Shown in pieces: positions 1 to 64,000 of a stretch of 64,000 bases of DNA. The notes beneath the pieces were generated by a model, which was not told where the DNA came from, made no database searches, and worked only from the letters and a program-made list of their open reading frames with translations. Origin of the DNA: Salipiger abyssi (GTDB lineage: Bacteria; Pseudomonadota; Alphaproteobacteria; Rhodobacterales; Rhodobacteraceae); contig NZ_CP015093.1 of NCBI RefSeq assembly GCF_001975705.1, positions 496,001 to 560,000 of the forward strand. Reading direction: 5' to 3'. Every line of letters starts with the position of its first letter. The stretch's first letter is position 1. The translations under genes were made by a program, and so were the position numbers.

Positions 1-2
1 AC

Positions 3-278
3 GCGCCGCGCCCGCGCCCGCTGCGGCTGTTCCCGCCCGAGCCCATCGCCGCCACCGGCCCGCGCCCGCCCGGGCGCTTTCGCTGGCGCGCCATGGCGCT
101 CGACACCGCCCGCGCCACCGGCCCCGAGCGCATCGCGCCCGAATGGTGGCTGCCCGATGACAACTGGCAGCGCGGCGTGCGCGATTACTGGCAGGTCGAG
201 ACCCGGCAGGGCCGCCGGCTCTGGCTCTTTCACACGCCGCAGCAGCCGGGCTGGTTCGTGCAGGGGGAATTCGCATGA
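3..278 (+). CDS. imuB: ImuB-like Y-family polymerase, C-terminal end (partial)
   Basis: The gene enters from the left edge and only about 91 C-terminal residues are present. They contain a proline/arginine-rich PRPLRLF segment followed by RFRWRAM and a closing region with WWLPDD and TRDYW-like residues (RDYWQVET), which is the usual tail of ImuB-type DinB/UmuC relatives. ImuB is a catalytically inactive Y-family protein that bridges DnaE2 to the sliding clamp during SOS mutagenesis. The stop overlaps the dnaE2 start in an ATGA arrangement, so the two are translationally coupled. The polymerase core lies outside the window; identity rests on the tail and the neighbour. Confidence 0.75.
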   Translation, partial: APRPRPLRLFPPEPIAATGPRPPGRFRWRAMALDTARATGPERIAPEWWLPDDNWQRGVRDYWQVETRQGRRLWLFHTPQQPGWFVQGEFA

Positions 279-3200
279 CCGCCGCCCTGCCCCAACCCAC
301 GCCCCCCGCCTATGCGGAGCTGTGCGTCACCTCGAATTTCACCTTCCTCACCGGCGCTTCGCATCCCGAAGAGCTGGTCGCCCGCGCCGCCGAGCTGGGC
401 CTCGCCGCCATCGCCATCACCGACCGCAATTCGCTGGCCGGCGTGGTGCGGGCCTATAGCGCGCTGAAGATCCTGAAGGAAAAAGCCGAGGAAACGCTGC
501 GTATCCGCTCCCGGCACCGGGTGGACAGCTGCTCGCGGCAGGAGGTCGGCACGCCGGAGGAAATCCCCCATCCCGCCGCGCCGCAGTTGCCGAAGCTCAT
601 CACCGGCGCCCGGCTGGTACTCGAGGACGACCCGGTGGAGTGGCTCGCCCTGCCGGTGGACCGGCCCGGCTATCACCGGCTGGCGCGGCTGCTCTCCACC
701 GGCAAGCGGCGCGCCGAAAAGGGCCGGTGCCGGCTGCATCTGGAGGATCTGCTGGAGGGCTGCGCCGGCATGATCCTCATCGCCCTGCCGCCGCCCGATC
801 TGGCACAGGCCACCGCCCCGGTCCGCGCCCTGCAAAGGCGCTACCCCGGCCATGTCTTTCTGGGTGCCGCGCCGCGCTATGACGGCTCCGATCAGGCCTG
901 GTTCGACGCCTGCGCCCATGCGGCGCTGCGGCTCTCGGCACCGATGGTCGCGGTGGGCGACGTGCTTTTGCACCGCGCATCGCGGCGCCGGCTCGCCGAT
1001 GTGCTGACCTGCCTGCGCGAGGGGCTCACCATCGACGCCATCGGCACCCGCGCCCTGCCCAATGCCGAGCGCCGGCTGAAGGGCGCCCCCGACATGGCGC
1101 GGCTCTACCGCAACCACCCCGCCGCGCTGCGCCGCACGCTGGAGATTGCCGCACGCTGTGCCTTCGATCTTTCGGAACTCAGCTACGAGTATCCCGACGA
1201 GATCGCCGACGGTGAAACGCCCCAGGGACGGCTGCGGCGCCTTGCCGAGGCGGGGCTGGTCCGGCGCTACCCGGACGGCGCGCCGGATAAGGTCCGCAAA
1301 CTCATGGAAAAGGAGCTGGCGGTGGTCGGCGAGCTGGGCTTTGCCGCCTATTTCCTCACCGTGAACGACATCGTGACGCATGCCCGCAGCGAGGGCATCC
1401 TCTGCCAGGGGCGCGGCTCGGCGGCCAATTCGGTGCTCTGCTTCCTGCTCGGCATCACCGACGTGACCCCGGACATGATCGGCATGGTCTTTGAACGCTT
1501 CGTCTCGCGCCATCGTGGCGAGCCGCCCGATATCGACGTGGATTTCGAGCACGAGCGGCGCGAGGAGGTGATCCAGTGGATCTATGAGAAATACGGCCGC
1601 CACCGTGCCGGGCTCTGCGCCACGGTGATCCATTTCCGCTCGCGCGCGGCGATCCGCGAGGTCGGCAAGGTGATGGGGCTGAGCCAGGACGTGACCGCCG
1701 CGCTGGCGGGTCAGATCTGGGGCATGTCCGATGGCGGCGCCGATCCCGAGCGCATCCGCGAGCTGGGGCTCGATCCCTCGGACCGCCGGCTCGCCCAGAC
1801 CATTGAGCTGATCGGCGAGATCATCGGCTTTCCCCGCCACCTGTCGCAGCATGTGGGCGGCTTTGTCATCACCCGCGGGCGGCTCGACGAACTCTGCCCG
1901 ATCGAGAACGCCGCGATGGAGGATCGCACGGTCATCGAATGGGACAAGGACGATATCGACACGCTGGGGATACTGAAGGTCGATGTGCTCAGCCTCGGCA
2001 TGCTGACCTGCATCCGCAAGGCCTTTGGCCTGCTGCAGGATCACGAGGGCCTCCGCCACCGGCTCGACACCGTGCCGCAGGAGGATCCGGCCACCTATGC
2101 CATGCTGCAACGGGCCGACGCCATCGGGGTGTTTCAGGTGGAAAGCCGGGCGCAGATGAATTTCCTGCCCCGGATGAAGCCCGCCACCTTCTACGATCTG
2201 GTGATCGAGGTGGCCATCGTGCGCCCCGGCCCGATCCAGGGCGGCATGGTGCAGCCCTATATCCGCCGCCGCCAGAAGCTCGAAGAGCCCGAGCCCTTCG
2301 GCCCGGCGTTGAAGGAGGTCACCCGCAAGACGCTGGGGGTGCCGCTGTTTCAGGAACAGGCGATGCAGATCGCTGTGGTCGGCGCCGGCTATTCGGCGGA
2401 GGAGGCCGACAAGCTGCGCCGCTCGCTCGCCTCCTTCCGCCGCATGGGCACCATCGGCGAGCATCGCGACCGCTTCCTCGCCGGGATGCGGCAGAACGGC
2501 TATGACGACGAGACCGCCGAGCGCTGCTTTGCCCAGATCGCGGGCTTTGCCGATTACGGCTTTCCCGAAAGCCACGCGGCGGCCTTTGCCATGCTGACAT
2601 ACGTGTCCTCCTGGCTGAAATGCCACCACCCGGCGGTGTTTGCCTGCGCGCTGCTGAATTCCCAGCCGATGGGGTTCTACGCCCCCGCCCAGATCGTGCG
2701 CGACGCGCGCGAGCACGGGGTCGAGATCCGCCCGATCTGCGTCAACCGCAGCGGCTGGGACAACGCGCTGGAGCGCCGCGCCGACGGCGCGCTGGCGCTG
2801 CGGCTGGGGTTCCGCCAGATCAAGGGATTCGGCAAGGAGGAGACGGAGTGGATCGCGGCGGCGCGCGGCAACGGCTATCCCGATCCCGAGAGCCTCTGGC
2901 TGCGTGCGGGTCTGGCACCGGCGGTGCTGGAGCGGCTGGCCGAGGCCGATGCCTTTGCCGGGCTCGGGCTCACGCGGCGCGATGCGCTCTGGCAGGTGCG
3001 CGCAATCCGGGCGCCCGCGCCGCTGCCGCTCTTCTCCGATCCGCTCGACGGCGAGGGGCTGCGCGAGCCTGCGGTGGCGCTGCCGCCGATGCATCTGGGC
3101 GAGGAGGTGGTGGAGGATTACGTCGCCACGCGGCTGTCGCTGCGCGCCCATCCGATGGAGCTTCTGCGCCCCGCCCTGCCCGGGCTCACGCCGCATGCGG

Positions 3201-3613
3201 AGCTGGCGACCACGCCGCTGCAGCGGCTCAGCGTCTGCGGGCTGGTGATCACCCGGCAGCGGCCGGGAACGGCCTCGGGGGTGATCTTCCTGACGCTGGA
3301 GGACGAAACCGGCGTGTCGAACGTGGTGGTCTGGCCGAAGGTCTATGCGCGCTATCGCCGCGTGGTGATGGGCGGGCGGCTGCTGCGGGTCAGCGGCCAT
3401 CTGCAACGCGAGGGGATCGTGGTGCATCTGATCGCGGAGCGGATCGAGGACATGTCGGCGCGGCTCTCCGATCTCGGCCACCCGCTGGACGAGGCGGTGG
3501 GCATCACCTCCCCCGCCGCCGACGACGCCCCGCGCCCGCCACGCTACCCGCCCCGCGCCCGGCATCCGCGCGAGCAGGCGAAGCGGCTGTTCCCGAGCCG
3601 GGATTTTCATTGA
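275..3613 (+). CDS. dnaE2: Error-prone DNA polymerase DnaE2
   Basis: A 1112-residue C-family polymerase, close to the usual DnaE2 length. An N-terminal PHP domain starts near residue 14. The palm carries the catalytic aspartates in PDIDVDF around residue 420. FPRHLSQHVGG, RPGPIQGG and FADYGFPESHAAAFA follow in the normal order, then a C-terminal OB-fold near residues 980-1060. DnaE2 extends past lesions together with ImuA and ImuB in the SOS response. It overlaps imuB by 4 bp, so any LexA site would be upstream of imuB and outside the window. It ends tail-to-tail with recN, where many relatives instead have ligA behind recN. Confidence 0.96.
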   Translation: MTAALPQPTPPAYAELCVTSNFTFLTGASHPEELVARAAELGLAAIAITDRNSLAGVVRAYSALKILKEKAEETLRIRSRHRVDSCSRQEVGTPEEIPHPAAPQLPKLITGARLVLEDDPVEWLALPVDRPGYHRLARLLSTGKRRAEKGRCRLHLEDLLEGCAGMILIALPPPDLAQATAPVRALQRRYPGHVFLGAAPRYDGSDQAWFDACAHAALRLSAPMVAVGDVLLHRASRRRLADVLTCLREGLTIDAIGTRALPNAERRLKGAPDMARLYRNHPAALRRTLEIAARCAFDLSELSYEYPDEIADGETPQGRLRRLAEAGLVRRYPDGAPDKVRKLMEKELAVVGELGFAAYFLTVNDIVTHARSEGILCQGRGSAANSVLCFLLGITDVTPDMIGMVFERFVSRHRGEPPDIDVDFEHERREEVIQWIYEKYGRHRAGLCATVIHFRSRAAIREVGKVMGLSQDVTAALAGQIWGMSDGGADPERIRELGLDPSDRRLAQTIELIGEIIGFPRHLSQHVGGFVITRGRLDELCPIENAAMEDRTVIEWDKDDIDTLGILKVDVLSLGMLTCIRKAFGLLQDHEGLRHRLDTVPQEDPATYAMLQRADAIGVFQVESRAQMNFLPRMKPATFYDLVIEVAIVRPGPIQGGMVQPYIRRRQKLEEPEPFGPALKEVTRKTLGVPLFQEQAMQIAVVGAGYSAEEADKLRRSLASFRRMGTIGEHRDRFLAGMRQNGYDDETAERCFAQIAGFADYGFPESHAAAFAMLTYVSSWLKCHHPAVFACALLNSQPMGFYAPAQIVRDAREHGVEIRPICVNRSGWDNALERRADGALALRLGFRQIKGFGKEETEWIAAARGNGYPDPESLWLRAGLAPAVLERLAEADAFAGLGLTRRDALWQVRAIRAPAPLPLFSDPLDGEGLREPAVALPPMHLGEEVVEDYVATRLSLRAHPMELLRPALPGLTPHAELATTPLQRLSVCGLVITRQRPGTASGVIFLTLEDETGVSNVVVWPKVYARYRRVVMGGRLLRVSGHLQREGIVVHLIAERIEDMSARLSDLGHPLDEAVGITSPAADDAPRPPRYPPRARHPREQAKRLFPSRDFH

Positions 3614-3875
3614 GTGGGGTGGGTTTAGATGGCTGCTCCATCACCGAGCCCCAGGCCCGGAGCCAAGGGCGAAGCACGCCGGGCCCAGCGGCGCTGCCGC
3701 TTTGGCGACGTGTGCGCTGACTTGTGAGGTCGTTCGGATCTGGCTGGGATAAAGTAAGAGGTTCAACGTGCAGAGCGTCAGCCCACGTGCCGCCGCTGGG
3801 GCCGGCTCCCGCTGCGTTGCTGACAAGCCCGGCATGGCCTATCGCCCTCGCCCTCCCCAAAGACCAACCGCTGAG

Positions 3876-3896
3876 GCCCCGGATCAAGTCCGGGGC
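3876..3896. repeat. Palindrome GCCCCGGA-N5-TCCGGGGC, copy 1
   Basis: Perfect 8-bp arms GCCCCGGA and TCCGGGGC around the 5-base centre TCAAG. A second copy with identical arms and a different centre (CCCGA) lies at 21890-21910. Conserved arms with a free loop suggest a dispersed hairpin element that may stop transcription of the convergent genes here. Confidence 0.6.
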
Positions 3897-3911
3897 GGGA
3901 GATGCGTGATC

Positions 3912-3937
3912 CGTAGGGGGTGGGTGTCCAACCCACC
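3912..3937 (+). repeat. GTAG-type REP-like hairpin (divergent single copy)
   Basis: CGTAG is followed by the imperfect palindrome GGTGGGT-GTCC-AACCCACC. It has the same layout as the elements at 21838-22015 and 63149-63240, where GTAG precedes a GGTGGGC...GCCCACC hairpin. This copy is single and differs in the stem, so family membership is inferred from layout. Confidence 0.5.
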
Positions 3938-3949
3938 ATCCGCGCCAGC

Positions 3950-5602
3950 CTACCCCGCCAGCAGCGCCCGTGCCGCCGCGCGGGCCTCGGGGGTGACCGT
4001 GTCGCCCGAAAGCATCCGCGCCAGTTCGTCCTCGCGCGCATCCGCATCGAGCGGTGTCACCGTCGAGAGGGTCATCTCCTGCTCGATCCGCTTCTGCACC
4101 CGCCAGTGATGCGCGCCGAGCGCCGCCACCTGCGGCGAATGGGTCACCACCAGCACCTGCCCGCCGCCGGCCAGCGCCTTCAGCCGCCGGCCCACCGCAT
4201 CGGCCGTGGCGCCGCCGACGCCGCGGTCGATCTCGTCGAAGATCATCGTCACGCCCCGGTTGCGCTCTTCCGAGAGGCAGACCTTCAGCGCCAGCAGGAA
4301 GCGCGACAGCTCACCGCCCGAGGCGATCTTGTTCAGCGGTCCCGAGGGTGCGCCCGGATTCGTCGCCACGGTGAAGGCCACCGCGTCGCGCCCCTCCGGG
4401 CCCGGCTCGCCCGGCGTGATCTCGGTGCGGAACACCGCGCGCTCCATTTTCAGCGGCGCCAGCTCGGTGGCCATGGCCGCGTCGAGCCGTTCCGCCGCCT
4501 GCACCCGTGCCGCGCTCAGGCGCTCCGCCGCCGCATCATAGGCACCATCCGCCTCTTTCACCGCGCGGGTCAGCTCGGCGATATCCTCGGCGCCGCGCTC
4601 CAGCGTCGCCAGCCGCCCCGAGAGGGTCGCCGCCAGCTCGGGCAGCGCATCGGGGGCCACCTGATGCTTGCGCGCCAGACCGCGAATGGCAAAAAGCCGC
4701 TCCTCGGTCTCTTCCAGATCGTGCGGGTTGAACTCCAGCGCATCGAGACATTCGGCGACCTCGCGCCCGGCCTCGTCAAGCTCCGCCATGGCGCGGGTCA
4801 GCGCGGCAATCGCCGCCTCCAGACGCCCCTCGGCCTTATCCGAGGCACCTTCGAGCCAGCGCAGCGCATTGGCCATGGCGCCCTCGGCCCCCTCATACCC
4901 AAGCGCATCGGAGGCCCGGGCTATATCCTCGCGGATGCGCTCGGCGGCCTGCATGGTGCGGCGGCGGGTGTCGAGTTCGGCCTCTTCCTCCGGCCCCGGC
5001 GCAAGCGTGTCGAGCTCCTCCACCGCGTGGCGCAGGAACTCCTCCTCGGCGCGCATCTCGGCCAGCGCCGCCTCCGCCGCCTCCAGCCGCTTGCGCGCGC
5101 CGCGGCGCTCGGCCCAGGCCGCGCGCACCGCCGCCAGCTCGGCGGAGATCGCCGCATAGCTGTCGAGAATCGTCCGGTGGCCCGAAGGGTTCAGCAGGCC
5201 GCGGTCGTCATGCTGGCCATGCAGTTCGACCAGCGTATCCGAGAGCCGCCGCAGCACTTCGCCGCTGGCGCGGCGGTCGTTGACCCAGCCGGTCTTGCGC
5301 CCATCCGCCGAATTCACCCGCCGCAGGATCAGCTCGTCGGAGACCGGCAGCCCCGCCTCCTCCAGAACGCCGCGCGCCGCGTGGCCGGAGCTCAGCTCGA
5401 ACACCGCCGTCACCTCGCCCTGCGCGGCACCGCTGCGCACCAGCTCGGCACGACCGCGCCAGCCCAGCACGAATCCCAGCGAATCCAGCAGGATCGACTT
5501 GCCCGCCCCGGTCTCGCCGGTGAGCACGTTGAGACCGGGCTGGAACATCAGGTCCAGCCGGTCGATGATCAGCATGTCACGGATTTCAAGCGCGCGCAGC
5601 AT
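3950..5602 (-). CDS. recN: DNA repair protein RecN
   Basis: A 550-residue SMC-like ATPase. The Walker A motif GETGAGKS is at residues 29-36 and the Walker B/ABC segment MIFDEIDRGVGG begins near residue 453; between them lies a long alanine/glutamate-rich coiled coil. RecN acts early in double-strand-break repair. The ATG at 5602 opens with MLRALEIRDMLIIDRL, the normal family N-terminus. It lies 33 bp behind bamD on the same strand, continuing the ftsZ-lpxC-bamD-recN order common in this group. No LexA box is evident in that short gap. Confidence 0.96.
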   Translation of the reverse strand: MLRALEIRDMLIIDRLDLMFQPGLNVLTGETGAGKSILLDSLGFVLGWRGRAELVRSGAAQGEVTAVFELSSGHAARGVLEEAGLPVSDELILRRVNSADGRKTGWVNDRRASGEVLRRLSDTLVELHGQHDDRGLLNPSGHRTILDSYAAISAELAAVRAAWAERRGARKRLEAAEAALAEMRAEEEFLRHAVEELDTLAPGPEEEAELDTRRRTMQAAERIREDIARASDALGYEGAEGAMANALRWLEGASDKAEGRLEAAIAALTRAMAELDEAGREVAECLDALEFNPHDLEETEERLFAIRGLARKHQVAPDALPELAATLSGRLATLERGAEDIAELTRAVKEADGAYDAAAERLSAARVQAAERLDAAMATELAPLKMERAVFRTEITPGEPGPEGRDAVAFTVATNPGAPSGPLNKIASGGELSRFLLALKVCLSEERNRGVTMIFDEIDRGVGGATADAVGRRLKALAGGGQVLVVTHSPQVAALGAHHWRVQKRIEQEMTLSTVTPLDADAREDELARMLSGDTVTPEARAAARALLAG

Positions 5603-5635
5603 GATGCGTATGGCGGGGGATCACCCCGCCATCCC

Positions 5636-6490
5636 CTAAAGCCACTGGCCCTTGACCATCTGGCGATAGATCTTCGACAGCCAGTTGTCGCCCGCGGCCT
5701 CCAGCTCGAGCCCCCGGCCCGTCAGCAGCTTGTAGCTGTCTTCGTACCAGTCGGTGCCCTGATAGTTGTAACCGAGAATCGCACCAGCGGTCTGCGCCTC
5801 GTCGGTGAGGCCCAGCGACAGATAGGCCTCCACCAGCCGGTGCAACGCCTCGGGCGTGTGGGTGGTGGTCTGGAAATCCTCGACCACCACACGGAACCGG
5901 TTGATCGCCGCGCCGTAATGCTGACGCTTGAGGTAATAGCGGCCGATCTCCATCTCCTTGCCGGCGAGATGGTCGAAGGCGAGATCGAATTTCAGAATCG
6001 ACGAGCGCGCGTATTCGCTGTCGGGATAGCGCTCGATCACCGTGCGCAGCGCCTGCAACGCCTGGAAGGTCAGCCCCTGGTCGCGGCCCACTTCCTCGAT
6101 CTGGTCGTAGTAGCTGAGTGCCAGAAGATACTGCGCATAGGCGGCGTCGTCATCGGTCGGGTAGAAGTCGATATAGCGCTGCGCCGATGCGCGGCTATTC
6201 TCGTAATCCTTCTCGAGATGATAGGCATAGGCCTGCATGATCAGGGCGCGCTTGGCCCAGTCGGAATAGGGATAAAGCCGCTCGACCTCGCCGAAATAGA
6301 ACGCCGCTGTCTCGCCATCCCTGCGGTCGATCTCGAACTCGCCGCGCTCATAGATCTGCTCGGCGGAATAGGTCTCGATGGGAACATTCCCCCGGGCAAA
6401 GCCCGGACGTTCCTGCGCCGTGCAACCGGCCAGAACAATGGCGGAAAAAGCCGCCCCGATCACAATCTTCCGCGATCTGCCGCCTGCCAT
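5636..6490 (-). CDS. bamD: Outer membrane assembly lipoprotein BamD
   Basis: About 284 residues. A lipoprotein signal peptide ends in the lipobox LAGC (lipidated Cys23), followed by TPR-like helical repeats (AEQIYERGEFEID, SDWAKRALIMQAYA, DDAAYAQYLLALSYYDQ). BamD is the essential lipoprotein of the BAM complex that inserts beta-barrel proteins into the outer membrane. I chose the ATG at 6490 over the in-frame TTG at 6499 because GAGGA lies about 9 bases upstream of the ATG. It sits between lpxC and recN on the same strand. Confidence 0.94.
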   Translation of the reverse strand: MAGGRSRKIVIGAAFSAIVLAGCTAQERPGFARGNVPIETYSAEQIYERGEFEIDRRDGETAAFYFGEVERLYPYSDWAKRALIMQAYAYHLEKDYENSRASAQRYIDFYPTDDDAAYAQYLLALSYYDQIEEVGRDQGLTFQALQALRTVIERYPDSEYARSSILKFDLAFDHLAGKEMEIGRYYLKRQHYGAAINRFRVVVEDFQTTTHTPEALHRLVEAYLSLGLTDEAQTAGAILGYNYQGTDWYEDSYKLLTGRGLELEAAGDNWLSKIYRQMVKGQWL

Positions 6491-6605
6491 GCCCGACAAT
6501 CCTCATATCCCTTGCAGCGGACCGGTCCCCGATCCTTGGCATGGTCCTAGCACAGAAAATTCCGGGGCAAAACGCCTTAACGGCGATTTGACGCCGGCAA
6601 AACGA

Positions 6606-7535
6606 TCAGGCGACGGCGGGGATCTCGTCGCGCTCGACACCGGCCCCGGGCAGGCGCGCGGCAACCAACCGGTCGCAGAGCGTGAGGCGATAGGCCTCCG
6701 GATCCGCAAAGAGCGCATGCAGGAGCATATTGGTGATGGCGTGGCCCGCCTTGTGGCCCTCGTAATGGCCGATGATCGGCGCGCCAGCGGTAAAGAGATC
6801 GCCCAGGGCGTCGAGCATCTTGTGGCGCACCGCCTCGTCGTCATGGCGCAGACCGCCCGGCGAGAGCACCGCGTCGCCATCGACCACCACGGCGTTTTCA
6901 TAGGTGCCGCCGAGCGCCAGCCCGTTGGCCTGCATCGCCTCCACATCCGACTGACGGCAGAAGGTGCGGCTGTCGCAGAGCTCGCGCACAAAGGTGCCGT
7001 TGGCGAGGTTGAGGCTCTTGTCCTGCGTGCCGATGGCGGAATCGGTGAAGGCGATGTGGAAATCCATGCTCAGCCCCTCGCCTTCCGGCGCCGGGCTCAG
7101 CCGGGCCCAGCCGCTGTCGGTCTTCACCTCGACGGGCTTGAGGATCTCGATGGCGCGCACCGGCGCATGCAGGCCGCGTACGCCGCGCGCCAGGATGCCG
7201 CGCACGAAGGGGGCGGCGGAACCATCGAGAATCGGCACTTCCGGACCGTCGATCTCGATCAGCGCGTTATGCACGCCGCAACCGGCCAGCGCGGCCATGA
7301 CATGTTCGATGGTCGAGACCGCGACACCGGCGGCGTTGACGATGCGGGTGCAGAGCGGGGTCACCTCGACGGCGTCCCAGCGCGCGGGCACCAGCGTGTC
7401 GCCCAGCAGGATATCGGTCCGCTTGAACCAGATGCCGTGCTCGGCCATGGCCGGACGGATCGTCATACGCGCGGGCTTGCCGGAATGCAGGCCAACGCCT
7501 TGAAAGGTCACAGCGGAACGGAGTGTCGTCTGCAC
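6606..7535 (-). CDS. lpxC: UDP-3-O-acyl-N-acetylglucosamine deacetylase LpxC
   Basis: LpxC catalyses the committed step of lipid A synthesis. With the GTG start at 7535 the protein is 309 residues and its N-terminus reads QTTLRSAVTFQGVGLHSG, as in the family; a GAGGTGA ribosome site lies 6 bases upstream. In this numbering the zinc ligands fall at His78, His238 and Asp242 (motif HKMLD), with the catalytic His265 in HKAGHAIT, matching the usual positions. A longer reading frame upstream of 7535 lacks family similarity. It follows ftsZ, separated by the ftsZ terminator. Confidence 0.95.
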   Translation of the reverse strand: MQTTLRSAVTFQGVGLHSGKPARMTIRPAMAEHGIWFKRTDILLGDTLVPARWDAVEVTPLCTRIVNAAGVAVSTIEHVMAALAGCGVHNALIEIDGPEVPILDGSAAPFVRGILARGVRGLHAPVRAIEILKPVEVKTDSGWARLSPAPEGEGLSMDFHIAFTDSAIGTQDKSLNLANGTFVRELCDSRTFCRQSDVEAMQANGLALGGTYENAVVVDGDAVLSPGGLRHDDEAVRHKMLDALGDLFTAGAPIIGHYEGHKAGHAITNMLLHALFADPEAYRLTLCDRLVAARLPGAGVERDEIPAVA

Positions 7536-7716
7536 GTGGATCACCTCGGTCTTCGGAACCCGCCTCCCCAATAGGCGGCTTCTTCGAGCTTGGAGATATA
7601 GACGCCCCCCTGTCATCTCAAATCAAAGATTGTAACCGCCTGAAACATCGCCGTAACGCGATGCGCGAAACCCCGCGCAGCTTTGAAAATCGCCTCGGAA
7701 CCCACTGTTATAGAAT

Positions 7717-7744
7717 AGAAAAACGCCCCGAAATCGGGGGCGTT
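7717..7744 (-). terminator. Rho-independent terminator behind ftsZ
   Basis: Read on the minus strand: AACGCCCC-type 8-bp stem, a short AT-containing loop, and a run of Ts. It begins about 23 bases past the ftsZ stop and so ends the ftsZ transcript before lpxC, which would need its own promoter in 7536-7716. Confidence 0.8.
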
Positions 7745-7766
7745 CCCATCCGCTTTCGCGAGAAAA

Positions 7767-9464
7767 TCAGTTCGCCTGACGCCGCAGGAAGGCGGGAATT
7801 TCAATCCGGTCCTGATCCTGCGCCTCTTCCGGATCCGACACCGGTGCCGGCTGATGAGCCTGAACCGGCGGCTGCTGGCGGCGCGGCGCGGGCGCCGCTT
7901 CCTGGGCATGGCCGGTCATGCGGTTGATCAGCGAGTTGATGCCAAAGCGCGGCTTGTCGCCCTCGGTTCCGCGCGCGGCCCCCGCAGGCTGCTGCGGCTG
8001 CATCTGACGCGGCGCCTGCGCCTGCCCTGCCGCCTGCTGGCGGTTGCGCGCGGCGGCGGCCTGAAGCCGGGCCATGGTGTCCGGCGAAGGCGTGCCCGGC
8101 GTCGGCGCGCGCGGCGCGACAAAGGTTTCGGGCTCGGCTTCGAGCGCGTCGGGCTGCGGCTGGAACTGCGCCACCTGCGGACGGTAGGCCGGCGGCGGCA
8201 GATCGTCCTGGGCCTGGGCCGCGGCGGGGGCCGGCTCTTCGAAGAGGCTCTCCGCAGGCTCTTGCGCGTGGCGCTCGCTCTCCAGCGACTCAAAGAGCGA
8301 CGGCTCGTCCTCCTCGTATTCCGGCTCTGCCACCTGCGCGGCAACCGGGGCCGGCGCGGGTTTCGGTGCCGGAGCCGGGGCCTGTGCCGGCGCGGGAGCC
8401 GGTGCGGCGGCAGCCGGGGCCGGCGCTTCATCGGTCATGGTCGGCTTCAGCGGCTCCGACAGTTTGCGGCGCGGCACCGGGATATCGTTCTGCACGGCGG
8501 TGGCGTCGATGCCGGTGGCGACGACGGAGACGCGCATCACGCCTTCCATGCTGTCATCCAGCGTCGAGCCGACGATGATATTGGCGTCGGCATCCACTTC
8601 CTCGCGGATGCGGTTGGCCGCCTCGTCGAGTTCGAACAGCGTCAGGTCGTGGCCGCCTGTGATGTTGATCAGCACGCCCTTCGCGCCCTTCAGCGAAATC
8701 TCGTCGAGCAGCGGGTTCGCTATAGCCTTCTCGGCCGCCTGGATCGCGCGTTCCTCGCCCTCGGCCTCGCCGGTGCCCATCATCGCCTTGCCCATCTCGT
8801 CCATCACCGAGCGGACATCGGCGAAGTCGAGGTTGATCAGGCCCGGGCGCACCATCAGGTCGGAAATGCCCTTCACACCTTGATAAAGCACATTGTCGGC
8901 AAGCGAGAACGCCTCGGTGAAGGTGGTCTTTTCGTTGGCCAGACGGAACAGGTTCTGGTTCGGAATGATGATCAGCGTGTCGACGACCTTTTGCAGCGCC
9001 TCGACGCCGTCCTCGGCCTGACGCATGCGCTTGGCGCCTTCGAACTGGAAGGGCTTGGTCACCACGCCGACGGTCAGCACGCCCAGCTCGCGCGCGGCCT
9101 GCGCGATGATCGGGGCTGCACCGGTGCCGGTGCCGCCGCCCATGCCGGCGGTGATGAAGCACATATGCGCGCCGGCCAGGTGATCGACGATCTGCTCGAT
9201 GCTCTCCTCGGCGGCGGCGGCGCCCACGGAAGCCCGCGCACCGGCGCCCAGCCCCTCGGTCACCTTCACGCCCAGCTGCACCTTGTTATGCGCCATGGAC
9301 TGTTGCAGCGCCTGCGCGTCGGTGTTCGCGGTGACGAAATCCACGCCCTCGAGCTGCTGGGTGATCATGTTGTTGACGGCGTTGCCGCCGGCACCGCCCA
9401 CGCCGAAGACCGTAATCCGGGGCTTCAGCTCTTCCTGGCCGGGCATCGAGAGGTTGAGTGTCAT
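7767..9464 (-). CDS. ftsZ: Cell division protein FtsZ (long linker)
   Basis: Tubulin-like GTPase forming the division ring. From the ATG at 9464 it is 565 residues: [13 protein letters not shown] near 21-33, the tubulin signature GGGTGTG at 109-115, and the GTPase and C-terminal domains to about 330. A 200-residue proline/alanine/glutamine-rich disordered linker follows, ending in the conserved membrane-tether peptide [12 protein letters not shown]. The long linker is common in alphaproteobacteria, so the protein is far longer than the ~380-residue E. coli form. An upstream in-frame extension lacks family similarity. A 444-bp gap separates it from ftsA, enough for its own promoters. Confidence 0.97.
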
Positions 9465-9768
9465 ATGCTGGTCCGCCTGTCTTTTATGACTTGTTTGCAC
9501 GCCTGTCCTGCGCCTTTGCGAGCAATTCTTACCGATATCTGACGGGTCGGTCACGTAAAAAACGCAGATTCGCCACGAAATATAGGGGATTCTGGGGCCG
9601 TCCGCGCGGGATTTCGCCGAAACCGCTAGATTTTGCGGCCTGCGCGCATCCACGCGCAACAGACCTCGGGCGGCACACCGGGATCACGGGTGCCGTCAGG
9701 GTGTTTCGCTCGCAATTTTCCGGGAAGTCTGCCCGACAACCCTCACCTCTGCGTCTTGTGCACAGATC

Positions 9769-9777
9769 TGTGGATAA
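9769..9777 (-). promoter_or_regulatory. DnaA-box-like site upstream of ftsZ
   Basis: The minus strand reads TTATCCACA, the exact high-affinity DnaA consensus. It lies 305 bp upstream of the ftsZ start and next to TTGTGCACAG, a weaker half of the same type. A single 9-mer can occur by chance in a GC-rich genome, but the position is suggestive. Confidence 0.4.
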
Positions 9778-9849
9778 GCTAGCAGAGTCGCGCTCCGCCG
9801 TCACCCCGGTATCTGTGGCGAAACGCGCGGATTTTCGCGCGCCCCGCCC

Positions 9850-9871
9850 TTTCATCTTTCTTCAAATACTC
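9850..9871 (+). repeat. Dispersed UTR motif, type A copy 1
   Basis: TTTCATCTTTC, two variable bases, then CAAATACTC. Near-identical 22-base copies occur at 19795-19816, 27647-27668 and 35729-35750, all intergenic. Here it lies 38 bp behind the ftsA stop. Confidence 0.65.
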
Positions 9872-9908
9872 AAAAAAAACATCCCGCCCGCGCCACGGGC
9901 GCCGCCGC

Positions 9909-11240
9909 TCACCAGTTGTCGCGGAACCATTTCACCGCGCGTTTCAGCGAGCGCGCCGGGTATTTGTCGACCGGGATCTCGAAATCCCACCATTCGTCCT
10001 GCGGATGCGCCGCGAAAAGGCACATGCCCACGGCGCTGGCAAAGCCCGGGCCGGTGGCCGCCTGCGGCAGCCCGTGCACCCGCATCGGCCGGCCCAGACG
10101 CACCTGCGAGCCCAGGATCCGGCTCGCCAGCCCGTCGAGCCCGGGGATCTGGCTCGCCGCGCCCGTCAGCACGATCTGCTGGCTCGGCATATGCTCGAAG
10201 CCGGCGGCATCCAGACAGGAGCGCACCTCTTCGAGGATCTCCTCCACCCGGGGCCGCATGATGCCGATCAGCTCGGCGCGGCTGACCTGCCGGCGGTCAT
10301 GATGCCAGTCGCCGGTATCGCCCGAGATCTCGATCATCTCGCGGTCGTCCATGCCGGTGGCGACGACACCGCCGTAAAAGGTCTTGATGCGCTCGGCCAT
10401 CGCCATGGGGATCTGGAGCCCCATGGAAATGTCGCCGGTCACATGGTTGCCGCCCATCTGCACGGCATCCGCATAGATCATGTGTTTCTTCATGAAGATC
10501 GACACGCCGGTGGTGCCACCGCCCATGTCGATACAGGCCGAGCCCAGCTCCTGCTCGTCCTCGACCAGCGCCGCGATGCCGCTGGCATAGGCCGAGCTCG
10601 CGAGCCCCGCGAGCTCCAGATCGCAGCGCTTGACGCAATGCGCGATGTTCTGGATCGCCTGCGCGTTCACCGTCAGCATATGCATGTCGGTGGCAAGCTG
10701 CTGCCCGATCTGGCCGCGCGGGTCGTTCAGCCCGGAGCGGTGATCGAGCGCGAAATTCACCGGCTGCGCGTGCAGCACCTCGCGGCCATGGCCGAAATCC
10801 GGCACGTCGCAGGCCGAGAGCACCCGCGCCACGTCCTGCTCGGTCACCATGGTGCTCTCGATCTCGACCTGCCCGGCCAGCCCGTAGCTGCGCGGCTCGG
10901 CGCCCGAGAAACAGACGATGACGTGATCGACCCGGATGCCGGCCATCTTCTGCGCCGCCTGCACGGCGGTGCGGATGGCGCGCTCGGTCTCGCCCATGGC
11001 GGCGATCTCGCCGAATTTCACCCCGCGCGAGCGCGTCGTCGCCGCGCCGATGACGCGGAAGCCCGACTGACCGGCCAGCGAGCCGATGCCGTCATCGCCC
11101 AGCTTTTCCGTGCCGTCGAAGCGCAGCACCAGGCAGGCGATCTTGGAGCTGCCCACGTCCAGGATCGCCACCACCCCCCGCTGCATCGCCGCCTTGCGCA
11201 TGTTGCGCATGGCGCGCTGGGATTCATAGAGCTCGATCAT
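9909..11240 (-). CDS. ftsA: Cell division protein FtsA
   Basis: Actin-like ATPase of 443 residues that anchors FtsZ to the membrane. Phosphate-binding LDVGSSKIACLV appears near residue 27 and a second actin motif DMGGGTTGVSIF in the middle; the sequence ends with the basic, hydrophobic helix KRAVKWFRDNW, the expected membrane-targeting tail. Its ATG overlaps the ftsQ stop by one base (TAATG), so translation is coupled. Confidence 0.96.
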   Translation of the reverse strand: MIELYESQRAMRNMRKAAMQRGVVAILDVGSSKIACLVLRFDGTEKLGDDGIGSLAGQSGFRVIGAATTRSRGVKFGEIAAMGETERAIRTAVQAAQKMAGIRVDHVIVCFSGAEPRSYGLAGQVEIESTMVTEQDVARVLSACDVPDFGHGREVLHAQPVNFALDHRSGLNDPRGQIGQQLATDMHMLTVNAQAIQNIAHCVKRCDLELAGLASSAYASGIAALVEDEQELGSACIDMGGGTTGVSIFMKKHMIYADAVQMGGNHVTGDISMGLQIPMAMAERIKTFYGGVVATGMDDREMIEISGDTGDWHHDRRQVSRAELIGIMRPRVEEILEEVRSCLDAAGFEHMPSQQIVLTGAASQIPGLDGLASRILGSQVRLGRPMRVHGLPQAATGPGFASAVGMCLFAAHPQDEWWDFEIPVDKYPARSLKRAVKWFRDNW

Positions 11241-12124
11241 TATTGGTTTTCTCCGGTCTCCATGGCCTTGATCCGCCAGTATTCGCCTATCGCCTCGCCG
11301 TTCAGCCGCAGCGTCGGGCGCCGCGGCAGCCGCAGATCCACCGCCGCGATATCGCGCGACAGCATGTCCACCGCCTGATCCATGGCGATGGCGCGTTCCA
11401 GCGCCCGCACCGCGCCCGTCTCGGGCAGCATCAGGCGCTGGCCGCGATCCAGCACCACATCCCAGCGGCGTTCGCCGATCCGCTCCAGACCGCGCAGCCG
11501 CCCGGCAAGCGGCGCCGCCGCCTGCACCAGCTCCACCGCCTCGGCGACGAAATCGTCCGCGCCCTTGCCCGCGATCACCGGCAGCTCGGGATAGTCGCTC
11601 CGCGCCATCGCCGGCCTGACCCGCGCGCCGCTATCGTCGAGCAGCTCCAGCTCGCCGCGCAGCCGCCAGAGCGCCACCGGCACGCGCTCGGTCACGTCGA
11701 TCTGCAACACCCCGCCCTGCCGGATGCGCAGCCGCGCGCTCTCGACCGCATCCAGCCCGACAATCGCGCCCTGCATCAGGCCGAGATCGAGATCGAAGGA
11801 GCTGACGGGAAAGTCGATGGGCAGGATCTCGCGGATATCCTCGGAGACGCCGGGGCTGGCGCCGTCGATGGCCATGAGATTGACCATGAATTCCGGCCGC
11901 GTCTCGATCTGGTTGCGGATGCCGGCGATCGCGTCGAGCACGGCGGTGCGGTGATCCTCATAGGAGAAATACCAGCTCGTCGCACCGAAACCGATCAGCG
12001 CCGGCAGCCCGACCCGCAGCGCCAGCCGGAAGAGCGGCGTCAGCATCAGCCGCTCGATGCGGTATTTCAGCCGCGAGGGCGCGGGATCGGGGCGGTGGAC
12101 CTGCGGCGCGGGCGTCTCGGTCAT
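11240..12124 (-). CDS. ftsQ: Cell division protein FtsQ
   Basis: Bitopic divisome protein of 294 residues: a proline-rich cytoplasmic start, one membrane span near residues 30-55 (FRLALRVGLPALIGFGATSW), then a POTRA domain beginning around residue 75 and the FtsQ beta domain. I chose the ATG at 12124 rather than an in-frame upstream ATG because it overlaps the ddl stop in the typical ATGA coupling. FtsQ links FtsL and FtsB to the later divisome. Confidence 0.94.
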   Translation of the reverse strand: MTETPAPQVHRPDPAPSRLKYRIERLMLTPLFRLALRVGLPALIGFGATSWYFSYEDHRTAVLDAIAGIRNQIETRPEFMVNLMAIDGASPGVSEDIREILPIDFPVSSFDLDLGLMQGAIVGLDAVESARLRIRQGGVLQIDVTERVPVALWRLRGELELLDDSGARVRPAMARSDYPELPVIAGKGADDFVAEAVELVQAAAPLAGRLRGLERIGERRWDVVLDRGQRLMLPETGAVRALERAIAMDQAVDMLSRDIAAVDLRLPRRPTLRLNGEAIGEYWRIKAMETGENQ

Positions 12125-13035
12125 CGGTTGCAAGAGGCATCCTCCACCAGCCAGCGGCAAAACTGCCCGAAGCTGTAACCAAGATATTGCGCCTGCTCGG
12201 GCACCAGCGAGGTCGGCGTCATGCCCGGCTGGGTGTTGGTCTCGAGCAGCACCAGCCCGGCAAGACCGCGACTCTCGTCCCAGCGGAAATCCGTGCGGCT
12301 GGTGCCCCGGCAGCCCAGCGCCTCATGGGCGCGCAGCGCGTAATCGAGACAGGCGTCAAAGATCTCCTGCGGCACCTCGGCGGGCAGCACATGGCGCGAG
12401 CCGCCCTCCTTGTACTTGGCGTCGTAATCGTACCAGCCATCGGTGAGAATATCGGTCACCGTCAGCGCCCGGTCGCCCATCACTGTGGTGGTAAGCTCGC
12501 GCCCGGGCACATAGGCCTCGACCATCAGCGTCTCGGGCATCTCGGCGGCCAGGCGCGGCGGCGAATTGGCCCCGTCCTGCACCAGATAGACACCGACCGA
12601 AGAGCCCTCGTTATAGGGCTTCACCACATAGGGCGGCGCCAGAACGTGGCGCGCTTCGATCTCGGATTTGTCGGCAAGCAGGCTGTCCACCACCGGCAGC
12701 CCGGCGGCGCGATAGACCTGCTTGGTGCGTTCCTTGTCCATGGCCAGCGCCGAGGACAGAACGCCGGAATGGGTATAGGGAATCCCCAACCATTCCAGCA
12801 GCCCCTGCACGCAGCCGTCTTCGCCCCAACGGCCATGCAGCGCGTTGAACACGACATCGGGCGCGAGCGCTGTCAGCACCTGCGCCAGATCGGGGCCGGC
12901 ATCGACCTCGGTGACCTGGAATCCTTCATCCCTCAAAGCGGCGGCACATTCCCGTCCGGAACTGAGAGACACCTCGCGCTCTGCGGAGGGGCCGCCCAAC
13001 AATACCGCCACTTTCGGGTTTGCCCTGCTCGACAT
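12121..13035 (-). CDS. ddl: D-alanine--D-alanine ligase
   Basis: ATP-grasp ligase of about 304 residues that joins two D-alanines for the peptidoglycan stem. LLGGPSAEREVSL stands at the N-terminus, HGRWGEDGCVQG near residue 70, YVVKPYNEGSSVGV around 145, and the C-terminal metal-binding segment ETNTQPGMTPTSL. The first ATG is at 13035; a TTG six bases upstream is less likely. It lies between murB (121-bp gap) and ftsQ (4-bp overlap). Confidence 0.96.
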   Translation of the reverse strand: MSSRANPKVAVLLGGPSAEREVSLSSGRECAAALRDEGFQVTEVDAGPDLAQVLTALAPDVVFNALHGRWGEDGCVQGLLEWLGIPYTHSGVLSSALAMDKERTKQVYRAAGLPVVDSLLADKSEIEARHVLAPPYVVKPYNEGSSVGVYLVQDGANSPPRLAAEMPETLMVEAYVPGRELTTTVMGDRALTVTDILTDGWYDYDAKYKEGGSRHVLPAEVPQEIFDACLDYALRAHEALGCRGTSRTDFRWDESRGLAGLVLLETNTQPGMTPTSLVPEQAQYLGYSFGQFCRWLVEDASCNR

Positions 13036-13162
13036 CCCCAAAACCGCCTCGAAATGATGGGGCTTTGCGCCCCTTGTTCTGCTCTGGGGGTGATCCCCCT
13101 TATGGTCGGCGCCCCGCGTTTTGCGATGATCGCCGCGTCCGTTTCAGCGCGGTTGCCCGGCC

Positions 13163-14092
13163 TCAGGACACTGCGGGTTCTCCGACCCGCATGATTTCCC
13201 AATGTAACGCTATTCCGCTGTGTTGGAAAACCTTTTTTCGCACCTCCTCGCCCAATCCTTCCAGATCGGCGGCGGTTGCACCTCCGGTGTTCACCAGGAA
13301 ATTCGAATGTTTGGGCGACATCTGCGCCCCGCCCCGTGTGGCGCCGCGCAGGCCGGCCTCGTCGATCACCTTCCAGGCTTTCAGCTCGTGGGAGTCGTCG
13401 GCGCGGCCAGTGGAGCTGAACCCCGCCGGGTTGCGGAAGGTCGAGCCGGCGGTACGGTCCTTGCTGGGCTGGCTCTCGTCGCGTTTCTTGAGCTGCGCCG
13501 CCATGCGCGCCTCAAGCGCCCGCGGGTCGCCCGGCGCGCCCTCGAACACCGCCTCCGTCAGCACCCAGCCCTCGGGCAGCGCGCTCTGGCGGTAGGCGAG
13601 TTTCAGCTCAGTCGGCGTCAGCATCACCAGCGCGCCGTCGCGGGTGACCGCACGCGCCTCGATCAGATGATCGGCGACGTAGGAGCCGTAGCAGCCGGCA
13701 TTCATCCGCACCGCGCCGCCGATGCTGCCCGGGATGGTGCGCAGAAAGGTCAGGTCCACCCCGGCCTGCGCCGCGCGCTTTGCCACATGCGCATCGAGCG
13801 CGGCGGCACCGGCGGTGACGCGGGTGCCCTCGATGGAGATGCCGTTGAAGCCGCGCCCCAGCCGGATCACCACTGCGCGGATGCCGCCGTCGCGCACGAT
13901 CAGGTTCGACCCCACGCCCATGGGGAACACCGGCTGCCCGGCAGGCAGCGCGCGCAGAAAGTCGCGCAGATCGTCGAGATCGGCGGGTTGAAAGAACAGA
14001 TCCGCCGGCCCGCCCACGCGCAGCCAGGTCAGATCGGAGAGCGGGCGGTCCGCCGTGAGGCGCCCGCGCACGGGGGGAAGCGTGTCAGTCAT
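13163..14092 (-). CDS. murB: UDP-N-acetylenolpyruvoylglucosamine reductase MurB
   Basis: FAD-dependent reductase that forms UDP-MurNAc; 309 residues from the ATG at 14092. FAD-binding motifs [12 protein letters not shown] and [14 protein letters not shown] are in the first 85 residues, [19 protein letters not shown] near 125, and the catalytic serine segment in [11 protein letters not shown]. The layout is that of type II MurB ([14 protein letters not shown] near the end). Upstream in-frame residues are arginine-rich and lack similarity, so the later start is preferred. Confidence 0.95.
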
Positions 14093-14173
14093 CGCGCGCC
14101 TTCTGCCGCGCCCTGCGGCGGCAGTAAAGCCCCGGCGCCTCATCGGCGACGGACAGACAGCCTCACTCGGCGC

Positions 14174-14428
14174 TCATTCGCCAAACCCGAGCCGCACGCG
14201 CAGCCAGCGCCAGAGATAGCGCAAAGGCCAGCGCAGGATGCTCATCCCGGCCAGCAGCACGATCAGCCCGATCCAGGGCCCGTTTTCCCAGACCACATAG
14301 ACCAGCAAGGGCAGGCCCGACCCGATCAAGAGATAGGCCCGCCGCCAGTGATTGTCGCGCGAGGGCAGCATCGCCAGCACATTGGCGGCAACGGCCCAGA
14401 CACAGGCCAGGAAAAGAGAAAGGGTCAT
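14174..14428 (-). CDS. DUF2484 small membrane protein
   Basis: An 84-residue protein of three hydrophobic segments starting MTLSLFLACVWAVAANVLA and ending in a basic amphipathic segment (RYLWRWLRVRL). It matches DUF2484, a small membrane family that in Rhodobacteraceae sits next to murB/murC. Function is unknown; the constant position suggests a link to wall synthesis. The ATG at 14428 has AGGGGAT six bases upstream; an ATG 15 bases earlier is possible. Confidence 0.75.
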   Translation of the reverse strand: MTLSLFLACVWAVAANVLAMLPSRDNHWRRAYLLIGSGLPLLVYVVWENGPWIGLIVLLAGMSILRWPLRYLWRWLRVRLGFGE

Positions 14429-14474
14429 CGGCATCCCCTGCATGCGTCACGGGCAGGCCCCAAACTGCCCCGGA

Positions 14475-15662
14475 TCAGCCCTGTCCCGCAAGGCCCGCGA
14501 CAAGCGCCAGCAGCGACAGCGCCACACCGGCCACCGGCACCGCCATGGGCACGCGGAACGGGGCGTCAGGCACCCGCCGCTTGACCGCGATCAGCGCCGC
14601 GTTGATCAGCACAAAGACCGCCAGCAGCACCGCCGATGTCGTCCCGGCCAGCACGTCGACCGGCAGCAGCAGCGCCGCACCGATCACCGCCGCGCCGACC
14701 AGGGCGGTGGCGGGCAGCGGCGTGCCGAAGCGCGGATGCGCGTGGTGGAAGACCGCCAGCACGCCGCCGGCCTTGCCGAGCCCGAACAGCACCCGCGCCG
14801 CCATCACCACCTGCGCCAGCACACCGTTGAGCGCCGCAAAGACGGCAATCGCCGAAAACCCCGCCGCGCCGCCGCCCCGCGTCTCCTGCCAGACCAGCGC
14901 CAGCGGCCGTTCGGAAGCGGCCAGTTCCTCCAGCGGCACCGCCCGCACGGCAGCCCAGGAGACCAGCGCATAAAGCAGGGTCGTGACGACGAGAGAGGTC
15001 AGGATCGCGCGCGGCATCGTGCGGGTGGGCTCACGCACCTCCTCGGCCATGTTGACCATGTCCTCGAAACCAATGAAGGCGAAAAACGCCAGCACCGCCC
15101 CGGCACCGATGGCCGCAAAGCCGGGCGGCGGCGCGGTCACGTAATCCGGTGCTGGCGCGGCGCCCATCCCGGCCCAGACGATCAGCGCGAGCCCGGCAAG
15201 CTCGATCACGGTGAAGAGCGCGGCAAGGCTCAGGCTTTCCAAAACCCCCAGCCCGGCGACCAGCGTCAGCGCCAGACCGAGCCCCGCGACCCCGAGCCAG
15301 ATCGGCAGATCGACGATACCGGTCAGATACCCGACCCCGCCGCGCAGCACCGCTGCGGCGGAGATCGTGCCGGCCACGACGATGGCGAGCCCGACGAGCA
15401 CAGCCAGCCGCGGCATATCGAACCCCGCGCGGATATAGGCGGCCTCACCCGCCGCCTCCGGCACCCGCGCAGACCATTCGGCATAGGAAAGCGCGGTGGG
15501 CGCGGCCACGGCTCCTGCCGCCAGAAACGCCAGCGGCGCCCAAACGCCCGCCGCCCCTGCCACGGCGCCGACCAGCACGTAGATACCCGCGCCGACCATG
15601 ACACCGACGCCATAGGCGGTCAGCAGCCCGAAGCCGATCCGGCGTTTGAGTTGCTCGCTCAT
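14475..15662 (-). CDS. APC-family amino acid permease
   Basis: Polytopic transporter of about 395 residues with roughly 11-12 hydrophobic segments. The first membrane helix holds GVGVMVGAGIYVLVG, the unwound substrate-binding motif of the APC superfamily; FFAFIGFEDMVNMAEEV in helix 6 is also typical. It probably moves an amino acid with protons across the inner membrane; the substrate cannot be told. It sits between murC and DUF2484 inside the cell-wall cluster, on the same strand, and is not a usual dcw member. The ATG at 15662 gives MSEQLKRRIGFG. Confidence 0.85.
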   Translation of the reverse strand: MSEQLKRRIGFGLLTAYGVGVMVGAGIYVLVGAVAGAAGVWAPLAFLAAGAVAAPTALSYAEWSARVPEAAGEAAYIRAGFDMPRLAVLVGLAIVVAGTISAAAVLRGGVGYLTGIVDLPIWLGVAGLGLALTLVAGLGVLESLSLAALFTVIELAGLALIVWAGMGAAPAPDYVTAPPPGFAAIGAGAVLAFFAFIGFEDMVNMAEEVREPTRTMPRAILTSLVVTTLLYALVSWAAVRAVPLEELAASERPLALVWQETRGGGAAGFSAIAVFAALNGVLAQVVMAARVLFGLGKAGGVLAVFHHAHPRFGTPLPATALVGAAVIGAALLLPVDVLAGTTSAVLLAVFVLINAALIAVKRRVPDAPFRVPMAVPVAGVALSLLALVAGLAGQG

Positions 15663-15693
15663 CCTCCCTGCCCTCACCTACAGCGTGGCGCCA

Positions 15694-15717
15694 AAGATTT
15701 TTCGTACGAAAAATCTT
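15694..15717. repeat. 24-bp perfect palindrome behind murC
   Basis: AAGATTTTTCGT is followed at once by its exact reverse complement ACGAAAAATCTT, giving 12-bp arms with no spacer. It lies between the murC stop and the permease start and is strikingly AT-rich for this genome. It could be a protein-binding palindrome or, less well, a terminator, since an RNA hairpin would have no unpaired loop bases. Confidence 0.7.
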
Positions 15718-15727
15718 CGGCCTCGCG

Positions 15728-17125
15728 TCAGTCGGCCAGGCGCTGCGGCAGGTTGTTGGCCCAGGCCGAGATCGTGCCCGCACCAAGGCAGACCACCATG
15801 TCGCCCGGCCGCGCCTGTTCGCGCACCAGCCGTTCCAGATCGTCCTCGCTGAGGATCGCGCGGGCATGCCGGTGACCGTGGCGGATCAGCCCGGCGACCA
15901 GATCGTCGCGCGTGGCGCCCTCGATGGGCTCCTCACCCGCCGCATAGACCTCGGCGATGGCCACCACATCGGCCTCGTTGAAACAGGCGCAGAAATCGTC
16001 GAACAGCGAATGCAGCCGCGAATAGCGGTGCGGCTGATGCACGGCGATGACCCGGCCTTCGGTGGCCTGACGCGCGGCTTTCAGCACGGCGGCGATTTCC
16101 ACCGGGTGGTGGCCGTAATCGTCGATGATGGTCACGCCGTTGACCTCACCCACCCGGGTAAAGCGGCGGTTCACGCCGCCGAACGCCGCCAGCGCCGTGC
16201 GGATCTCGTCGCGCTTCATCCCCAGATGCCGCGCCACCGCGACGGCGGCCAGCGCGTTCGAGACGTTGTGATCGCCGGGCATCGGCAGGGTGCAATCCTC
16301 GATCTTGCTGTCCTCGCCCTGAAGCAGGATGTCGAAATGCGCGATGCCCTTCTCGTAGCGCAGGTTCACCGCGCGCACATCCGCCTGGGCGTTGAAGCCA
16401 TAGGTCGTCACCCGCCGGTCGCTGACCCGGCCCACCAGCGCCTGCACCTCGGCGTGATCGGTGCAGCAGACCGCCAGCCCGTAGAAGGGAATATTCGAGA
16501 CGAACTGATAGAACCCGTCGCGCAAGTTCTCGATGCTGCCCCAGTGCTCCATGTGCTCGGGGTCGATATTTGTGACGATGGCGATGGTCGCAGGCAGGCG
16601 GTTGAAGGTGCCGTCGCTCTCGTCGGCCTCGACCACCATCCACTCGCCAAGCCCGACGCGCGCGTTGGATCCGTAGGCATGGATGATGCCGCCATTGATC
16701 ACCGTGGGATCGTAATTGCCCGCATCCAGCAGCGTCGCCACCATGGTCGTCGTGGTGGTCTTGCCATGGGTGCCGGCCACCGCGACGTTGGATTTCAGCC
16801 GCATCAGCTCGGCCAGCATCTCGGCCCGGCGCACCACCGGCAGACCGCGCCGGCGCGCCTCGTCGAGCTCGGGATTGCCCGGCTTGATCGCCGAGGAGAT
16901 CACCACCACCTCGGCGGTCTCGAGGTTCTCGGCCGTCTGGCCCTCGAAGATATGCGCCCCCAGCGCCTCCAGCCGCTCGGTGATCTTGGAGCGTTTGAGA
17001 TCCGAGCCTTGCACCACATAGCCGTGGTTGAGCAGCACTTCGGCGATACCCGACATGCCGATGCCGCCGATGCCGACGAAGTGAATGGGGCCCACATCGC
17101 CCGGAAGTTTCGTCGCGGCGCTCAT
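15728..17125 (-). CDS. murC: UDP-N-acetylmuramate--L-alanine ligase MurC
   Basis: Mur ligase adding L-alanine to UDP-MurNAc. [18 protein letters not shown] is the N-terminal nucleotide fold, [17 protein letters not shown] the ATP loop, and [16 protein letters not shown] the C-terminal family motif. The start at 17125 ([13 protein letters not shown], 465 residues) matches the family; ATGs at 17128 and 17158 are also in frame. It follows murG by about 50 bp. Confidence 0.95.
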
Positions 17126-17178
17126 CATGCCCCCCTCGGTGACCCGTTCGTGTTTCATCCCTGCCCGTCCTCTGCTGC

Positions 17179-18315
17179 TTATTGTTGTTGGTCTTCGTCC
17201 TGCCCGAACCCGGCGAGCTGCTCGACCAGCCAGGCCAGATGCTCTGCTGCCTCCGGCTTCGAAACCGCGAGCGCCGCGTGCGACATCTGCGACGCGCCCT
17301 CGGGGTTGCTCAGCACCGCCATGATCGCCTCGGACATGTTCTCGACGCTGAGCTTGCTTTCGGGGATGCGGATCGCGGCTCCGGCATCGACCAGCCCTTG
17401 TGCGTTGACCGACTGGTGATCGCCCGCCGCCGCCGCATAGGGCACGAGGATCGCGGGCCGCCCGATCACAGAGATATCGGCGACCGACGAGGCGCCCGAG
17501 CGCGAGATCACCAGCTGCGCCTCGGACATGCGGGCGGGGATATCGGTGAAGAAGGGCTGCACATCGGCGTCGATGGCGTGCTGGTAATAATATTGCGTGA
17601 CGCGCTCGCCATCCTCGTCGCGGGCCTGATGACTGACGCGAAGATTGCGCAGGATCTCGATAGGCAGGCGCTCGATGGCCGGCGGCACGATGTCCGACAG
17701 AATGCGCGCGCCCTGGCTGCCGCCGATCACCAGCAGCGACATAGGGTAATCGCCCGGCACGATATAGCCCGCGCCTGCCCGCTCATGCACCGCCATGCGC
17801 ACCGGATTGCCGGTATGCACGCCCTCCACCCCCTCGGGCAGCTCCGTGGGCCAGGTGCCGCAGGCCACAACGTCGACTTTCTTGGCAAAGATCTCGTTGA
17901 CCCGCCCCAGCACGCCGTTCTGCTCGTGGATCATCCGCGGCAGTTTCAGCAGCCAGGCCGCCGTCAGCGCCGGGATCGACGGGTAGCCGCCAAAGCCCAC
18001 CACCGCGTCGGGCCGGTCCTTGCGGAAGCGCATGAGGGTCGACAGCACACCGCCGGCGAGGCGGAACGGCACGGCAAGCCTGGCCAGCACGCCGCCGCGC
18101 GCGAAGGTCGCGGCGCTGACCTGCTCGATCTCGGTGGAATGGGGAAAGCCGCCGGTATAGCGGGCGCCGCGCGCATCGGTGGAGAGTTTAACCCGCCAGC
18201 CGCGCCGCAGCATCAGCTCCGCCAGCGCCTGGGCGGGAAACATATGCCCGCCGGTGCCGCCTGCGGCAATGACCAGAAGGGGACGCCGGAACCGCTCTGC
18301 CATCTCAGCTTTCAT
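17179..18315 (-). CDS. murG: Undecaprenyl-PP-MurNAc-pentapeptide GlcNAc transferase MurG
   Basis: GT28 glycosyltransferase that makes lipid II on the cytoplasmic side of the membrane; 378 residues. The N-terminal donor/lipid loop [16 protein letters not shown] and the C-terminal [23 protein letters not shown] and [12 protein letters not shown] motifs are present. A second in-frame ATG at 18303 (MAERFRRP) is an equally possible start. It lies between ftsW and murC on the same strand. Confidence 0.95.
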
Positions 18316-18465
18316 CCTTCCCTGCCGCGGGCATTCCGGAGCTCATCGCCCGCGCACCCGCATCGCACCGCATGTTCTGGTGGTGCGCCAGGCGCCCACC
18401 GCAAAATCCGGGCACCCTTATCGCAGCGCAGCGGCCGGGTGAAGCCCCGCAGGCCGGCGGCCCGC

Positions 18466-19632
18466 TCAGCGCGGTCGCCCGCGCAGGATTTCGCCGATCT
18501 CGCCCTGCGGGCGGGTCCGGGTGAAGGCCAGAAGCATGCCGACGGCGATGCCGCCGGCGATCAGCGACGAGCCGCCATAGCTCACGAAGGGCAGCGTCAT
18601 GCCCTTGGCCGGCAGCAGCCGCACCGCGACGCCCATATTGATCATCGCCTGCACGCCGAACATCGCCGCGAGCCCGGTGCCCGCCAGCCGGATGAAGGGA
18701 TCGCGCTCGCGCATCAGCCGCAGCACCGAGCGCACCACCACCACGGTGTAAAGCGCGATGATCAGCAGCACGAGGATGAGCCCGTATTCCTCGGCGGCCA
18801 CCGCGATGATGAAATCCGTATGCGCATCCGGGAGCGACCATTTCACCGTGCCCTCGCCGACGCCGACGCCGAAGAAGCCGCCCTCCTGAATGGCGTTGGT
18901 GGCATAGCCGAGCTGGGTGGTGGGATCGACCTCGGGAGTGAGAAAGCCGTCGATGCGGCGGGCGAAGTGTTCGGAGCTGTTATAGGCCACCATGCCGCCC
19001 ATCACCACGAGTCCGGCGAGCGCCACCAGCAGCAGCATCGGCGCGCCGGCGATGAACCACATCACCCCCCAGCCGAAGAGCACAAGGCTCGCCTGACCGA
19101 AATCCGGCTGCATCGCGAGCGCCAGCACGATGGTGACGGTCAGCCCGAAGGACCAGAGCTTGCCCGGCGGGCCGCCGATCTCCTGGCTGGCGGCCATCAT
19201 CCAGGCGGCGACGATGACGAAGAGCGGCTTGAGGAATTCCGAGGGCTGCACCGAGGCAAAGCCCAGCGAATACCAGCGCACCGCGCCCTTGCCGAAATCG
19301 GTGCCGAGGAAGGGCAGGCCGAGCAGCGAGATAAAGGCCACGAGAAAGCCGATCACCGCGAGGCGCCGCACCAGCAGCGGCGTCAGCATCGACGTCAGCA
19401 TCATCGCGGTCAGCGCCAGCCCGCCGAACACCGCCTGCCGCTGTACGTAGTGGAAATGCGCAAAGCCGTTGCGTTCGGCCAGCGGCGGCGAGGCGGCGAG
19501 CCCCAGCAGGATGCCGATGCCGAAGAGCAGGAAGATGCAGGACAGCGCCCAGCGATCGACCGTGCGCCACCATTTGGGCAGAACAGGCTCGCCCTCCTGC
19601 ACGGAGACCGTGCCGTAAACCATTTCCGTCAT
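18466..19632 (-). CDS. ftsW: Peptidoglycan glycosyltransferase FtsW
   Basis: SEDS-family polymerase of septal peptidoglycan; 388 residues with about ten membrane helices. Signature segments are FGKGAVRWYSLGFASVQPSEFLKP, with the catalytic region following, and GMTLPFVSYGGSSL near the end. It works with FtsI, encoded upstream in the cluster. Upstream of it the cluster is broken by two + strand genes, so ftsW needs its own promoter in 19633-19861. Confidence 0.95.
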   Translation of the reverse strand: MTEMVYGTVSVQEGEPVLPKWWRTVDRWALSCIFLLFGIGILLGLAASPPLAERNGFAHFHYVQRQAVFGGLALTAMMLTSMLTPLLVRRLAVIGFLVAFISLLGLPFLGTDFGKGAVRWYSLGFASVQPSEFLKPLFVIVAAWMMAASQEIGGPPGKLWSFGLTVTIVLALAMQPDFGQASLVLFGWGVMWFIAGAPMLLLVALAGLVVMGGMVAYNSSEHFARRIDGFLTPEVDPTTQLGYATNAIQEGGFFGVGVGEGTVKWSLPDAHTDFIIAVAAEEYGLILVLLIIALYTVVVVRSVLRLMRERDPFIRLAGTGLAAMFGVQAMINMGVAVRLLPAKGMTLPFVSYGGSSLIAGGIAVGMLLAFTRTRPQGEIGEILRGRPR

Positions 19633-19794
19633 GGGACCACCGCTCGTATTGGCCGCTCAACGGCCGGATTGCCTCTGCTCGCCCGGGTTGGCCCGGATCA
19701 TGCAACGAAGGGTAGCAAAGCGGGAGGGTTTTGGGAAGACTTGGTTGCGGCTTGCCCCCTGCCCCGGCGCCGCGCGGGCGGATGGGGCGGCGGT

Positions 19795-19816
19795 GAGTAT
19801 TTGCGGAAAGATGAAA
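19795..19816 (-). repeat. Dispersed UTR motif, type A copy 2
   Basis: The minus strand reads TTTCATCTTTC, CG, CAAATACTC. It lies between the divergent ftsW and FAD-oxidoreductase starts, 46 bp before the latter. Confidence 0.65.
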
Positions 19817-19861
19817 GCCCGGGGGCTTGTGCGGGGCGGCGTTCCGTGGTCCTGAGCCGGC

Positions 19862-21052
19862 ATGCAGATCGAAACGCTGATCCTCGGGGCCGGAGCCGCC
19901 GGCATGATGTGCGCCGCAGAGGCCGGGCCGGGCACGCTGGTGGTGGATCATGCGCGCAACCCGGGCGAAAAGATCCGCATCTCCGGCGGCGGGCGCTGCA
20001 ACTTCACCAATCTCGGCGTCGAGCCGGGCTGTTTCCTGTCGGAGAACCCGCATTTCTGCAAATCGGCACTGGCGCGCTACACGCAGTGGGATTTCCTCGA
20101 TCTGATCGGACGCCATGGCATCGCCTGGCACGAAAAGACGCTGGGCCAGCTCTTTTGCGACGGCAAGGCGACGCAGATCATCGCCATGCTGCTGCGCGAG
20201 ATGGAGGCGGCGGGGGCGGAGCTCGCGCTCTCGACCGAGCTTGCCGAGCTCAGCCATGACGGCACCCGCTTCGTGGCGCGGCTGATGCGCGAGGGTACGG
20301 AACAGGTGGTCTCGGCACGCAATCTGGTGCTGGCGACCGGCGGCAAGTCGATCCCCAAGATGGGCGCCACCGGGCTTGCCTATGACATCGCGACACGCTT
20401 CGGGCTGGAAATCGTCGCGCCCCGCCCCGGGCTGGTGCCCTTCACCTTTCCCGACGGCCGCTTCTCGGCGCTCTCGGGCCTGTCGCTGCCGGTGCGCGCG
20501 CAGACCGCGCGCGGCGCCTTCGAGGAGGCGATGCTCTTTACCCATCGCGGGCTTTCGGGGCCGGCGATCCTGCAAATCTCCAGCTACTGGCGCGAGGGCG
20601 AGGCGATTACGGTGGACCTGCTGCCGGGCAGCGATCCCGCCGCCGCGCTGCGCGCCGCGCGCGGTGAGGCCGGGCGGCGGGCGCTGAGCACCGCGCTGGG
20701 GCAGCTTCTGCCGCCGAAGCTGGTGGCCTATCTCGGCGAGACGCTGGATCTGAGCGGCAATCTCGCCGATCTCTCCGACCGGCGTATCGCCGCGCTGGCG
20801 CAGGCGCTCAGCGGCTGGGAGCTGCGCCCGCAGGGCACCGAGGGCTGGCGCACCGCCGAGGTGACGCTGGGCGGCATCGCCACCAACGGGCTGTCGTCGA
20901 AGACGATGGAGGCCAAATCCGTCCCCGGGCTCTATGTCATCGGCGAGGCGGTGGACGTGACCGGCTGGCTCGGCGGTTACAACTTCCAGTGGGCGTGGTC
21001 TTCGGGCACCGCCTGCGGGCGCGCCATCGCCGAGACGCATCGGCGCTCTTGA
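19862..21052 (+). CDS. YhiN/HI0933-family FAD-dependent oxidoreductase
   Basis: A 396-residue flavoprotein. The N-terminal dinucleotide fold LILGAGAAGMMCAAEAG is followed by the family signature GEKIRISGGGRCNFTN near residue 40 and a middle ATGGKSIPKMGATG. The C-terminal GLYVIGEAVDVTGWLGGYNFQWAWSSG is the second FAD-binding motif. Members are annotated as aminoacetone oxidase-like or flavoprotein YhiN; the substrate is unknown. It reads against the dcw cluster and forms a two-gene insertion with the following gene. Confidence 0.9.
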   Translation: MQIETLILGAGAAGMMCAAEAGPGTLVVDHARNPGEKIRISGGGRCNFTNLGVEPGCFLSENPHFCKSALARYTQWDFLDLIGRHGIAWHEKTLGQLFCDGKATQIIAMLLREMEAAGAELALSTELAELSHDGTRFVARLMREGTEQVVSARNLVLATGGKSIPKMGATGLAYDIATRFGLEIVAPRPGLVPFTFPDGRFSALSGLSLPVRAQTARGAFEEAMLFTHRGLSGPAILQISSYWREGEAITVDLLPGSDPAAALRAARGEAGRRALSTALGQLLPPKLVAYLGETLDLSGNLADLSDRRIAALAQALSGWELRPQGTEGWRTAEVTLGGIATNGLSSKTMEAKSVPGLYVIGEAVDVTGWLGGYNFQWAWSSGTACGRAIAETHRRS

Positions 21053-21107
21053 ATTCGTCACACTCCCGTTACATCTTTGTCGCTCAGATGTCACGGAGCG
21101 CGCCCGC

Positions 21108-21794
21108 ATGGCCTTTGCCGATCATCCCACCCTGCACCCCGCCAACTGGCTGCGGGATATCGAGGCACAGGTGCCGCGCAAGGCCGTGCGCGACCTCTGG
21201 AACCGCTTCCGTTACGGCGCCGACGCACCGCGTTCGGACGAGCGCATCTATCTGCCGCCCTGCGAGATCCGCGATTCCTACGATGCCAGCGCCGGGCGCA
21301 AGCCGCTGCGCCGCCAGCACAGCGGCATGATCGTCGCCGGCGACTGGGACCGCTGCCGCACGCCCTTTGCCGAGAACATCAAGTTCCAGAGCTGCCGCAT
21401 GCATTACGAGGACGGCGTGGCCTGGGAAGACACACCGCTTTTCGCGCGCATGCTGCGGCATCTCGCCGAAGGGCGCCGACCGGATGGCTGCGTCACGCAT
21501 GAGGATGTGGTGAACCGCTACGAGACGCTGGACCGGATCTATGAAGAGACGCAGCGGCGCGGGCGGCTGCTCACCCAGTCGGAGCTGCCGGAATATTTCC
21601 GCCGCGAGCATGGCGGCATCCTGGTGCATATCGACCGCAACGGTCAGCCGCTGCGCGCCAGCGGCGGCATGCACAGGCTGGCCATCGCGCAGATCCTGAA
21701 GCTGCCCGAAGTGCCGGCGCAGCTCGGCGTGGTGCATCCGGAGGCGATCTACAAGGCACTGCTGGCGCCGTTGCGGCAGTCGCGGCTGGGCTGA
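21108..21794 (+). CDS. Conserved hypothetical protein with ParB-like HR motif
   Basis: A 228-residue soluble protein with no signal peptide or membrane span. The C-terminal part, GILVHIDRNGQPLRASG then GMHRLAIAQILKLPEVPAQ, resembles the ParB/sulfiredoxin-type fold in which a G-x-HR motif binds nucleotide. Such proteins are often found near glycan synthesis genes. The N-terminal half carries aromatic and arginine residues (DLWNRFRYGADAP) that I cannot assign. It begins 55 bp after the FAD enzyme and reads against the surrounding dcw genes. Function is not known; the nucleotide-binding idea is an inference from the motif. Confidence 0.6.
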   Translation: MAFADHPTLHPANWLRDIEAQVPRKAVRDLWNRFRYGADAPRSDERIYLPPCEIRDSYDASAGRKPLRRQHSGMIVAGDWDRCRTPFAENIKFQSCRMHYEDGVAWEDTPLFARMLRHLAEGRRPDGCVTHEDVVNRYETLDRIYEETQRRGRLLTQSELPEYFRREHGGILVHIDRNGQPLRASGGMHRLAIAQILKLPEVPAQLGVVHPEAIYKALLAPLRQSRLG

Positions 21795-21837
21795 GACACA
21801 GGTCTTCCCGTTACGTCGCGAGCGTATCGCAAGGCAT

Positions 21838-21862
21838 GGTGGGCAAGATTGCCCACCCTACG
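21838..21862 (-). repeat. GTAG-type REP hairpin, left arm of a doublet
   Basis: GGTGGGCAAGATTGCCCACC then CTACG; on the minus strand CGTAG precedes the hairpin. Paired with the opposite-oriented copy at 21991-22015. Confidence 0.7.
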
Positions 21863-21889
21863 AGATCACGCCCCACCCCGGAACATCGC

Positions 21890-21910
21890 GCCCCGGACCC
21901 GATCCGGGGC
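21890..21910. repeat. Palindrome GCCCCGGA-N5-TCCGGGGC, copy 2
   Basis: Same 8-bp arms as at 3876-3896, with centre CCCGA. It lies between the two REP arms. Confidence 0.6.
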
Positions 21911-21990
21911 CTCCCCCTCCGGCCCGGAGCAAACCGTTGGGACGCACCGCGAGCCCTGCCGGGAGAGCCTTATCGCCTGCCATCCCGCAG

Positions 21991-22015
21991 CGTAGGGTGG
22001 GCAATCCTGCCCACC
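21991..22015 (+). repeat. GTAG-type REP hairpin, right arm of a doublet
   Basis: CGTAG followed by GGTGGGCAATCCTGCCCACC. It is the reverse complement of the element at 21838-21862 except for one base, giving an inverted doublet about 178 bp across between convergent genes. Confidence 0.7.
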
Positions 22016-22046
22016 TCTCCCCGACGACACCTCTGAGGCGATGGCC

Positions 22047-23450
22047 CTACCCCGCCAACCTCGCCCGTACCTTCTCGGCGAAATCCTCGCCGCGCTTTTC
22101 GAAATTGTCGTATTGATCGAAACTGGCGGCGGCGGGCGCCAGCAGCACCACCTCACCCTCCTGCGCCTCGGCCACCGCTCGGGTGACGGCGGTGTCCATC
22201 TCGGTGCAGATCTCCGCCTCGATCCCCGGCAGCCCCAGCGCAAATCCCGCCGCCTCGCGCCCGATCACATAGGCCTTGACCACATTCTCCAGCCCCGGCG
22301 CCAGCGCGTCGAGCCCGCCCTCCTTCATCAGCCCGCCGCAGACCCAGCGGATGCGCGGAAAGGCCTGCAGGGCCTTCAGCGCCGCGTCCACATTGGTGGC
22401 CTTGCTGTCGTTCACATAGGTCACGCCGCCGGCCTCGGCGACGATCTGGCTGCGATGCGGCAGCCCCTCGAAGCTGTGAAACGCCGCCTCGATCACGCGC
22501 GGCGCCAGCCCCAGCGCGCGGGTTGCCGCATAGGCGGCGCAGGCGTTCTGATGATTGTGCGCACCGGGCAGGCCGCGCACCGACCGCAGGTCGATGGAGG
22601 CCACCTGCCGCCCCTTGCGCCATTCGGTGAGAAACCCCTTGCGCGCGAACACGTCCCAGCCCGGCCCCGAGAGCTTGCTGCCCGACGACACCCGGATCAC
22701 CCGGTCGTCCGCCGGCGCCTCGGAGAGCTGGTTGGCCAGATAGCGCCCCTCGTTCTCGTCCACGCCGATCACGCAGCGATCCGGCCCGCCCTCGGCAAAG
22801 AGCCGGCGCTTGGCGGCGAAATAGCCGCCGATGCCGCCGTGGCGGTCGAGATGATCGGGCGAGAGATTGGTGAAGACCGCCACATCGGGCGTCAGCGCGC
22901 GGGCCAGATCGGTCTGGTAGCTCGACAGCTCCAGCACCACCACGCCGCCCTCGCCCGGCGGGTCGATATCCAGCACACCGCGACCGATATTGCCCGCAAG
23001 CTGGCTGTCGCGCCCGGCGCTTTGCAGGATGTGATGGATCAGCGCCGAGGTGGTCGACTTGCCGTTGCTGCCGGTCACCGCCACCACCTTGGGCGGCTGA
23101 TCGAACATCGCCCAGTCGCCGCTGCCGAAAGAGCGGAAAAAGAGCCCGATATCGTTGTCCACCGGCACCCCCGCCGCCCAGGCGGCGGCGATCACCGGGT
23201 TGGGCGCGGGGTAGAGATGCGGAATGCCCGGCGAGACCACCAGCCAGTCGACCCCGTCGAAGCCGCCGGCACGCGCCAGATCGCGGACCCCGAACCCCTC
23301 GGCGTCCGCGCTCGCCCGCGCCTCCGGGTTGTCGTCCCAGCAGAGCGGCACCGCCCCGCCCTCGCGCAGCGCCCGCGCCGCCGAGAGCCCGGAGCGCCCC
23401 AGCCCCAGAACCGCCACCGACCGTCCCTCGAACCCGGATACCGCAATCAT
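22047..23450 (-). CDS. murD: UDP-N-acetylmuramoylalanine--D-glutamate ligase MurD
   Basis: Mur ligase adding D-glutamate; 467 residues from the ATG at 23450 ([21 protein letters not shown]). ATP loop [26 protein letters not shown] and [15 protein letters not shown] are the middle and C-terminal family motifs. Residues upstream of this start lack similarity. A 180-bp gap separates it from mraY, and downstream the cluster is interrupted by + strand genes. Confidence 0.95.
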
Positions 23451-23524
23451 GCCCGCCCCTCGCATCGCCGCAACAGCACCAGCGCTAGCGCAAAGCGCCC
23501 GCCTTGACCAGAGCACCCCCTGCG

Positions 23525-23546
23525 CTTCTTCTCTTTGAAAATACGC
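23525..23546 (+). repeat. Dispersed UTR motif, type B copy 1
   Basis: The minus strand reads GCGTATTTTCAAAGAGAAGAAG. It resembles the type A element (GAGTATTTG...AAAGATGAAAG) and the pair at 46297-46363. It is in the murD-mraY gap. Confidence 0.5.
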
Positions 23547-23630
23547 CGCGCGACGCGCCCGCCCCGCGCGGCGCCGGGCAAAAGCACCGCCCCCGCGAAG
23601 AGCCCGGAAACGGGCGATGAGCGGTCCCGC

Positions 23631-24713
23631 TCAGCGCACTTTCAGTGTCGCCAGCCCGATCAGCGCCAGGATCAGCGAGATGATCCAGAAGCGGATGACG
23701 ATCTGCGGCTCCGCCCAGCCCTTCTTTTCGTAGTGATGATGGATCGGCGCCATCAGGAACACCCGCTTGCCGGTGCGCTTGAAATAGAACACCTGGATGA
23801 TCACCGAGAGCGCCTCGACCACGAAGAGCCCGCCGACAATGGCCAGCACGATCTCGTGCTTGGTGGCCACCGCAATCGCCCCCAGCGCACCGCCCAGGGC
23901 CAGCGAGCCGGTATCGCCCATGAACACCGCCGCCGGCGGCGCGTTGTACCACAGAAAGCCCAGGCCGCCGCCGATCAGCGCGGCGGCAAAGATCAGGATC
24001 TCGCCGGTGCCGGGCACGTAATGCACGTCGAGATAATCGGTGAAATCGGTCCGCCCCACCGCATAGGCGATGATGCCCAGCGTGCCCCCGGCGATCATCA
24101 CCGGCATGATCGCCAGCCCGTCCAGCCCGTCGGTCAGGTTCACCGCATTGGCGGCGCCGACGATGACGATCATCGAGAACGGCACGAAGAAGATCCCGAG
24201 ATTGAGCAGAGCGTCCTTGAACACCGGAAAGGCCAGCTGCCCGGTAAGCTCCGCGGGGTGGAACCAGGCCGCCCAGGCGCCGGCGATCCCTGCAATGAGA
24301 AAGCCCAGCAAAAGCCGCACCTTGCCCGACACGCCCTTGGTGTTCTGCTTGGAGACCTTGGCGTAATCGTCGGCAAAGCCGATGGCGGCATAACCCATGG
24401 TGACAAAGAGCACCATCCACACAAACGGATTGTCGAGCCTTGCCCAGAGCAGCGTCGCGGTCAGCAGCGCGCCGACGATCAAGAGCCCGCCCATGGTCGG
24501 CGTGCCGGCCTTGACGAAATGCCCCTCCGGCCCGTCATTGCGGATCGGCTGCCCCTTGCCCTGGCGCTTGCGCAGCACGTCGATCAGCGGCCGCCCGAAG
24601 AGGAAGCCAAAGATCAGCGCGGTCAGGAACGCCCCGCCGGCGCGGAAGGTGATATAGCGGAAGAGGTTGAAAAGGTCGCCCCCGTCGCTGAGTTCGGTCA
24701 GCCAGTAAAGCAT
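23631..24713 (-). CDS. mraY: Phospho-MurNAc-pentapeptide transferase MraY
   Basis: Integral membrane enzyme of 360 residues and about ten helices that makes lipid [22 protein letters not shown] with the DD pair, [14 protein letters not shown] and the C-terminal [22 protein letters not shown] with the HHH motif are all intact. The start [10 protein letters not shown] is the standard one; the reading frame upstream overlaps murF and is not coding. It is 13 bp behind murF. Confidence 0.97.
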
Positions 24714-24726
24714 CGTCCGGTCCTTC

Positions 24727-26160
24727 TCACCCGTTTCCGCCCGCGGGCACTTGTCCCATTTTCCGGATTGCGTCAACCACGCGCGCCAGCGCCATCGACA
24801 GCGAGCCCTTGACCAGAACCACATCGCCGGCGTCGAGATCATGACGCACGCGCTCGGCCATGGCGGCGCTGTCCTCGGTCCAGTGGCCGCGCTTCTCATC
24901 CGGCAGCGCCTGCCAGAGATCGCGCATCAGCGGACCGACGCAATGCACCGTGTCGATACAGCCCATCGCCGGCAGCGCGGCCACGGCGCGGTGCAGATCG
25001 TGCTCGCCCTGGCCCAGCTCCTTCATATCGCCGAGATAGGCAATGCGGCGGCCATGGGCGACCCGGCCCAGCCCGTCCTTGGGATGGGCGCCGGCCAGCA
25101 CCTCCAGCGCCGCGCCCAGCGAGGCGGGGTTGGCGTTATAGGCGTCGTCGATCAGTTCCAGCGTCAGATGGGTTTCCACCGGGTCGAGCAGGATCACCTC
25201 GCGCAGGCCCCGGCCCGCACCCGCCTGCCATTGCCCCAGCGCGGTGATCGCCAGCGCCCGGTCGAGCCCCAGCGCATGCGCCACCGCCAGCACGCCCAGC
25301 CCGTTCACCGCGAAATGCCGCCCCGGCACCGCCACCTTGAAGAGGATCGGCGTGCGCCAGGCCCGGCCCTGCGCCACGGTCGTGGCATCGCCCACGGTCA
25401 CCTCGGTGATGCGGTGGTGATTGCCCGCCGCCTCGCCAAAGGTGATGACCTGCGCCGAGCGCGCCTCCGCCATCTCCACCAGGATCGGCGAGACCTCGAG
25501 ATCGCCGTTCACCACCGCAGTGCCGCCCGGCTCCAGCCCCTCGAAGATCGCGCCCTTCTCGCGCGCGATGCCCGCCAGGCTCTCGAAGGCGGCCAGATGC
25601 GCCGGCGCCACGATGGTCACCATCGCCACATGCGGCCGCGCCATGCGGCTCAGCGGCGCGATCTCGCCGGGATGGTTCATGCCGATCTCGATCACCGCGA
25701 AATCCACGTCGCGCGGCATCCGCGCCAGCGTCAGCGGCACACCCCAGTGGTTGTTATAGCTCTTCTCGGCGGCATGCACGGTGCCCTGCGCGCCCAGCAC
25801 GCAGCGCAGCATCTCCTTGGTCGAGGTCTTGCCGACCGAACCCGTCACCGCCACGACCTGCGCCCGCGTGCGCGCCCGCGCCGCGATGCCCAGCCGCTCC
25901 AGCCCCGCCTGCACGTCGTCGACCAGCAGCAGCCGGTCCTCGTCCACGCCCTCGGGAATGCGGCTCACCAGCGCGGCGGCAGCGCCCTTCTCCAGCGCCT
26001 GCGCCACGAACTCGTGCCCGTCGCGCGCCGCCTTCAGCGCGACGAACAGATCGCCCGGCGCCAGCGTGCGGGTGTCGATCGAGACCCCTGTCGCCTCCCA
26101 ATGCGCCGAGACGCGTCCGCCGCAGGCCTCTGCCGCCTCCTTCGCCGTCCAGAGCGTCAC
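24727..26160 (-). CDS. murF: UDP-MurNAc-tripeptide--D-Ala-D-Ala ligase MurF
   Basis: Adds the D-Ala-D-Ala made by Ddl; 477 residues. ATP loop [24 protein letters not shown] and [14 protein letters not shown] are the family motifs. It starts with GTG at 26160, which overlaps the murE stop as GTGA, so it is translationally coupled to murE. Confidence 0.96.
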
Positions 26161-27638
26161 AGGCCCCTCCCGTCCAGCGCCGCCACGGCGACGCTCGCCT
26201 GTTCCACATCGTCGAACGGGTAAACCGTATCGCCGACGATCTGCCCGGTCTCGTGACCCTTGCCGCAGACCAGCAGCGCGTCGCCCGGCCCCAGCAGATC
26301 GACGCCGCGCAGGATCGCCTCAGCGCGGTCGCCCACCTCGGTGGCGCCCGGCGCGCCCTCCAGCACCTGCGCGCGGATCGACGCCGGATCCTCGGAGCGC
26401 GGGTTGTCGTCGGTCACGATGACCATATCCGCGTGTTCCGTCGCGGCCTTGCCCATCAGCGGGCGCTTGCGCGCGTCGCGGTCGCCACCGGCGCCGACAA
26501 TCGCGATGAGCCGGCCCATGACATGCGGGCGCAGCGCCTGGATGGCGGTCGCCACCGCGTCGGGCGTATGGGCGAAATCCACATAGACCGCCGCGCCATT
26601 GTTGCGCGTCGCCGCAAGCTGCATGCGCCCGCGCACCGTTTCGAGCCTCGGCAGCGCGCGAAAGACGTCCTCGGCCTCGGCGCCGCAGGCGATGACCAGC
26701 CCCGCCGCCAGCAGCGCGTTCCAGCCCTGAAACCCGCCGATCAGCGGCAGCCGCAGCTGCTCCACCACGCCGTGCCAGCTCAGCCGCAGCTCCTGCCCCG
26801 TCGCGTCGAAGCGCTGGCCCAAGAGGCGCAGATCGGCGCCCTCGGCCTCGCCAACGCTCAGCACCTCCTGCCCGCGCGCCTTGGCGATGGCCAGCATGTC
26901 GATGCCGCGCGCGTCGTCGATATTGATCACCGCCATGCCCTCCTCGGGCAGCACGCGGGCGAAGAGCCCGGCCTTGGCGGCGAAATATTCCTCGAAATCC
27001 GCGTGGTAATCGAGGTGATCCTGGCTGAAATTCGTGAACCCCGCCGCCTTGAGCTGCACCCCGTCGAGCCGCCGCTGGTCGAGCCCGTGGCTCGACGCCT
27101 CCATCGCCGCGTGATCGACACCGGCCTCCGCCGCCTCGGCCAGCGCCTTGTGCAGGGTGATGGGCTCGGGCGTGGTGTGGCGCAGCGGCGCCTGCCAGTC
27201 GCCCTCGACCCCGGTGGTGCCCAGATTGACCGCGCGATAGCCCAGCTCCTGCCAGAGCCGGCGCACGAAGGTAGCGACGGAGGTCTTGCCGTTGGTGCCG
27301 GTCACCGCCACCATCGTGGCGGGCTGCGCGCCGAAGAACAGCGCGCAGGCATAGGCCAGCGCCTGGCGCGGATCGGCGGCGATCACCAGCGCCGCCTCGC
27401 TCTCGCCCAGCGCGTCGCGGGCGATCTCGGCGCCCTCGGCATCGGTCAGCACGGCAACGGCGCCCTGCGCCAGCGCGGTCTCGACAAAGCGCGCGCCATG
27501 CACCTTGGTGCCCGGCATCGCCGCAAAGAGATGCCCCGGCATCACCGCCCGGCTGTCCACGGAAATGCCGCTCACCTTCGCCTCGCGCCCGCCCCGCGCG
27601 GTCAGGCCCAGATCCGAGAGGCTCTTCTCCCCGCTCAT
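26157..27638 (-). CDS. murE: UDP-MurNAc-L-Ala-D-Glu--meso-diaminopimelate ligase MurE
   Basis: Adds meso-diaminopimelate to the stem peptide; 493 residues. ATP loop VTGTNGKTSVATF and the DNPRSEDP motif, whose DNPR marks meso-DAP rather than lysine specificity. EASSHGLDQRRLDG and NFSQDHLDYHADF are also present. A GAAAGGG site precedes the ATG at 27638, inside a copy of the dispersed UTR motif. It lies 54 bp behind ftsI. Confidence 0.97.
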   Translation of the reverse strand: MSGEKSLSDLGLTARGGREAKVSGISVDSRAVMPGHLFAAMPGTKVHGARFVETALAQGAVAVLTDAEGAEIARDALGESEAALVIAADPRQALAYACALFFGAQPATMVAVTGTNGKTSVATFVRRLWQELGYRAVNLGTTGVEGDWQAPLRHTTPEPITLHKALAEAAEAGVDHAAMEASSHGLDQRRLDGVQLKAAGFTNFSQDHLDYHADFEEYFAAKAGLFARVLPEEGMAVINIDDARGIDMLAIAKARGQEVLSVGEAEGADLRLLGQRFDATGQELRLSWHGVVEQLRLPLIGGFQGWNALLAAGLVIACGAEAEDVFRALPRLETVRGRMQLAATRNNGAAVYVDFAHTPDAVATAIQALRPHVMGRLIAIVGAGGDRDARKRPLMGKAATEHADMVIVTDDNPRSEDPASIRAQVLEGAPGATEVGDRAEAILRGVDLLGPGDALLVCGKGHETGQIVGDTVYPFDDVEQASVAVAALDGRGL

Positions 27639-27646
27639 GGCAGCCC

Positions 27647-27668
27647 TTTCATCTTTCCCAAAATACTC
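27647..27668 (+). repeat. Dispersed UTR motif, type A copy 3
   Basis: TTTCATCTTTC, CC, AAAATACTC. Read along the murE message it ends 8 bases before the ATG and supplies part of the ribosome-binding region. Confidence 0.6.
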
Positions 27669-27692
27669 AAACCCGGCGGCGCCGACGCGCCC

Positions 27693-29486
27693 TCAGTTCC
27701 GGATGAGTGTCACATTGGTCATGTCGCTCATATCGTATTCCGGACGCAAGCCCAGAAGCGGCGCGATCCGGCCGATCATCTCGGCGGCCACCGGCACGGC
27801 GGTCCAGCCGGCGGTGCGGCGGGGCTTGGAGCCGGAGGTCTCGACCGGCTCGTCGAGCGTGACGACCAGCACGTATTTCGGATCATGCGCCGGGAACATC
27901 GAGGCAAAGGTGGCGATCACCTTGTCCTTGTAATAGCCGCCGCCATGCTCCTTGGGCTTGTCCGCCGTGCCGGTCTTGCCGCCGACGTGATAGCCCGGCA
28001 CCTCGCCAAAGCTCGCCGTGCCCTCGCTCACCACCTTGCGCAGCATCTGCCGCGCCGAGGCCGATACCTGTTCCGAGAGCACACGCGGCCCGATTTTCGG
28101 ACCGTGCTGCTTCAGCAGCGTCGGGCTGACCAGATGGCCGCCATTGGCAATGGTGGAATAGGCCGCCGCCAGATGCAGTGGCGAGGAGCTGAGCCCGTGC
28201 CCGTAGGAGATCGTCACCGACGACAGGTCGGTCCAGCGCGAGGGCAGCAGCGGCTTGCCGCCCGCCGCCTCGACGATCTCGAGCCCGGTCGGCTCGAAAA
28301 AGCCCAGCGATTTCAGAAACTCCTGCTGCCGCTCGATGCCGATGGCCAGCGCGATCTTGCCGGTGCCGCGGTTGGAGCTCTTCACGATGACCTGCTCGAC
28401 GCTGATCTCGCCGTAATTGTGCCCGTCGAACTCGCCGATGCGGTGGCCGCCGACCTTGAAGGGCGGGCGGGTGTCGATCACCGTGTCGGGGCGCACCAGC
28501 CCCAGCTCCATCGCCTGGGCCGCGGCAAAGATCTTGAAGGTCGAGCCCAGCTCATAAACCCCCTGCACCGCGCGGTTGAACAGCGGGCTGTCGGAGGGGC
28601 TGCCCTCGGTCGGCGGGCGGGGCCGGTCGTTGGGGTCGAAATCGGGCAGCGAGGCGATGGCGATCACCTCGCCGGTATGCACATCCATCAGCACCGAGGC
28701 CGCGCCCTTGGCGTTCATCAGCCGCATGCCCGAATCCAGCACCCGCTCGGTGGCGGCCTGAATGGTCAGGTCGATGGAAAGCTCCAGCGGCGCCCCCTCG
28801 CGGGCCGGATCGCGCAGCTTGGCGTCGAAATATTTCTCGATCCCGGCGGTGCCGATCACCTCGGCGGAATGCACGCCTTCGCGCCCGAAACTGGCGCCGC
28901 CAAGGATATGCGAGGCCAGCGCGCCATTGGGGTAAAGCCGCATCTCGCGCGGACCGAAGAGCAGCCCGGGCTCGCCGATATCGTGCACCGCCTGCATCTG
29001 CTCGGGGCTGATTTTCTTCTTCACCCAGAGAAACTTGCGCTTATCGTCGGTGAAATCCTTGACCATCCGCTCTTCGTCGAGATCCGGGAAGATCGCCTTC
29101 AGCTCCTTTGCCGCGCGCAGCGGTTCGATCATCTGCTGCGGATGCGCGTAGAGCGAATGCGTCTCCATATTGGTGGCGAGGATACGGCCATGACGGTCGG
29201 TGATGTCGGCGCGGCTGGCGATGATCGAGGCGCCGGTGGCCTGGGCGCGCGGCTCGCTGGGTTCGGAACCGGCCAGCACGCCCATGCGCACGCCGATGGT
29301 GCCGAAGGCAATGAAGAACAGCACGCCCAGCACCAGCAGGCGGCCCTCGGCGCGCACCCTTGCGCGGTCGCGCATCTGCTCGTGGCGGATGCGGATGTTC
29401 TCGCGTTCGATGGCGTCGGGGTTCTCGCCCTTGCGGCGGGCGTCGAGGATGCGGGCCAGAGGGCGGAGCGGGGTGCGCGTGGTCAT
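27693..29486 (-). CDS. ftsI: Septal peptidoglycan transpeptidase FtsI (PBP3)
   Basis: Class B penicillin-binding protein of 597 residues. One membrane span near residues 49-68, a pedestal domain with SRADITDRHGRILATN near 91, then the transpeptidase domain with the catalytic S315-TF-K318, SSN at 370-372 and KTGT at 504-507. It cross-links septal wall with FtsW. The ATG at 29486 overlaps the ftsL stop (ATGA). A proline/arginine-rich upstream extension in the same frame is the ftsL region and not coding. Confidence 0.96.
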   Translation of the reverse strand: MTTRTPLRPLARILDARRKGENPDAIERENIRIRHEQMRDRARVRAEGRLLVLGVLFFIAFGTIGVRMGVLAGSEPSEPRAQATGASIIASRADITDRHGRILATNMETHSLYAHPQQMIEPLRAAKELKAIFPDLDEERMVKDFTDDKRKFLWVKKKISPEQMQAVHDIGEPGLLFGPREMRLYPNGALASHILGGASFGREGVHSAEVIGTAGIEKYFDAKLRDPAREGAPLELSIDLTIQAATERVLDSGMRLMNAKGAASVLMDVHTGEVIAIASLPDFDPNDRPRPPTEGSPSDSPLFNRAVQGVYELGSTFKIFAAAQAMELGLVRPDTVIDTRPPFKVGGHRIGEFDGHNYGEISVEQVIVKSSNRGTGKIALAIGIERQQEFLKSLGFFEPTGLEIVEAAGGKPLLPSRWTDLSSVTISYGHGLSSSPLHLAAAYSTIANGGHLVSPTLLKQHGPKIGPRVLSEQVSASARQMLRKVVSEGTASFGEVPGYHVGGKTGTADKPKEHGGGYYKDKVIATFASMFPAHDPKYVLVVTLDEPVETSGSKPRRTAGWTAVPVAAEMIGRIAPLLGLRPEYDMSDMTNVTLIRN

Positions 29487-29827
29487 TGCCCGGCCCCCGC
29501 GCTGGTCACGTCGACGGGCTCGGTGACCACCAGCGGATGTATCACCGGATAGGCGACCTGATCGACGCGGCCATATTGATCGGCCCGCATCGGCAGCAGT
29601 TCGAGCCGGGGAAAGTTGATCTCGGCCAGATCGCGCAGCCGGTCGGGGCGGTTGAGATAGGCCCATTCCGCCTTGAGGATCGCCAGCCGCGCCCGCGCAT
29701 CGGCGATGTCGCGGTGCAGATCCTCAACATGGTCGAGCGCCGCCTGGGTGTCGTAGTTTTCGCGATAGGCCCAGAAGGCGAGGCCGATCAGCCCCAGAAA
29801 GGTGGTCACATAGAGCATCGTTCGCAT
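29483..29827 (-). CDS. ftsL: Cell division protein FtsL
   Basis: A 114-residue bitopic protein: membrane span at residues 3-21, then a coiled coil (LDHVEDLHRDIADARARLAI) and the NRPDRLRDLAE segment. FtsL joins FtsB and FtsQ in activating FtsW-FtsI. It overlaps rsmH by one base (TGATG) and ftsI by four, so the three are coupled. Identified from size, topology and position as much as from sequence. Confidence 0.88.
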   Translation of the reverse strand: MRTMLYVTTFLGLIGLAFWAYRENYDTQAALDHVEDLHRDIADARARLAILKAEWAYLNRPDRLRDLAEINFPRLELLPMRADQYGRVDQVAYPVIHPLVVTEPVDVTSAGAGQ

Positions 29828-30819
29828 CAGCGCTTCCCCTTCAGTTGCGGCATGTTCAAAGTCGCCGACCCGATCTCGCCCGGCACCGCCTCGGTACGGC
29901 GCCCGATGCGCAGCCGCGCCGAGCGGGCGCGCGGGTTGGCCTGCAACTCCACCTCATCCGGCCCCACCGCCTTGCGCGTCACCAGCTCGAAGCGCGGCTC
30001 TTCGGTCTCGGTCACCGGCGCGTGGCGGCTCACCGAGCCGAGCCGACCGGAGCGCGCCTGGAAGAAGCGCTTGACCATGCGGTCCTCGACCGAATGAAAG
30101 GTCACGACGCAGAGCCAGCCGCCGGGCTTCAACGCCCGCTCGGCGGCCATCAACCCGCGCCAGAGCGCGCCGTATTCGTCGTTCACCGCGATGCGCAGCG
30201 CCTGAAAACTGCGCGTCGCCGGATGCGACTGGCCGGGTTTCGGGCGCGGCAGGCAGGCCTCGACGATCGAGGACAGCCGTGCGGTGGTATCGATCGGCTC
30301 CTCGGCGCGCGCCTTGACGATGGCCCGCGCGATGCGGCGCGAGGCGCGTTCCTCGCCATAGGTATAAAGCACATCCGCCAGCGTGGTTTCGTCCAGCCGC
30401 TTGACCAGATCGGCGGCGCTTTCGCCCGCCTGCTCCATGCGCATGTCGAGCGGCCCGTCCTTCTGGAAGGAAAAGCCCCGCTCTGCCCGGTCGAGCTGCA
30501 TCGAAGAGACGCCGAGATCCAGCACCACGCCGTCGACGTCGCTGGCATAGCGATCCATGTCGGCGAAATTGCCCTCGACCAGCTCCAGCCGGTCACCGTA
30601 TTCGCCGATCCATCCCGCCGCCATCTCATGCGCCAGCGGATCGCGGTCGATGCCGATCACCCTGCCCGCGCCCGCCTCCAGCAACCCGCGCGCATAGCCG
30701 CCGGCGCCAAAGGTGCCGTCGATCCAGGTGCCGCCGACCGGTGCCACCGCCTCCAGCAAGGGACGCAGGAGGACCGGGACGTGCGGCGCGCCGTCATTCT
30801 GCTCCGCCGCAGGGGCCAT
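29827..30819 (-). CDS. rsmH: 16S rRNA (cytosine1402-N4)-methyltransferase RsmH
   Basis: SAM-dependent methyltransferase, 330 residues. [15 protein letters not shown] at the N-terminus, SAM motif [15 protein letters not shown] near 34, [18 protein letters not shown] near 100 and [15 protein letters not shown] near 240 are the family marks. It begins directly at the mraZ stop (TAG then ATG), the standard start of the dcw operon. Confidence 0.97.
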
Positions 30820-31332
30820 CTAGATCTCCTCGTCCTCGTCGTCATCTTCGTCGAGCAGCGTCAGCGGATCGTCGTCGAACTCGTCGAGCTCTTCCTCGGT
30901 CTCGGCCAGATCGGCCTCATAGGCCTCGGGCTCCCAGATCTGGAACGTGTCGACATTGGATGCGAACTGCGCCTCGCCCGAGAGACCGATCTTTTCGCGC
31001 AGCTTCGCGGGCAGCACGATGCGGCCGGTCTCGTCGACGCTGGTGGTGATTGACTGGGTGGAGAACAGCCGTTCGAGAATGCGGCGCTTTTTCGAGCCGC
31101 GCTTCATGCGGCTGATGCGATCCTCGACCGCCTCGATCTCGTCGATGGTGTAGCATTCCAGGTATTTGCGGCGCTGGTCGCCGTAGACGATCACGAAGTT
31201 GGGGTTCAGCCCCTCGACCCAGTCCGGGTCACCGGCTTCAAGCACACGGCGAAAAGAGGCCGGGATGGACACCCTGCCCTTGCTGTCGACCTTGTGCCGA
31301 CTTTCGCCTCTGAACCTTAGCCTGCGGCTCAC
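30820..31332 (-). CDS. mraZ: Transcriptional regulator MraZ
   Basis: AbrB-like DNA-binding protein at the head of the dcw operon. From the GTG at 31332 it is 170 residues: two SpoVT/AbrB repeats, the first with HKVDSKGRVSIPASFRR near 12 and the second with VDETGRIVLPAKLREK near 90, then a very acidic tail (DDDPLTLLDEDDDEDEE). AGGGA lies 5 bases before the GTG; the longer frame to 31485 has no similarity. In E. coli MraZ represses its own operon through TGGGN repeats; matching repeats lie upstream here. Confidence 0.92.
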   Translation of the reverse strand: MSRRLRFRGESRHKVDSKGRVSIPASFRRVLEAGDPDWVEGLNPNFVIVYGDQRRKYLECYTIDEIEAVEDRISRMKRGSKKRRILERLFSTQSITTSVDETGRIVLPAKLREKIGLSGEAQFASNVDTFQIWEPEAYEADLAETEEELDEFDDDPLTLLDEDDDEDEEI

Positions 31333-31363
31333 TGTCCCTACTCTCGCCCCCTGAAACGAAATA

Positions 31364-31399
31364 CGGCGGGTTGATCTGCTGCCACTGATCAACCCGCCG
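31364..31399. promoter_or_regulatory. Perfect inverted repeat in the mraZ leader
   Basis: Arms of 13 bp (CGGCGGGTTGATC and its exact complement GATCAACCCGCCG) around a 10-base loop, ending 31 bases before the mraZ GTG. As RNA it would be a very stable hairpin in the leader; as DNA it could be an operator. It is followed on the minus strand by TATTTCGTTTC, too poor in Ts for a confident terminator. Confidence 0.6.
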
Positions 31400-31595
31400 C
31401 CTTGACCCGCTTTGCGGGCTAGTCCGACTGCGCGCGCCACCTGGGGGGATGTCTGCTCGCTCGCGCGCCGGATCTCTTTGTTCACGATGAAGGGCGGGTG
31501 CCTGTATGAACCTGCTCTTTTATTGTTTTGGGATGTTTTGCCGGGGTCTTTGTTGTGCCCCTTGTCCGTCCCTCATCGTGGTAAAAGGTATGTCA

Positions 31596-31620
31596 TGGGA
31601 TTTCATGGGAGGCAATGGTT
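31596..31620 (+). promoter_or_regulatory. Putative MraZ operator array, plus orientation
   Basis: TGGGA-TTTCA-TGGGA-GGCAA-TGGTT: three 5-base boxes at exact 10-base spacing, the arrangement of E. coli MraZ sites (TGGGN with 5-base spacers). It is the array nearest the mraZ start, 264 bp away. Confidence 0.55.
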
Positions 31621-31648
31621 TTTTTCGGGTAAAACCCCCTGCATCTTG

Positions 31649-31665
31649 TCCACAACCCCTGTGGA
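31649..31665. promoter_or_regulatory. Inverted repeat TCCACA-N5-TGTGGA
   Basis: Perfect 6-bp arms. Each half lies in a DnaA-box-like 9-mer (TTGTCCACA; TTTTCCACA on the other strand), each one mismatch from TTATCCACA. It could be a weak DnaA pair or another dimeric operator. Confidence 0.35.
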
Positions 31666-31766
31666 AAACAACATCTTGGGGGAATTTTCACCTCAGATCA
31701 CGGATATGTGGTGAGCGGGAACCAGCCCATCGCTAGATATAGTAACGGCGCTGTGAGGAAAAAATC

Positions 31767-31781
31767 GCCCATGATTTCCCA
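31767..31781 (-). promoter_or_regulatory. Putative MraZ box pair TGGGA-N5-TGGGC
   Basis: The minus strand reads TGGGAAATCATGGGC. The identical 15-mer recurs at 31925-31939. Confidence 0.5.
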
Positions 31782-31825
31782 AAAAATTACTTCAGGGACG
31801 ATGTATGGAGCACAGGCCGCGCAAA

Positions 31826-31850
31826 AACCACCCCATCCCATGCCGTCCCA
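31826..31850 (-). promoter_or_regulatory. Putative MraZ operator array, minus orientation
   Basis: On the minus strand TGGGA-CGGCA-TGGGA-TGGGG-TGGTT. The same three boxes in the same order and 10-base phase as at 31596-31620, on the opposite strand. Confidence 0.55.
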
Positions 31851-31924
31851 TCCCCTGAATCAAGGCGAATCCGACGAGTCGCCCAGGGCATTCGCGACTC
31901 GCGGCGTGTCGGCGGCCCGGTCCG

Positions 31925-31979
31925 GCCCATGATTTCCCATATCCGGATCCCATCCCGTCCCATGCCCCATCTCATCCCA
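31925..31979 (-). promoter_or_regulatory. Putative MraZ operator cluster, three box pairs
   Basis: On the minus strand three TGGGN-N5-TGGGN units follow each other: TGGGA-TGAGA-TGGGG (31979-31965), TGGGA-CGGGA-TGGGA (31962-31948) and TGGGA-AATCA-TGGGC (31939-31925). Confidence 0.5.
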
Positions 31980-32258
31980 TGCCGGCCCGCGACGCGACGC
32001 GCGCCAGCGGCTGGAGATGCAGACCGCGCGCCTCTCTCGGGGCGGACCCCGGGTGCGGAAACGCCCCTCCCGGCGCGGCAGAGCGACCCAAACGCCTGTC
32101 ATATGAGCTTTACCAAACCGCGATACCTCTGGTGCGACCACTGCATCTTGCGAGGCTTGCCAGGCGTGAAACGCGAGATATAGTGTTTTCAAGCTGGGGC
32201 GGGTCGTCCCGCTCTGGTGCTTCTAGACGGGCAGACAGGGCAGGGAACGAGTCATTCC

Positions 32259-32843
32259 ATGGACGGCGACTTCAGAACGCATTTCGTAAGAGAACCATCA
32301 GCGCTCAAACAACACCCGGCGCTGGTGCTGAACGCGGATTATCGACCGCTTTCCTACTATCCGCTATCGCTCTGGCCCTGGCAGGAGGCGGTGAAGGCGG
32401 CCTTCCTCGACAGGGTCGACATCATCGCCGAATATGACGAGGAGGTCCGAAGCCCCTCGATGACGCTGAAGATACCCAGCGTGGTGGTGCTGAAAGATTA
32501 CGTCAAACCGAGAAAGCGCGTGGCCTTCACGCGCTTTAATCTTTTTCTGAGGGATGAATTCCGCTGCCAGTATTGCGGATCCAAGGGCGAGCTGACCTTC
32601 GATCATGTCGTGCCCCGCGCCTCGGGCGGCATCACCAGCTGGGAAAACGTGGTCGCCGCCTGTGCGCCCTGCAACCTGCGGAAGGGCTCGAAATCGCTGC
32701 GCAAGGCGAACATGTCGCTGCGCAAGATCCCGCGCCAGCCCGGCGCGTCGGAGCTGATGAATGTCGGGCGCAAGTTCCCGCCCAACCACCTGCACGACAG
32801 TTGGCTCGATTTCCTCTACTGGGATGCCGAGCTGGAGGCCTGA
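32259..32843 (+). CDS. HNH endonuclease family protein
   Basis: A 194-residue protein with a C-terminal HNH zinc domain: Cys103-x2-Cys106, the DH pair at 115-116 (LTFDHVVPRASGG), Asn130 (SWENVVAAC) and Cys135-x2-Cys138. The N-terminal half (VLNADYRPLSYYPLSLWPW) is typical of a conserved bacterial HNH family of unknown substrate. I chose the ATG at 32259 (MDGDFRTHF) over one 42 bases upstream. It is divergent from mraZ across the operator-rich region, so MraZ control is conceivable. Confidence 0.88.
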   Translation: MDGDFRTHFVREPSALKQHPALVLNADYRPLSYYPLSLWPWQEAVKAAFLDRVDIIAEYDEEVRSPSMTLKIPSVVVLKDYVKPRKRVAFTRFNLFLRDEFRCQYCGSKGELTFDHVVPRASGGITSWENVVAACAPCNLRKGSKSLRKANMSLRKIPRQPGASELMNVGRKFPPNHLHDSWLDFLYWDAELEA

Positions 32844-32922
32844 GCCCGGCCCGGGGCTTGCCTCGCCGCCCTGCCCGGCCTAAGCCGCTGCCGGGCGCCT
32901 CGGCGCGCCGGGAAAGGGTGTC

Positions 32923-34128
32923 ATGCTGCTCTATCGCCTGCTGGTTTCGGTCTTTGCGCTGGGTGTGCTCGCCCGGCTGGCGCTGCGGCGCGACCGTGAC
33001 GCGCTGCGCCAGCGGCTGGCGCGCGGTCCCGCCGAGCCCGGCCCGCATCTGTGGCTGCACGCCGCCTCGAATGGCGAACTGGCCTCGGCAAGGCCGCTGA
33101 TCGCCGCGCTGCAAGCCGCCCGCCCCGACCTCAAGCTGTTGATCACCTGCAACTCCGCCACCGGCGTCGCGCTGGCGCAAGGCTGGGGGCTCGCCGCCCG
33201 GCTGGCACCGCTCGATCTGGCGCGGGTGGCGCGGCGCATGCACCGGCGCTGGGACGTGCGCGGCCATATCGCGATGGAATCCGAGCTCTGGCCGCACCGG
33301 GTGCTCACCTGCCCCGGCCCGGTCTTTGTCATGGGCGGGCGGCTGACCGAAAGCACCGCGCGGGTCTGGCGCCTCTTCGGCGGGCTGCAATCGCGGCTGC
33401 TGCGCCGCATCGCCTGGCTCTCGCCGCAGGACGCGGGCTCGCGGACGCGCTACTGCGCCGTCGGGCTGCCCGAGGCCGCCACCGGCCCGGTGGTCGACCT
33501 GAAGGCGCTCTACACGCCCGAGACGCGGCGCGACCCGGCGCTGACGGCGGCCTTCGCGCGCGGCAAGACCTGGCTCGCCGCCTCGACCCATGAGGGCGAG
33601 GAGGAAATCGTGCTCGCCGCCCATGCCCTGGCGCGCGAGGCCGAGCCAGACCTGCGGCTGATCCTCGCTCCGCGCCATCCCCGCCGCGCCGAAGCGGTGC
33701 TGCGCCTGATCGCCGATGCCGGGCTGAGCGTTGCCCGCCGCAGCGCCGGCGACGCCCCCGAGGGCGCCGATGTCTATCTCGCCGACACCATGGGCGAGAT
33801 GGGGCTGCTCTACCCGCTGGCCGGGCGCATCCTCATCGGCGGGACGCTGAGCGATGTCGGCGGCCACACCCCCTACGAGCCCGCCGCCTATGGCGCCGCC
33901 CTGCTGCACGGCCCGGATTTCGCCAAACACCGCCCCGGCTTCGACCGGCTGCACGCGCAAGGCGCCGCGACGCAGGTGCGCAACACCGAAGAGCTGGCCC
34001 GGGCGCTCAACGCGCTTGCCGCCGAGACCGCCCAGCAGACCCACGGCGCGGCGGCGCAGGCGGCGCTGCGCCCGCAGGCCGATGCGCAGACGCTGGCCGC
34101 CGGCATCACGCAACGGCTGGACACCTGA
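32923..34128 (+). CDS. waaA: 3-deoxy-D-manno-octulosonic acid (KDO) transferase family protein
   Basis: A 401-residue GT30-like enzyme that transfers KDO from CMP-KDO to lipid A precursors at the inner membrane. An N-terminal membrane-proximal helix (LLVSVFALGVLARLAL), LWLHAASNGELASARPLI near 45, MESELWP near 120 and IGGTLSDVGGHTPYEPAAYG near 300 are conserved, the last being the donor-binding region. It follows the HNH gene by 79 bp and lies near, but not within, the lipid A gene lpxC. Homologues in this group are often annotated as glycosyltransferase. Confidence 0.88.
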   Translation: MLLYRLLVSVFALGVLARLALRRDRDALRQRLARGPAEPGPHLWLHAASNGELASARPLIAALQAARPDLKLLITCNSATGVALAQGWGLAARLAPLDLARVARRMHRRWDVRGHIAMESELWPHRVLTCPGPVFVMGGRLTESTARVWRLFGGLQSRLLRRIAWLSPQDAGSRTRYCAVGLPEAATGPVVDLKALYTPETRRDPALTAAFARGKTWLAASTHEGEEEIVLAAHALAREAEPDLRLILAPRHPRRAEAVLRLIADAGLSVARRSAGDAPEGADVYLADTMGEMGLLYPLAGRILIGGTLSDVGGHTPYEPAAYGAALLHGPDFAKHRPGFDRLHAQGAATQVRNTEELARALNALAAETAQQTHGAAAQAALRPQADAQTLAAGITQRLDT

Positions 34129-34211
34129 GCGCCGCTCGCCGGACGATCCGTTCCGCTTGAACTTTCCCGCCAAAGGCTTAGGTCATAAGGGACACTTACG
34201 GGTGAACGACC

Positions 34212-34640
34212 ATGATCCAGTATTCCCTCAAATGCGCGCAGGATCACCACTTCGACAGCTGGTTCCAGTCCGCGAGCGCTTTCGACAAGCTGCATGCCGC
34301 CGGCATGGTGACCTGCGCCGTCTGCGGCTCCTCCGAGGTCGAGAAGGAGCTGATGGCGCCCCGCGTGAATGCCGGCGCCGAGAAACCCGCCGACACCGCG
34401 CCGCTCTCCGCCCCCGCCTCGCCCGCCGAACAGGCGCTGCGCGAGCTGCGCACAGAGATCGAGAAGACCTCCGATTATGTCGGGCGCGATTTCGCCCGCG
34501 AGGCCCGCGCCATGCATGAGGGCGACCAGCCCAAACGCGCGATCTGGGGCGAGGCCCGAGGCGACGAGGCGCGCAAACTGGTCGAAGACGGCATTCCCGT
34601 CGCGCCCCTGCCCTTCCGTCCCTCCAGAAAGAGCAACTGA
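34212..34640 (+). CDS. DUF1178 family protein
   Basis: A 142-residue soluble protein. MIQYSLKCAQDHHFDSWFQSA and CAVCGSSEVEKELMAPRV hold the paired cysteines (Cys8 and CxxC near 37) typical of DUF1178, a probable zinc-ribbon family of unknown function. The C-terminal AIWGEARGDEARKLVEDGIPVAPLPF is also conserved. Its stop overlaps the next start by one base (TGATG). Confidence 0.85.
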   Translation: MIQYSLKCAQDHHFDSWFQSASAFDKLHAAGMVTCAVCGSSEVEKELMAPRVNAGAEKPADTAPLSAPASPAEQALRELRTEIEKTSDYVGRDFAREARAMHEGDQPKRAIWGEARGDEARKLVEDGIPVAPLPFRPSRKSN

Positions 34641-35284
34641 TGCGCATCCTGATCACCGGCGCCAATCGCGGCATCGGCGCCGCGCTCGACAGCGCGCTCA
34701 GCGCCCGCGGCCACACCGTCATCGGCACCGCCCGCGGCCACCCGGAATACCAGGAGCTCGACGTCACCAGCCCCGCCTCCGTCGCGGCGCTGGCCGAGCG
34801 GCTCGAAGGCCAGCCGCTGGATGCGCTGATCTGCAATGCCGGCGTCTATCTCGACAAGGGGCACAACCTCGCCGATGGTTTCCCGGCGCAGATGTGGGCC
34901 GATGAATTCGCGGTGAACGTCACCGGCGTGTTCCTCACCGTGCAGGCGCTGCTGCCGCATCTCCAGCAGGCCGAGGCGCCCCGGATCATGATCATCTCCT
35001 CGGATATGGGCTCGGACGCCCGCGCCCCCGGCGGCAGTTATATCTACCGTGCATCCAAGGCCGCCGCGCTCAATCTCGGGCGCAACCTCTCGGTCGATCT
35101 CAAACATCTCGGCATCTCGGTTGGCATCTATCACCCGGGCTGGGTACAGACCGACATGGGCGGCAGCGGCGCCGCGATCACGCCCGACGTCTCGGCAAAC
35201 GGTCTCGCCGACCGGCTGGACGCACTGGGGCCCGGCAATACCGGCTGCTTTGAGGCCTATGATGGCGAACCGCTGGCCTTCTGA
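34640..35284 (+). CDS. SDR-family oxidoreductase
   Basis: A 214-residue short-chain dehydrogenase. The NAD(P) motif TGANRGIGAAL is at residues 6-16, NAG near 71, the catalytic serine in MIISSDMG, and YxxxK as YRASK around residue 136, so the active site is complete. The acceptor is unknown. It is coupled to DUF1178 upstream and overlaps the SnoaL-like gene downstream. Confidence 0.9.
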   Translation: MRILITGANRGIGAALDSALSARGHTVIGTARGHPEYQELDVTSPASVAALAERLEGQPLDALICNAGVYLDKGHNLADGFPAQMWADEFAVNVTGVFLTVQALLPHLQQAEAPRIMIISSDMGSDARAPGGSYIYRASKAAALNLGRNLSVDLKHLGISVGIYHPGWVQTDMGGSGAAITPDVSANGLADRLDALGPGNTGCFEAYDGEPLAF

Positions 35285-35720
35285 GCCCGAAGAGTTCCCC
35301 GCCGCCTTCGCCCGTGCCTGGGCGACGCGCGAGGGCACCGAGATCGCCGCGCTTTTCACCGAGGACGCGGATTTCGTCAATGTCACCGGGCTTTGGTGGA
35401 CGGGACGCGACCGCATCGCCGCCCCGCATGACTACGCGCTGAAAAGCTTCTTCGCCGAGACCGAACTGCGCCCGGGCCGCATCGCCGTGCGGCGTCTGGG
35501 CGAGGACATCGCCGTGCTGCGCTGCCGCTTCACCCTGACCGGCCAGCGCCTGCCCGGGGGCGGCACCGCCGGGCCACGCCAGACCATCCTGCTCTTCGTG
35601 CTGCAAGATGGCCCCGAGGGCTGGCGCGCGGTGACCGCGCAGAACACCGATGTGGTGCCCGGCATGGAAACCCATGTGAATGACGGCACGCTTCGCGCCG
35701 CCGATTACCGCCCCCGCTGA
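35262..35720 (+). CDS. SgcJ/EcaC (SnoaL-like) family protein
   Basis: About 152 residues with the NTF2/SnoaL-like layout: FARAWATREGTEIAALFTEDADFVN then GRDRI, and a C-terminal VTAQNTDVVPG, as in the SgcJ/EcaC family. Function is unknown; the fold forms a small ligand pocket. The start at 35262 (or the ATG just before at 35259) overlaps the SDR gene by about 23 bases. Confidence 0.8.
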   Translation: MANRWPSEPEEFPAAFARAWATREGTEIAALFTEDADFVNVTGLWWTGRDRIAAPHDYALKSFFAETELRPGRIAVRRLGEDIAVLRCRFTLTGQRLPGGGTAGPRQTILLFVLQDGPEGWRAVTAQNTDVVPGMETHVNDGTLRAADYRPR

Positions 35721-35728
35721 GCCCGCTC

Positions 35729-35750
35729 TTTCATCTTTCTGCAAATACTC
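35729..35750 (+). repeat. Dispersed UTR motif, type A copy 4
   Basis: TTTCATCTTTC, TG, CAAATACTC. It lies 9 bp after the SnoaL-like gene and 106 bp before lysC. Confidence 0.65.
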
Positions 35751-35855
35751 GAAAAACAGACCGTGCCGCCGGGCGCTGCCGCCCGCCGCCTCTTGCGCGA
35801 ACCGCCCCCCCGGCGTAAACCGCGGCTGATTCAACGACCACCCCGGGGAAGCCTC

Positions 35856-37094
35856 ATGCCCGTTCTCGTGATGAAATTCGGCGGCACCTCCGTCGCGACG
35901 CTCGACCGGATCCGGCGGGCGGCGAAACGCGTGGGCGTCGAGGTGGCCAAGGGCTATGACGTCATCGTCATCGTCAGCGCCATGTCGGGCGAGACCAACA
36001 AGCTCGTCGGCTATGTCGAGGAAACCTCACCGCTCTTCGACGCGCGCGAATACGACGCCGTGGTCAGCTCGGGCGAGAATGTCACCGCCGGGCTGATGGC
36101 GCTGACGCTTCAGGAGATGGACGTGCCGGCGCGCAGCTGGCAGGGCTGGCAGGTGCCGCTGATGACCACCTCCGCCCACAGCGCCGCGCGCATCGTCGAC
36201 ATCCCGACCGACAACATCACCCGCAAGTTCGGCGAGGGCATGAAGGTCGCCGTGGTCGCCGGCTTCCAGGGGATCTCGCCCGAGGGCCGGATCACCACGC
36301 TCGGCCGGGGCGGCTCGGACACCACCGCCGTGGCCTTTGCCGCCGCCTTTGACGCCGAGCGCTGCGATATCTACACCGATGTGGACGGGGTCTATACCAC
36401 CGACCCGCGCATCTGCGAAAACGCCCGCAAGCTCGACAAGATCGCCTTTGAAGAGATGCTGGAACTTGCCAGCCTCGGCGCCAAGGTGCTGCAAACCCGC
36501 TCGGTCGAGCTGGCGATGCGCTACAAGGTCAAGCTGCGGGTGCTGTCGAGTTTTGAGGAACAGTCGGACGAGGCCGGGACGCTGGTCTGCGACGAGGAGG
36601 AAATCATGGAACTGAACGTTGTTTCCGGGGTCGCCCATTCGCGCGACGAGGCCAAGATGACTCTGTTCTCGGTCGCCGACCGCCCCGGCATCGCCGCCGC
36701 CATCTTCAGCCCGCTCTCCGAAGCGGGGATCAACGTGGACATGATCGTTCAGAACATCTCCGAGGATGGCCGCACCGACATGACCTTCTCCTGCCCCACC
36801 AATCAGGTGAAACGGGCCGAGGAAGCGCTGAAGAAGGCGCAGGACTCGGGCGAGATCAATTTCCACAACCTGCTGGCCGACACCAATGTCGCCAAGATCT
36901 CGGTTGTGGGAATCGGAATGCGCTCTCACACCGGCGTTGCGGCGAAAATGTTCGAGGTTCTCTCGCAAGAGGGTATCAACATTAAGGTCATCACAACCTC
37001 CGAGATAAAAATTTCCGTTCTCGTCGACCGGAAATACATGGAACTCGCGGTTCAGGCGCTGCATGATGCGTTCGAACTGGAGAAGGCGGCCTGA
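35856..37094 (+). CDS. lysC: Aspartate kinase LysC
   Basis: First enzyme of the aspartate pathway (lysine, threonine, methionine, diaminopimelate); 412 residues. KFGGTS at 7-12, GRGGSDTTAVAFAAA near 153 and the catalytic DVDGVYTTDPR follow, then two ACT domains (from about 265 and 345), the usual site of feedback inhibition. The ATG at 35856 gives MPVLVMKFGGTS. Diaminopimelate from this pathway feeds MurE. Confidence 0.97.
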   Translation: MPVLVMKFGGTSVATLDRIRRAAKRVGVEVAKGYDVIVIVSAMSGETNKLVGYVEETSPLFDAREYDAVVSSGENVTAGLMALTLQEMDVPARSWQGWQVPLMTTSAHSAARIVDIPTDNITRKFGEGMKVAVVAGFQGISPEGRITTLGRGGSDTTAVAFAAAFDAERCDIYTDVDGVYTTDPRICENARKLDKIAFEEMLELASLGAKVLQTRSVELAMRYKVKLRVLSSFEEQSDEAGTLVCDEEEIMELNVVSGVAHSRDEAKMTLFSVADRPGIAAAIFSPLSEAGINVDMIVQNISEDGRTDMTFSCPTNQVKRAEEALKKAQDSGEINFHNLLADTNVAKISVVGIGMRSHTGVAAKMFEVLSQEGINIKVITTSEIKISVLVDRKYMELAVQALHDAFELEKAA

Positions 37095-37142
37095 GGTGAC
37101 CCGGGCCGGCTTTTCGCTGGGACGGGGACAGGTCTGACCGAT

Positions 37143-39377
37143 ATGCCGGATGGCTCGGAAAGCGAAAGCCGCAAGCTGCTTGGCCGGCTGCGCGACACCA
37201 TGGCCGAAGAGGCCGCGGGTCAGGCGCGGCTGGACAAGATCACGCATCTGACGGCGGATTCGATGGGCACCGAAGTGTGCTCCGTCTACCTCTTCCGCGA
37301 CGAGGACACGCTCGAGCTCTGCGCCACCGAGGGGCTCAAGCAGGAGGCGGTGCACCACACGAGGATGAAACTCGGCGAGGGCCTGGTGGGCCGCGTGGCG
37401 CGCACCGGCAAGATGGTCAACACCGCCGACGCGCCCTCCGAGCGCGGCTTCCGCTACATGCCCGAGACCGGCGAGGAGATCTTCTCCAGCTTCCTCGGCC
37501 TGCCGATCCAGCGGCTGGGCGAAAAGCTCGGCGTGCTGGTGGTGCAGACCAAGGCCAAGCGCGAATTCACCTCCGACGAGATCTACGCACTTGAGGTCGT
37601 CGCCATGGTGCTGGCCGAGATGGCCGAGCTCGGCGCCTTCATCGGCGAGGGCGCGGCGCTGAAGGCGCGCCATACCCAGGCGGCGATGATCCGGGGCATC
37701 ACCGGCCAGGAGGGCACCGCCGAGGGCCATGTCTGGCTGCACGAGCCGCGAGTCGTGGTGACCAACCTGGTTAGCGACGATCCCAAACGCGAGCGCGAGC
37801 GGCTGAAAACCGCCGTGGAGAAACTGCGGGTCAGCGTCGACGAGATGCTTGCAGGCGCCAGCGGCGAGCAGCTCGAAGTGCTCGAAGCCTACCGCATGTT
37901 CGCCAATTCCAAGGGCTGGCGGAAGCGCATGGAAGAGGATATCGACCGCGGCCTCTCCGCCGAGGCAGCGGTGGAAAAGGAGCAATCCGCCGCCCGCGCC
38001 CGCATGGGCCAGGTCACCGACGCCTATCTGCGCGAGCGGCTGCACGATCTCGACGACCTGTCGAACCGGCTGCTGCGCATCCTCACCGGTCAGGGCAGTG
38101 AGACCGGCGCCGAGATGCCCGCCGATCCGATCCTAATCGCCCGCAATATCGGCCCCGGCGAGCTGCTCGATTACGGGCGGCGGCTCAGGGGCATCGTGCT
38201 GGAGGAGGGCTCGGTCGGCAGCCACGCCGCCATCGTCGCCCGCGCGCTGGCGATTCCGCTGGTGATCCGCGCCGACCGGGTGCTGACCGAGGCACTGAAC
38301 GGAGATCACATCATGGTCGACGGCGACCAGGGGCTGGTGCATCTGCGTCCCGACGAAAGCGTCGTCAGCGCCTTCCGCGACAAGATCGCGATGCAGGCGC
38401 AGGCGCAGGAACGCTATGCCTCGATCCGCCAGAAACCGGCCATGTCGATCTGCGGCAAGCAGATCAACCTGTTCATGAATGCGGGGCTTCTGGCCGATCT
38501 GCCGTCGCTGCCGAGCTCGGGTGCCGAGGGCGTCGGGCTGTTCCGCACCGAGCTGCAATTCCTCATCCGCAACCAGATGCCGCGCCGCACCGAGCTAGTC
38601 GAGGTCTACAAGCGGGTGATGGATTCCGCCGGCGACAAGCCGGTGATCTTCCGCACGCTCGATATCGGCTCGGACAAGGTGCTGCCCTATATGAAGCCCA
38701 ATGACGAGCCCAACCCGGCGCTCGGCTGGCGGGCGATCCGCGTCGGGCTCGACAAGCCGGGCGTGATGCGGATGCAGATCCAGGCGCTGCTGCGCGCCTC
38801 CGAGGGGCGGCCGCTATCGGTGATGTTCCCCTTCGTCGCGCAATACGAGGAATTCCGCGCCGCCCGCACCGAGGTCGACAAGGCGCTCGCCATCGAGCGC
38901 AAGCTCGGCCACAAGGTGCCCGAGACCATCACCATCGGCACCATGCTGGAGACGCCGAGCCTCGCCTATGCGTCGAAGAAATTCTTCGAGGACGTGGCCT
39001 TCATCTCCATCGGCGGCAACGATCTCAAGCAGTTCTTCTTTGCCGCCGACCGCGAGAACGAGCGCGTGCGCCGGCGCTACGACACGCTGAACGTGAGCTT
39101 CCTTACCTTCCTCGAAGGCATCGTGCAGCGCTGCTCCGAGACCGGCACGGCGCTGAGCTTCTGCGGCGAGGATGCCGGGCGACCCATCGAGGCGGTGTGT
39201 CTCGCCGCCATCGGGCTGCACAAGCTGTCGATGCGCCCGGCCTCCATCGGCCCGGTGAAGAGCCTGATCATGCGCACCGATCTCGATGCGCTCTACGATG
39301 TGATCTGCGATGCGCGCGAACGCGGCGAGCAGTCGGTGCGCGAGTCGGTGCTGGATTACCTGCGCTGGAACGGCTGA
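37143..39377 (+). CDS. ptsP: PTS(Ntr) enzyme I, GAF-containing PtsP
   Basis: Phosphoenolpyruvate-protein phosphotransferase of 744 residues. An N-terminal GAF domain (to about 170) precedes the enzyme I body. The phosphorylated histidine is in GSHAAIVARALAIP near residue 361; PEP-binding LFRTELQFL, FRTLDIGSDK and GTMLETPSLA and SIGGNDLKQFFFAADR follow. It starts the regulatory nitrogen PTS phosphorelay. It lies 48 bp behind lysC and may share its transcript. Confidence 0.96.
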   Translation: MPDGSESESRKLLGRLRDTMAEEAAGQARLDKITHLTADSMGTEVCSVYLFRDEDTLELCATEGLKQEAVHHTRMKLGEGLVGRVARTGKMVNTADAPSERGFRYMPETGEEIFSSFLGLPIQRLGEKLGVLVVQTKAKREFTSDEIYALEVVAMVLAEMAELGAFIGEGAALKARHTQAAMIRGITGQEGTAEGHVWLHEPRVVVTNLVSDDPKRERERLKTAVEKLRVSVDEMLAGASGEQLEVLEAYRMFANSKGWRKRMEEDIDRGLSAEAAVEKEQSAARARMGQVTDAYLRERLHDLDDLSNRLLRILTGQGSETGAEMPADPILIARNIGPGELLDYGRRLRGIVLEEGSVGSHAAIVARALAIPLVIRADRVLTEALNGDHIMVDGDQGLVHLRPDESVVSAFRDKIAMQAQAQERYASIRQKPAMSICGKQINLFMNAGLLADLPSLPSSGAEGVGLFRTELQFLIRNQMPRRTELVEVYKRVMDSAGDKPVIFRTLDIGSDKVLPYMKPNDEPNPALGWRAIRVGLDKPGVMRMQIQALLRASEGRPLSVMFPFVAQYEEFRAARTEVDKALAIERKLGHKVPETITIGTMLETPSLAYASKKFFEDVAFISIGGNDLKQFFFAADRENERVRRRYDTLNVSFLTFLEGIVQRCSETGTALSFCGEDAGRPIEAVCLAAIGLHKLSMRPASIGPVKSLIMRTDLDALYDVICDARERGEQSVRESVLDYLRWNG

Positions 39378-39391
39378 ACACGGTGGTGCGC

Positions 39392-39441
39392 GGTGGGGTG
39401 AACCCCCACCCTGCCCCGCACCCGTAGGGCGGGGTTCCTCC
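39392..39441. repeat. Degenerate REP-like doublet behind ptsP
   Basis: GGTGGGGTGAACCCCCACC (39392-39410) is a strong hairpin and resembles a REP arm; GTAGGGCGGGGTTC at 39424 is a partial opposite arm. The pair repeats the layout of the doublets at 21838 and 63149 but with several differences. The first hairpin may also help end the ptsP transcript. Confidence 0.4.
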
Positions 39442-39476
39442 ATCACCCGCTCGACATCTTCCCCCGCACCCGATAC

Positions 39477-39494
39477 GGTATACCAAGGCATACC
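39477..39494. promoter_or_regulatory. Possible operator GGTATACC-AA-GGCATACC
   Basis: Two near-identical 8-mers at 10-base phase, the first itself palindromic, 17 bases before the VOC gene. GTATAC cores are typical of GntR/FCD-type operators. Also consistent with chance. Confidence 0.3.
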
Positions 39495-39510
39495 AAAATC
39501 GGACACGCCC

Positions 39511-39876
39511 ATGCTCCTCTCCCTGCACCACATACAACTCGCCATGCCGCGCGGTCGCGAGGCCGAGGCCATCGCCTTCTATGCGGATGTGCTGGGGCTG
39601 GACCCGGTCGAGAAACCCGCCCCGCTGCGCTCCCGTGGCGGCGTCTGGTTCGAAGGCGGTGCGCTGCGCGTACATCTGGGCATCGAAGAGCCCTTTGCCC
39701 CCGCCCGCAAGGCGCACCCCGCCTTTCAGGTCGCGAATCTCGACGCGATGATCGCCCGTCTGGATCGCGCCGGCCTGTCCTGGCGCCGCGACATCGACCT
39801 GCCCGGCCTGCGCCGGATCTATGTGGACGATCCCTTCGGCAACCGCATCGAACTGCTGGAGCCGCACGCAGAGTGA
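39511..39876 (+). CDS. VOC (glyoxalase/bleomycin-resistance fold) protein
   Basis: A 121-residue single VOC module pair: LHHIQLAMPRGREAEAIAFYADVLGL at the start and IYVDDPFGNRIELLEP at the end, with metal-ligand candidates His7 and the C-terminal glutamate. Members are glyoxalase-like, dioxygenase or resistance proteins; the substrate cannot be told. The start at 39511 is the first that matches the fold. Confidence 0.85.
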   Translation: MLLSLHHIQLAMPRGREAEAIAFYADVLGLDPVEKPAPLRSRGGVWFEGGALRVHLGIEEPFAPARKAHPAFQVANLDAMIARLDRAGLSWRRDIDLPGLRRIYVDDPFGNRIELLEPHAE

Positions 39877-39936
39877 CACCTTTCACACGGGTGCGCGCTC
39901 TCGGAGCACCTGTAAGCGGTAAGCCCGAATGCGCCT

Positions 39937-40139
39937 ACAGACAAAGCCGCCCGGCCAGACCGGAGCCTCTCCGCGGCCGGGCGTAGTCTGTTCTGTCGCG
40001 CGCCGATGCCCTTCTGGCAACGGACACTGCCCGCACCTTCTGCGCGGGATTACCCCTGCCCGGGAACCGGTGAGACCACGATCCGGCGGCCCCCGTGCAT
40101 GTCCGGGCGGGGCTGCGGAGAAGGACTTTGCCGCTCCGC
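39937..40139. ncRNA. Hairpin-rich intergenic block, possible structured RNA
   Basis: No gene is visible in 39877-40173. Four inverted repeats follow each other: a long one at 39937-39991 (ACAGAC, GCCCGGCC, CGGAG arms with matching partners), CCCGC/GCGGG at about 40030-40048, CCCC-T-GCCCGG with CCGGGCGGGG at about 40055-40113, and GCGGAG/CTCCGC at about 40115-40138. Dense nested pairing suggests a structured RNA or leader, but I recognise no family and cannot choose the strand. Confidence 0.3.
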
Positions 40140-40173
40140 CCCACCCTGTTAGGCGATTAACCTTGAGAAAGGC

Positions 40174-40926
40174 TTAACCAAGCCGCGCCAGCTCGGTTTT
40201 CAGCGCATCGACCAGCGCCGCGCGCTCCTGCCCGCTCTCGCGCGCCAGACGCAGCAGGCCGAAATGCACATGCGCCATCTGCTGGTAATAACTGGTATAG
40301 GCGTAGTTGGTCGCGGCGCCTGCCGCCGCCCCCAGCACCGGCACCGTCTGCGCCGCCAGCTTCTGCCCCAGCACCGTCGCCAGCCGCGGCGCCACCCGGC
40401 GGATCAGCCCGTGCACCGTCGCGCCGGTCAGCGTCACCCGCGCCGAGAGAAAGCCCATATCCACCCCGTCATCCTGTGCCAGCGGCCCGGCGGAGGCAAA
40501 GACCGCCAGGCATTCGGCGCGGATCTCCGGCGCATCGGGGTCGAACCCCTGTTCGGCGGCGATGCCCTGGATCGTGCGCAACAACACCGTGGTGGTCACC
40601 GGCAGCTCCGCCAGCGCCGAGGGCAGACCGCCGGCGCCGCCCGCCGCCCCCATCGCCGTGGCAAGCGCGGTGTTGAGCCAGCCCTTCTGGTCGCGCACCA
40701 CCCCGCGCGAGCCCGCAGCGGCGCGCAGCGCGGTCTCCAGCGCGCGCTCGGTGGCGCCCTCGAGCCGGTCCTTGACCCGGTCGGGCAGCCGTTCGAGCAG
40801 GTTCTCCGCCTGCCCGCCGATCAGGTTCAGCACCTGCAAACCGACACCGCCCGCCGCGCGATAGCGCCGCGCCAGCGCGGCGATCTCGCCGCTGGTATCG
40901 AGAGGAACAAGCTCGGTTCCGGTCAT
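40174..40926 (-). CDS. EcsC family protein
   Basis: A 250-residue protein with the EcsC layout: a helical N-terminus (LARRYRAAGGVGLQVLNLIGG), a glycine/alanine-rich central hydrophobic stretch (TALATAMGAAGGAGGLPSA) and a second one (VPVLGAAAGAATNYAYTSYY). EcsC proteins are named from an ABC-transporter locus in Bacillus; their role is unclear, probably membrane-associated. It lies 50 bp behind the GNAT gene on the same strand. Confidence 0.85.
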   Translation of the reverse strand: MTGTELVPLDTSGEIAALARRYRAAGGVGLQVLNLIGGQAENLLERLPDRVKDRLEGATERALETALRAAAGSRGVVRDQKGWLNTALATAMGAAGGAGGLPSALAELPVTTTVLLRTIQGIAAEQGFDPDAPEIRAECLAVFASAGPLAQDDGVDMGFLSARVTLTGATVHGLIRRVAPRLATVLGQKLAAQTVPVLGAAAGAATNYAYTSYYQQMAHVHFGLLRLARESGQERAALVDALKTELARLG

Positions 40927-40976
40927 GGCGCTCCCTTTCCTGCCTGTGGGAAAGATCGGCATGCCGGCGCGCGAAA

Positions 40977-41462
40977 TCAAGCGCCGCGCGTCACCTCGCC
41001 CGTCACCCCCTCCCAGGCGCCGGGGGCCAGCTCCAGCCCCAGCACCCGCTCGGGGTTGGTCGGCGGCGGCATCTCGACCCCGCTCAGCTTGCGAAATCCG
41101 AAACGGCGGTAATAGGGCTCGTCGCCCACCAGCAGCACCCGCGCCCATTCCAGAGCCCGCGCCCGCTCCACCGTGTCGCGGATCAGCGCCGCGCCCAGGC
41201 CTTCGCCCTGCGCCGTCGGGTGCACCGCCACCGGCCCCAGGAGCAGCGCCTGCCAGGCGCCGATGCGCACCGGCCAGTAGCGGATCGCACCGCCCAGAAT
41301 GCCGGTCTCGTCGCGCGCGATGCGGCACAGCTCCGCGACCGGCGGCACATCCTCGCGCAGCCGATAGGAGGAGAGCGCCGTGCGCCCCGGCGCAAAGCTG
41401 AGATCGTATAGCGCCTCGATCTCCCACCAGTCGTCGGGCTTTTCCTGTGACAGCGTGAACAG
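40977..41462 (-). CDS. GNAT-family N-acetyltransferase, apparent CTG start
   Basis: The fold is clear: LLLGPVAVHPTAQGEGLGAALI holds the acetyl-CoA loop (Q/R-x-x-G-x-G/A) and YYRRFGF the usual C-terminal beta-alpha segment. In-frame family-like sequence (TLSQEKPDDWWEIEALYDL) continues upstream of the first GTG (41348), but no ATG, GTG or TTG lies there before the frame becomes implausible. A CTG at 41462 has GGGAGAA six bases upstream, giving 161 residues. The starting codon could also be a mutated ATG. Acceptor substrate unknown. Confidence 0.75.
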   Translation of the reverse strand: MFTLSQEKPDDWWEIEALYDLSFAPGRTALSSYRLREDVPPVAELCRIARDETGILGGAIRYWPVRIGAWQALLLGPVAVHPTAQGEGLGAALIRDTVERARALEWARVLLVGDEPYYRRFGFRKLSGVEMPPPTNPERVLGLELAPGAWEGVTGEVTRGA

Positions 41463-41539
41463 CGCCGCTTCTCCCGTGCAATTGGCCGCGAACCGGCCTA
41501 TTCCAGACTCTATAGGTGCAAATATCTGAAAGGACAGCG

Positions 41540-42142
41540 ATGTTCTACCGCCCCGAAGATGGCCACGGCCTGCCGCACAACCCGTTCAATGCCATCGTCA
41601 CGCCGCGCCCGATCGGCTGGATCTCCACCCGGGGCGCGCTCGGCGACAATCTCGCACCTTACAGCTTCTTCAACGCGGTGGCCTATGTGCCGCCACAGGT
41701 GATGTTCGCCTCGACCTCCGCCAAGGACGACCGCGGCGACACCAAGGACAGCGTCGCCCAGCTGCGCGAGCGGGGCGTGTTCTGCGTGAACATCGTCGAA
41801 TACGCCATGCGCGACGCGATGAACCTCAGCTCGGGTCCATGGCAGGCCGGGCAGGACGAGTTCGAGATGGCCGGTCTGGAAAAAGCCGAGTGCGAAACCA
41901 TCGACTGCCCGCGCGTGGCGCGCGCGCCGGCGGCGCTGGAATGCAAGGTCGTGCAGATCGTGCAACTGCCCGGAAAGTCCAATTTCGTGACCTTCGGCGA
42001 GGTCACCGGCGTGCATCTGCGCGACGATTGCCTGGTCGATGGCATCTTCGACATCACCCGCTTCCACCCGCTCTCGCGGCTGGGCTATCGCGACTATACG
42101 GTGGTGCGCGAGCTGTTCTCGCTCAAACGCCCCGGCGAATAA
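41540..42142 (+). CDS. Flavin reductase family protein
   Basis: A 200-residue FMN-binding split-barrel protein: FNAIVTPRPIGWISTRGALGDNLAPYSFFNAV is the FMN-binding region and KDSVAQLRERGVFCVNIV follows, as in the DIM6/NTAB flavin reductase group. It may supply reduced flavin to a monooxygenase. The ATG at 41540 (MFYRPEDGHG) has AAGGA 7 bases upstream. It is divergent from the GNAT gene. Confidence 0.88.
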   Translation: MFYRPEDGHGLPHNPFNAIVTPRPIGWISTRGALGDNLAPYSFFNAVAYVPPQVMFASTSAKDDRGDTKDSVAQLRERGVFCVNIVEYAMRDAMNLSSGPWQAGQDEFEMAGLEKAECETIDCPRVARAPAALECKVVQIVQLPGKSNFVTFGEVTGVHLRDDCLVDGIFDITRFHPLSRLGYRDYTVVRELFSLKRPGE

Positions 42143-42269
42143 GCTGCCACCGTCAGTCAGCGCACTCTCCCGGTTTCCATTGGCCCAAAATATCCCGGGG
42201 AGTCGGCCGCAGGCCGACGGGGCAGCGCCCCAACACGCGCGCCGCAGGCGTCCTCGCCAGATACAAACG

Positions 42270-42299
42270 AAAAGGGCGCGCCGCGTCAGCGGCGCGCCC
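42270..42299 (-). terminator. Terminator behind the SulP gene
   Basis: Perfect 11-bp stem GGGCGCGCCGC/GCGGCGCGCCC with a 4-base loop, followed on the minus strand by TTTTCGTTT. It lies 42 bases past the SulP stop. The same hairpin could stop the opposing flavin reductase transcript. Confidence 0.75.
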
Positions 42300-42341
42300 C
42301 CGGGCGTCGCGGGCAACGCCCGCGGCGCAATCCCTGCGGCC

Positions 42342-43973
42342 TCAATGCCCGCCGAGGATCCCCGTGCGCACATGGTAATCCACTGCCAGCGCGTAATCCG
42401 GATCGTCGTCGCTATCGACCATCAGATGCCCCGCCTTGGTCAGCAGCCGGTGACAGTCGCGCGACAGGTGGCGCAGTTGCAGCCGCTTTCCGGCCGCCTG
42501 GTATTTCGCCGCCACCGCCTCAATGGCCTGAAGCGCCGACTGGTCCACCACCCTGCTGTCGGCGAAATCCACGATCACCGTCTGCGGATCCTCCGCCACG
42601 TTGAAGAGCTCGGCAAAGCCCTCCGACGAGCCGAAAAACAGCGGCCCCTGCACCTGATAGACCTTCGCCCCCTCCGGCGTCACGTAGCTGCGTGCATGGA
42701 TGCGGCGGGCGTTGTTCCAGGCATAGGCCAGCGCCGAGACGATCACCCCGACCACCACGGCCACGGCGAGATCCTCGTAAACCGTCACCACCGTCACCAG
42801 CACGATCACGAAGGCATCGGTCAGCGGCACCCGGAACAGGATGCGCAGCGAGTTCCAGGCGAAGGTGCCGATCACCACCATGAACATCACCCCCACAAGC
42901 GCCGCCAGCGGAATGAGCTCGATCAGCGGCGAGGCGAAGAGGATGAAACTCAGCAGGAACAGCGCCGCCACGATGCCGGCGATCCGGGTCCGCCCGCCGG
43001 AATTCACATTGATCATCGACTGGCCGATCATCGCACAGCCGCCCATGCCGCCAAAGAACCCGGTCACCGTATTGGCGAGCCCCTGCGCGATGCATTCCTG
43101 GCTGGCGCCGCCGCGCTGGCCGGTCATCTCGCCCACGAGGTTCAGCGTCAGCAGGCTCTCGATCAGCCCGATGGCGGCGAGGATCACCGCATAGGGCAGG
43201 ATGATCTCCAGCGTTTCCCAGTTGAGCGGCACCATCGGGATGTGGAAGGCCGGGAACCCGCCCTCGATCGAGGCCATGTCGCCCACCCGCGGCGTATCGA
43301 GCCCCAGCGCGATCACCAGCGCCGCGGTCACCGCGATCCCCGCCAGCGGCGCCGGTACGATGCGCGTCAGCTTCGGCAGCAGCCAGATCACCGCCATGGT
43401 CAGCGCCACCAGCCCCAGCATCACCAATAGCGGCGTGCCGCTCAGCCACTCACCGCCGCCGATGCCGCCATGGCCCGAGGCCTCTGCGCTGCCCGGCACC
43501 TTGAACTGGGTGAGCTGCGCCATGAAGATCACGATGGCCAGCCCGTTCACAAAGCCCAGCATCACCGGATGCGGCACCAGCCGGATGAACTTGCCCCAGT
43601 GCATCACCCCGGCAAAGATCTGCAACAGCCCCATCAGAACCACCGTGGCGAAGAGGTACTCGACGCCGTGATCGGCCACCAGCGCCACCATCACCACCGC
43701 CAGCGCGCCGGTCGCCCCCGAGATCATCCCCGGACGCCCGCCGAACACGGCGGTGATCAGCCCCACCATGAAGGCCGCATAAAGCCCCACCAGCGGGTGC
43801 ACCCCCGCGACAAAGGCAAAGGCCACCGCCTCGGGCACCAGCGCCAGCGCCACGGTCAGCCCGGAGAGCAGATCGGTCTTGACCTGTCCCGGCGTCAGCC
43901 GCCCGGTCGGGTGGATGCTGAGATCGGGCATGGAAATGCGGCTGGCGTAGCGCGCCAGTAGGGCCTTGGCCAT
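42342..43973 (-). CDS. SulP-family anion transporter
   Basis: A 543-residue transporter with about 10-12 hydrophobic segments and a C-terminal STAS domain (from about 430, VYQVQGPLFFGSSEGFAELF then VIVDFADSRVVDQSALQAIE). DLLSGLTVALALVPEAVAFAFVAGVHPLVGLY is the SulP signature. Substrates in the family are sulfate, bicarbonate or dicarboxylates; this one cannot be assigned from sequence alone. Start at 43973 gives MAKALLARY. Confidence 0.9.
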   Translation of the reverse strand: MAKALLARYASRISMPDLSIHPTGRLTPGQVKTDLLSGLTVALALVPEAVAFAFVAGVHPLVGLYAAFMVGLITAVFGGRPGMISGATGALAVVMVALVADHGVEYLFATVVLMGLLQIFAGVMHWGKFIRLVPHPVMLGFVNGLAIVIFMAQLTQFKVPGSAEASGHGGIGGGEWLSGTPLLVMLGLVALTMAVIWLLPKLTRIVPAPLAGIAVTAALVIALGLDTPRVGDMASIEGGFPAFHIPMVPLNWETLEIILPYAVILAAIGLIESLLTLNLVGEMTGQRGGASQECIAQGLANTVTGFFGGMGGCAMIGQSMINVNSGGRTRIAGIVAALFLLSFILFASPLIELIPLAALVGVMFMVVIGTFAWNSLRILFRVPLTDAFVIVLVTVVTVYEDLAVAVVVGVIVSALAYAWNNARRIHARSYVTPEGAKVYQVQGPLFFGSSEGFAELFNVAEDPQTVIVDFADSRVVDQSALQAIEAVAAKYQAAGKRLQLRHLSRDCHRLLTKAGHLMVDSDDDPDYALAVDYHVRTGILGGH

Positions 43974-44216
43974 GGAGCTGTCCTGTTCGTTGCTTGCACG
44001 CAGGCCGCAGATACTGCACCGCAGCGAAAAACGCCACCCATACGCTCGAAATCGGCCCCTTGCGCGCACTCATACAAGCGGGGCGGCGAAAGTCACGGCT
44101 TTCCTGCGCATACCGCCCCCGCAACCCGCTGCGAGAGGGCGTTTTTGCCGCCCGGCCCTTCCCTTCGCCGCCACGCCGTTGCACGCTTCGCCCAAGGATA
44201 TCACGGAGCGGATTGC

Positions 44217-45092
44217 ATGACAGAGACCATGATCGGCGTGATCGGAGGATCGGGCGTCTACGATCTCGACACGCTGGAAGACAAACGCTGGGTGGCGGTC
44301 GAATCGCCCTGGGGCCTGCCCTCGGACGAGATCCTCACCGGCACGCTCGGCGGCGTGAAGATGGCCTTCCTGCCCCGCCACGGGCGCGGCCATGTGCATT
44401 CCCCCTCCACCGTGCCCTACCGCGCCAATATCGACGCGCTGAAACGGCTGGGCGTCACCGATGTGATCTCGGTCTCGGCCTGCGGCTCCTTCCGTGAAGA
44501 GATGGCGCCCGGCGATTTCGTCGTAATCGATCAGTTCATCGACCGCACCTTCGCGCGCGAGAAGAGTTTCTTCGGCAGCGGCTGCGTCGCGCATGTCTCG
44601 GTGGCCCACCCTACCTGCCCGCGCCTCGGCGCCGCCTGCCTGACCGCCGCGAGCGAAGCGGGCATCCGGGTGCATGACGGCGGCACCTATCTGGCAATGG
44701 AAGGCCCGCAATTCTCCACCCTCGCGGAATCGAAGATGTACCGCGACAGCTGGGGCGCCGACGTGATCGGCATGACCAATATGCCCGAGGCCAAGCTCGC
44801 CCGCGAGGCCGAGCTCTGCTACGCCTCGGTCGCCATGGTCACCGATTACGACAGCTGGCACCCCGATCACGGCGCCGTCGACATCACCGAAATCGTCAAG
44901 ATCCTCACCGGCAATGCCGACAAGGCCCGCGATCTGGTCAGCCGGCTGCCAGGACTGCTGGGGGCCGAGCGCACGCCCTGCCCGCATGGCTGCGACCGCG
45001 CCCTCGATTACGCCCTGCTCACCGCACCGGAGAAACGCGACCCGATGCTGATGTCCAAACTCGACGCCGTTGCCGCAAGGATGCTGACATGA
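44217..45092 (+). CDS. mtnP: S-methyl-5'-thioadenosine phosphorylase
   Basis: Cleaves methylthioadenosine to adenine and methylthioribose-1-phosphate; 291 residues. [13 protein letters not shown] at the N-terminus, [22 protein letters not shown] near 57, [25 protein letters not shown] near 92 and [16 protein letters not shown] near 170 are the family motifs. The stop overlaps the next gene by 4 bp. The adenine product is the substrate of apt, two genes downstream. Confidence 0.95.
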
Positions 45093-45712
45093 GTCTCGAT
45101 CTCTGGCTGACCTTCGTCGCCGCCTCCACCGCGCTGCTGCTGATCCCCGGCCCCACCGTGCTGCTGGTGCTCTCCTACGCGCTCTCCAAGGGCCGCTCGG
45201 TTGCCGTTGCCTCCGCCGCCGGCGTCGCGCTCGGCGATTTCACCGCCATGTCATTGTCGCTCGCCGGGCTCGGCGCGCTGGTGCTGGCCTCGGCCACGCT
45301 CTTCACCGCGCTGAAAGGGATCGGCGCCGCCTATCTGGTCTGGCTCGGCATCAAACTCATCCGCTCCGCCCCAAAGGAAGGCCTCGCGATCCCGCGCGCC
45401 GAGGTCACCGCAAGAGGCGTCTTCGCCCATGCCGCCGCCGTGACCGCCCTCAACCCCAAGAGCATCGCCTTCTTCATCGCCTTCGTGCCGCAATTCATCG
45501 ACGCCTCCGCGCCGCTGCTGCCGCAATTCGTCATCCTGATCGCCACCTTCGTGGGCCTCGCGGCGATCAACGTGCTGGTCTATGCGCTGGCCGCCGACAG
45601 GCTGCGCAGCGCCGTGGCCCGGCCCGGCATCATCGCCTGGCTCACCCGCGCCGGCGGCGCCGCGCTGATCGGCATGGGCGTGCTCACCGCCACCCTGCGC
45701 CGCGCGAACTGA
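45089..45712 (+). CDS. LysE/RhtB-family exporter
   Basis: A 207-residue membrane protein with six hydrophobic segments and the LysE/RhtB motif [21 protein letters not shown] near residues 16-36. Members export amino acids or related metabolites. It overlaps mtnP (ATGA) and ends 8 bases before apt, so it is inside an adenine salvage operon and might export an intermediate of that pathway; this is inference from context. Confidence 0.88.
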
Positions 45713-45720
45713 GGCCCGCC

Positions 45721-46260
45721 ATGATCGCCCAGAAACAGGTTCGCGACTATATCCGCTCCATCGTCGATTTCCCGCATGAGGGCATCGTCTTTCGCGACGT
45801 GACCACGCTCTTCGCCGATCCGCGCGGTTTCCGCATGGCCATCGACCAGCTGCTGCACCCCTATGCCGGGATGCGGTTCGACAAGGTGGTCGGGCTCGAG
45901 GCCCGCGGCTTCATCCTCGGCGGCGCGGTGGCGCATCAGCTCTCGGCGGGCTTCGTGCCGATCCGCAAGAAGGGCAAGCTGCCTGGCGCCGTGATCTCGG
46001 AAAGCTATACGCTGGAATATGGCGAGGCGGTGGTAGAGATCCATGACGACGCCATCGCCCCCGGCGAACGCATCCTGCTGGTCGACGACCTGCTGGCCAC
46101 CGGCGGCACCGCCGAGGCGGGCATAAAACTGGTGGAACGGCTCGGCGGCGAGATCATCGGCTGCGCCTTCATCGTCGATCTGCCCGATCTGGGCGGGCGC
46201 GCGCGGCTCGACGCGATGGGCATGGATGTGCACGCGCTCTGCGCCTTCGAGGGTCTCTGA
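45721..46260 (+). CDS. apt: Adenine phosphoribosyltransferase
   Basis: Makes AMP from adenine and PRPP; 179 residues, the family length. [25 protein letters not shown] at the N-terminus, [17 protein letters not shown] near 60, and the PRPP loop [13 protein letters not shown] near 118. Third gene of the mtnP operon. Confidence 0.97.
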
Positions 46261-46296
46261 CCCCGAAAAACAGCACCCGGCCCAACTGCCGGATAT

Positions 46297-46363
46297 GCGT
46301 ATTTGAAAAAGAGAAGAAGAGCAGACGCGCCGCCCCTGCCCGTCTTCTCTTTCAAAAATACGC
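46297..46363. repeat. Inverted pair of type B UTR motifs between apt and phaZ
   Basis: GCGTATTTGAAAAAGAGAAG on the left and its near complement CTTCTCTTTCAAAAATACGC on the right, 24 bases apart, could form a hairpin of about 20 bp with one bulged base. The genes on both sides converge here, so it may act as a two-way terminator. Confidence 0.5.
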
Positions 46364-46484
46364 CCTTGAAAGACCGCCACGCGTCGCGACGCCGCTCTTG
46401 ATGTATCAGACCGGCCAGAGGCGCCGAGGCCCCCGACAAAGACGGGGGCCGAGACAGGCTGCGCGCCGCAGGCGCACCATCAGG

Positions 46485-47747
46485 TCAGGCCGCGTTGGCG
46501 GCCTTTTTGCGGGGGGTGCCGGCATTGGTGTCGATGAAATCGAGCACCAGCGGGCGGATATTGTTGCGCCAGCTCTTGCCGGCGAAGATGCCGTAATGGC
46601 CCGCGCCCGGCTCCAGATGGCTGGCCTTCTTGCTGTCGGGCAGCCCGGTGCAGAGATCCAGCGCCGCCACGCATTGGCCCGGGGCCGAGATATCGTCCTT
46701 GGCCCCCTCGACGGTCTTCACCGCCACATCGGTGATCTTGCCGATATCCACCTGCTTGCCCGCCACCACAAAGCGGTTCTGCGCGATCTCGCCATTCTTG
46801 AAGATCCGCTCCACGGTCGACAGGTAGAACTCCGCCGTCATGTCCATCACCGCGAGATATTCGTCGTAGAAGCGGTTATGCGCGTCATGATCCGAGCCCT
46901 CGCCGCGCGTCACCCGCAGGATCTGTTCGTTGAAGGCCTTGGAGTGGCGGTCGGCATTCATCGCCACGAAGGAGCTGAGCTGCAACAGGCCCGGATAGAC
47001 CAGCCGGCCGACGCCCTTGTACTTGAAGCCCACCCGCTGGATCATCGATTCCTCGAGCTGGCCCATGGTCACGCGGTTGCCGAAATCGGTCACTTCGGTG
47101 GGCGTGGCATCGGGGTCGATCGGGCCGCCGATCAGCGTCAGCGTGCGCGGCTGCGCGTCCGGATCGAGCTCTGCCAGATAGGCGGTGGCCGCCAGCGTCA
47201 GCGGCGCCGGCTGGCAGACCGCGATCACGTTGGTCTCCGGCCCCAGCGCGCGCATGAAGTCCATCAGGTAGAGCGTGTAATCCTCGATATCGAACTTGCC
47301 GCAGCTCACCGGAATGTCGCGGGCGTTCTTCCAGTCGGTCACATAGACCTCGGCATCGGGGATGAGCGAGATCACCGTCGAGCGCAGCAGCGTGGCATAG
47401 TGCCCCGACATCGGCGCCACCAGCAGCACCTTGCGCGGTTTCTCCTCGCGGCCCTGCACGTTGAAATGAATGAGATCGCCGAAATCCTTTTCGACCACCG
47501 TCTCGATCTGCACCAGGTGGTCCTTGCCGTCGTCGCAGGTGATGCTGCGGATGCCCCAGCTCGGTTTGACCACCATGCGCTTGAAGCTGCGCTCCGTCAC
47601 CTCGCCCCACGCCGCCATCCACGCGATGCCCGGATTGGGCAACGCGGCGAGCGCAGGATAAGAGGCCATGGCCTTGGCTGTCGCGCCAAGCCACTGGTTG
47701 GTGTTGCGAAGGGATTCCATCAGGTCGTAGGTCGCCATGTAACGCAT
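46485..47747 (-). CDS. phaZ: Intracellular polyhydroxyalkanoate depolymerase PhaZ
   Basis: A 420-residue alpha/beta-hydrolase of the intracellular PhaZ type. VLLVAPMSGHYATLLRSTV near residue 115 and NVIAVCQPAPLTLAATAYLA near 180, with a cysteine in place of the usual lipase-box serine, as expected for this class. It releases 3-hydroxybutyrate units from PHB. The ATG at 47747 has GGAGA 8 bases upstream. It is divergent from phaC, the standard arrangement in this group. Confidence 0.93.
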   Translation of the reverse strand: MRYMATYDLMESLRNTNQWLGATAKAMASYPALAALPNPGIAWMAAWGEVTERSFKRMVVKPSWGIRSITCDDGKDHLVQIETVVEKDFGDLIHFNVQGREEKPRKVLLVAPMSGHYATLLRSTVISLIPDAEVYVTDWKNARDIPVSCGKFDIEDYTLYLMDFMRALGPETNVIAVCQPAPLTLAATAYLAELDPDAQPRTLTLIGGPIDPDATPTEVTDFGNRVTMGQLEESMIQRVGFKYKGVGRLVYPGLLQLSSFVAMNADRHSKAFNEQILRVTRGEGSDHDAHNRFYDEYLAVMDMTAEFYLSTVERIFKNGEIAQNRFVVAGKQVDIGKITDVAVKTVEGAKDDISAPGQCVAALDLCTGLPDSKKASHLEPGAGHYGIFAGKSWRNNIRPLVLDFIDTNAGTPRKKAANAA

Positions 47748-47912
47748 GTGCGATATCTCCTGTTTCACGGCTCGACCGGGCTCTCTTCAGCCCTGGCCTG
47801 CACCCCTCCGCTGCACCCAAGACCCACCCGATGTCAAACCAATTCGCCGCTTTGACCGCGGCACTGGCATCGTTATTCTAAGTCTGGGAGAAGATAGGGG
47901 GGATTCGCGCTC

Positions 47913-49706
47913 ATGACAACAAAAGCCGCCACCGTCAGCCCGGAACGCGAGAAACTGGAAGACAATCTCGCGAAAGTCGAGGAATTGACCCAGCGCCTGA
48001 TGGATGCGCTGGCGCATCGCAAACCGATGCCCACCGGTCTCAGCGGTCCCGAGCCCACGCTCTATGCCAAGGCCGCGCAGGCCTATTGGCAGGAATGGCT
48101 CAACAACCCCACCAAGGTGTTCGAGCAGCAGGTCGGGTTCTGGGGCAAGTCGCTGTCGCATTTCATCGAGGCGCAGAAGGCGCTGTCGGAGGGCAAGCTC
48201 GCCCCGCCTGAGGATCCCGGCCCGCGCGATCGCCGGTTCAAGAACCCGCTCTGGGACAGCCACCCCTATTTCAACTTCATCAAGCAGCAATATCTCATCA
48301 ATGCCGATGCGATCCGCGGCGCGGTGGACGAGATCGAAGAGCTCGACGACACCGAAAAGCGCCGGCTGCGCTATTTCGCGCAGCAGATCACCGACATGAT
48401 GGCGCCGACCAATTTCTTCGCCACCAACCCCGATGCGCTGCAAAAGGCGCTGGAGACCGAGGGCGCGAGCCTGGTGAAGGGCCTGGAAAACCTCGTTGCC
48501 GATCTCGAAGCCAATCACGGCGAGCTGGTGGTGCGGCTCGCGGATGAAGACGCCTTCTCCATCGGCGAGAACATCGCCACCGCCGAGGGCAAGGTGGTCT
48601 GGCGCAACCGCATGATGGAGCTGATCCAGTATTCGCCCACCACCGATCAGGTGCGCGAGACGCCGCTGCTGCTCTTCCCGCCGTGGATCAACAAGTTCTA
48701 CATTCTCGATCTGAAGCCTGAGAACAGCCTGATCCGCTGGATCGTCGATCAGGGCTACACGCTCTTTGTGGTGAGCTGGATCAATGCCGACGAGAGCTAT
48801 CGCGACGTGGGCATGGAGGATTACATCGAGGATGGTTTCCTCACCGCCATGCGGCTGGTGCGCGAGATCTGCGGCGTCGAGCGCATCAATGTGGTGGGCT
48901 ACTGCATCGCCGGCACCACGCTGGCGCTCACCCTGTCGCTGCTGAAGAAACGCGGCGACAAGCAGATAAAATCCGCCACTTTCTTTACCGCGCTCACCGA
49001 TTTCAGCGATCAGGGCGAGTTCACGCCCTTCCTCCAGAATGATTTCATCGACGCCATCGAGGAGGAGATCAAGGCGAGCGGCATCCTGAAAAGCTTCATC
49101 ATGGCGCGGACCTTCTCGTTCCTGCGCTCCAACGATCTCATCTACACGCCGGCGATCCGCTCTTACATGATGGGCGAGACCCCGCCGGCCTTCGATCTGC
49201 TCTACTGGAACGGCGATGGCGCCAACCTGCCCGGCCGCATGGCGATGCAGTATCTGCGCGGGCTCTGCCAGGACAACCAGTTCTCGGAGGGCAAGTTCGA
49301 GCTGATGGGCGAGACGCTCGACATCAACGACGTGGATGTGCCGCTGATTTCGATCACCGCCGAGACCGACCATATCGCCGCCTGGAAAGACTGCTATCGC
49401 GGCGTGCAGAAGATGGGCTCGCGCTCGAAGACCTTCATCCTGTCGGAATCCGGCCACATCGCCGGCATCGTCAATCCGCCCAGCAAAAAGAAATACGGCC
49501 ATTACCTAAACCCCGACCTCAAGCTCGATGCCGAGGCCTGGCAGAAGACGGCTGAGTATCATCAGGGCAGTTGGTGGCCGGAATGGGAAGCCTGGCTACG
49601 CAAGCGTTCGGGCAAGCTGGTGCCGGCGCGTCAGCCCGGTGATTCGGAGCATCCCGCGCTCGAGCCGGCCCCCGGAACTTACGTACGCGTAAAGGCCAAT
49701 CAGTAA
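47913..49706 (+). CDS. phaC: Class I poly-3-hydroxyalkanoate synthase PhaC
   Basis: Polymerises 3-hydroxybutyryl-CoA into PHB; 597 residues, the class I length. The catalytic cysteine is C331 in VVGYCIAGTTLAL; the charge-relay Asp and His are in ITAETDHIAAW and ILSESGHIAGIVNPP. The N-terminal helical domain (NPLWDSHPYFNFIKQQYL) is conserved. Two phasin genes follow on the same strand. Confidence 0.97.
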   Translation: MTTKAATVSPEREKLEDNLAKVEELTQRLMDALAHRKPMPTGLSGPEPTLYAKAAQAYWQEWLNNPTKVFEQQVGFWGKSLSHFIEAQKALSEGKLAPPEDPGPRDRRFKNPLWDSHPYFNFIKQQYLINADAIRGAVDEIEELDDTEKRRLRYFAQQITDMMAPTNFFATNPDALQKALETEGASLVKGLENLVADLEANHGELVVRLADEDAFSIGENIATAEGKVVWRNRMMELIQYSPTTDQVRETPLLLFPPWINKFYILDLKPENSLIRWIVDQGYTLFVVSWINADESYRDVGMEDYIEDGFLTAMRLVREICGVERINVVGYCIAGTTLALTLSLLKKRGDKQIKSATFFTALTDFSDQGEFTPFLQNDFIDAIEEEIKASGILKSFIMARTFSFLRSNDLIYTPAIRSYMMGETPPAFDLLYWNGDGANLPGRMAMQYLRGLCQDNQFSEGKFELMGETLDINDVDVPLISITAETDHIAAWKDCYRGVQKMGSRSKTFILSESGHIAGIVNPPSKKKYGHYLNPDLKLDAEAWQKTAEYHQGSWWPEWEAWLRKRSGKLVPARQPGDSEHPALEPAPGTYVRVKANQ

Positions 49707-49729
49707 AATCAACCGGTTGCACAATTGCG

Positions 49730-49740
49730 CTGCATCGCAG
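49730..49740. promoter_or_regulatory. PhaR-type box CTGC-ATC-GCAG before phaP1
   Basis: Perfect CTGC-N3-GCAG, the motif bound by the PHB-sensing repressor PhaR in Paracoccus denitrificans. It lies 24 bases behind phaC and 14 bases before the next box. Confidence 0.6.
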
Positions 49741-49753
49741 AAATTTCCCTTGA

Positions 49754-49772
49754 AATGCTGCGGTGCAGCATT
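49754..49772. promoter_or_regulatory. Extended PhaR-type box before phaP1
   Basis: AATGCTGC-GGT-GCAGCATT: 8-bp perfect arms with the CTGC-N3-GCAG core. It lies 66 bp before the phaP1 start, a good position for an operator over the promoter. Confidence 0.7.
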
Positions 49773-49837
49773 CATATTCTAGGGAGCTGATGAATTCGCG
49801 GGGTGGGCCCGCGAGGCAGACAGACAGGAATATGACA

Positions 49838-50284
49838 ATGGCCGCCAAGACCCAAGACTTCACCACCATGATGAAAGACATGATGGGCGCGTTCCCCGTG
49901 GACACCAAAGCCATGGACGAAGCCTTCAAGACCACCGCGACGCTGAACGAGAAGCTCTCCGCCGTGGCTCTGGAAGCCGCTGAAAAATCGACCGAGATCT
50001 CCGCCAAGTGGACCAAGGACACGCTGACCAAGCTGACCGACATGTCCAAGGTCAAGAAAGAGCCGGCTGACTACGCCAAGGCGATGTCCGACTTCGCGTC
50101 GGCTCAGGCAGAAGTTGCCGCCGAGAACATGGCCGCCTTCGCCGAGATCGCCAAGAAGGTCCAAATGGACACCGTGGAACTGATGATGGCCGCCGGCAAG
50201 GACTTCACCGAAGACGCCAGCGCCGCCGTCAAGAAAGCCACCGACGACATGACCTCGGCCGCCAAGAAAGCGACCGCGAAGTAA
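49838..50284 (+). CDS. phaP: Phasin PhaP1
   Basis: A 148-residue amphipathic, helical, cysteine-free protein beginning MAAKTQDFTTMMKDMMG. It holds the phasin_2-type segment EPADYAKAMSDFASAQAEV and ends with alternating alanines and lysines. Phasins coat PHB granules and limit their size. I prefer the ATG at 49838 to the one at 49832 because AGGAA lies 7 bases upstream. Between PhaR-type boxes and an sRNA-like 3' region. Confidence 0.92.
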   Translation: MAAKTQDFTTMMKDMMGAFPVDTKAMDEAFKTTATLNEKLSAVALEAAEKSTEISAKWTKDTLTKLTDMSKVKKEPADYAKAMSDFASAQAEVAAENMAAFAEIAKKVQMDTVELMMAAGKDFTEDASAAVKKATDDMTSAAKKATAK

Positions 50285-50396
50285 TCGGTTTCCGGGCCTC
50301 TCCTCCCGGGGCCCGGATCAGAAATTGCGCCCCTCTCCTCCCAATCCGGCGCAATGACGTGGGGGCGGGTTCATATTGCGAGCTCGCCCCTTTTTT
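50285..50396 (+). ncRNA. Candidate anti-Shine-Dalgarno sRNA in the phaP1 3' region
   Basis: Two consecutive hairpins both show CTCCTCCC in the loop: TCCGGGCC/GGCCCGGA arms (50291-50317, motif at 50300-50307) and ATTGCGCC/GGCGCAAT arms (50324-50355, motif at 50335-50342). A terminator follows. This is the layout of the CCUCCUCCC-motif (CcsR/cuckoo) sRNAs of Rhodobacter and of alphaproteobacterial anti-SD sRNAs such as MmgR, which acts on phasin expression in Sinorhizobium. It would arise as the 3' end of phaP1 mRNA or from its own promoter; neither is shown. Confidence 0.6.
50361..50396 (+). terminator. Rho-independent terminator behind phaP1
   Basis: GGGGCG with CGCCCC around an AT-containing loop, then six Ts. 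It closes the phaP1 transcript and the sRNA candidate. Confidence 0.75.
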
Positions 50397-50506
50397 CTTT
50401 ATTTGCAAAAGCTTGCACGGATGCGGTGCGACCCTTCGCCGGTGACGGCGGAGTCCCGCGCATTTCGTGACGCTTTTCTGAAATCGCGGCTGGCAGCCTT
50501 GCGCTG

Positions 50507-50517
50507 CTGCGCCGCAG
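50507..50517. promoter_or_regulatory. PhaR-type box CTGC-GCC-GCAG before phaP2
   Basis: Perfect CTGC-N3-GCAG in the gap before the second phasin, 68 bp from its start, the same distance as the box before phaP1. With the terminator behind phaP1 this points to a separate phaP2 promoter. Confidence 0.6.
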
Positions 50518-50584
50518 AATGCCACACTCAAGGCAGCGTAAGCCTAGGCGGGGCACCCGCCGCAATTCCGCAAGGAGAGACACA

Positions 50585-51139
50585 ATGGCACTGACGCAAG
50601 ATTTCACGAAACCTTTCAAAGATATGATGGGCAACTGGCCGATGGATTCCGATGCGATGGAGGGCGCCTGGGCGACGTCTGCGGGATTCGGCGAGAAGCT
50701 GTCGAACATCGCGTTCGGCGCGGCTGGCAAGACCACCGATATCTCGATGCAGTGGACGATGGAAACGCTCGGCCGCATGGGTGATATGACCAAGGCCAAA
50801 TCCGACCCGGCGGATTACGCCAAGGCGATGAGCGATTTCGCCACCGCCCAGATGGAAAGCGCCACCAGCCACATGACCGCACTCGGCGAGGTCGCCAAGC
50901 AGATGCAGAGCGAAACGCTCGAGCTGATGATGTCGACCGGCAAGGATCTGGCGGATGATGCCTCGGCTGCCGCCGCGACCACCGCCAAGGCAACCGAAGA
51001 GGCCGCCGAAAAGGCGACCGCCGCTGCCACCAAGCCCGCCGCAGCCGCCAAGCCCGCCGCAGCGGCTCCGGCCAAGCGCAGCACCTCGACCGCGACCACG
51101 CGCAAGACCGGCACGACCGCGTCCAGCAGCACGAGCTGA
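50585..51139 (+). CDS. Phasin PhaP2 with alanine/lysine-rich tail
   Basis: A 184-residue paralogue of the upstream phasin: both share DPADYAKAMSDFA-AQ-type segments, a methionine-rich start (FKDMMG) and similar spacing. After residue 130 it has an extra tail rich in alanine, lysine, threonine and proline (AAKPAAAAPAKRS), reminiscent of histone-H1-like tails seen in PHB-nucleoid linker proteins. AAGGAGAG lies 7 bases before the ATG at 50585. A strong terminator follows. Confidence 0.9.
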   Translation: MALTQDFTKPFKDMMGNWPMDSDAMEGAWATSAGFGEKLSNIAFGAAGKTTDISMQWTMETLGRMGDMTKAKSDPADYAKAMSDFATAQMESATSHMTALGEVAKQMQSETLELMMSTGKDLADDASAAAATTAKATEEAAEKATAAATKPAAAAKPAAAAPAKRSTSTATTRKTGTTASSSTS

Positions 51140-51162
51140 GCGCGCAGACAGCGCTGAAACGG

Positions 51163-51193
51163 AAAACGCGGCCTCCGGGGCCGCGTTTTTTTT
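51163..51193 (+). terminator. Rho-independent terminator behind phaP2
   Basis: AAAACGCGGCC, a 5-base loop, GGCCGCG and eight Ts: a textbook hairpin 23 bases past the phaP2 stop. The A run on the left also lets it work for the opposing scoB transcript. Confidence 0.92.
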
Positions 51194-51214
51194 GGTTTCA
51201 CTAAGATACCGCGA

Positions 51215-51841
51215 TCAGTTGACGATGGTCGCCTCGGTGGCGGCGCGCAGCTCGTCCTCTGTCACGCCATCGGCCAGCTCGACGATCTTCAGCCCGCCTT
51301 CCACCACATCAAGCACACCGAGATTGGTGATGATGCGGTTGACCACACCGGTGCCGGTCAGCGGCAGGGTGCAGGCCTTCAGCACCTTGCTTTCGCCGTG
51401 CTTGTTGGTGTGGTCCATCACCACCACCACGCGGCCCACGCCGGCCACCAGATCCATGGCGCCGCCCATGCCCTTGACCAGCTTGCCCGGGATCATCCAG
51501 TTCGCCAGGTCGCCGTTCTCGGCCACTTCCATGGCGCCCAGGATCGCCGCCGCGATCTTGCCGCCCCGGATCATGCCAAAGGACATGGCGCTGTCGAAAT
51601 AGGCCGTCTTGGGCAGCTCTGTGATGGTCTGCTTGCCGGCATTGATCAGGTCGGGATCCTCCTCGCCCTCATAGGGAAAGGGGCCCATGCCCAGCATGCC
51701 GTTTTCCGATTGCAGCGTGATCTCCTTGTCGCCCACATAGTTGGCGACCAGCGTCGGGATACCGATGCCGAGATTCACATACATGCCGTCTTCGAGTTCC
51801 TCGGCCGCCCGTGCGGCCATCTGATTGCGATCCCAGGGCAT
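51215..51841 (-). CDS. scoB: 3-oxoacid CoA-transferase subunit B
   Basis: Beta subunit, 208 residues. NLGIGIPTLVANYV near 22, the catalytic glutamate in SENGMLGMGPFPY near 50, and the glycine-rich GAMEVAENGDLANWMIPGKLVKGMGGAMDLV. With subunit A it moves CoA from succinyl-CoA to acetoacetate, feeding ketone bodies from PHB breakdown into central metabolism. It faces the phasin genes tail-to-tail and overlaps scoA by one base (TAATG). Confidence 0.95.
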   Translation of the reverse strand: MPWDRNQMAARAAEELEDGMYVNLGIGIPTLVANYVGDKEITLQSENGMLGMGPFPYEGEEDPDLINAGKQTITELPKTAYFDSAMSFGMIRGGKIAAAILGAMEVAENGDLANWMIPGKLVKGMGGAMDLVAGVGRVVVVMDHTNKHGESKVLKACTLPLTGTGVVNRIITNLGVLDVVEGGLKIVELADGVTEDELRAATEATIVN

Positions 51842-52545
51842 TACGCCTCCTCCCGGCTGCGCGTGGTGACTTTCTCGATCCGCTTCTCATGCTCGCCTTT
51901 GATGATGCGGTGCACAAAGATGCCCGGCAGGTGAATGTGATCGGGATCCAGCTCTCCGGGCTCGACGATCTCCTCGACCTCCATCACGCAGATCTTGCCG
52001 CACATCGCCGCCGGCGGGTTGAAGTTGCGCGCGGTCTTGCGGAAGACGCAGTTGCCCGTGGTGTCGGCCTTCCACGCCTTGACGATGGAGAGATCGGCAA
52101 AGATCCCCTCTTCGAGGATGTAATCCTCGCCGCCGAACTGCTTGACCTCCTTGCCCTCGGCGATCTGGGTGCCGACGCCGGTCTTGGTGTAAAAGCCCGG
52201 GATGCCACAGCCCGCGGCGCGCATGCGCTCGGCCAGCGTGCCCTGCGGGTTGAACTCCAGCTCCAGCTCGCCGCTCAGATACTGGCGCATGAACTCGGCA
52301 TTCTCGCCCACATAGGAGGACATCATCTTCTTGATCTGCTTGGTATCGAGCAGCTTGCCGAGGCCGAACCCGTCGACACCGCAATTGTTCGAGGCGATGG
52401 TCAGATCCTTGACGCCGCTCTCGACAACGGCGTCGATCAGCAATTCGGGAATGCCGCAGAGGCCGAAGCCGCCGGCAGCGATCAGCATCCCGTCCTCGAG
52501 CAGGCCGTCCAGCGCTTCTGCTGCCGAGCCATAGACCTTCTTCAT
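51841..52545 (-). CDS. scoA: 3-oxoacid CoA-transferase subunit A
   Basis: Alpha subunit, 234 residues from [14 protein letters not shown] at 52545. [18 protein letters not shown] near 24 is the CoA-binding G-G-F-G motif; [13 protein letters not shown] near 52 and [13 protein letters not shown] near 116 are conserved. It is the first gene of the pair and supplies the other half of the transferase. An upstream in-frame extension is not family-like. Confidence 0.95.
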
Positions 52546-52658
52546 GGAAATCTCCCCTCCTGAAGCTATCGGGCATTTTGTGCCGTGCGACAGGTCCAGA
52601 GTCAACGAAGGCGGCGCCATTGCGACACCGCCTTTACGTCCCGATCACTACGGTCGCC

Positions 52659-53213
52659 TCAGATCACCCGCACCTGCGTGCCGATGGGGCAAAGTGCGTA
52701 AAGTTCAGCGATTTTTTCATTGTAGAGCCCGATGCATCCGTCCGAGCTGCGACGCCCGATCTTGCGGGTGTCATGGGTGCCATGGATGATGTAGGCGGGC
52801 CAGCCCAGATACATCGCATGGGTGCCCAGCGGGTTGTCCGGCCCGGGCGGGATCGGCTTCCAGTCGGGGAAGCGTTCGAGCTGCGACGCCGTTGGCGTCC
52901 AGGACGGGCCGACCACCTTGCGCACGATTTCCGTATAGCCGCGTTTGGTCAGCTCGTCGGTCTTGGGAACGGAGGTCGGATAGACGCGATAGTCGCGCCC
53001 GTCTCCGGACCAGAAATGCAGCGCGCGCGAATTGGTGTCGGCAACGATGCTGGCGACACCCAGCGTCTCGAAATGGTCACGCCAATCCTGCATGGTGAAG
53101 CTGGAAATGTTGTGGCGTATGAGCGGCTTTGCCTGGGCCGGAAGCGCCGGGGCCAAAACCATGGCACCTGCCGCACCAAGCAGCGTGCGGCGTGAGTATG
53201 TTCGAGCGGACAT
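52659..53213 (-). CDS. L,D-transpeptidase (YkuD family), probable Tat export
   Basis: A 184-residue exported protein. The N-terminus has a twin-arginine-like SRRTLLGAAGAM and a hydrophobic stretch ending in PALPAQA, a likely cleavage site. The catalytic YkuD motif is intact: His144 in HGTHD and Cys160 in SSDGCIGLY. It forms 3-3 cross-links or attaches proteins to peptidoglycan in the periplasm. It lies behind topA on the same strand but separated by 176 bp and a hairpin. Confidence 0.93.
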   Translation of the reverse strand: MSARTYSRRTLLGAAGAMVLAPALPAQAKPLIRHNISSFTMQDWRDHFETLGVASIVADTNSRALHFWSGDGRDYRVYPTSVPKTDELTKRGYTEIVRKVVGPSWTPTASQLERFPDWKPIPPGPDNPLGTHAMYLGWPAYIIHGTHDTRKIGRRSSDGCIGLYNEKIAELYALCPIGTQVRVI

Positions 53214-53322
53214 CACTTTGCCCTTCTTGATTATCATCTGAGAGTACTGCCCATCACTTGGGGCAGATACATAGCATTTTCCAAACACATTATCTTGCAA
53301 AATGTTCCATACCACATGTCAC

Positions 53323-53357
53323 AAGCCGCCCGGGCGTAGTGGCGCCGGGCGGCTTTT
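53323..53357 (-). terminator. Probable terminator behind topA
   Basis: Perfect 11-bp arms AAGCCGCCCGG/CCGGGCGGCTT, 33 bases past the topA stop. On the minus strand the tail is only TTGTGACATG, so termination there is uncertain; the plus-strand tail is TTTTAG. Confidence 0.5.
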
Positions 53358-53389
53358 AGAGGGCGGTCGACGGGCGCTGGCGCGCCAGA

Positions 53390-56083
53390 TCAGCCCTTTT
53401 TGGTGGTTTTCTTGGCCGTGCTCTTCTTGGCCGCGGGCTTTTTGGCCGGCGCCTTTTTCTTGCCGCCCTTCTTGGCCTGCTTCTCCGCCAGAAGCTCGAG
53501 CGCCTTCTCAAGGCTCACATCGCCGGGCTCCAGATCCTTGGGCAGGGTGGCGTTGACCTTTTCCCACTTCACATACGGCCCGTAACGCCCTTCGTAGACA
53601 GCGATTTTTCCGCCATCCGGGTGGTCGCCCAGCTCCTTCAGCGCCTTGGCGGCAGAGCCGCGCCCGCGTCCGGGATTGGCGCGTTTCTCGGCCAGAAGCT
53701 CGACCGCGTGGTTCATGCCGATCTCAAAGACCTCCTGGAATTCCTTGAGGTTCACATAGACCGGCTTCTCCTCGTCGGGGGCCTGATGCATGATATAGGG
53801 GCCGAAGCGGCCAAGGTTCGCCTTGATCACGCCGCCATCGGGATGCATGCCCACCTCACGCGGAAGTGTCAGCAGCGTCACCGCCTTTTCCAGAGTCATG
53901 TCATCCGGCGACCAGCCCGGCAGGAACGCCCCGCCCTTTTTCGGCAGCGAGGCGCGCGGCGGCTTCTTGTTCTCGGGCGTCGGCTCACCGCGCTGTACAT
54001 AGGGTCCGAAACGGCCCGCCTTGAGCCAGATCTCGTCCTCCTGATCGATGCCAAGCAGACGCTCCTCGCCGTCGGCCCCCTCGCCCGCGATGGGGCGGGT
54101 ATAGGTGCATTCGGGATAGTTGCCGCAGCCGACGAAACCGCCGGTGCGCGAAGTCTTGAGATGCAGCCGCCCCTGCCCGCATTTCGGACAGATGCGCGGA
54201 TCGGAGCCGTCTTCGCGCGGCGGGTAGAGCTGCGGCGCCAGCGCGTCGTCGAGCACGTCGAGCACCTCGGCGATGCGCAGCTCGGAGGTCTCGGCGATCG
54301 CCGCCGAGAAATCGCGCCAGAACTTGGCCAGCAGCTGCTTGTAATCGAGATCGCCCGCCGAAACCTCGTCGAGCTCGTTCTCCAGCTCGGCGGTGAACTC
54401 ATAGCCCACATAGGTGCGGAAGAAGTTCAGCAGGAAGATCGTGACGATCCTGCCCTTGTCCTCGGGGATCAGGCGGTTCTGTTCCTTGCGGACATATTCG
54501 CGATCCTGGATCGTGCCGATGACGCTGGCATAGGTCGACGGGCGGCCGATGCCCAGCTCTTCCATCTTCTTGACCAGCGTCGCCTCGGTGTAGCGCGGCG
54601 GCGGCTGGGTGTGGCTTTGTGTGGCCAGCACCGCGCCGTTCTCCGACAGCACGGCGGCGCCATTGCTCTGCATGCCGGGGGCGCTGTCGTCGATCACCGC
54701 GTCGGCCTTTTCCCCCGCCTTGTCGAACTGCGCCTGAAGGCTCGCCTTGGCAAAGGCCGCCGGCTCGCCCTGCATGATCTGCGGCAGGCGCTTGTCGTCA
54801 TCGTCGGCCACGTCGTCGCGGCCTTCCTCGTAGATCTTCAGGAAGCCGTCGAAAAGCACCACCTGTCCGGTGGCGCGCAGGCCGACCTGGCCGTCCTCGG
54901 AAGCGATCTCGACTGTGGTGCGCTCGAGCCGCGCCGCCTCCATCTGGCAGGCGAGCGTGCGCTTCCAGATCAGATCGTAGAGCTTGCGCTGGTCGTCCTC
55001 GCGCAGCTTCAGGCTCGCCGCATCCTTGGTCATGTCGGTGGGGCGAATACATTCGTGCGCTTCCTGCGCGTTCTTCGCCTTGTTCTTGTAGATGCGCGGG
55101 CTGCCGGGCACGTAATCCTTGCCGAACCGGTCGGCGATGGCGTCGCGGCAGGCGCTGACCGCCTCGGGCGCCATGTCGATGCCGTCGGTCCGCATATAGG
55201 TGATGTGGCCGGCCTCATAGAGCCGCTGCGCCGCGCTCATGCAGGCGCGCGCGCCCATGCCGAACTTGCGGCTCGCCTCCTGCTGGAGCGTCGATGTCAT
55301 GAAGGGCGCCGCCGGGTTGCGGGTGGAGGGCTTGGCCTCGACCCCGGCGATCTTCAGCGCGCGCGAGGTGATCGCCTGCACCGCCAGCTCGGCCTGTGTG
55401 GCGTTCTCGATATCGAAGCGGTCGAGCTTCTTGCCGCCCAGCACGGTGAGCCGCGCTTCGTATTCCTGCCCGCGCGGCGTGGTGAGCAGTGCCTTCACCT
55501 GCCAGTATTCGCGCGGCTTGAACGCCTCGATCTCCATCTCGCGCTCGACGATGAGCCGCAGGCAGACCGATTGCACCCGCCCCGCCGAGCGCGCGCCCGG
55601 CAGCTTGCGCCAGAGCACCGGGCTCAGGTTAAAGCCCACCAGATAATCGAGCGCGCGGCGGGCCAGATAGGCCTCGACCAGCGGCGCGTCGATCTCGCGC
55701 GGGTTTGCCATGGCCTCGGTGACGGCCGCCTTGGTGATCGCGTTGAAGGTCACGCGGCTGACCGGCGTGTCCTTCTTGATCGAGCGGCGCTTGGTCAGCG
55801 CCTCTTTCAGGTGCCAGGAAATTGCCTCGCCCTCGCGATCGGGGTCCGTCGCGAGGATCAGGGCGTTGTCGGATTTCAGCGCCTCGGCGATGGCGGCGAC
55901 ATGTTTGCGCGAGTCGTTGGCGATTTCCCAGGTCATGGCGAAATCGTGCTCGGGATCGACAGACCCGTCCTTCGGAGGCAGGTCGCGGACATGGCCGTAG
56001 GAGGCGAGAACGGTGTAGTCGGATCCCAGATACTTGTTGATTGTCTTGGCCTTAGCCGGGGACTCGACGACGACGACTGGCAT
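53390..56083 (-). CDS. topA: DNA topoisomerase I
   Basis: Type IA topoisomerase that removes negative supercoils; 897 residues. TOPRIM domain with VVVVESPAKAKTINKYLG at the start and the acidic DPDRE at 80-84; active-site Tyr296 in HITYMRTDG; the zinc region has CPKCGQGRL and GCGNYPECTYTRP. Several C-terminal repeats of the GRFGPYV type follow, then a lysine/alanine-rich basic tail. The frame stays open far upstream, but homology begins at the ATG at 56083. It follows dprA, the usual dprA-topA order. Confidence 0.97.
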   Translation of the reverse strand: MPVVVVESPAKAKTINKYLGSDYTVLASYGHVRDLPPKDGSVDPEHDFAMTWEIANDSRKHVAAIAEALKSDNALILATDPDREGEAISWHLKEALTKRRSIKKDTPVSRVTFNAITKAAVTEAMANPREIDAPLVEAYLARRALDYLVGFNLSPVLWRKLPGARSAGRVQSVCLRLIVEREMEIEAFKPREYWQVKALLTTPRGQEYEARLTVLGGKKLDRFDIENATQAELAVQAITSRALKIAGVEAKPSTRNPAAPFMTSTLQQEASRKFGMGARACMSAAQRLYEAGHITYMRTDGIDMAPEAVSACRDAIADRFGKDYVPGSPRIYKNKAKNAQEAHECIRPTDMTKDAASLKLREDDQRKLYDLIWKRTLACQMEAARLERTTVEIASEDGQVGLRATGQVVLFDGFLKIYEEGRDDVADDDDKRLPQIMQGEPAAFAKASLQAQFDKAGEKADAVIDDSAPGMQSNGAAVLSENGAVLATQSHTQPPPRYTEATLVKKMEELGIGRPSTYASVIGTIQDREYVRKEQNRLIPEDKGRIVTIFLLNFFRTYVGYEFTAELENELDEVSAGDLDYKQLLAKFWRDFSAAIAETSELRIAEVLDVLDDALAPQLYPPREDGSDPRICPKCGQGRLHLKTSRTGGFVGCGNYPECTYTRPIAGEGADGEERLLGIDQEDEIWLKAGRFGPYVQRGEPTPENKKPPRASLPKKGGAFLPGWSPDDMTLEKAVTLLTLPREVGMHPDGGVIKANLGRFGPYIMHQAPDEEKPVYVNLKEFQEVFEIGMNHAVELLAEKRANPGRGRGSAAKALKELGDHPDGGKIAVYEGRYGPYVKWEKVNATLPKDLEPGDVSLEKALELLAEKQAKKGGKKKAPAKKPAAKKSTAKKTTKKG

Positions 56084-56220
56084 GAAATGACCACCTTTCC
56101 TGGAAATACGACCGCAGGCTGAGCGCGGGGCGCGTATGGCGGCGCAACATGTGGGGCGCAAGGGGGAAATGTCAATGTGGGGCCAGATGCCGCTACATGC
56201 GTGGCGCCCCTGCCCGCTTT

Positions 56221-57399
56221 TCAGGCGCGGCTTGCCAGCGACAGCAGCCCGCCCGGCTGACGGCGGATGCGCCCGTCGAGTTCGAGATCGGTGAGCGCCG
56301 GCGACACCCGGTCGGAGGGCGCGGCGAGATCGCGGATAAGCTGGTCTTCGGCCAGCGGGGCGGGGCCGAGCCGCGCCAGGATCTCGCTGTGCAGCGCGGC
56401 GGTCTCGCGCAGACTGCGCCGTTCCGGGGCGGCCTGCGGCACGGCGGGCGCCCCCTCGGCCAGCGGCAGCTCCGGCTGCGGCGCGGCGGCGCCGGCCAGC
56501 GGGCCCAGCGCCTCGATCACATCTTCGGCATGGCGGATGAGCTGCGCGCCGTCGCGGATCAGGATGTTGCAGCCCCCGGCCCGCGCGTCGAGCGGATGGC
56601 CCGGCACCGCCAGCACCTCGCGCCCCTGTTCGAGCGCGCAGCGCGCGGTGATCAGCGAGCCGGATTTCGCCGCCGCCTCGACCACCACGCTGGCCCGCGC
56701 CATGCCCGAGACGATGCGGTTGCGCGCCGGGAAGTGCCGCGCCTGCGGCTGCATCCCCATCGGCATCTCCGAGGCCAGCGCACCGCCCTGCGCGCGGATC
56801 TGCTCTGCCAGCCGGGTGTTTTCCGAGGGGTAGAGCACATCGACGCCCCCCGCCAGCACCGCCACCGTACCGCGGTCGAGCGCGGCGAGATGCGCCGCCG
56901 CGTCGATGCCCCGCGCCAGCCCGGAGACCACGGTAAATCCAGCCTCCCCCAGCCCCTGCGCCAGGGCGCGCGCCATGCGGGTGCCGAGCGACGAGGCGTT
57001 GCGCGCGCCGACCAGCGCCACCATGGGCCGGGTCAGCGCCGCCGGGTCGCCTGTGACCCAAAGAAGCGGCGGCGGATCGGAGATATCGGAGAGCAGCGCG
57101 GGATAGTCGGGCATGCCGCGAAAAACCGGCTGCGCACCATGGGCGCGGGCGGCCTTGAGCTCGGCCAGAACCACGCCTTCGGGGCAGATCCGGTAATCCT
57201 CGACCCCGGCGGCGGCGGCAACGCCGGGCAGCGCCTCGAGCGCCGCCTGTGCGGTGCCATGTTCGGTTAAAAGCCGCCAAAAGGTCGTCACACCGACGCG
57301 GCGAGAGCGCAAGAGACGGAGCCAGGACAGCCGATCGTCTTCCGTGGTGGGTGGGAGTGGGGGGTGAGTGGAAGAATAGCTGTTGCTGCCCTCGGTCAT
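56221..57399 (-). CDS. dprA: DNA-processing protein DprA
   Basis: Binds incoming single-stranded DNA and loads RecA in transformation; 392 residues. The Rossmann core has VALVGARNASSLGTRMARAL and VVSGLARGIDAAAHLAAL, then GGVDVLYPSEN, and SGSLITARCALEQGREVLAVPG; a C-terminal winged-helix segment (LTDLELDGRIRRQPGG) is present. The ATG at 57399 begins MTEGSNSYSS; the more upstream frame is proline-rich and unlike the family. Upstream of topA on the same strand. Confidence 0.95.
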   Translation of the reverse strand: MTEGSNSYSSTHPPLPPTTEDDRLSWLRLLRSRRVGVTTFWRLLTEHGTAQAALEALPGVAAAAGVEDYRICPEGVVLAELKAARAHGAQPVFRGMPDYPALLSDISDPPPLLWVTGDPAALTRPMVALVGARNASSLGTRMARALAQGLGEAGFTVVSGLARGIDAAAHLAALDRGTVAVLAGGVDVLYPSENTRLAEQIRAQGGALASEMPMGMQPQARHFPARNRIVSGMARASVVVEAAAKSGSLITARCALEQGREVLAVPGHPLDARAGGCNILIRDGAQLIRHAEDVIEALGPLAGAAAPQPELPLAEGAPAVPQAAPERRSLRETAALHSEILARLGPAPLAEDQLIRDLAAPSDRVSPALTDLELDGRIRRQPGGLLSLASRA

Positions 57400-57544
57400 C
57401 CCTGTGCCCCATCTGCTTGCAGGGATATCTCTAGCCCAAGTTTCCTTAATCAGTGGTAAACCAACTCGAAAAATCCCCGGCCTGGGCCAAAAAACACTGC
57501 CCTCTTTCAAAAAACGTACGCCCCCCGGAACCGCGAACCGCGCG

Positions 57545-57985
57545 TCAATCCGCCGTTCGCCCAGCCAGAGGCCGTCGCAGAGCGGCGCCGTGTATCAGCG
57601 CCAGTATCGGCCCGATCAGCGCCACGGGCCACAGATCCAGCGCCTCCGCCCAGAATGCGCCGATCGCCAGGCCGGCCAGCGCCACACTGAGCCAGCCGGC
57701 CATACCGCATCGCGTCATCACGTTGAGCAGGACAGCAAGCGGCAGATGACCCAGCCAGATCATGAGGAACGACATGCCAAACAGCACGCCGAAGCTGCTC
57801 AGGACCATGCCCATATCAGGCGAGAGTAACGCGAGGACCTCCCCCGCGCCGATCAGAATGATCCCCGCGAATGCAGCCGCAATCACTGTCAGCGCGAAAG
57901 CGCCAAGATGCCGCGACAGCCCGGCCCCGGGGGCCGGAACCGAACGCAGCGGATGCCAGCGGCGTTCAGGCCTGCGCACCGCCAA
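57545..57985 (-). CDS. Hypothetical membrane protein
   Basis: About 146 residues with four hydrophobic segments and basic ends; no family recognised. The start is a TTG at 57985 or a GTG at 57979, both inside the end of tldD, so it may be translationally coupled to tldD. It lies between tldD and dprA on the same strand. Confidence 0.55.
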   Translation of the reverse strand: MAVRRPERRWHPLRSVPAPGAGLSRHLGAFALTVIAAAFAGIILIGAGEVLALLSPDMGMVLSSFGVLFGMSFLMIWLGHLPLAVLLNVMTRCGMAGWLSVALAGLAIGAFWAEALDLWPVALIGPILALIHGAALRRPLAGRTAD

Positions 57986-59387
57986 CGGTCAGGCCCCCGA
58001 TCATCACCGTCGGCTGGCCCACGCCCACCGGCACCCATTGCCCCTGCTTGCCGCAATTGCCCATGCCCGGATCGAGCGCCATGTCGTTGCCGAGCGCGCG
58101 GATCTGTTGCAGCGCCGTGGCGCCGTCGCCGATCAGCGTGGCGCCCTTGACCGGGGCGCCGACCTTGCCGTTCTTCACCCGGTAGGCCTCGGTGCAGGAG
58201 AACACGAACTTGCCGTTGGTGATATCCACCTGACCGCCGCCGAAACCGACCGCCCAGATGCCGTCTTCAAGATCCGCGACGATATCGCCGGGATCGGTGT
58301 CGCCGCCCAGCATGTAAGTATTGGTCATGCGCGGCATCGGCGCATGGGCATAGCTTTCGCGGCGCCCGTTGCCAGTGGGCGTCACCCCCATCAGACGGGC
58401 GTTCTGGCGGTCCTGCATGTAGCCCACGAGCACGCCGTCCTCGATCAGCACGTTCTTTCCCGAGGGCGTGCCCTCGTCATCCACGGTGATCGAACCGCGC
58501 CGGTCGGGGATGGTGCCGTCGTCCAGCACCGTGACACCCGGCGCCGCGATGCGCTGCCCCATCAGCCCGGCAAAGGCCGAAGAGCCCTTGCGGTTGAAAT
58601 CGCCCTCGAGCCCGTGGCCGATGGCCTCGTGCAGCAGGATGCCCGGCCAGCCCGGCCCAAGCACGATATCCATCACCCCCGCCGGCGCCGGCTCGGCGCT
58701 CAGGTTGACCAGCGCGATGCGCAACGCCTCGCGCGCCTTGCCCTGCCAGTCGGCGGGCTCCAGCAGCCCGTCGAGCAGGAAGCGGCCGCCGCCGGAGGCG
58801 CTGCCGGCCTCGCGGCGGCCGTTCTCCTCGACGATCACGCTGACCGTGACGCGGGTCATCGGGCGGGTATCGGTGACCAGCGTGCCCTCGGGGCGCAGGA
58901 TCGCCACCTCCTGACAGCTCGCGGCGATGGTGGCGGTGACCTGAACCACGCGTTTGTCGAGCCCGCGCGCATAGGCGTCGATCTCGCGCAGCGTGTCGAT
59001 CTTGACCGGGAAGGCCTGCCCGACGATCGGGTCGGCATCGGTATAGAGCGTGCGGTTGGTGCCCGCGGGCGGCGGCGCCAGCACGCCGCCGCCATCGCCC
59101 ACCGCCAGCCGCGCGGTTTCCGAGGCGCGCGCGATGGCGCGTTCCGACAGCTCGGTCGCATGCGCATAGCCCGCCACCTCGCCTTTCACCGCGCGCAGGC
59201 CGAATCCCTCGGATGCGTCGTAGCTCGCGGTCTTGATTCGCCCGTCATCGAGCACCAGCGCCTCGGCGCGGCGGCGTTCCAGGAACAGCTCTCCGTCCTC
59301 GGCGCCGTCCAGCGCCGCGCGCAGCTGCGCCAGCGTCCGGTCGCGATCCAGCGCTGTTTCAAAGGGGCGAAAAGGGGCTTCGGCCAT
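57966..59387 (-). CDS. tldD: Metalloprotease TldD
   Basis: A 473-residue subunit of the TldD/TldE heterodimeric protease. The zinc motif HEAIGHGLEGD gives His253, Glu254 and His258; the later Cys in GMGNCGKQGQ is the further ligand region. DRRGSITVDDEGTPSG and the closing PTVMIGGLTVGG are typical. It is divergent from coxB, as in other Rhodobacteraceae. Confidence 0.95.
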   Translation of the reverse strand: MAEAPFRPFETALDRDRTLAQLRAALDGAEDGELFLERRRAEALVLDDGRIKTASYDASEGFGLRAVKGEVAGYAHATELSERAIARASETARLAVGDGGGVLAPPPAGTNRTLYTDADPIVGQAFPVKIDTLREIDAYARGLDKRVVQVTATIAASCQEVAILRPEGTLVTDTRPMTRVTVSVIVEENGRREAGSASGGGRFLLDGLLEPADWQGKAREALRIALVNLSAEPAPAGVMDIVLGPGWPGILLHEAIGHGLEGDFNRKGSSAFAGLMGQRIAAPGVTVLDDGTIPDRRGSITVDDEGTPSGKNVLIEDGVLVGYMQDRQNARLMGVTPTGNGRRESYAHAPMPRMTNTYMLGGDTDPGDIVADLEDGIWAVGFGGGQVDITNGKFVFSCTEAYRVKNGKVGAPVKGATLIGDGATALQQIRALGNDMALDPGMGNCGKQGQWVPVGVGQPTVMIGGLTVGGAQA

Positions 59388-59404
59388 GAGATACCTCGAT
59401 TTAT

Positions 59405-59418
59405 TTGATCCAGATCAA
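59405..59418. promoter_or_regulatory. FNR-type box between tldD and coxB
   Basis: TTGAT-CCAG-ATCAA, a perfect match to the TTGAT-N4-ATCAA site of FNR/FnrL-type oxygen sensors. It is 18 bp before tldD and 160 bp before coxB. Its position would let FnrL regulate the oxidase operon or block tldD transcription. Confidence 0.75.
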
Positions 59419-59577
59419 AAAAAGCGCCTTTTTGCCGCGCCAGACCTGCTTTATTTGATGCACGGATTGTGCTTTTTAAAGAGCGGAACTCAGAGGGGAG
59501 GAGGTCTCGCCCAGTCGCACCGCGCTGGATGTATCCTCCTGCGAACGAACAAGAACGACAACCGGATCAGGTGACAC

Positions 59578-60483
59578 ATGCGTAAGATTTCGATGCTGAC
59601 GGGGCTTATGGCCAGCCTTCTGGCCGCGCCCGCCATCGCCCAGGACCTGGAAGTGGTGGGACGCCCGCATCAAGGCGGCCTGGGCTTCCAGCCCGCCGCG
59701 ACCGAGCTGGCCCGCGACCTCCAATGGCTCGACGGCATGCTGCTCATCATCATCACGGCGATCACCCTGCTGGTGGTGGCGCTGATGGTCTTTGCCTTCA
59801 TCCGCTTCAACCGCCGCGCCAACCCGACGCCCGCCAGCTTCACCCACAACACGCCGATCGAGGTGGCCTGGACCATCGGCCCGATCATCATCCTGGTGGT
59901 CATCGGCGCCTTCTCCCTGCCGGTGCTGTTCAAGCAGCAGGAGATCCCCGAGGGCGACGTGGTCATCAAGGTGACCGGCTACCAGTGGTACTGGGGCTAT
60001 GAATATGTCGGCGAGGATCTGGCCTATGACAGCTACATGATCGGCCAGCCCTACACGCTGGCATCCGAGGACGAAGAGGCCGGCGCCCGCCCCTATGTGT
60101 TCAACGACGCGATGGAAGCCAAGCTGGTGAGCGCCGGCTATTCCAAGGACGACTGGCTGCTGGCCACCGATACCTCGGTCGTCGTGCCCGTGGGCGCCAC
60201 CGTGGTGATGCAGGTCACCGGCGCCGACGTGATCCACTCCTGGACCATCCCCGCCTTCGGCGTGAAGCAGGACGCGGTGCCGGGCCGGATCGCCGAGCTG
60301 TGGTTCAATGCCGAGCGCGAGGGCGTCTATTTCGGCCAGTGCTCCGAGCTCTGCGGCATCTCGCACGCCTATATGCCGATCACCGTGAAGGTGGTCAGCC
60401 AGGAGGCCTATGACGCCTGGCTTGCCGCCTCGCAGGAAGACGGCGGCTATGTCGACGTGCGCCAGTTCCTGGCCAACTCCTGA
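59578..60483 (+). CDS. coxB: Cytochrome c oxidase subunit II
   Basis: Subunit carrying the CuA centre; 301 residues. A cleaved signal peptide (ending PAIAQD), two membrane helices near 50-75 and 95-118, the aromatic [12 protein letters not shown] near 133 and the CuA ligands Cys255, Cys259, His263 and Met266 in [13 protein letters not shown], with the first His in VIHSW. It takes electrons from cytochrome c. First gene of the cox operon. Subunit I is not in the window, as is common for this operon in the group. Confidence 0.97.
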
Positions 60484-60548
60484 GCCTTCCCGGCGCGCCC
60501 CGCCCCGGGGCGCGCCACTAACGACCTGAAAGAGCCAAAGATCTTCGC

Positions 60549-61499
60549 ATGACCGATCTCAGCACCAACACCACCGTCACCGCATCCCAGCCCGGCGAGG
60601 CACAGTTCGGCGACTATTTCGCCCTTCTGAAGCCCCGGGTGATGACGCTGGTGGTGTTCACGGCGCTGGTCGGTCTGCTGGCCGCGCCCACCCCCGTCCA
60701 CCCGTTCATCGGCTTCTGCGCGATCCTGTTCATCGCCGTGGGCGGCGGCGCCTCGGGCGCGCTCAACATGTGGTGGGACGCCGATATCGACGCGGTGATG
60801 AAACGCACCGCCAGGCGCCCGATCCCCGCCGGCAGGGTGCAGCCGCAGGAGGCGCTGGCCTTCGGTCTGGCGCTGTCGGTCTTCTCCTGCGTCTTCCTGG
60901 GCCTTGCCACCAACTGGCTGGCCGGCGGGCTGCTGGCCTTTACCATCTTCTTCTATGTCGTGATCTACACCATGTGGCTGAAGCGCTCGACGCCGCAGAA
61001 CATCGTGATCGGCGGCGCCGCGGGCGCCTTCCCTCCGATGATCGGCTGGGCCGCGGCCACCGGCTCGGTGAGCGTCGAGGCGGTGCTGATGTTCTGCCTC
61101 ACCTTCATGTGGACGCCGCCGCATTTCTGGGCGCTGGCGCTCTTCATGCGCTCCGATTACGACGATGCGGGCGTGCCGATGCTGACCGTGACCCACGGCC
61201 GCCGCGCCACCCGCGTGCATATCCTCGTCTATACCGTGCTGCTGGCGGCACTGGCCATCGGCACCGGGTTCACCGCCATCGGCGGGCCGGTCTATCTGGC
61301 CGTGGCGCTGGTGCTGAACGCGCTCTTCCTCAAGGGCGCCTGGGAGATCTTCCGCCGCGACGAAGCGGATTCGGAAGCGGACAATTTCAAAACCGAGAAA
61401 CGCTTCTTCAAGCTCTCGCTGCTCTACCTCTTCGCGCATTTCGGCGCGATTCTGGCAGAGGCCGGGCTGGCGCAATTCGGGCTGGGAGGCTGGGCATGA
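60549..61499 (+). CDS. ctaB: Heme O synthase (protoheme IX farnesyltransferase)
   Basis: UbiA-type prenyltransferase of 316 residues and about nine helices that makes heme O for the oxidase. [23 protein letters not shown] holds the two aspartates of the first metal site; the second acidic motif is [12 protein letters not shown]. Coupled to the next small ORF by an ATGA overlap. Confidence 0.95.
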
Positions 61500-61672
61500 G
61501 CATCGCCAAGCAACACGAGCTGCACAAACGTCGCTTTGGCCGCAATGTCGGGCTGGGGCTGGTGCTGGCGGCCTTCATCGTCATCGTCTTCGGCATGACC
61601 GTGGTGAAGGTGACCAACGGCAATTTCTCGGCGGCGCTTCAGAGCAACGCACAGGTGCAGAATGGCGACTGA
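61496..61672 (+). CDS. Small membrane protein of the cox operon
   Basis: 58 residues: a basic N-terminus ([13 protein letters not shown]) and one membrane helix ([20 protein letters not shown]). A similar short ORF, sometimes called coxF, sits between ctaB and ctaG in related operons. It overlaps ctaB by 4 bp and ctaG by 11 bp, which strongly supports translation. Presumed oxidase assembly role. Confidence 0.75.
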
Positions 61673-62246
61673 CGGCAAGAACAAGACGCTGCTCCAGCTG
61701 GTCGGCGTGGTGCTCTTCATGGGCGCCATGGCCTGGGCGGCGGTGCCCTTCTACAACTGGTTCTGCCGGGTCACCGGCTTTGCCGGCACCACCAATGTGG
61801 CCGAGGGGCCGGCGGGCGAGATCCTCGACCAGACCATCAAGGTCCGGTTCGACGCCTCCAAGGCGCGCGGCTTCCCCTGGGAATTCAAGCCGATGCAGAC
61901 CGAGATGACCGTGCGCATCGGCGAAGAGGGGCTGGCCTTCTACGAGGCCTACAACCCCACCGACCACCCGGTCGCCGGTCAGGCCGCCTACAATGTCTAC
62001 CCCTATGAGGCAGGGGCCTATTTCAGCAAGATCGAATGCTTCTGCTTTACCGAGCAGGTGCTGATGCCCGGCGAGCGGGTGCAGATGCCGGTCAGCTTCT
62101 ATGTCGATCCCGAGATCGTCGAGGACCGCGATGCCAAGCACAGCAAACACATCACGCTGAGCTACACTTTCTACGAGATCGACCTGCCCGAAGAGGCGCA
62201 GGCCGCGCTCGATACCAAGACCGCGGACGAGAATTCCGTGAACTGA
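61662..62246 (+). CDS. ctaG: Cytochrome c oxidase assembly protein CtaG (Cox11)
   Basis: Copper chaperone for the CuB site; 194 residues. One N-terminal membrane helix ([22 protein letters not shown]) and a periplasmic beta domain with the copper motif CFCF (Cys126, Cys128), plus [11 protein letters not shown]. It lies between the small ORF and coxC, as in Paracoccus. Confidence 0.95.
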
Positions 62247-62271
62247 ACGCCGATCCAACGAGGGAAACGAG

Positions 62272-63072
62272 ATGGCGCACGCTAAAAACCACGATTACCA
62301 CATTCTGAACCCCTCCATCTGGCCGTTCATGGCCGCGGTGGCGGCGTTCATCATGCTGTTCGGGACCGTGCTCTGGTTCCATGGCAGCGGCCCCTGGATC
62401 TTCCTCGCGGGCTTTGTCGGCGTGCTCTACGTGATGTTCGGCTGGTGGTCCGACGTGATCGCCGAAAGCCGCGTCGGCGATCATACCCCGGTGGTGCAGA
62501 TCGGCCTGAAATACGGCTTCATCCTGTTCATCATGTCCGAGGTGATGTTCTTCTTCGCCTGGTTCTGGTCGTTCTTCAAACACGCGCTCTATCCGATGGG
62601 CCCGAACTCGCCTGCGGTCGACGGTGTCTGGCCGCCCGCCGGGATCGAGACTTTCGACCCCTGGCACCTGCCGCTGATCAACACCATGATCCTGCTCTGC
62701 TCGGGCTGCGCGGCGACCTGGGCGCACCACGCGCTGGTGCATGAGAACAACCGCGAAGACATGAAATGGGGTCTGATCATCGCCATCGTTCTGGGCGCGA
62801 TCTTCTCGGTCTTCCAGGCCTATGAGTACAGCCACGCGGCCTTTGGCTTCTCCGGCAACATCTATGGCGCCAACTTCTTCATGGCGACGGGTTTCCACGG
62901 CGCACATGTCATCATCGGCACGATCTTCCTCTTCGTCTGCCTGCTGCGGCTGATGAAGGGCGATTTCACGCCGACCAAGCATATCGGCTTCGAGGCCGCC
63001 GCCTGGTACTGGCACTTCGTCGATGTGGTGTGGCTCTTCCTCTTCGCCGCCGTCTATGTCTGGGGCGGCTAA
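62272..63072 (+). CDS. coxC: Cytochrome c oxidase subunit III
   Basis: A 266-residue subunit with seven helices. [13 protein letters not shown] at the N-terminus, [25 protein letters not shown] near 82 and the closing [26 protein letters not shown] are the standard signature. Last gene of the cox operon, 25 bp after ctaG and followed by a terminator. Confidence 0.97.
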
Positions 63073-63101
63073 GCCTCCTCGCGACAAGCGCAAAATAGAA
63101 A

Positions 63102-63127
63102 AGCGGGCCTTCATGGCCCGCTTTTTT
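63102..63127 (+). terminator. Rho-independent terminator behind coxC
   Basis: AGCGGGCC, TTCAT loop, GGCCCGCT, then a T run: 8-bp perfect stem 30 bases past the coxC stop. Confidence 0.93.
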
Positions 63128-63148
63128 GTTGGATCGAGGCTCCGGTGT

Positions 63149-63171
63149 GGTGGGCAGATTGCCCACCCTAC
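63149..63171 (-). repeat. GTAG-type REP hairpin, left arm of a doublet
   Basis: GGTGGGCAGATTGCCCACC followed by CTAC; on the minus strand GTAG precedes the hairpin. Exact reverse complement of 63218-63240. Confidence 0.75.
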
Positions 63172-63217
63172 GACGTTTTCACGATGTCCTTGAGAGGCTT
63201 CCGCCCGATCGGTGCGT

Positions 63218-63240
63218 GTAGGGTGGGCAATCTGCCCACC
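63218..63240 (+). repeat. GTAG-type REP hairpin, right arm of a doublet
   Basis: GTAG followed by GGTGGGCAATCTGCCCACC. Together with 63149-63171 it forms a perfect inverted doublet about 92 bp across between convergent genes, resembling a bacterial interspersed mosaic element. Confidence 0.75.
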
Positions 63241-63259
63241 GCCCCCCGGACCGAACCTC

Positions 63260-64000
63260 TCAGAGCTGATCCACCCGCATCAGCCGCTGCGCCAGCACCT
63301 GCACCTCGTCGAGCCAGCGTGTCACCAGCTTCGGATCCGACGGCGCCGCAGACACACCCGGCGCGATCTCGCGGTTCAGCACCGCCTCGACCGCCAGCGA
63401 CACCGGCACCGAGACCAGCCGCCCCATGGCATTGCCGCGCGCATCGCCCCAGGCATCCATCACCCAGGTCTTGTGCCAGACCGGCACACCGTCCTTCTCC
63501 GCCTTCAGCGAGACGCAGAGCACCACCCGGTCGGGTTCCCCCTCCTCATAGGCGTTGGCCTCCAGGAGCTCGCCCGCCAGCTTCGCCAGCGCCGCGTCAT
63601 CCGCCGTCTCGACCGTCTCGAAGACATCCTTCCACGCCTCCGCCCAGCCATTGAGCCGCAGCGTGCCGCGCACGAACTCCTTCACCTTCCAGCTAGGCTC
63701 GAACCCGTATTGCGCCATGAAGGGCAGCGAGTCGCGGTTGGGATAGACCTCGAAGCTCTCCGGCGGGTCGAGCGGCGCATCGTAGCGCCCCAGCGCCTCC
63801 CAGGGGCGCGACACCTCCAGCTCCGAGAAATGCCGGATCGAGCGCGACGGCGAACGCAGCGCCTTCAGCACGCCGACCGGCGCCCAGGAGAATTTGTAGC
63901 GAAACGCGTTGGCCTGTTTCGGCACGCCGCCGCAATAGCTCACGAAGCTCAGCGCGTTCTCTGCGTCGAAAGCCTCCGACTCGCGATAGGCGCGCACCAG
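63260..64000 (-). CDS. Saccharopine dehydrogenase-like protein (partial)
   Basis: The C-terminal 246 or so residues of a gene that runs off the right edge. SFVSYCGGVPKQAN with the middle FRYKFSWAPVGVLKAL is typical of the saccharopine dehydrogenase (L-glutamate-forming) family, NADP-dependent enzymes of lysine metabolism. The N-terminal nucleotide fold is outside the window. It converges on the cox operon. Confidence 0.85.
   Translation of the reverse strand: MVRAYRESEAFDAENALSFVSYCGGVPKQANAFRYKFSWAPVGVLKALRSPSRSIRHFSELEVSRPWEALGRYDAPLDPPESFEVYPNRDSLPFMAQYGFEPSWKVKEFVRGTLRLNGWAEAWKDVFETVETADDAALAKLAGELLEANAYEEGEPDRVVLCVSLKAEKDGVPVWHKTWVMDAWGDARGNAMGRLVSVPVSLAVEAVLNREIAPGVSAAPSDPKLVTRWLDEVQVLAQRLMRVDQL

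Follow-up and report, generated by a model that had tools for sequence, protein, structure and literature searches.

An anti-Shine-Dalgarno hairpin in the phaP1 3′UTR of Salipiger abyssi and other Rhodobacteraceae: a candidate silencer of phaR

The 3′ end of the phasin gene phaP1 in Salipiger abyssi raises the question of what an anti-Shine-Dalgarno (anti-SD) loop is doing in the 3′ untranslated region (3′UTR) of a phasin mRNA, and which ribosome-binding site, if any, it might address. In the window (by which we mean the whole 64-kb stretch of S. abyssi DNA that was analysed), phaP1 is flanked by a PHA synthase gene and a second phasin gene and is followed by two hairpins and a terminator.

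The phaP1 locus and the fold of its 3′ end

The locus comprises the following features.

47913-49706, plus strand: phaC, class I PHA synthase (TIGR01838, 750 bits; PF07167)
49730-49740, plus strand: PhaR operator CTGCNNNGCAG, distal copy, upstream of phaP1 (exact match)
49750-49778, plus strand: promoter-like TTGAAA-17-CATATT of phaP1 (consensus scan)
49758-49768, plus strand: PhaR operator CTGCNNNGCAG, proximal copy, within the phaP1 promoter spacer (exact match)
49838-50284, plus strand: phaP1, phasin (Phasin_2; PF09361, 25.8 bits, cut-off 24.9)
50291-50317, plus strand: hairpin 1, UCCUCCC loop, lineage-specific (fold, congener counts)
50324-50355, plus strand: hairpin 2, conserved anti-SD hairpin with CTCCTCCC at 50335-50342 (fold, covariance model, congeners)
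50361-50396, plus strand: intrinsic terminator with six Ts
50507-50517, plus strand: PhaR-type box CTGCNNNGCAG before phaP2 (exact match)
50585-51139, plus strand: phaP2, second phasin (PF09361, 29.9 bits), with SD AAGGAGAG, a weak complement of the loop

The original prediction described, after the phaP1 stop codon (last base 50284), a pair of perfect 8-bp stems looped by CUCCUCCC and then a terminator with six Ts, and both sequence and fold bear this out. Hairpin 1 has 8 perfect pairs (10 including an inner G-U and a C-G) and a UCCUCCC loop at 50301-50307; since this loop starts at 50301, one base into CTCCTCCC (50300-50307), the minimum free energy (MFE) structure has the opening C of that octamer paired. 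Hairpin 2 consists of the stem ATTGCGCC/GGCGCAAT, also with 8 perfect pairs, closing a 16-nt loop, and the terminator stem occupies 50361-50391 with 12 pairs, its T run extending from 50391 to 50396. The fold of the phaP1 3′ region was matched by none of 200 shuffles (z -3.26). The CTCCTCCC octamer is by itself no rarity in the 64-kb window, with 4 copies against 3.3 expected. On the 5′ side, a sigma-70-type consensus scan of 49600-51300 returned one promoter-like match, 0.4 being expected, and a GC-rich hairpin, TCGCGGGGTGGGCCCGCGA, is present in the phaP1 5′UTR at 49796-49814; 19 of the 110 family loci introduced below have GGGGTGGGC[CT]C upstream of phaP1, and variant loops can be seen in further loci.

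Conservation and covariation of hairpin 2

Homologues of PhaP1 were identified in 175 of 198 Rhodobacteraceae genomes, of which 110 (the 30 best and 80 from further down the listing) contributed one locus each to a family set. The PhaP1 of the window is 91-95% identical to its Salipiger and Alloyangia homologues, and a PhaP1-type protein profile applied to 115 genomes of the class found matches in two, both Rhodobacteraceae. TCCTCCC is present in the first 120 nt past the phaP1 stop in 90 of the 110 loci (shuffle mean 1.8, maximum 7, over 40 rounds) and the shorter CCTCCC in 101 (shuffle mean 9.6, maximum 14). Most copies lie in loops: 101 of 111 CCTCCC copies 3′ of phaP1 fall in MFE hairpin loops, TCCTCCC lies strictly within such a loop in 83 of the 110 loci, and family loci typically carry one motif hairpin. 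Among 294 control genes, taken from 20 stretches of 20 kb from 20 genomes plus the window, TCCTCCC follows the stop codon in only two, one of which is the phaP1 of the window itself. A second set comprising the best 80 of 388 loci, with taxa partly overlapping the first 110 (Salipiger, Alloyangia, Roseivivax, Mameliella, Sagittula, Tateyamaria, Sulfitobacter, Ruegeria, Marivita, Shimia and others), gave TCCTCCC in 66 and CCTCCC in 76.

Closer to S. abyssi, the two hairpins part company. The terminator-proximal CTCCTCCC is found in all 20 Salipiger genomes (S. abyssi included), whereas hairpin 1 has TCCTCCC in three of the 20 and CCTCCC in five. Retention of the loop motifs in close relatives thus holds for hairpin 2 and fails for hairpin 1, indicating that the conserved element is a single hairpin before the terminator and that the two-loop form is local. 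The two-loop, CcsR-like architecture of the original prediction was therefore rejected as the general form, its first loop not being conserved. Individual loci depart from the single hairpin in other ways: L085 and L112 each have two motif hairpins 3′ of phaP1, and L057 and L065 carry an extra copy of the motif in the loop of the T-run terminator hairpin, after the first motif hairpin.

Covariation of the region across Rhodobacteraceae had been named as a check, and the stem of hairpin 2 does covary. A set of 32 hairpins chosen for like architecture aligned to a consensus fold of 6 pairs, of which 4 have changes on both sides; one column pair (12/39) is A-U in 15 sequences, G-C in 13 and U-A in 2. 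An alignment-free comparison used 100 of the 101 CCTCCC loci (one being too near the stop), taking the best-pairing copy where there were several. When both flanks come from one genome, they pair around the motif at an average of -19.6 kcal/mol, versus -12.4 (sd 0.32, 200 rounds) when exchanged between genomes, and at least six consecutive Watson-Crick pairs are formed in 71 of the 100, as opposed to 15% of exchanged pairs. The 14-nt left flanks are distinct in all 100 loci. As judged from these sequences, the stems change together while the loop motif is held, and the anti-SD hairpin with the loop motif of CCUCCUCCC RNAs is both conserved and covarying in the phasin 3′UTR across Rhodobacteraceae. 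A covariance model built from the 32 hairpins had hairpin 2 as its sole hit at E<=1 in the S. abyssi genome (45.8 bits; scoring covered 150 of the 1156 first-look candidates).

PhaR boxes and the ribosome-binding site of phaR

The R. sphaeroides PhaR site is CTGCNNNGCAG, and forming PHB draws PhaR to the granules (both from the accessible part of PMC12542648). Exact copies number 6 in the 64-kb window against 3.6 expected. The region of about 200 nt before phaP1 contains a PhaR box in 107 of the 110 family loci, compared with 1 of 247 in a rough control using 200-nt stretches upstream of background open frames, and at least one box precedes phaP1 in all 20 Salipiger genomes. The gene for PhaR itself, recognised by its N-terminal motif, lies downstream of phaP1 in 81 of the 110 loci, no more than 0.5 kb away in 78 of them and some 0.9 kb away in the other three; several of the remaining 29 stretches are too short to tell. 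It is unlinked to phaP1 in the S. abyssi genome, and in the 20 Salipiger genomes the two genes are either on separate contigs or 185 kb or more apart. The box is patchily distributed upstream of phaR (relaxed CTGCNNNGCA in 36 and exact in 15 of the 81 family loci; a slightly wider box in 2 of 20 Salipiger genomes), so that phaR autoregulation is not to be assumed here. Such autoregulation is reported in other bacteria, and a phaR mutant of S. meliloti shows a slight drop in phaR promoter activity (PMC12542648, accessible part).

The ribosome-binding site of phaR is unusual in a way that suits the loop. Taking the SD region as -20 to -4, with start codons called by a custom script that favours strong SDs, GGGAGG is present before phaR in 51 of 81 family loci, versus 12 of 246 background genes, 1 of 42 genes of the window and 0 of 110 phaP1 genes. 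It also precedes the unlinked phaR in 20 of 20 Salipiger genomes, as opposed to 1 of 62 phaR genes outside Rhodobacteraceae. The latter derive from 109 of 190 genomes of the class with a PhaR match (three of them Rhodobacteraceae), from which 70 others were taken and eight dropped for want of a callable start; their mean loop energy is -6.7, with 15 of 62 at -10 kcal/mol or better. The base preceding GGAGG is G in 51 of 59 phaR genes but in 11 of 36 background genes (Fisher 4e-8; P values for the phaR SD comparisons ignore shared descent). This G matches the C of the UCCUCCC loop, where the 16S anti-SD has U. The consensus loop outperforms this 16S anti-SD in pairing with the SD region of 85% of phaR versus 31% of background genes, and its mean energies are -12.5 for phaR, -5.9 for background and -5.8 for phaP1. 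For the S. abyssi genes the values are -13.5 for phaR, -7.1 for phaP2 and -4.3 for phaP1; among 288 genes from the background and the window, 4.5% match the strength of S. abyssi phaR. From these comparisons we infer that phaR is the best target found. GGGAGG occurs in about 5% of background genes, and other targets are therefore possible.

Within the family several comparisons do not bear the association out. The presence of the hairpin does not predict a GGGAGG phaR SD, which is found in 41 of 65 loci with TCCTCCC and 10 of 16 without, and even where CCTCCC is missing, 5 of 8 loci still have GGGAGG before phaR. Loops and phaR SDs from the same genome pair no better than exchanged ones (-14.74 versus -14.55, P 0.21, n=73), for which reason genome-specific coevolution of the two was rejected. 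The link between hairpin and phaR is thus strong at family level and does not show in these comparisons below it. The GGGAGG of phaR may simply be a strong SD, and its co-occurrence with the hairpin at family level may represent one evolutionary event.

The two phasin genes are poorer candidates. The SD of phaP2, singled out by the original prediction, pairs with the loop at -7.1, an ordinary value equalled by 35% of the 288 background and window genes, and phaP2 was rejected as a target. Self-targeting of phaP1 was rejected because its SD is weak: GGAGG is found in 0 of 110 phaP1 SD regions versus 36 of 246 in the background, the phaP1 SD being of AAGGA type, as if avoiding the loop of its own 3′ end. 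Cofolding of the whole 3′UTR with the leaders gives gains of -6.3 for phaR, -4.4 for phaP1 and -3.3 for phaP2, a small margin. Unconstrained whole-3′UTR duplexes do not favour phaR (phaP2 -42.9, phaP1 -42.5, phaR -40.8), a ranking that we set aside because such duplexes break the hairpins.

We consider it slightly better than an even bet (a probability of roughly 0.5) that the anti-SD hairpin of the phaP1 3′UTR blocks translation of phaR, acting as part of the mRNA or as an sRNA released from it, in a double-negative loop. The phaP1 mRNA would present the UCCUCCC loop just upstream of its terminator, the active form being the whole mRNA or, more likely, a short 3′ fragment freed by a ribonuclease such as RNase E. 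In the cell, the loop would pair with ribosome-binding sites of the GGGAGG type and translation would be blocked, the main target being phaR, the PHB-sensing repressor of phaP1. PHB granules would titrate PhaR off the DNA and phaP1 transcription would rise; the phaP1 3′UTR would then limit new PhaR synthesis, and the phasin-on state would persist. Were phaR autoregulated here, the hairpin would also counter the release from autoregulation. A broader proposal, to which we would give a little less than even odds, is that the phasin mRNA is bifunctional throughout the family, supplying both the granule coat and a PhaR-silencing hairpin in a memory loop for carbon storage, with the phaR SD shaped to the loop and the phaP1 SD escaping it. 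If correct, silencing of phaR by the hairpin would answer what sets the supply of PhaR during granule growth, which is not otherwise obvious, and would place a riboregulatory arm within the phasin mRNA that is relevant to PHB production. It would also mean that CcsR/ar14-like anti-SD loops can exist as single 3′UTR hairpins that score below Rfam gathering in the loci tried. Among the matches listed from the open-access literature, we recognised neither an anti-SD hairpin in a phasin 3′UTR of Rhodobacteraceae nor an RNA acting on phaR in this family.

Rival readings and related RNAs

Instead of a dedicated phaR silencer, the hairpin could be a broad-range anti-SD regulator like CcsR/cuckoo, lowering translation of many mRNAs with G-rich SDs during PHB metabolism, phaR being nothing special among them. 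It has in its favour that the loop motif is the same as in the CIN1 array of S. abyssi and in ar14 RNAs, that GGGAGG is found in 12 of 246 background SD regions, and that phaR has GGGAGG in 10 of 16 loci lacking TCCTCCC. We nevertheless think it unlikely in view of the strong enrichment at phaR (51/81 and 20/20) and the near absence of GGGAGG before phaR outside the family (1/62). Improbable to a greater degree is a cis role without mRNA pairing, as a stabiliser of the mRNA 3′ end, an aid to termination or a protein site (DUF1127/CcaF1-type or Hfq). The hairpin does adjoin the terminator, and L057 and L065 have a motif copy within the T-run hairpin, but the loop is held while the stems vary (100 distinct left flanks among 100), a pattern that stability alone fails to explain and that a protein site would.

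The frequent position of phaR just downstream (78 of the 110 loci have it within 0.5 kb, three more at about 0.9 kb) suggests another cis role, in which the loop covers the phaR SD on transcripts that read through from phaP into phaR. This was rejected, and we accord it very little probability, because the motif is kept where phaR is not downstream: TCCTCCC is retained in 25 of 29 loci in which no phaR was found downstream (some of these stretches being short), and CTCCTCCC in 20 of 20 congeners, in which phaR lies on a different contig or no closer than 185 kb. Hardly credible at all is the original prediction in full, a two-loop CcsR-like sRNA against phaP2 and stress genes. Two loops are present in the window and the whole-3′UTR duplex with phaP2 is slightly better than that with phaR (-42.9 and -40.8), though with the hairpins broken; the first loop is, however, unconserved in the genus, and 35% of 288 genes pair with the loop as strongly as the phaP2 SD.

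Anti-SD loops of this kind also occur elsewhere in the genome. Seven double motifs occur in S. abyssi as a whole, against one in a reversed-pattern control: five in a single array behind a DUF1127 gene, one at phaP1 and one orphan. The array forms a CIN1-type locus (L001:1251-1980; G000:C5:355535-356264), in which five two-loop units resembling CcsR follow the DUF1127 gene and at which no PhaR-type box was found. At the phaP1 3′UTR, the Rfam models for ar14/NfeR1 (RF02344) and CcsR1/cuckoo (RF02791) score 31.0 and 27.6 bits, short of gathering thresholds of 58.8 and 65.3. The CIN1 array (CcsR1 44.7-49.8 bits, ar14 up to 53.6) is also under gathering, so the cut-offs are strict here and do not alone decide membership. 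Of five relatives' phaP1 3′UTRs compared with Rfam, one had a weak ar14 match (L058, 29.8 bits), and none of the eight Rfam matches at E<=5 was to ar8/MmgR, for which Rfam may have no entry.

The orphan two-loop CTCCTCCC RNA (L007:1421-1548; G000:C5:1316927-1317054) has a copy in one congener (L273:1519-1646, minus strand). Each of the two has a short stem end and a T-run after its second motif, and 80 nt upstream of its first loop motif begins a PhaR operator, CTGCAATGCAG, which again ties anti-SD RNAs to PhaR; DNA similarity extends to the operator in only 1 of 19 congeners. Other genomes are richer in pairs of CTCCTCCC loops on one strand (G165 25, G006 15, G050 15, G107 14 and G018 13), and the listed pairs of G165 all lie within 1 kb (G165:C1:334949-335887), resembling an expanded array.

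Among described systems, the R. sphaeroides RNAs SorX, PcrX and CcsR resemble the phaP1 element in lying in a sense 3′UTR beside an intrinsic terminator, and a terminator of this type is likewise predicted, on sequence alone, at the phaP1 3′ end. The main text of the report on R. sphaeroides 3′UTR-derived sRNAs (PMC8625941), in its accessible part, mentions neither phasin nor phaP. CcsR1-4/cuckoo RNAs (CIN1) share with the phaP1 element the 3′UTR location, C-rich anti-SD loops and, in the S. abyssi lineage, the presence of two loops; the adjacent pair of motif hairpins exists in the window, with TCCTCCC in hairpin 1 of 3 of 20 Salipiger genomes. CcsR lies behind a DUF1127 gene (PMC10253847, accessible part), whereas the phaP1 3′UTR follows a Phasin_2 gene, and in S. 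abyssi CcsR-like units occupy the separate CIN1 locus, with five two-loop units scoring 44.7-49.8 rather than 27.6 bits. CcsR is further characterised by an RpoHI/RpoHII promoter, while the promoter scan at phaP1 covered the sigma-70 type. MmgR (ar8) of S. meliloti is a PHB-linked, PhaR/AniA-repressed RNA that affects phasin level (PMC8401924, PMC12542648; accessible parts), so a PhaR-repressed RNA controlling PHB, as proposed for the phaP1 3′UTR, exists in the class. MmgR is, however, a trans-encoded 77-nt RNA lowering phasins, while the phaP1 element belongs to the mRNA of a phasin and has the repressor as its best target.

NfeR1 of S. meliloti, from the ar14 family, also bears its anti-SD motif in loops on variable stems, but it is transcribed on its own from a dedicated promoter and has three CCUCCUCCC hairpins, whereas the phaP1 element sits in a phasin 3′UTR, has one conserved hairpin and, in S. 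abyssi, has two with UCUCCUCCC. Pairing of ar14 loops with a translation initiation region has its counterpart here in the computed complementarity to phaR, a predicted pairing. NfeR1 silences ntrB via its anti-SD loops and NtrC represses nfeR1 (PMC10746234, accessible part), and this double-negative NfeR1-NtrBC circuit is the closest demonstrated one, which the proposed phaP1-phaR loop would resemble.
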